From: Chloroflexota bacterium
Lineage (GTDB): Bacteria > Chloroflexota > Dehalococcoidia > Lucifugimonadales > UBA826
Assembly: GCA_002718095.1 (NCBI GenBank)
Contig: PBDP01000004.1
Location: 198,870 to 207,309, forward strand
Reading direction: 5' to 3'
DNA length: 8,440 nucleotides
The position numbers and the translations under genes were made by a program. Below, one piece after another: positions 1 to 8,440 of the stretch (positions are counted from its first letter, which is position 1; the number at the start of each line of letters is the position of its first letter). Below the pieces are notes generated by a model. The model saw only the letters and a list, made by a program, of their open reading frames with translations, ran no database searches and was not told where the DNA came from.

Positions 1-777
1 AGGATCAATTATTGTTACACCACTTAGAAGTAATTTGTTATTTATTTGAGTTCTTACAAGTTTTTCTAGTTTTACTAATTGGGCCCTGTCATTAACACCT
101 AAGCCTTCAGTATAATCATCTAATGTTATTGAATTTATGGGCTTATTTTGATTTGATGCAATATTTATCAGATTTGTCAGGTAAATTTCCCCCTTTTTTG
201 AAGGTTTTAAATTTCCCATTGATTTCATAAGCCAAGATGATTTGAAACAATAGACGCCGACATTTATTTCTTTTATGTCACGGGTTTTATTATCTGTGTC
301 GTTTTCCTCAACTATGCTCAATATATTGTTTTCAGAATTTCTTAATATTCTTCCGAGACCGTTATTGTCTGGAGGGATTGAAGTTAATAGGGTGATAGGA
401 GCATTGGATTCAATATGATGCTCCATAAGTTTTGTCAGGGTAGAATTTTTTATTAAGGGAATATCTCCATTTAATACTATTATGTTATCTGGTATCTCGG
501 ATTGACTTATTAAAGACAAAGCGTCACCGCTACCTTTGGCTTGTTTTTGGGCTATGTATTCAGTCTTATATTTTGTAGCTGTTTTGAAATTATCGAATTT
601 CTCTGGGACAATTGTTATAGCGGTAGCTAAATTTGCAAGCTCACATGACTCGAGAATCATATTTAGCATTTCTTTACCGCATATTTTATGGAGAGGTTTG
701 GGGGTATTAGAGTTCATTCGACTCCCTGAACCTGCAGCCAATATTATGGGTCTGAATAGGTCGTGTGTATTATCCAA
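1..777 (-). CDS. glmU: GlmU, N-terminal uridylyltransferase part (3' end beyond left edge)
   Basis: Bifunctional GlmU makes UDP-N-acetylglucosamine in the cytoplasm for peptidoglycan. Its N-terminal half transfers UMP to GlcNAc-1-phosphate and its C-terminal half acetylates glucosamine-1-phosphate. I translated 259 codons on the minus strand. Visible are the nucleotide-binding loop LAAGSGSRM (residues 13-21), the following PK lysine (K27), LNGDIPL with metal-binding D105, GLGRI (140-144), EINVG (170-174) and GVNDR (227-231), ending at KLLLSGVTIIDP, where the left-handed beta-helix domain begins. The match to E. coli GlmU is nearly colinear, although the loop residue after LAAG is Ser rather than Lys. 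No in-frame ATG precedes the loop and a stop lies at 787-789, so the likely start is TTG at 775-777, with no good Shine-Dalgarno sequence. The acetyltransferase domain is outside the window, so a single-domain uridylyltransferase cannot be excluded, but the sequence fits GlmU best. Confidence 0.9.
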   Translation of the reverse strand, partial: MDNTHDLFRPIILAAGSGSRMNSNTPKPLHKICGKEMLNMILESCELANLATAITIVPEKFDNFKTATKYKTEYIAQKQAKGSGDALSLISQSEIPDNIIVLNGDIPLIKNSTLTKLMEHHIESNAPITLLTSIPPDNNGLGRILRNSENNILSIVEENDTDNKTRDIKEINVGVYCFKSSWLMKSMGNLKPSKKGEIYLTNLINIASNQNKPINSITLDDYTEGLGVNDRAQLVKLEKLVRTQINNKLLLSGVTIIDP

Positions 778-840
778 AATACACTTTTAGAACCTTAGAA
801 TTTATATTATTCATATCAATATATAACCTTGACTGTTCAA

Positions 841-870
841 AGGCTAGCAAAATATAAAAAAGCATGTCAA
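841..870 (-). promoter_or_regulatory. Predicted sigma-70 promoter for glmU
   Basis: On the minus strand, TTGACA (865-870) is followed by a 17-bp spacer and TAGCCT (841-846), which keeps the three most conserved -10 bases (T1, A2, T6). It lies in the 112-bp gap between the HAD phosphatase stop and glmU and would give a leader of about 55 nt. It suggests glmU can be transcribed separately from the two genes upstream. Prediction from pattern only. Confidence 0.4.
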
Positions 871-889
871 GTTTCATTATATTCATTAT

Positions 890-1714
890 TTAGGCACTTG
901 ATTTATATTTAGAGTATATTAGGTCCAGTGTTTTTCTAACTTCTTCAATATCTTCTATTGAACAATCTGAGTATTTAGATAGTTTTTTGTCGGGGTTAAT
1001 GTTTTTTTGTGTCACATAAATTGAAAACCCTGATATATTACCTAAATCACGTTGTTTTCTTATTTCAATCATTGCATCTAAGTCTGTTGTGTCATCGCCT
1101 AGGAATATAATATTTTTAATATTTTTAGATTCTATTAAATGATTAATTGCGTAACCTTTGTTGAATTGGGAATGAGGGCGTATTTCTAGTATTTGTTTAC
1201 CCCAAAATACATCTAATTTGTCGATATTTGGGGTGTTAGAAAGTACATTTGATAGTATTTCTTTGGTCTTTTTGTGATCTTTCGAACCCCTGTAGTGTAT
1301 TGAGGCGCTGATAGTTTTGTTCTCATGAAATATCCCATGTATATTCTTTGTTTGAGTTTTAATGTAATCTAAAGCAGATTTAATCATTATTTCAATTCCT
1401 TCCGGGGATTTTCGAATTAATTGACCATTTTTGATATGTTCTGCACCGTGGTTTCCTATATATGTTAGATTTTCTAACTTTAATTTTGAATTAATGTCTA
1501 TAGCGCTTCTTCCTGATATGATTGATATATCTGGAAGAATTTTGGTGAGTTTGATTATGGTGTTTAGGCAATATTCATCGACATATGCAGTTCGTGGGTC
1601 TGATTTTAATTCCGATATCACCCCGTCAAAATCCAAAGCTAATGCAGGAGGAGTATTTTTAAATAAATTGAGCAGGGGAGAGATTTTTTTTTCTAAGGCA
1701 GTAGGTTTGTTCAT
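890..1714 (-). CDS. otsB: Trehalose-6-phosphate phosphatase-like HAD hydrolase
   Basis: OtsB-type enzymes remove the phosphate of trehalose-6-phosphate to give the osmolyte and stress protectant trehalose in the cytoplasm. The 274-residue protein shows HAD motif I as ALDFDGV (nucleophile D28 and acid D30), motif II SGR at 67-69, the family signature YIGNHGAE (85-92), EIRP (177-180) with following K186, and motif IV LGDDTTDLDAM (205-215) with D207, D208 and D211. Length and motif order match trehalose phosphatases. Motif I has Val where most have Thr. The ATG lies 8 bases after the SDR stop with no clear Shine-Dalgarno sequence, which suggests translational coupling. No trehalose-6-phosphate synthase (otsA) is in the window. 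A related sugar phosphatase, such as mannosyl-3-phosphoglycerate or glucosylglycerol phosphatase, is possible but fits the NHGAE and EIRP motifs less well. Confidence 0.8.
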   Translation of the reverse strand: MNKPTALEKKISPLLNLFKNTPPALALDFDGVISELKSDPRTAYVDEYCLNTIIKLTKILPDISIISGRSAIDINSKLKLENLTYIGNHGAEHIKNGQLIRKSPEGIEIMIKSALDYIKTQTKNIHGIFHENKTISASIHYRGSKDHKKTKEILSNVLSNTPNIDKLDVFWGKQILEIRPHSQFNKGYAINHLIESKNIKNIIFLGDDTTDLDAMIEIRKQRDLGNISGFSIYVTQKNINPDKKLSKYSDCSIEDIEEVRKTLDLIYSKYKSSA

Positions 1715-1722
1715 ATAGTAAT

Positions 1723-2475
1723 CTAACGAGCTGTAAGTCCTCCGTCAATTGCTAGTTCTGCGCCGGTTATATAGCTAGATTCATCAGATGCTAGGAATAG
1801 AATAGCCATTGCAACTTCATCTATGGTTCCTACTCTTCCCATGGGAACTTTTGATTCTGAAGCAGCTCTGCTTTCTAAGTTTGCTAATTTGTCAGCCAGC
1901 ATATCTGTATCGATAGGTCCTGGGTGAATAGAGTTTGCTCGAATGTTCTCCATAGCGTGTTGTACAGCAGTATACTTTGTAAACGACCTCACTCCTCCTT
2001 TAGATGCCCCATAGGCCCCGCTTCCTATGTTGCCTACTAAACCTGCTGTTGATGACATGTTTACTATAGAACCACCGCCAGCTTTTCTTAATGCAGGTAT
2101 TGAATGTTTTGTGCCAAGGAATAGACCAGTTAAGTTTACGGATATAACATTATTAAAATCATCTAAAGGTGTTTCTTCTATAGGAATAGTGCTATATATC
2201 CCGGCATTATTCACGAGTATGTCCAGTTTTTTATAATTAGATGTTATATAAGATATAGCATTTATCCAATCTGTTTCTTTCGTCACATCTAATGTTAATG
2301 CTGAACATGAATAACCTTGTTCAGTTAATTCTGTTACAGTTTTTTTACATCGATCTACATTTTTGTCTCCAATAATCACAGAAGCACCTTCATTTGCAAA
2401 CAATCGAGCGGTATGCTCTCCTATTCCTTTAGCTGCTCCAGATATTAAAGCTACTTTATTCAAAAGCCTGTTCAT
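1723..2475 (-). CDS. Short-chain dehydrogenase/reductase (classical SDR, probably NAD-dependent)
   Basis: A 250-residue classical SDR with a Rossmann fold that oxidises an alcohol or reduces a ketone. The substrate cannot be read from the sequence. Visible are the cofactor glycine motif GAAKGIG (13-19), D37 at the end of the second strand (acidic there usually means NAD(H) rather than NADP(H)), LDV (62-64), NNAG (89-92), N114, catalytic S142, Y155 and K159 (YGASK), and the HPGPIDTDM loop (184-192). The C terminus has the usual ITGAELAIDGG. Length is typical. It resembles the 3-alpha/20-beta-hydroxysteroid dehydrogenase and 3-oxoacyl-ACP reductase branch, which covers many substrates. The ATG has a good Shine-Dalgarno sequence (GAGGG at 2480-2484, 4-nt gap). 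It is the first gene of a leftward unit with the phosphatase and is transcribed away from the palindromic control region at 2541-2558. Confidence 0.93.
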   Translation of the reverse strand: MNRLLNKVALISGAAKGIGEHTARLFANEGASVIIGDKNVDRCKKTVTELTEQGYSCSALTLDVTKETDWINAISYITSNYKKLDILVNNAGIYSTIPIEETPLDDFNNVISVNLTGLFLGTKHSIPALRKAGGGSIVNMSSTAGLVGNIGSGAYGASKGGVRSFTKYTAVQHAMENIRANSIHPGPIDTDMLADKLANLESRAASESKVPMGRVGTIDEVAMAILFLASDESSYITGAELAIDGGLTAR

Positions 2476-2524
2476 TTTTCCCTCGTAACAATTAATGTTG
2501 TTTTGCGAATTTAATTCTGAAAAG

Positions 2525-2533
2525 ATTGTAGCA
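2525..2533 (-). promoter_or_regulatory. Predicted extended -10 promoter for the SDR-phosphatase operon
   Basis: The minus strand reads TGCTACAAT, matching the extended -10 pattern TG-N-TANAAT. No good -35 hexamer sits 16-18 bp upstream, which extended -10 promoters can tolerate. Its -35 region would coincide with the GAAC-N4-GTTC palindrome at 2544-2555, so a protein bound there could also block this promoter. Leader about 40 nt. Confidence 0.4.
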
Positions 2534-2537
2534 TTAG

Positions 2538-2566
2538 TTGACAGAACAATTGTTCTGTTCTAAAAT
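2538..2566 (+). promoter_or_regulatory. Near-consensus sigma-70 promoter for the 81-aa gene
   Basis: TTGACA (2538-2543, perfect -35), a 17-bp spacer and TAAAAT (2561-2566, 5 of 6 matches at -10). The predicted transcription start near 2573 leaves a leader of about 15 nt with the Shine-Dalgarno sequence GAGGTG at 2578-2583. It is the strongest promoter-like sequence I found in the window. The spacer is filled by the 2541-2558 palindrome, which suggests a strong promoter kept under repression. Confidence 0.7.
2541..2558. promoter_or_regulatory. Perfect 18-bp palindrome with GAAC-AATT-GTTC, candidate LexA (SOS) box
   Basis: ACAGAACAA is followed directly by its exact reverse complement, TTGTTCTGT. 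The core GAAC-N4-GTTC (2544-2555) is the form of the LexA/DinR box known from Bacillus and Actinobacteria. It starts directly after the -35 hexamer of the rightward promoter and covers the -35 zone of the leftward one, a classic repressor position. Whether LexA in this organism recognises this form is not shown here. Another dimeric repressor could bind it. Confidence 0.6.
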
Positions 2567-2576
2567 GTTCTAAATA
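2557..2576 (+). repeat. Two tandem 10-bp repeats carrying extra GTTC half-sites
   Basis: GTTCTAAAAT (2557-2566) is followed directly by GTTCTAAATA (2567-2576), identical in the first eight bases. With the palindrome's own GTTC (2552-2555) this makes three same-direction half-sites at 5-bp and 10-bp intervals. The 10-bp step would place the last two on one DNA face over the -10 element and transcription start. They may be extra operator half-sites or chance in AT-rich DNA. Confidence 0.4.
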
Positions 2577-2587
2577 TGAGGTGATTC

Positions 2588-2833
2588 ATGGCAAACTATT
2601 ATAAAACTAAGAATATGTTCGAAAATAATAACTCAGTTAATGAGACTGGTAATGAATACGCAAATCTAAATGAAGGAATTGAAGTTGTTTATATGGGAAA
2701 TGTCTTGGGAGGACCCTCAATTGGATCTGCAGGTAAGATTATGAAAATATATGCACGGAAAGCTCTTGTTGATATGGGGGCTCTTGGTACTTGGAATGTT
2801 CCTTATTGTTTTCTAACGGCTACTGCTGCGTAG
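2588..2833 (+). CDS. Small protein of unknown function, possible SH3-like beta barrel
   Basis: An 81-residue protein that I cannot assign to a named family. Residues 1-28 are polar and asparagine-rich, probably flexible. Residues 29-78 look like a compact all-beta domain: alternating strands EVVYMG, GKIMKIYA, KALVDMG and TWNVPYCFL separated by glycine turns (GNVLGGPSIGSAG at 37-49). This pattern is reminiscent of small SH3/KOW-like barrels that bind nucleic acid or protein, but that is an inference. There is no signal peptide or membrane segment. The ATG has a strong Shine-Dalgarno sequence (GAGGTG, 4-nt gap) and a near-consensus promoter with a palindromic operator just upstream, so it is very likely a real, regulated gene. 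It begins a rightward unit with a possible 21-aa peptide and a membrane protein. If the operator is a LexA box, this would be a DNA-damage-induced gene. Confidence 0.8.
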   Translation: MANYYKTKNMFENNNSVNETGNEYANLNEGIEVVYMGNVLGGPSIGSAGKIMKIYARKALVDMGALGTWNVPYCFLTATAA

Positions 2834-2858
2834 TTTAGAAAACTTGTAGGATTTTAAT

Positions 2859-2924
2859 ATGATTCGTATACGTTTAGATTACAGAGGACTTACTATTTGG
2901 TATTGGTCTTGGAGAATTAATTAA
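2859..2924 (+). CDS. Possible 21-aa tryptophan-rich basic peptide
   Basis: A short frame of 21 codons with ATG at 2859 and TAA at 2922-2924. It has a Shine-Dalgarno sequence TAGGA (2847-2851) with a 7-nt gap, 25 bp after the 81-aa gene. The peptide is basic (four Arg) and aromatic, ending in the cluster TIWYWSWRIN with three Trp. Three TGG codons in 21 are hard to explain by chance in DNA this AT-rich, and the codon choice resembles the neighbours. It could be a membrane-active or regulatory small protein, or a leader peptide controlling the membrane-protein gene downstream. There is no family evidence, so it is reported as a candidate only. Confidence 0.4.
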   Translation: MIRIRLDYRGLTIWYWSWRIN

Positions 2925-2985
2925 AAGAATTTATTAAATACGTGATCAGGTGATAATATGTCATAAATGTTCTCGTGGTGCAATT

Positions 2986-3516
2986 ATGACTTTGGAAGAA
3001 ATAATAGTTGTTTCGGTAAGGCTATTAGGTTCGTTACCTGTACTTAAATATGCTTTTTTGGGATCTGTATTTGCTGTTCTTATTGATCTTTCTGACTTAT
3101 TCATAATAGGGAATTTAGATTTAGGAGGAGTCAGAAATTATCAAGAATTTGATAAGGTTTTAGATCTTGTTTATATGGGTACTTTTTTATTAGTTTCTCT
3201 TAGATGGGAACGGAAAGAAAAACTCATTTCAATTTTCCTTTTTGCATATCGATTGATCGGACTTATTCTTTTTGAATTCACAAGTGAAAGATACCTATTA
3301 TTGTTATTCCCTAACGTGTTTGAGTTTTGGGTTATAGGTATAACTTTCTTAAAATTTAGAAAAAAACATAAAATTATTCCTGATTCTAGTTTGATAAAGG
3401 TTTTTTTAGGATCTTTCATTTTGAAATTAATACAAGAATGGATTTTGCATTGGAATAAATTTTTAGATAATTATGCAATGGGAGATATCCTATCTGTTCT
3501 GAAGGATTTACTATAA
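2986..3516 (+). CDS. Multi-pass membrane protein of unknown function
   Basis: An integral membrane protein of 176 residues (188 if the upstream GTG at 2950 is used). I see about five hydrophobic segments, near residues 22-42, 60-74, 80-98, 104-124 and 135-155 counted from the ATG. Striking polar patches lie in or beside them: DLSDLF, LDLGGVRNYQ, FAYRLIG, FEFTSERYL, FPNVFEFW and KLIQEWILHW. Such charged and aromatic motifs suggest a specific functional core rather than a plain anchor, but I cannot name a family. I prefer the ATG at 2986 because the hydrophobic protein starts naturally there (MTLEEIIVVSVRLLGSLP). Its Shine-Dalgarno sequence is weak, and the 12 extra residues include a CHKC pair with no visible partner. 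It is probably co-transcribed with the 81-aa gene, since no strong promoter or terminator separates them. Confidence 0.75.
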   Translation: MTLEEIIVVSVRLLGSLPVLKYAFLGSVFAVLIDLSDLFIIGNLDLGGVRNYQEFDKVLDLVYMGTFLLVSLRWERKEKLISIFLFAYRLIGLILFEFTSERYLLLLFPNVFEFWVIGITFLKFRKKHKIIPDSSLIKVFLGSFILKLIQEWILHWNKFLDNYAMGDILSVLKDLL

Positions 3517-3618
3517 AGAATTTGATTATTCATATTAAATTTTCATGGCGAGAGATTCAAAATGATTACGGTCTATACAGCTTTAAGCAATCAGTATTAG
3601 AAAAATAGGTTTTATTAT
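3517..3618. other. Convergent spacer without a gene
   Basis: This is the tail-to-tail gap between the membrane protein and the alpha/beta hydrolase. I see only a weak AT-only inverted repeat, AAAA-TAGG-TTTT near 3602-3614, not a convincing terminator, and no open frame longer than a few codons. Confidence 0.4.
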
Positions 3619-4491
3619 CTAGAAGAACTTATTATTAATATGAATTTGTATTATGTCACTTACAAGTTCTGGTCTTTGCAAAGGCACATCATGGATACTG
3701 TCTTCAAGCCATATACTCTCAACCTTTGGGATTGTATTTAAGGCCTCTGATATTAATGATTTTCTAATTTCATGATATGGGCTAGATTCTGAATTTTGAT
3801 TGCGTGCATTTAATATTAATGTGGGACATTTGATCATTTTCAAAAGTTTGCTAGGTTTATGTTTCCATATTTCTTCTATGATCTTCATATGATTTTGTCT
3901 ACTAAGCCTAGAATTCACTTCTCCAGATTCAGATATTAAAAAATTAGATAATGCTATTTCAGTTAGGTTAGCTTTCTTAGATGTTTTATCTTGTTCTCCC
4001 CAATCTCTTCTATTTAATCTACTTATGATGTCATTTTTATAAACTCCATCCCAAACTGGAGGAGCCATATTTATTAATGCTTTGTCTAATGAGTTTCCAG
4101 GTATTCTAGATATTTCAATAAGACCTCCATCTACCAGGCATATACCTTTTGTATATTCTGGATAATGAGCTGCTATTTCTACAGCAACGTTGCCACCCCA
4201 AGAATGCCCAATAATGATTGGGTTGCTTAAATTAAGACGTTTTATTATAGATATAGTATCTTTAGCAATAGTTTGGAAATCATATCCGATATCAGGCTTA
4301 TCAGTTTCCCCGTGACCCCTTTGATCTATAGCAATTATTTGGTTCTGGATTGACAACTTTGGAGCCACTAAATCCCATATGTGTATATTGGATGCAAGAC
4401 CATGAAGTAAAAGGATTGAATTGTCTTTTGAACCCCACGTCTGGTAATTAAAGTTTAAATTATCTTTTCCTATATCAGGTAACGTGGGCAT
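3619..4491 (-). CDS. Alpha/beta hydrolase fold enzyme
   Basis: A soluble 290-residue alpha/beta hydrolase that cleaves an ester, lactone, amide, epoxide or similar bond. The substrate cannot be assigned. It shows the oxyanion-hole motif LLHGLAS (28-34), DQRGHGETDKP (56-66), the nucleophile elbow GHSWGG (95-100) with S97, and the catalytic histidine H267 in DSIHDVP. The usual acid after strand 7 is missing: that stretch reads LILNARNQNSESS (226-238). Instead D121 follows strand 6 (ICLVDGG), a position used for the acid in some family members. The overall pattern resembles bacterial esterases, haloperoxidase-like and C-C hydrolase relatives. The ATG lies 6 bases after the PAC2-gene stop with no good Shine-Dalgarno sequence, so it is probably translated by coupling as the second gene of that operon. 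Confidence 0.88.
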   Translation of the reverse strand: MPTLPDIGKDNLNFNYQTWGSKDNSILLLHGLASNIHIWDLVAPKLSIQNQIIAIDQRGHGETDKPDIGYDFQTIAKDTISIIKRLNLSNPIIIGHSWGGNVAVEIAAHYPEYTKGICLVDGGLIEISRIPGNSLDKALINMAPPVWDGVYKNDIISRLNRRDWGEQDKTSKKANLTEIALSNFLISESGEVNSRLSRQNHMKIIEEIWKHKPSKLLKMIKCPTLILNARNQNSESSPYHEIRKSLISEALNTIPKVESIWLEDSIHDVPLQRPELVSDIIQIHINNKFF

Positions 4492-4497
4492 AATAGT

Positions 4498-5373
4498 TTA
4501 TTCAGGTCCCGTTTGGCTCCTGAGGAATTCTTCGATTTCTTCCACCATATCTTTGCCATTGGGCATTTCGGAAGTCACTTTATTTTCTTTGTCATATTGA
4601 GATTCTAGCTTAGAGACATAAGATTTCACATCAGGTTGTTTATTAATTGCTCTTGTGACTTCTTGTTGAAAAGCTTCTCCAGCTAAAAACAACTCATTCA
4701 TATCTAAATCGATAGGTATTATATTTTTTAAGTTTTCTAGTAAAGCATAGCTTGCTATGGGGTTAGGGGTTGTCTGAACATAATGAGGACAATGGCTCCA
4801 TATGTTGACATGAGGTAATTTTCTATTATTACATCCTTCTACAAAAGGCGAATGTATCCCTGTAGGACCTTGATACCCTGTATCATTTATTCCTAACCAA
4901 TTTGATTTCCTAATAAGTTCTTTATTGCTCGCTTTACCGGTAACTTTCATTTTTCTTGTGTGGGGAACTGCGTCTAACAATGCGCCTAGTGTAACAACTA
5001 ATTCTACTCCTACCATATCTGCTACTTTTAATACAGTTTCAGAAAAGGTTCTCCATTTTAAATTTGGTTCTGTTCCAACATACAGTAAAATTCCATTTTT
5101 AGGATCATTTTTAGGAATGTAAGTATAAAATTCGTTAGTTGGCCATTTTATTATTCGTTCACGTTTTTTATTTAATCTTATGTGAGGACGATTAACAGTA
5201 AAGTCATAATATTCTTCAGGGTCTATTTCTGCTAATTTATTTGTGGGTAGTTTACGTACCATATACCTGATAGCTCTAGTTGCCGCTTCTGCTGCATCGG
5301 GCCATCCAGCAAATGCTACTATCATGGTAGACAATTTTATTTTGTCTTCATTATGAATTATTAGTCCGTTCAA
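4498..5373 (-). CDS. PAC2-family protein (proteasome assembly chaperone 2-like)
   Basis: A 291-residue soluble protein of the PAC2 family, related to the eukaryotic and archaeal proteasome assembly chaperone. The bacterial function is not established. It carries the bacterial signature blocks in order: AFAGWPDAAEAATRAI (21-36), EIDPEEYYDF (49-58) with RPHIRL, VGTEPNLKWRTF (99-110), LGALLDAVPHTRKMKVTG (129-146), GPTGIHSPF and PHYVQTTPNPIASYALL. The C-terminal 50 or so residues are charged and helical. Length is typical. The likely start is TTG at 5371-5373: a stop codon lies directly upstream in frame and GGAG sits 9 nt before it, while the next Met (17) lies just before the conserved core. 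It is the first gene of a leftward pair with the alpha/beta hydrolase. Bacterial PAC2 genes occur mainly in Actinobacteria and Chloroflexi, which helps place this organism. Confidence 0.9.
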   Translation of the reverse strand: MNGLIIHNEDKIKLSTMIVAFAGWPDAAEAATRAIRYMVRKLPTNKLAEIDPEEYYDFTVNRPHIRLNKKRERIIKWPTNEFYTYIPKNDPKNGILLYVGTEPNLKWRTFSETVLKVADMVGVELVVTLGALLDAVPHTRKMKVTGKASNKELIRKSNWLGINDTGYQGPTGIHSPFVEGCNNRKLPHVNIWSHCPHYVQTTPNPIASYALLENLKNIIPIDLDMNELFLAGEAFQQEVTRAINKQPDVKSYVSKLESQYDKENKVTSEMPNGKDMVEEIEEFLRSQTGPE

Positions 5374-5518
5374 CTATATGTTCTCCATCTGAACGTTATT
5401 TATAGAGCAGTGTATCATTTTATACAATATATTCCAAATTACTCTTTTAATTCACATGATGTTGTGGTTTTTTCAAAACTATTAATCTATTATTGATATT
5501 AATAATAGGGGTTTATAA
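5374..5518. promoter_or_regulatory. Divergent spacer between the PAC2 operon and the enolase-family gene
   Basis: Both flanking units start here, so it should hold two promoters, but neither is clear. On the minus strand TGTATAAAAT (near 5418-5427) is a loose -10 candidate without a matching -35. On the plus strand TTGTGG (5462-5467) followed by TATTAT (5488-5493) has an over-long 20-bp spacer. A weak dyad TGTAT-N6-ATACA lies at 5411-5426. The best structure is the palindrome at 5487-5508. Confidence 0.35.
5487..5508. promoter_or_regulatory. 22-bp near-perfect palindrome upstream of the enolase-family gene, candidate operator
   Basis: CTATTATT (5487-5494) and AATAATAG (5501-5508) are exact inverted arms. 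The 6-bp centre GATATT is also self-complementary except for one pair, giving 20 of 22 symmetric bases. The right arm runs into the Shine-Dalgarno sequence AGGGG (5507-5511). This suits an operator for a dimeric repressor (GntR- and LacI-type regulators often control sugar-acid genes) or a weak mRNA hairpin at the ribosome binding site. It is AT-only apart from its ends and one central G, so chance symmetry is possible. Confidence 0.4.
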
Positions 5519-6655
5519 ATGTCAGTTAAATTTAATGAAATAAAATTTAGTTATTTAGAAGTGACACAATTTACAACTTGGTTCTTTGCGTCTATTTCAG
5601 ATGATGACGGATTTGCAACTGATGTTGAATTTACAAATGCTGATTTATCGTATCCATCTGCTAAATTAATGTCAGAAATGTTTACTGAATTAAAGAAAAA
5701 TTCAAGTGACATTAATGAAACTTCTCTAATGTCTGTTTTAGATGTTAAGAAACCCATTTTGGGCCGTTCCGAGACGGCTACAGCATTGAGTGCTATAAGA
5801 TCGGCAATTTTACAATTGGAATCTCTGCATAAAGGGATATCATTAGTCGAACACTTAGGAGGAACGTATAAAGAAGTAGTTCCATTGTATGCAAATATAA
5901 ATAGAGGACTTTTCTTAACTGATAGAACTCCGAAGTCATTTGCAAAAGCTGCAGAACAAGCTGCAAATGAAGGTTTTAAAATAATTAAGTGTGCCCCATT
6001 TGATGAAGTTAATTCCTCCCAAGGCACAAATAGAATTTTAGATTCTGCTCAACATGGGATTAATAGAATTAAAGAGATTCGAAATGCTATAGGTTCTGAC
6101 TTTGATATTTTAATTGATTGCCACGGGAGATTTAATTTACCAGCAGCCTTGGTTATATCAGATGTATTATCGGAATTGAATATCTCCTGGTTTGAAGAAC
6201 CGTTGGAAACAGAAGAACATATGGATTCTTTGATAGAACTTAAGGCTAATACATCGATTCCCATTGCTGGAGGAGAAAGCATGTATGGGACTTTATCATT
6301 TTCGGAAGCTTTAAATAGTGATGTTTTAGATATTATTATGCCCGACTTAAAATATTGTGGAGGAGCATCAGAGGCAGTTGAAATAGGTAAAATGGCTATT
6401 AATTTAGGAAAAGGGTATTCTCCACATAGCCCTTCAGGCCCGATTTCTTTGTTACTTTCTGGACATGCAACAGCTGCCATTGAAGGAGCTATGTATTTAG
6501 AGCATGCGGTCCATGAATACGCTCTAAGAAATGTTATATTGACACCTTCAGAACTAATACAAGACGGTAATTTAATTATTCCAAAGGGTATAGGGTTAGG
6601 GGGTAGATTAAATCATGAATTTATTGAAAAGTATGGAGTTTATTTTACTCCTTAG
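5519..6655 (+). CDS. Enolase-superfamily (mandelate racemase/muconate lactonizing) enzyme, probable acid-sugar dehydratase type
   Basis: A 378-residue cytoplasmic Mg-dependent enzyme that abstracts a proton next to a carboxylate, most likely to dehydrate a sugar acid. An N-terminal capping domain (about 1-125) precedes a TIM barrel. Metal ligands are visible at strand ends: D200 in LIDCHGRF, the EE pair 226-227 in WFEEPL, and E253 in IAGGES. The His-Asp dyad is D276 (IIMPDLKYCGG) with H303 (SPHSPSGPI). H202 in the D-x-H motif and the PHSPSGPI loop resemble galactonate dehydratase, where that His is the acid catalyst. K154 and K157 (FKIIKCAPF) lie at strand 2, but the exact K-x-K racemase motif is absent. 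The exact substrate is not readable. The ATG has Shine-Dalgarno AGGGG with a 7-nt gap. Its last 11 bases overlap the convergent M20 gene. Confidence 0.9.
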   Translation: MSVKFNEIKFSYLEVTQFTTWFFASISDDDGFATDVEFTNADLSYPSAKLMSEMFTELKKNSSDINETSLMSVLDVKKPILGRSETATALSAIRSAILQLESLHKGISLVEHLGGTYKEVVPLYANINRGLFLTDRTPKSFAKAAEQAANEGFKIIKCAPFDEVNSSQGTNRILDSAQHGINRIKEIRNAIGSDFDILIDCHGRFNLPAALVISDVLSELNISWFEEPLETEEHMDSLIELKANTSIPIAGGESMYGTLSFSEALNSDVLDIIMPDLKYCGGASEAVEIGKMAINLGKGYSPHSPSGPISLLLSGHATAAIEGAMYLEHAVHEYALRNVILTPSELIQDGNLIIPKGIGLGGRLNHEFIEKYGVYFTP

Positions 6656-8021
6656 ATTCACCTGATAGTAGCATGTATGCTATATACAACATGATTTTGG
6701 TACTACTTATTAAGCTGTTAATTCCTATAGATTCATTTGTACCATGTATTTGACTTAACATGGGATCATCATCTGGGTGATCTCCTGAAAATCCATAAGT
6801 AATTACTTCTAGTGGTCGAGTAAATCGTGAATCTGTGAACCCATTACTTATGGATGGTATTAAATTAATATCATTTCTGCCTAATGATTTTTTAGTAGCA
6901 TCTAAAATTGTTGAGGATAGCTTAGTTTCAAATTCCGAAGAGTTTGGTTCAGCCATATAATCAACTGTGTAAGAAACTCCTTCTAGTCCATCCACGATTT
7001 TATTTAGTTCTTCATAAACATATTCTTCTGTTTGATGAGGAAGAGTTCTAACGTCACAAGTTAATTGTATTTGTTCAGGTACACTATTTGATTTTATTCC
7101 TCCATTAATCATAGTAGGAGTTATTGTCATTCTTGATAAAGCCTTTAATGTAGATGCAAACCTGGGGTTATCTTTTTCTAAATCTAATATAATTTGATCA
7201 ATGTTTTCAGGGCCTGCTTTATCTTCTATTGCAAAATTAGAAAGATAATCAAATATTTTTACTGACGTATCTCTTTCTGGTGAGTATTGTTCCAAATTCT
7301 CCAATATCTTACTAGTTTTATATAAAGCATTTTCACCATTCCATGGCATAGATGCATGAGCACTTGATCCAGTAATAGATATTTCTACTTGTAATCTTCC
7401 TTTTTCTCCAACACCTAATAAGTATGTTACGGCCCCTGCAGATTCAATCATTGGCGTACCCCCACCTTCATTAATAGCATAAGGAGCTTCTAGCAATTGT
7501 GGATGATTATCAGCTAACCATTTAAAACCATATTTACCTCCATGTTCTTCATCGGCACCAGATATTAATGATAATCCGTCTGTTAGCGTAATATTAAATT
7601 CACGTAAAATTCTCATAGCCATTAATTGGGCAGTTAGCAAGCCTTTACAATCTGATGCTCCGCGCCCATATATCCGTCCGGAATCAATTGTTGCGCTGAA
7701 TGGCGGATATTTCCATTTTGACTCATCTTCTACAGGAACTACGTCAGTATGGGACATAAATATAAGCCCAATTTTTTCATTGATACCTTTAATCTGAGCA
7801 ATAATATTCCCTCTATTTGCAGTAAATTCTAATATTTGGGATTCTATACCATGGCTATTTAACCATTTTTTTATATATTCACATACAGCTGTTTCATTTC
7901 CTGTAGGCATTTTTCCTGTATTAACAGAAGGTATGTTTACTAGATCTTGTTCTAGTTTTATTATTTCAGGGATTATTTCGTCTACGTAATTTAACATTTT
8001 ATCAAGAACATTGTTGGACAT
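6645..8021 (-). CDS. M20-family zinc metallohydrolase (ArgE/DapE/CPG2-like peptidase or deacylase)
   Basis: A 458-residue M20 enzyme with two metal ions that hydrolyses an amide bond in a peptide, N-acyl amino acid or related compound. Metal and catalytic residues are in place: H91 and D93 (SHTDVVP), D124 (GRGASDCKG), catalytic E158 with E159 (GADEEHGG), E185 (NEGGG) and H426 (IHGTNE). A dimerisation/lid insert is marked by GSSAHASMPWNGENAL (218-233) and NSVPEQIQLTCDVR (312-325). All ligands are intact, so it should be active. There is no signal peptide, so it is cytoplasmic. The substrate is unknown: the spread across ArgE, DapE, carboxypeptidase and hydantoinase relatives is wide. The ATG lies 8 bases after the Nudix gene, with Shine-Dalgarno TAGGAAA overlapping that gene's TAG stop, a typical coupled operon arrangement. 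Confidence 0.92.
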   Translation of the reverse strand: MSNNVLDKMLNYVDEIIPEIIKLEQDLVNIPSVNTGKMPTGNETAVCEYIKKWLNSHGIESQILEFTANRGNIIAQIKGINEKIGLIFMSHTDVVPVEDESKWKYPPFSATIDSGRIYGRGASDCKGLLTAQLMAMRILREFNITLTDGLSLISGADEEHGGKYGFKWLADNHPQLLEAPYAINEGGGTPMIESAGAVTYLLGVGEKGRLQVEISITGSSAHASMPWNGENALYKTSKILENLEQYSPERDTSVKIFDYLSNFAIEDKAGPENIDQIILDLEKDNPRFASTLKALSRMTITPTMINGGIKSNSVPEQIQLTCDVRTLPHQTEEYVYEELNKIVDGLEGVSYTVDYMAEPNSSEFETKLSSTILDATKKSLGRNDINLIPSISNGFTDSRFTRPLEVITYGFSGDHPDDDPMLSQIHGTNESIGINSLISSTKIMLYIAYMLLSGESKE

Positions 8022-8029
8022 ATATTTTC

Positions 8030-8440
8030 CTAATTTATTTTCAATTTTGAAGCAATAAGAATCAGCGCAATGGTCTTGGCATCATCAATTGTTCCGTTAT
8101 TTATGAGTTTGTGAGCTTCTGGCATCGTTATCTTTTTTATAGTTATTTCTTCATCATCATCATGAGGTAATTTTTTAAGGAATAGATCTTTTGCAATGTA
8201 GCAGTTCATGTATTCGTCAGTAAATCCGGGACTAGCCCAAATTTTACCTACTGATTCTAAGGTACGAGCTCCGTATCCTGTTTCTTCCATTAATTCACGT
8301 AAAGCTGCTTTTTGAGGATCTTCTCCGGGATCTATTAATCCTGCAGGTACCTCAAGGATATATTTTTTTGCGGGATGACGATATTGACTAACCAAAATAA
8401 TATTCTTATGATCATCTATAGGTAAAATTGCTACAGTTGG
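8030..8440 (-). CDS. Nudix hydrolase, ADP-ribose pyrophosphatase-like (5' end beyond right edge)
   Basis: Only the C-terminal 136 residues are in the window. The frame is open to the right edge, beginning PTVAILPIDDHKNIILVSQYRHP. The Nudix box GX5EX7REUXEEXGU is complete (GLIDPGEDPQKA through LRELMEETGY), giving the Mg-binding glutamates. YRHP and EVPAG before it, and SPGFTDEYMN, DDDEEI and DAKT after it, are typical of the NudF/YffH branch, which splits ADP-ribose or related nucleoside diphosphate sugars into AMP and a sugar phosphate. This suggests nucleotide clean-up in the cytoplasm, though GDP-mannose is a possible alternative substrate. The true start and probably 30-50 residues lie outside. 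The stop TAG overlaps the Shine-Dalgarno sequence of the M20 gene, so the two are co-transcribed. Confidence 0.9.
   Translation of the reverse strand, partial: PTVAILPIDDHKNIILVSQYRHPAKKYILEVPAGLIDPGEDPQKAALRELMEETGYGARTLESVGKIWASPGFTDEYMNCYIAKDLFLKKLPHDDDEEITIKKITMPEAHKLINNGTIDDAKTIALILIASKLKIN

Follow-up and report, generated by a model that had tools for sequence, protein, structure and literature searches.

LexA control of a promoter in the genome of a SAR202 bacterium is well supported by comparison with relatives, and the small gene behind this promoter very probably serves as a LexA-controlled effector of the SOS response. The window, that is the whole stretch of 8,440 nucleotides that was analysed, corresponds to C4:198870-207309 of a 1.44-Mb genome, and its relevant features are collected in Table 1. 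Among promoter-like sequences in the window, TTGACA-17-TAAAAT matches best (11/12). The preliminary description of this DNA had located in it a perfect 18-bp palindrome with the core GAAC-AATT-GTTC, followed by a short leader and a Shine-Dalgarno sequence, and these elements are all found again, the Shine-Dalgarno sequence being GAGGTG, a few nucleotides 5′ of the ATG. The element is nevertheless bigger than was stated there: the conserved block extends to about position 2572, covers 35 bp (2538-2572) and includes the direct repeat GTTC-TAAAAT-GTTC around the -10 hexamer. This repeat is possibly a second operator and a candidate LexA site.

Table 1. Features of the promoter region and of the genes behind it (positions in the window)
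Feature	Position	Strand	Basis or remark
-35 hexamer TTGACA	2538-2543	+	Nearly all orthologous promoters have a TTGAC-type hexamer 5′ of the box
Perfect 18-bp palindrome ACAGAACAATTGTTCTGT	2541-2558		GAAC-AATT-GTTC at 2544-2555
LexA-type operator (predicted) AGAACAATTGTTCT	2543-2556	.	Within the palindrome; 16.2 bits with the lexA-trained matrix
17-bp spacer	2544-2560		Between TTGACA and TAAAAT
Direct repeat GTTCT-AAAAT-GTTCT around the -10 hexamer	2557-2571	+	Possible second operator
-10 hexamer TAAAAT	2561-2566	+	Promoter match
Small SH3/KOW-like protein gene, 81 aa, candidate regulated gene	2588-2833	+	Orthologues in relatives; AlphaFold barrel
Possible downstream gene, orphan hydrophobic 176-aa ORF	2986-3516	+	Longer GTG start at 2950

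Neither the palindrome nor its core is significant when taken alone, because perfect palindromes of at least 18 bp arise in 14 of 200 Markov-resampled windows (7%) and the core shows no genomic excess. GAAC-N4-GTTC is not enriched in the 1.44-Mb genome (10 sites versus 17 for the reversed control), nor is an excess seen in the host genome for AGNAC-N4-GTNCT (10 versus 11) or in a two-mismatch scan (88 versus 91). The full form AGAAC-N4-GTTCT has a single site in the genome, which is that of the window, and its reversed control has 3. Besides lexA and the window site, the motif matches examined in the host genome are mostly intragenic and, given the lack of a genome-wide excess, the regulon is unreadable from motif counts. 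Judged by sequence comparison, the significance of the element rests on its position and its conservation. The frequency of palindromes in resampled windows is what speaks for a chance palindrome within a constitutive promoter, an explanation that is refuted by the preservation of the element in many families of the order while its flanks have diverged, and that retains practically no credence.

The host genome contains one lexA match (176 bits, over the cut-off) and one recA match (522 bits). The encoded LexA retains its cleavage site, with Ala-Gly in NIAAGNPLP, and the Ser/Lys dyad, with Ser in GESMID and Lys in TLKHF. LexA-type boxes are found upstream of both genes: the lexA promoter reads TTGACAC-AAGTACATTAGTTCT-GATAAT and is accompanied by a second box, AGGACAAATGTACT, while recA is preceded by AACACATCTGTTCT and AGAACAAATGTGTT. 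These boxes are degenerate and less perfect than that of the window. Across the order, most lexA promoters contain RGAACATNNGTNCT. A matrix was built from 28 lexA promoters, with the small-gene promoters left out (consensus AGAACATATGTTCT); the window site scores within the range typical of lexA boxes, and no other site of the window scores above 8.1 bits.

The same matrix gives 12 bits or more in 36 of 44 regions upstream of the small gene, versus 0.6% of shuffles, and in none of 27 regions upstream of canonical ftsZ (FtsZ1). By eye, a LexA-type box adjoins a TTGAC hexamer in all but one of the 44 orthologous promoters. Identity within the home family amounts to 96% for the 35-bp element and to 49-54% for its flanks. 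The downstream repeat takes the form GTTC-N6-GTTC in 22 and GTTC-N7-GTTC in 9 of the 33 orthologous promoters tallied (31/33 in total). Of 96 genomes, 27 contain the composite pattern GTNCTGTTCTANNNTGTTCTA, with 29 sites in all, nearly all of them 5′ of the small gene; the reversed control has 3 sites. Two variations were also noted. In L088 and L041 (G036, G069), two complete boxes, separated by about 30 bp and exemplified by GAACACCTGTTC and AGAACTGATGTTCT, replace the GTTC direct repeat. Two copies of the small gene, each with a composite promoter, are present in G002 (C25, C1) and in G054 (C1, C2); those of G054 are situated close to the ends of contigs and may be a single copy duplicated in the assembly.

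With a palindrome lying over the promoter, a host LexA, boxes at lexA and recA and a promoter conserved in relatives, the operator belongs, on sequence criteria, to the GAAC-N4-GTTC LexA family. The SOS reading of the preliminary description thus gains support from the boxes in the same genome, from the fit to the lexA matrix and from the preservation of the palindrome in orthologous promoters. Two other assignments of the site have been considered. A different dimeric repressor, recognizing a site similar to GAAC-N4-GTTC, might account for the GTTC-repeat composite, which is essentially specific to the small-gene promoter and does not appear in the promoters of lexA or recA, and some genomes do encode extra LexA-like proteins; this is nevertheless improbable, as a matrix derived from lexA promoters alone fits the site, the host genome has a single lexA match and the partners of the small gene are damage genes. 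It is less probable still, and indeed very unlikely, that the box belongs to the divergent SDR gene (1723-2475), whose start is about 70 bp away: the -35 and -10 hexamers read towards the small gene, and the box still stands 5′ of that gene in families with a different neighbour in place of the SDR gene.

Under LexA control, a LexA dimer would be bound in undamaged cells to AGAACAATTGTTCT, which fills the spacer between the -35 and -10 hexamers, and would block RNA polymerase. Upon damage, the self-cleavage of LexA would be set off by RecA filaments, and its release would let a strong promoter express the small SH3-fold protein. The latter would act as a damage-response effector, most likely by holding or remodelling the FtsZ ring for as long as repair lasts; in the window's family, its target would have to be the sole FtsZ present.

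Within the order, 46 of 98 genomes carry orthologues of the small gene, and none of the sampled genomes of the class outside it does; the named relatives with this gene belong to the SAR202 cluster (Dehalococcoidia, Chloroflexota). The protein combines a variable N-terminus with an invariant G-V-Y-G..GP..G..G..G-W-P-L pattern, the conserved core residues being G30, V33, Y35, G37, G42, P43, G46, G49, G67, W69, P72 and L76. AlphaFold predicts a disordered N-terminus and a five-strand barrel over residues 30-80 (core pLDDT ~90) of the SH3/KOW/Tudor type, and no Pfam, NCBIfam or PHROG family fits. A phage origin was considered and rejected: relatives are absent from viral contigs and PHROG matches are at chance level only.

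The preliminary description had placed the promoter in front of a small operon of unrecognised genes. Whether the locus is an operon is uncertain, because the next ORF (2986-3516), for which no family match was obtained, has no relative in 16 homologous regions; it is possibly a lineage-specific addition to the small-gene transcript. That the genes are unrecognised holds for the window. In relatives, however, the small gene is linked with two kinds of partner, an FtsZ paralogue and an SplB-type radical-SAM protein, and it is from these operon partners that we infer a damage-response effector.

The FtsZ paralogue is the commonest partner of the small gene, lying directly 3′ of it on the same strand in 18 genomes of 11 families, with 35-322 bp between the end of one match and the start of the next. 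It scores over the TIGR00065 cut-off, and its GTPase (GGGTGTG) and T7-loop (N-x-D-x-x-D) motifs are intact in all linked copies. The C-terminal anchoring peptide D-L/I-P-P-F-L-R (DLPPFLR) is absent from all 18 linked copies; 29 of the 30 best-scoring FtsZ copies of relatives have it, and so does the host FtsZ, whose gene has no LexA box upstream. In a tree, the linked copies, together with those of G059 and G023, form a group distinct from both canonical FtsZ and a further set of paralogues (100/100, branch 1.15). In these two genomes (L142, L143), the divergent paralogue lies directly 3′ of the LexA box AGAACGTCTGTTCT and no small gene is found nearby. The further clade (L129-L137, L139-L141, L144 and L145, from 14 genomes) has neither LexA boxes nor the C-terminal peptide. 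In the window's family, all 16 genomes have a single canonical FtsZ match and no paralogue, and the small gene is kept.

The second partner is an Rv2578c/SplB-like radical-SAM gene, which follows the small gene in G036, G028 and G085, three genomes that represent two families. In a further genome (L217, G041), the composite SOS promoter stands directly 5′ of such a gene and the small gene is missing. These radical-SAM proteins score below the NCBIfam equivalog cut-off. An action of the small protein on FtsZ-based division is the leading inference, held with slightly less than even confidence. Its support is indirect, because no member of the window's family has the paralogue, the small gene is found without it elsewhere too and other genomes have a repair-type partner. 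These last two observations speak for a tentative alternative, which keeps the LexA operator and sees in the small protein a DNA-repair accessory, such as a DNA- or protein-binding SH3/Tudor adaptor, whose linkage to the FtsZ paralogue reflects shared induction only. Fold neighbours that include KOW, Tudor and PWWP nucleic-acid and chromatin modules point the same way; this type of fold is, however, too common to indicate DNA binding, and no functional evidence was drawn from the Foldseek matches (Spt5 KOW, Tudor and restriction-enzyme barrels). Against a repair accessory also stands the predominance of the FtsZ paralogue among the partners.

As regards the division role, SAR202 bacteria are reported to lack ftsW and ftsI (PMC11994032), and with them the usual enzymes that build the wall at the septum, so that a checkpoint acting on FtsZ itself would make sense. 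It may tentatively be proposed that the SOS checkpoint of SAR202 consists of a LexA-controlled, tailless FtsZ paralogue and its SH3-like partner, the paralogue co-polymerising with the main FtsZ or displacing it and so halting division; in the window's family, the small partner alone would act on FtsZ. No LexA motif or SOS division checkpoint was found described for SAR202 in the literature searched and, as far as that literature goes, the module behind the operator is undescribed.

Comparison with known systems places the operator closest to the Gram-positive-type LexA (DinR/SOS) box of B. subtilis and M. tuberculosis (PMC3323433), with which it shares the GAAC-N4-GTTC core, the palindromic form, the overlap with the promoter and the related boxes at lexA and recA. 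It differs in its host group, the SAR202 Chloroflexota, where lexA boxes are often AGAACATNNGTACT, and in the added GTTC-N6/7-GTTC direct repeat on the -10 hexamer. In the promoters with a seven-nucleotide gap, this repeat has the form of the alphaproteobacterial LexA motif GTTC-N7-GTTC (PMC8565304); unlike that motif, it accompanies a palindromic box, and it is a candidate LexA site. For the radical-SAM partner, the parallel is with splB and Rv2578c, splB being a documented SOS gene (PMC8565304, PMC3323433); such a gene is absent from the window locus, and the copies of relatives fall short of equivalog level.

The small protein itself resembles the SOS division inhibitors SulA, YneA, SidA and SosA in being encoded behind a LexA-type operator, with a link to division provided by gene neighbourhood. 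It departs from them in having no Pfam or NCBIfam match, including no sequence match to the curated families of SulA, YneA and SidA, and in being often encoded with an FtsZ paralogue. It also contrasts with the membrane-anchored YneA in its SH3-like barrel, with no predicted helix; according to the title of PMC13396833, known checkpoint proteins such as YneA act on FtsW, which SAR202 is reported to lack. The module is easily located and tested through its conserved 35-bp promoter and, if the proposal is true, a LexA-controlled small protein acting with a tailless FtsZ paralogue would represent a different way to stop division after DNA damage.
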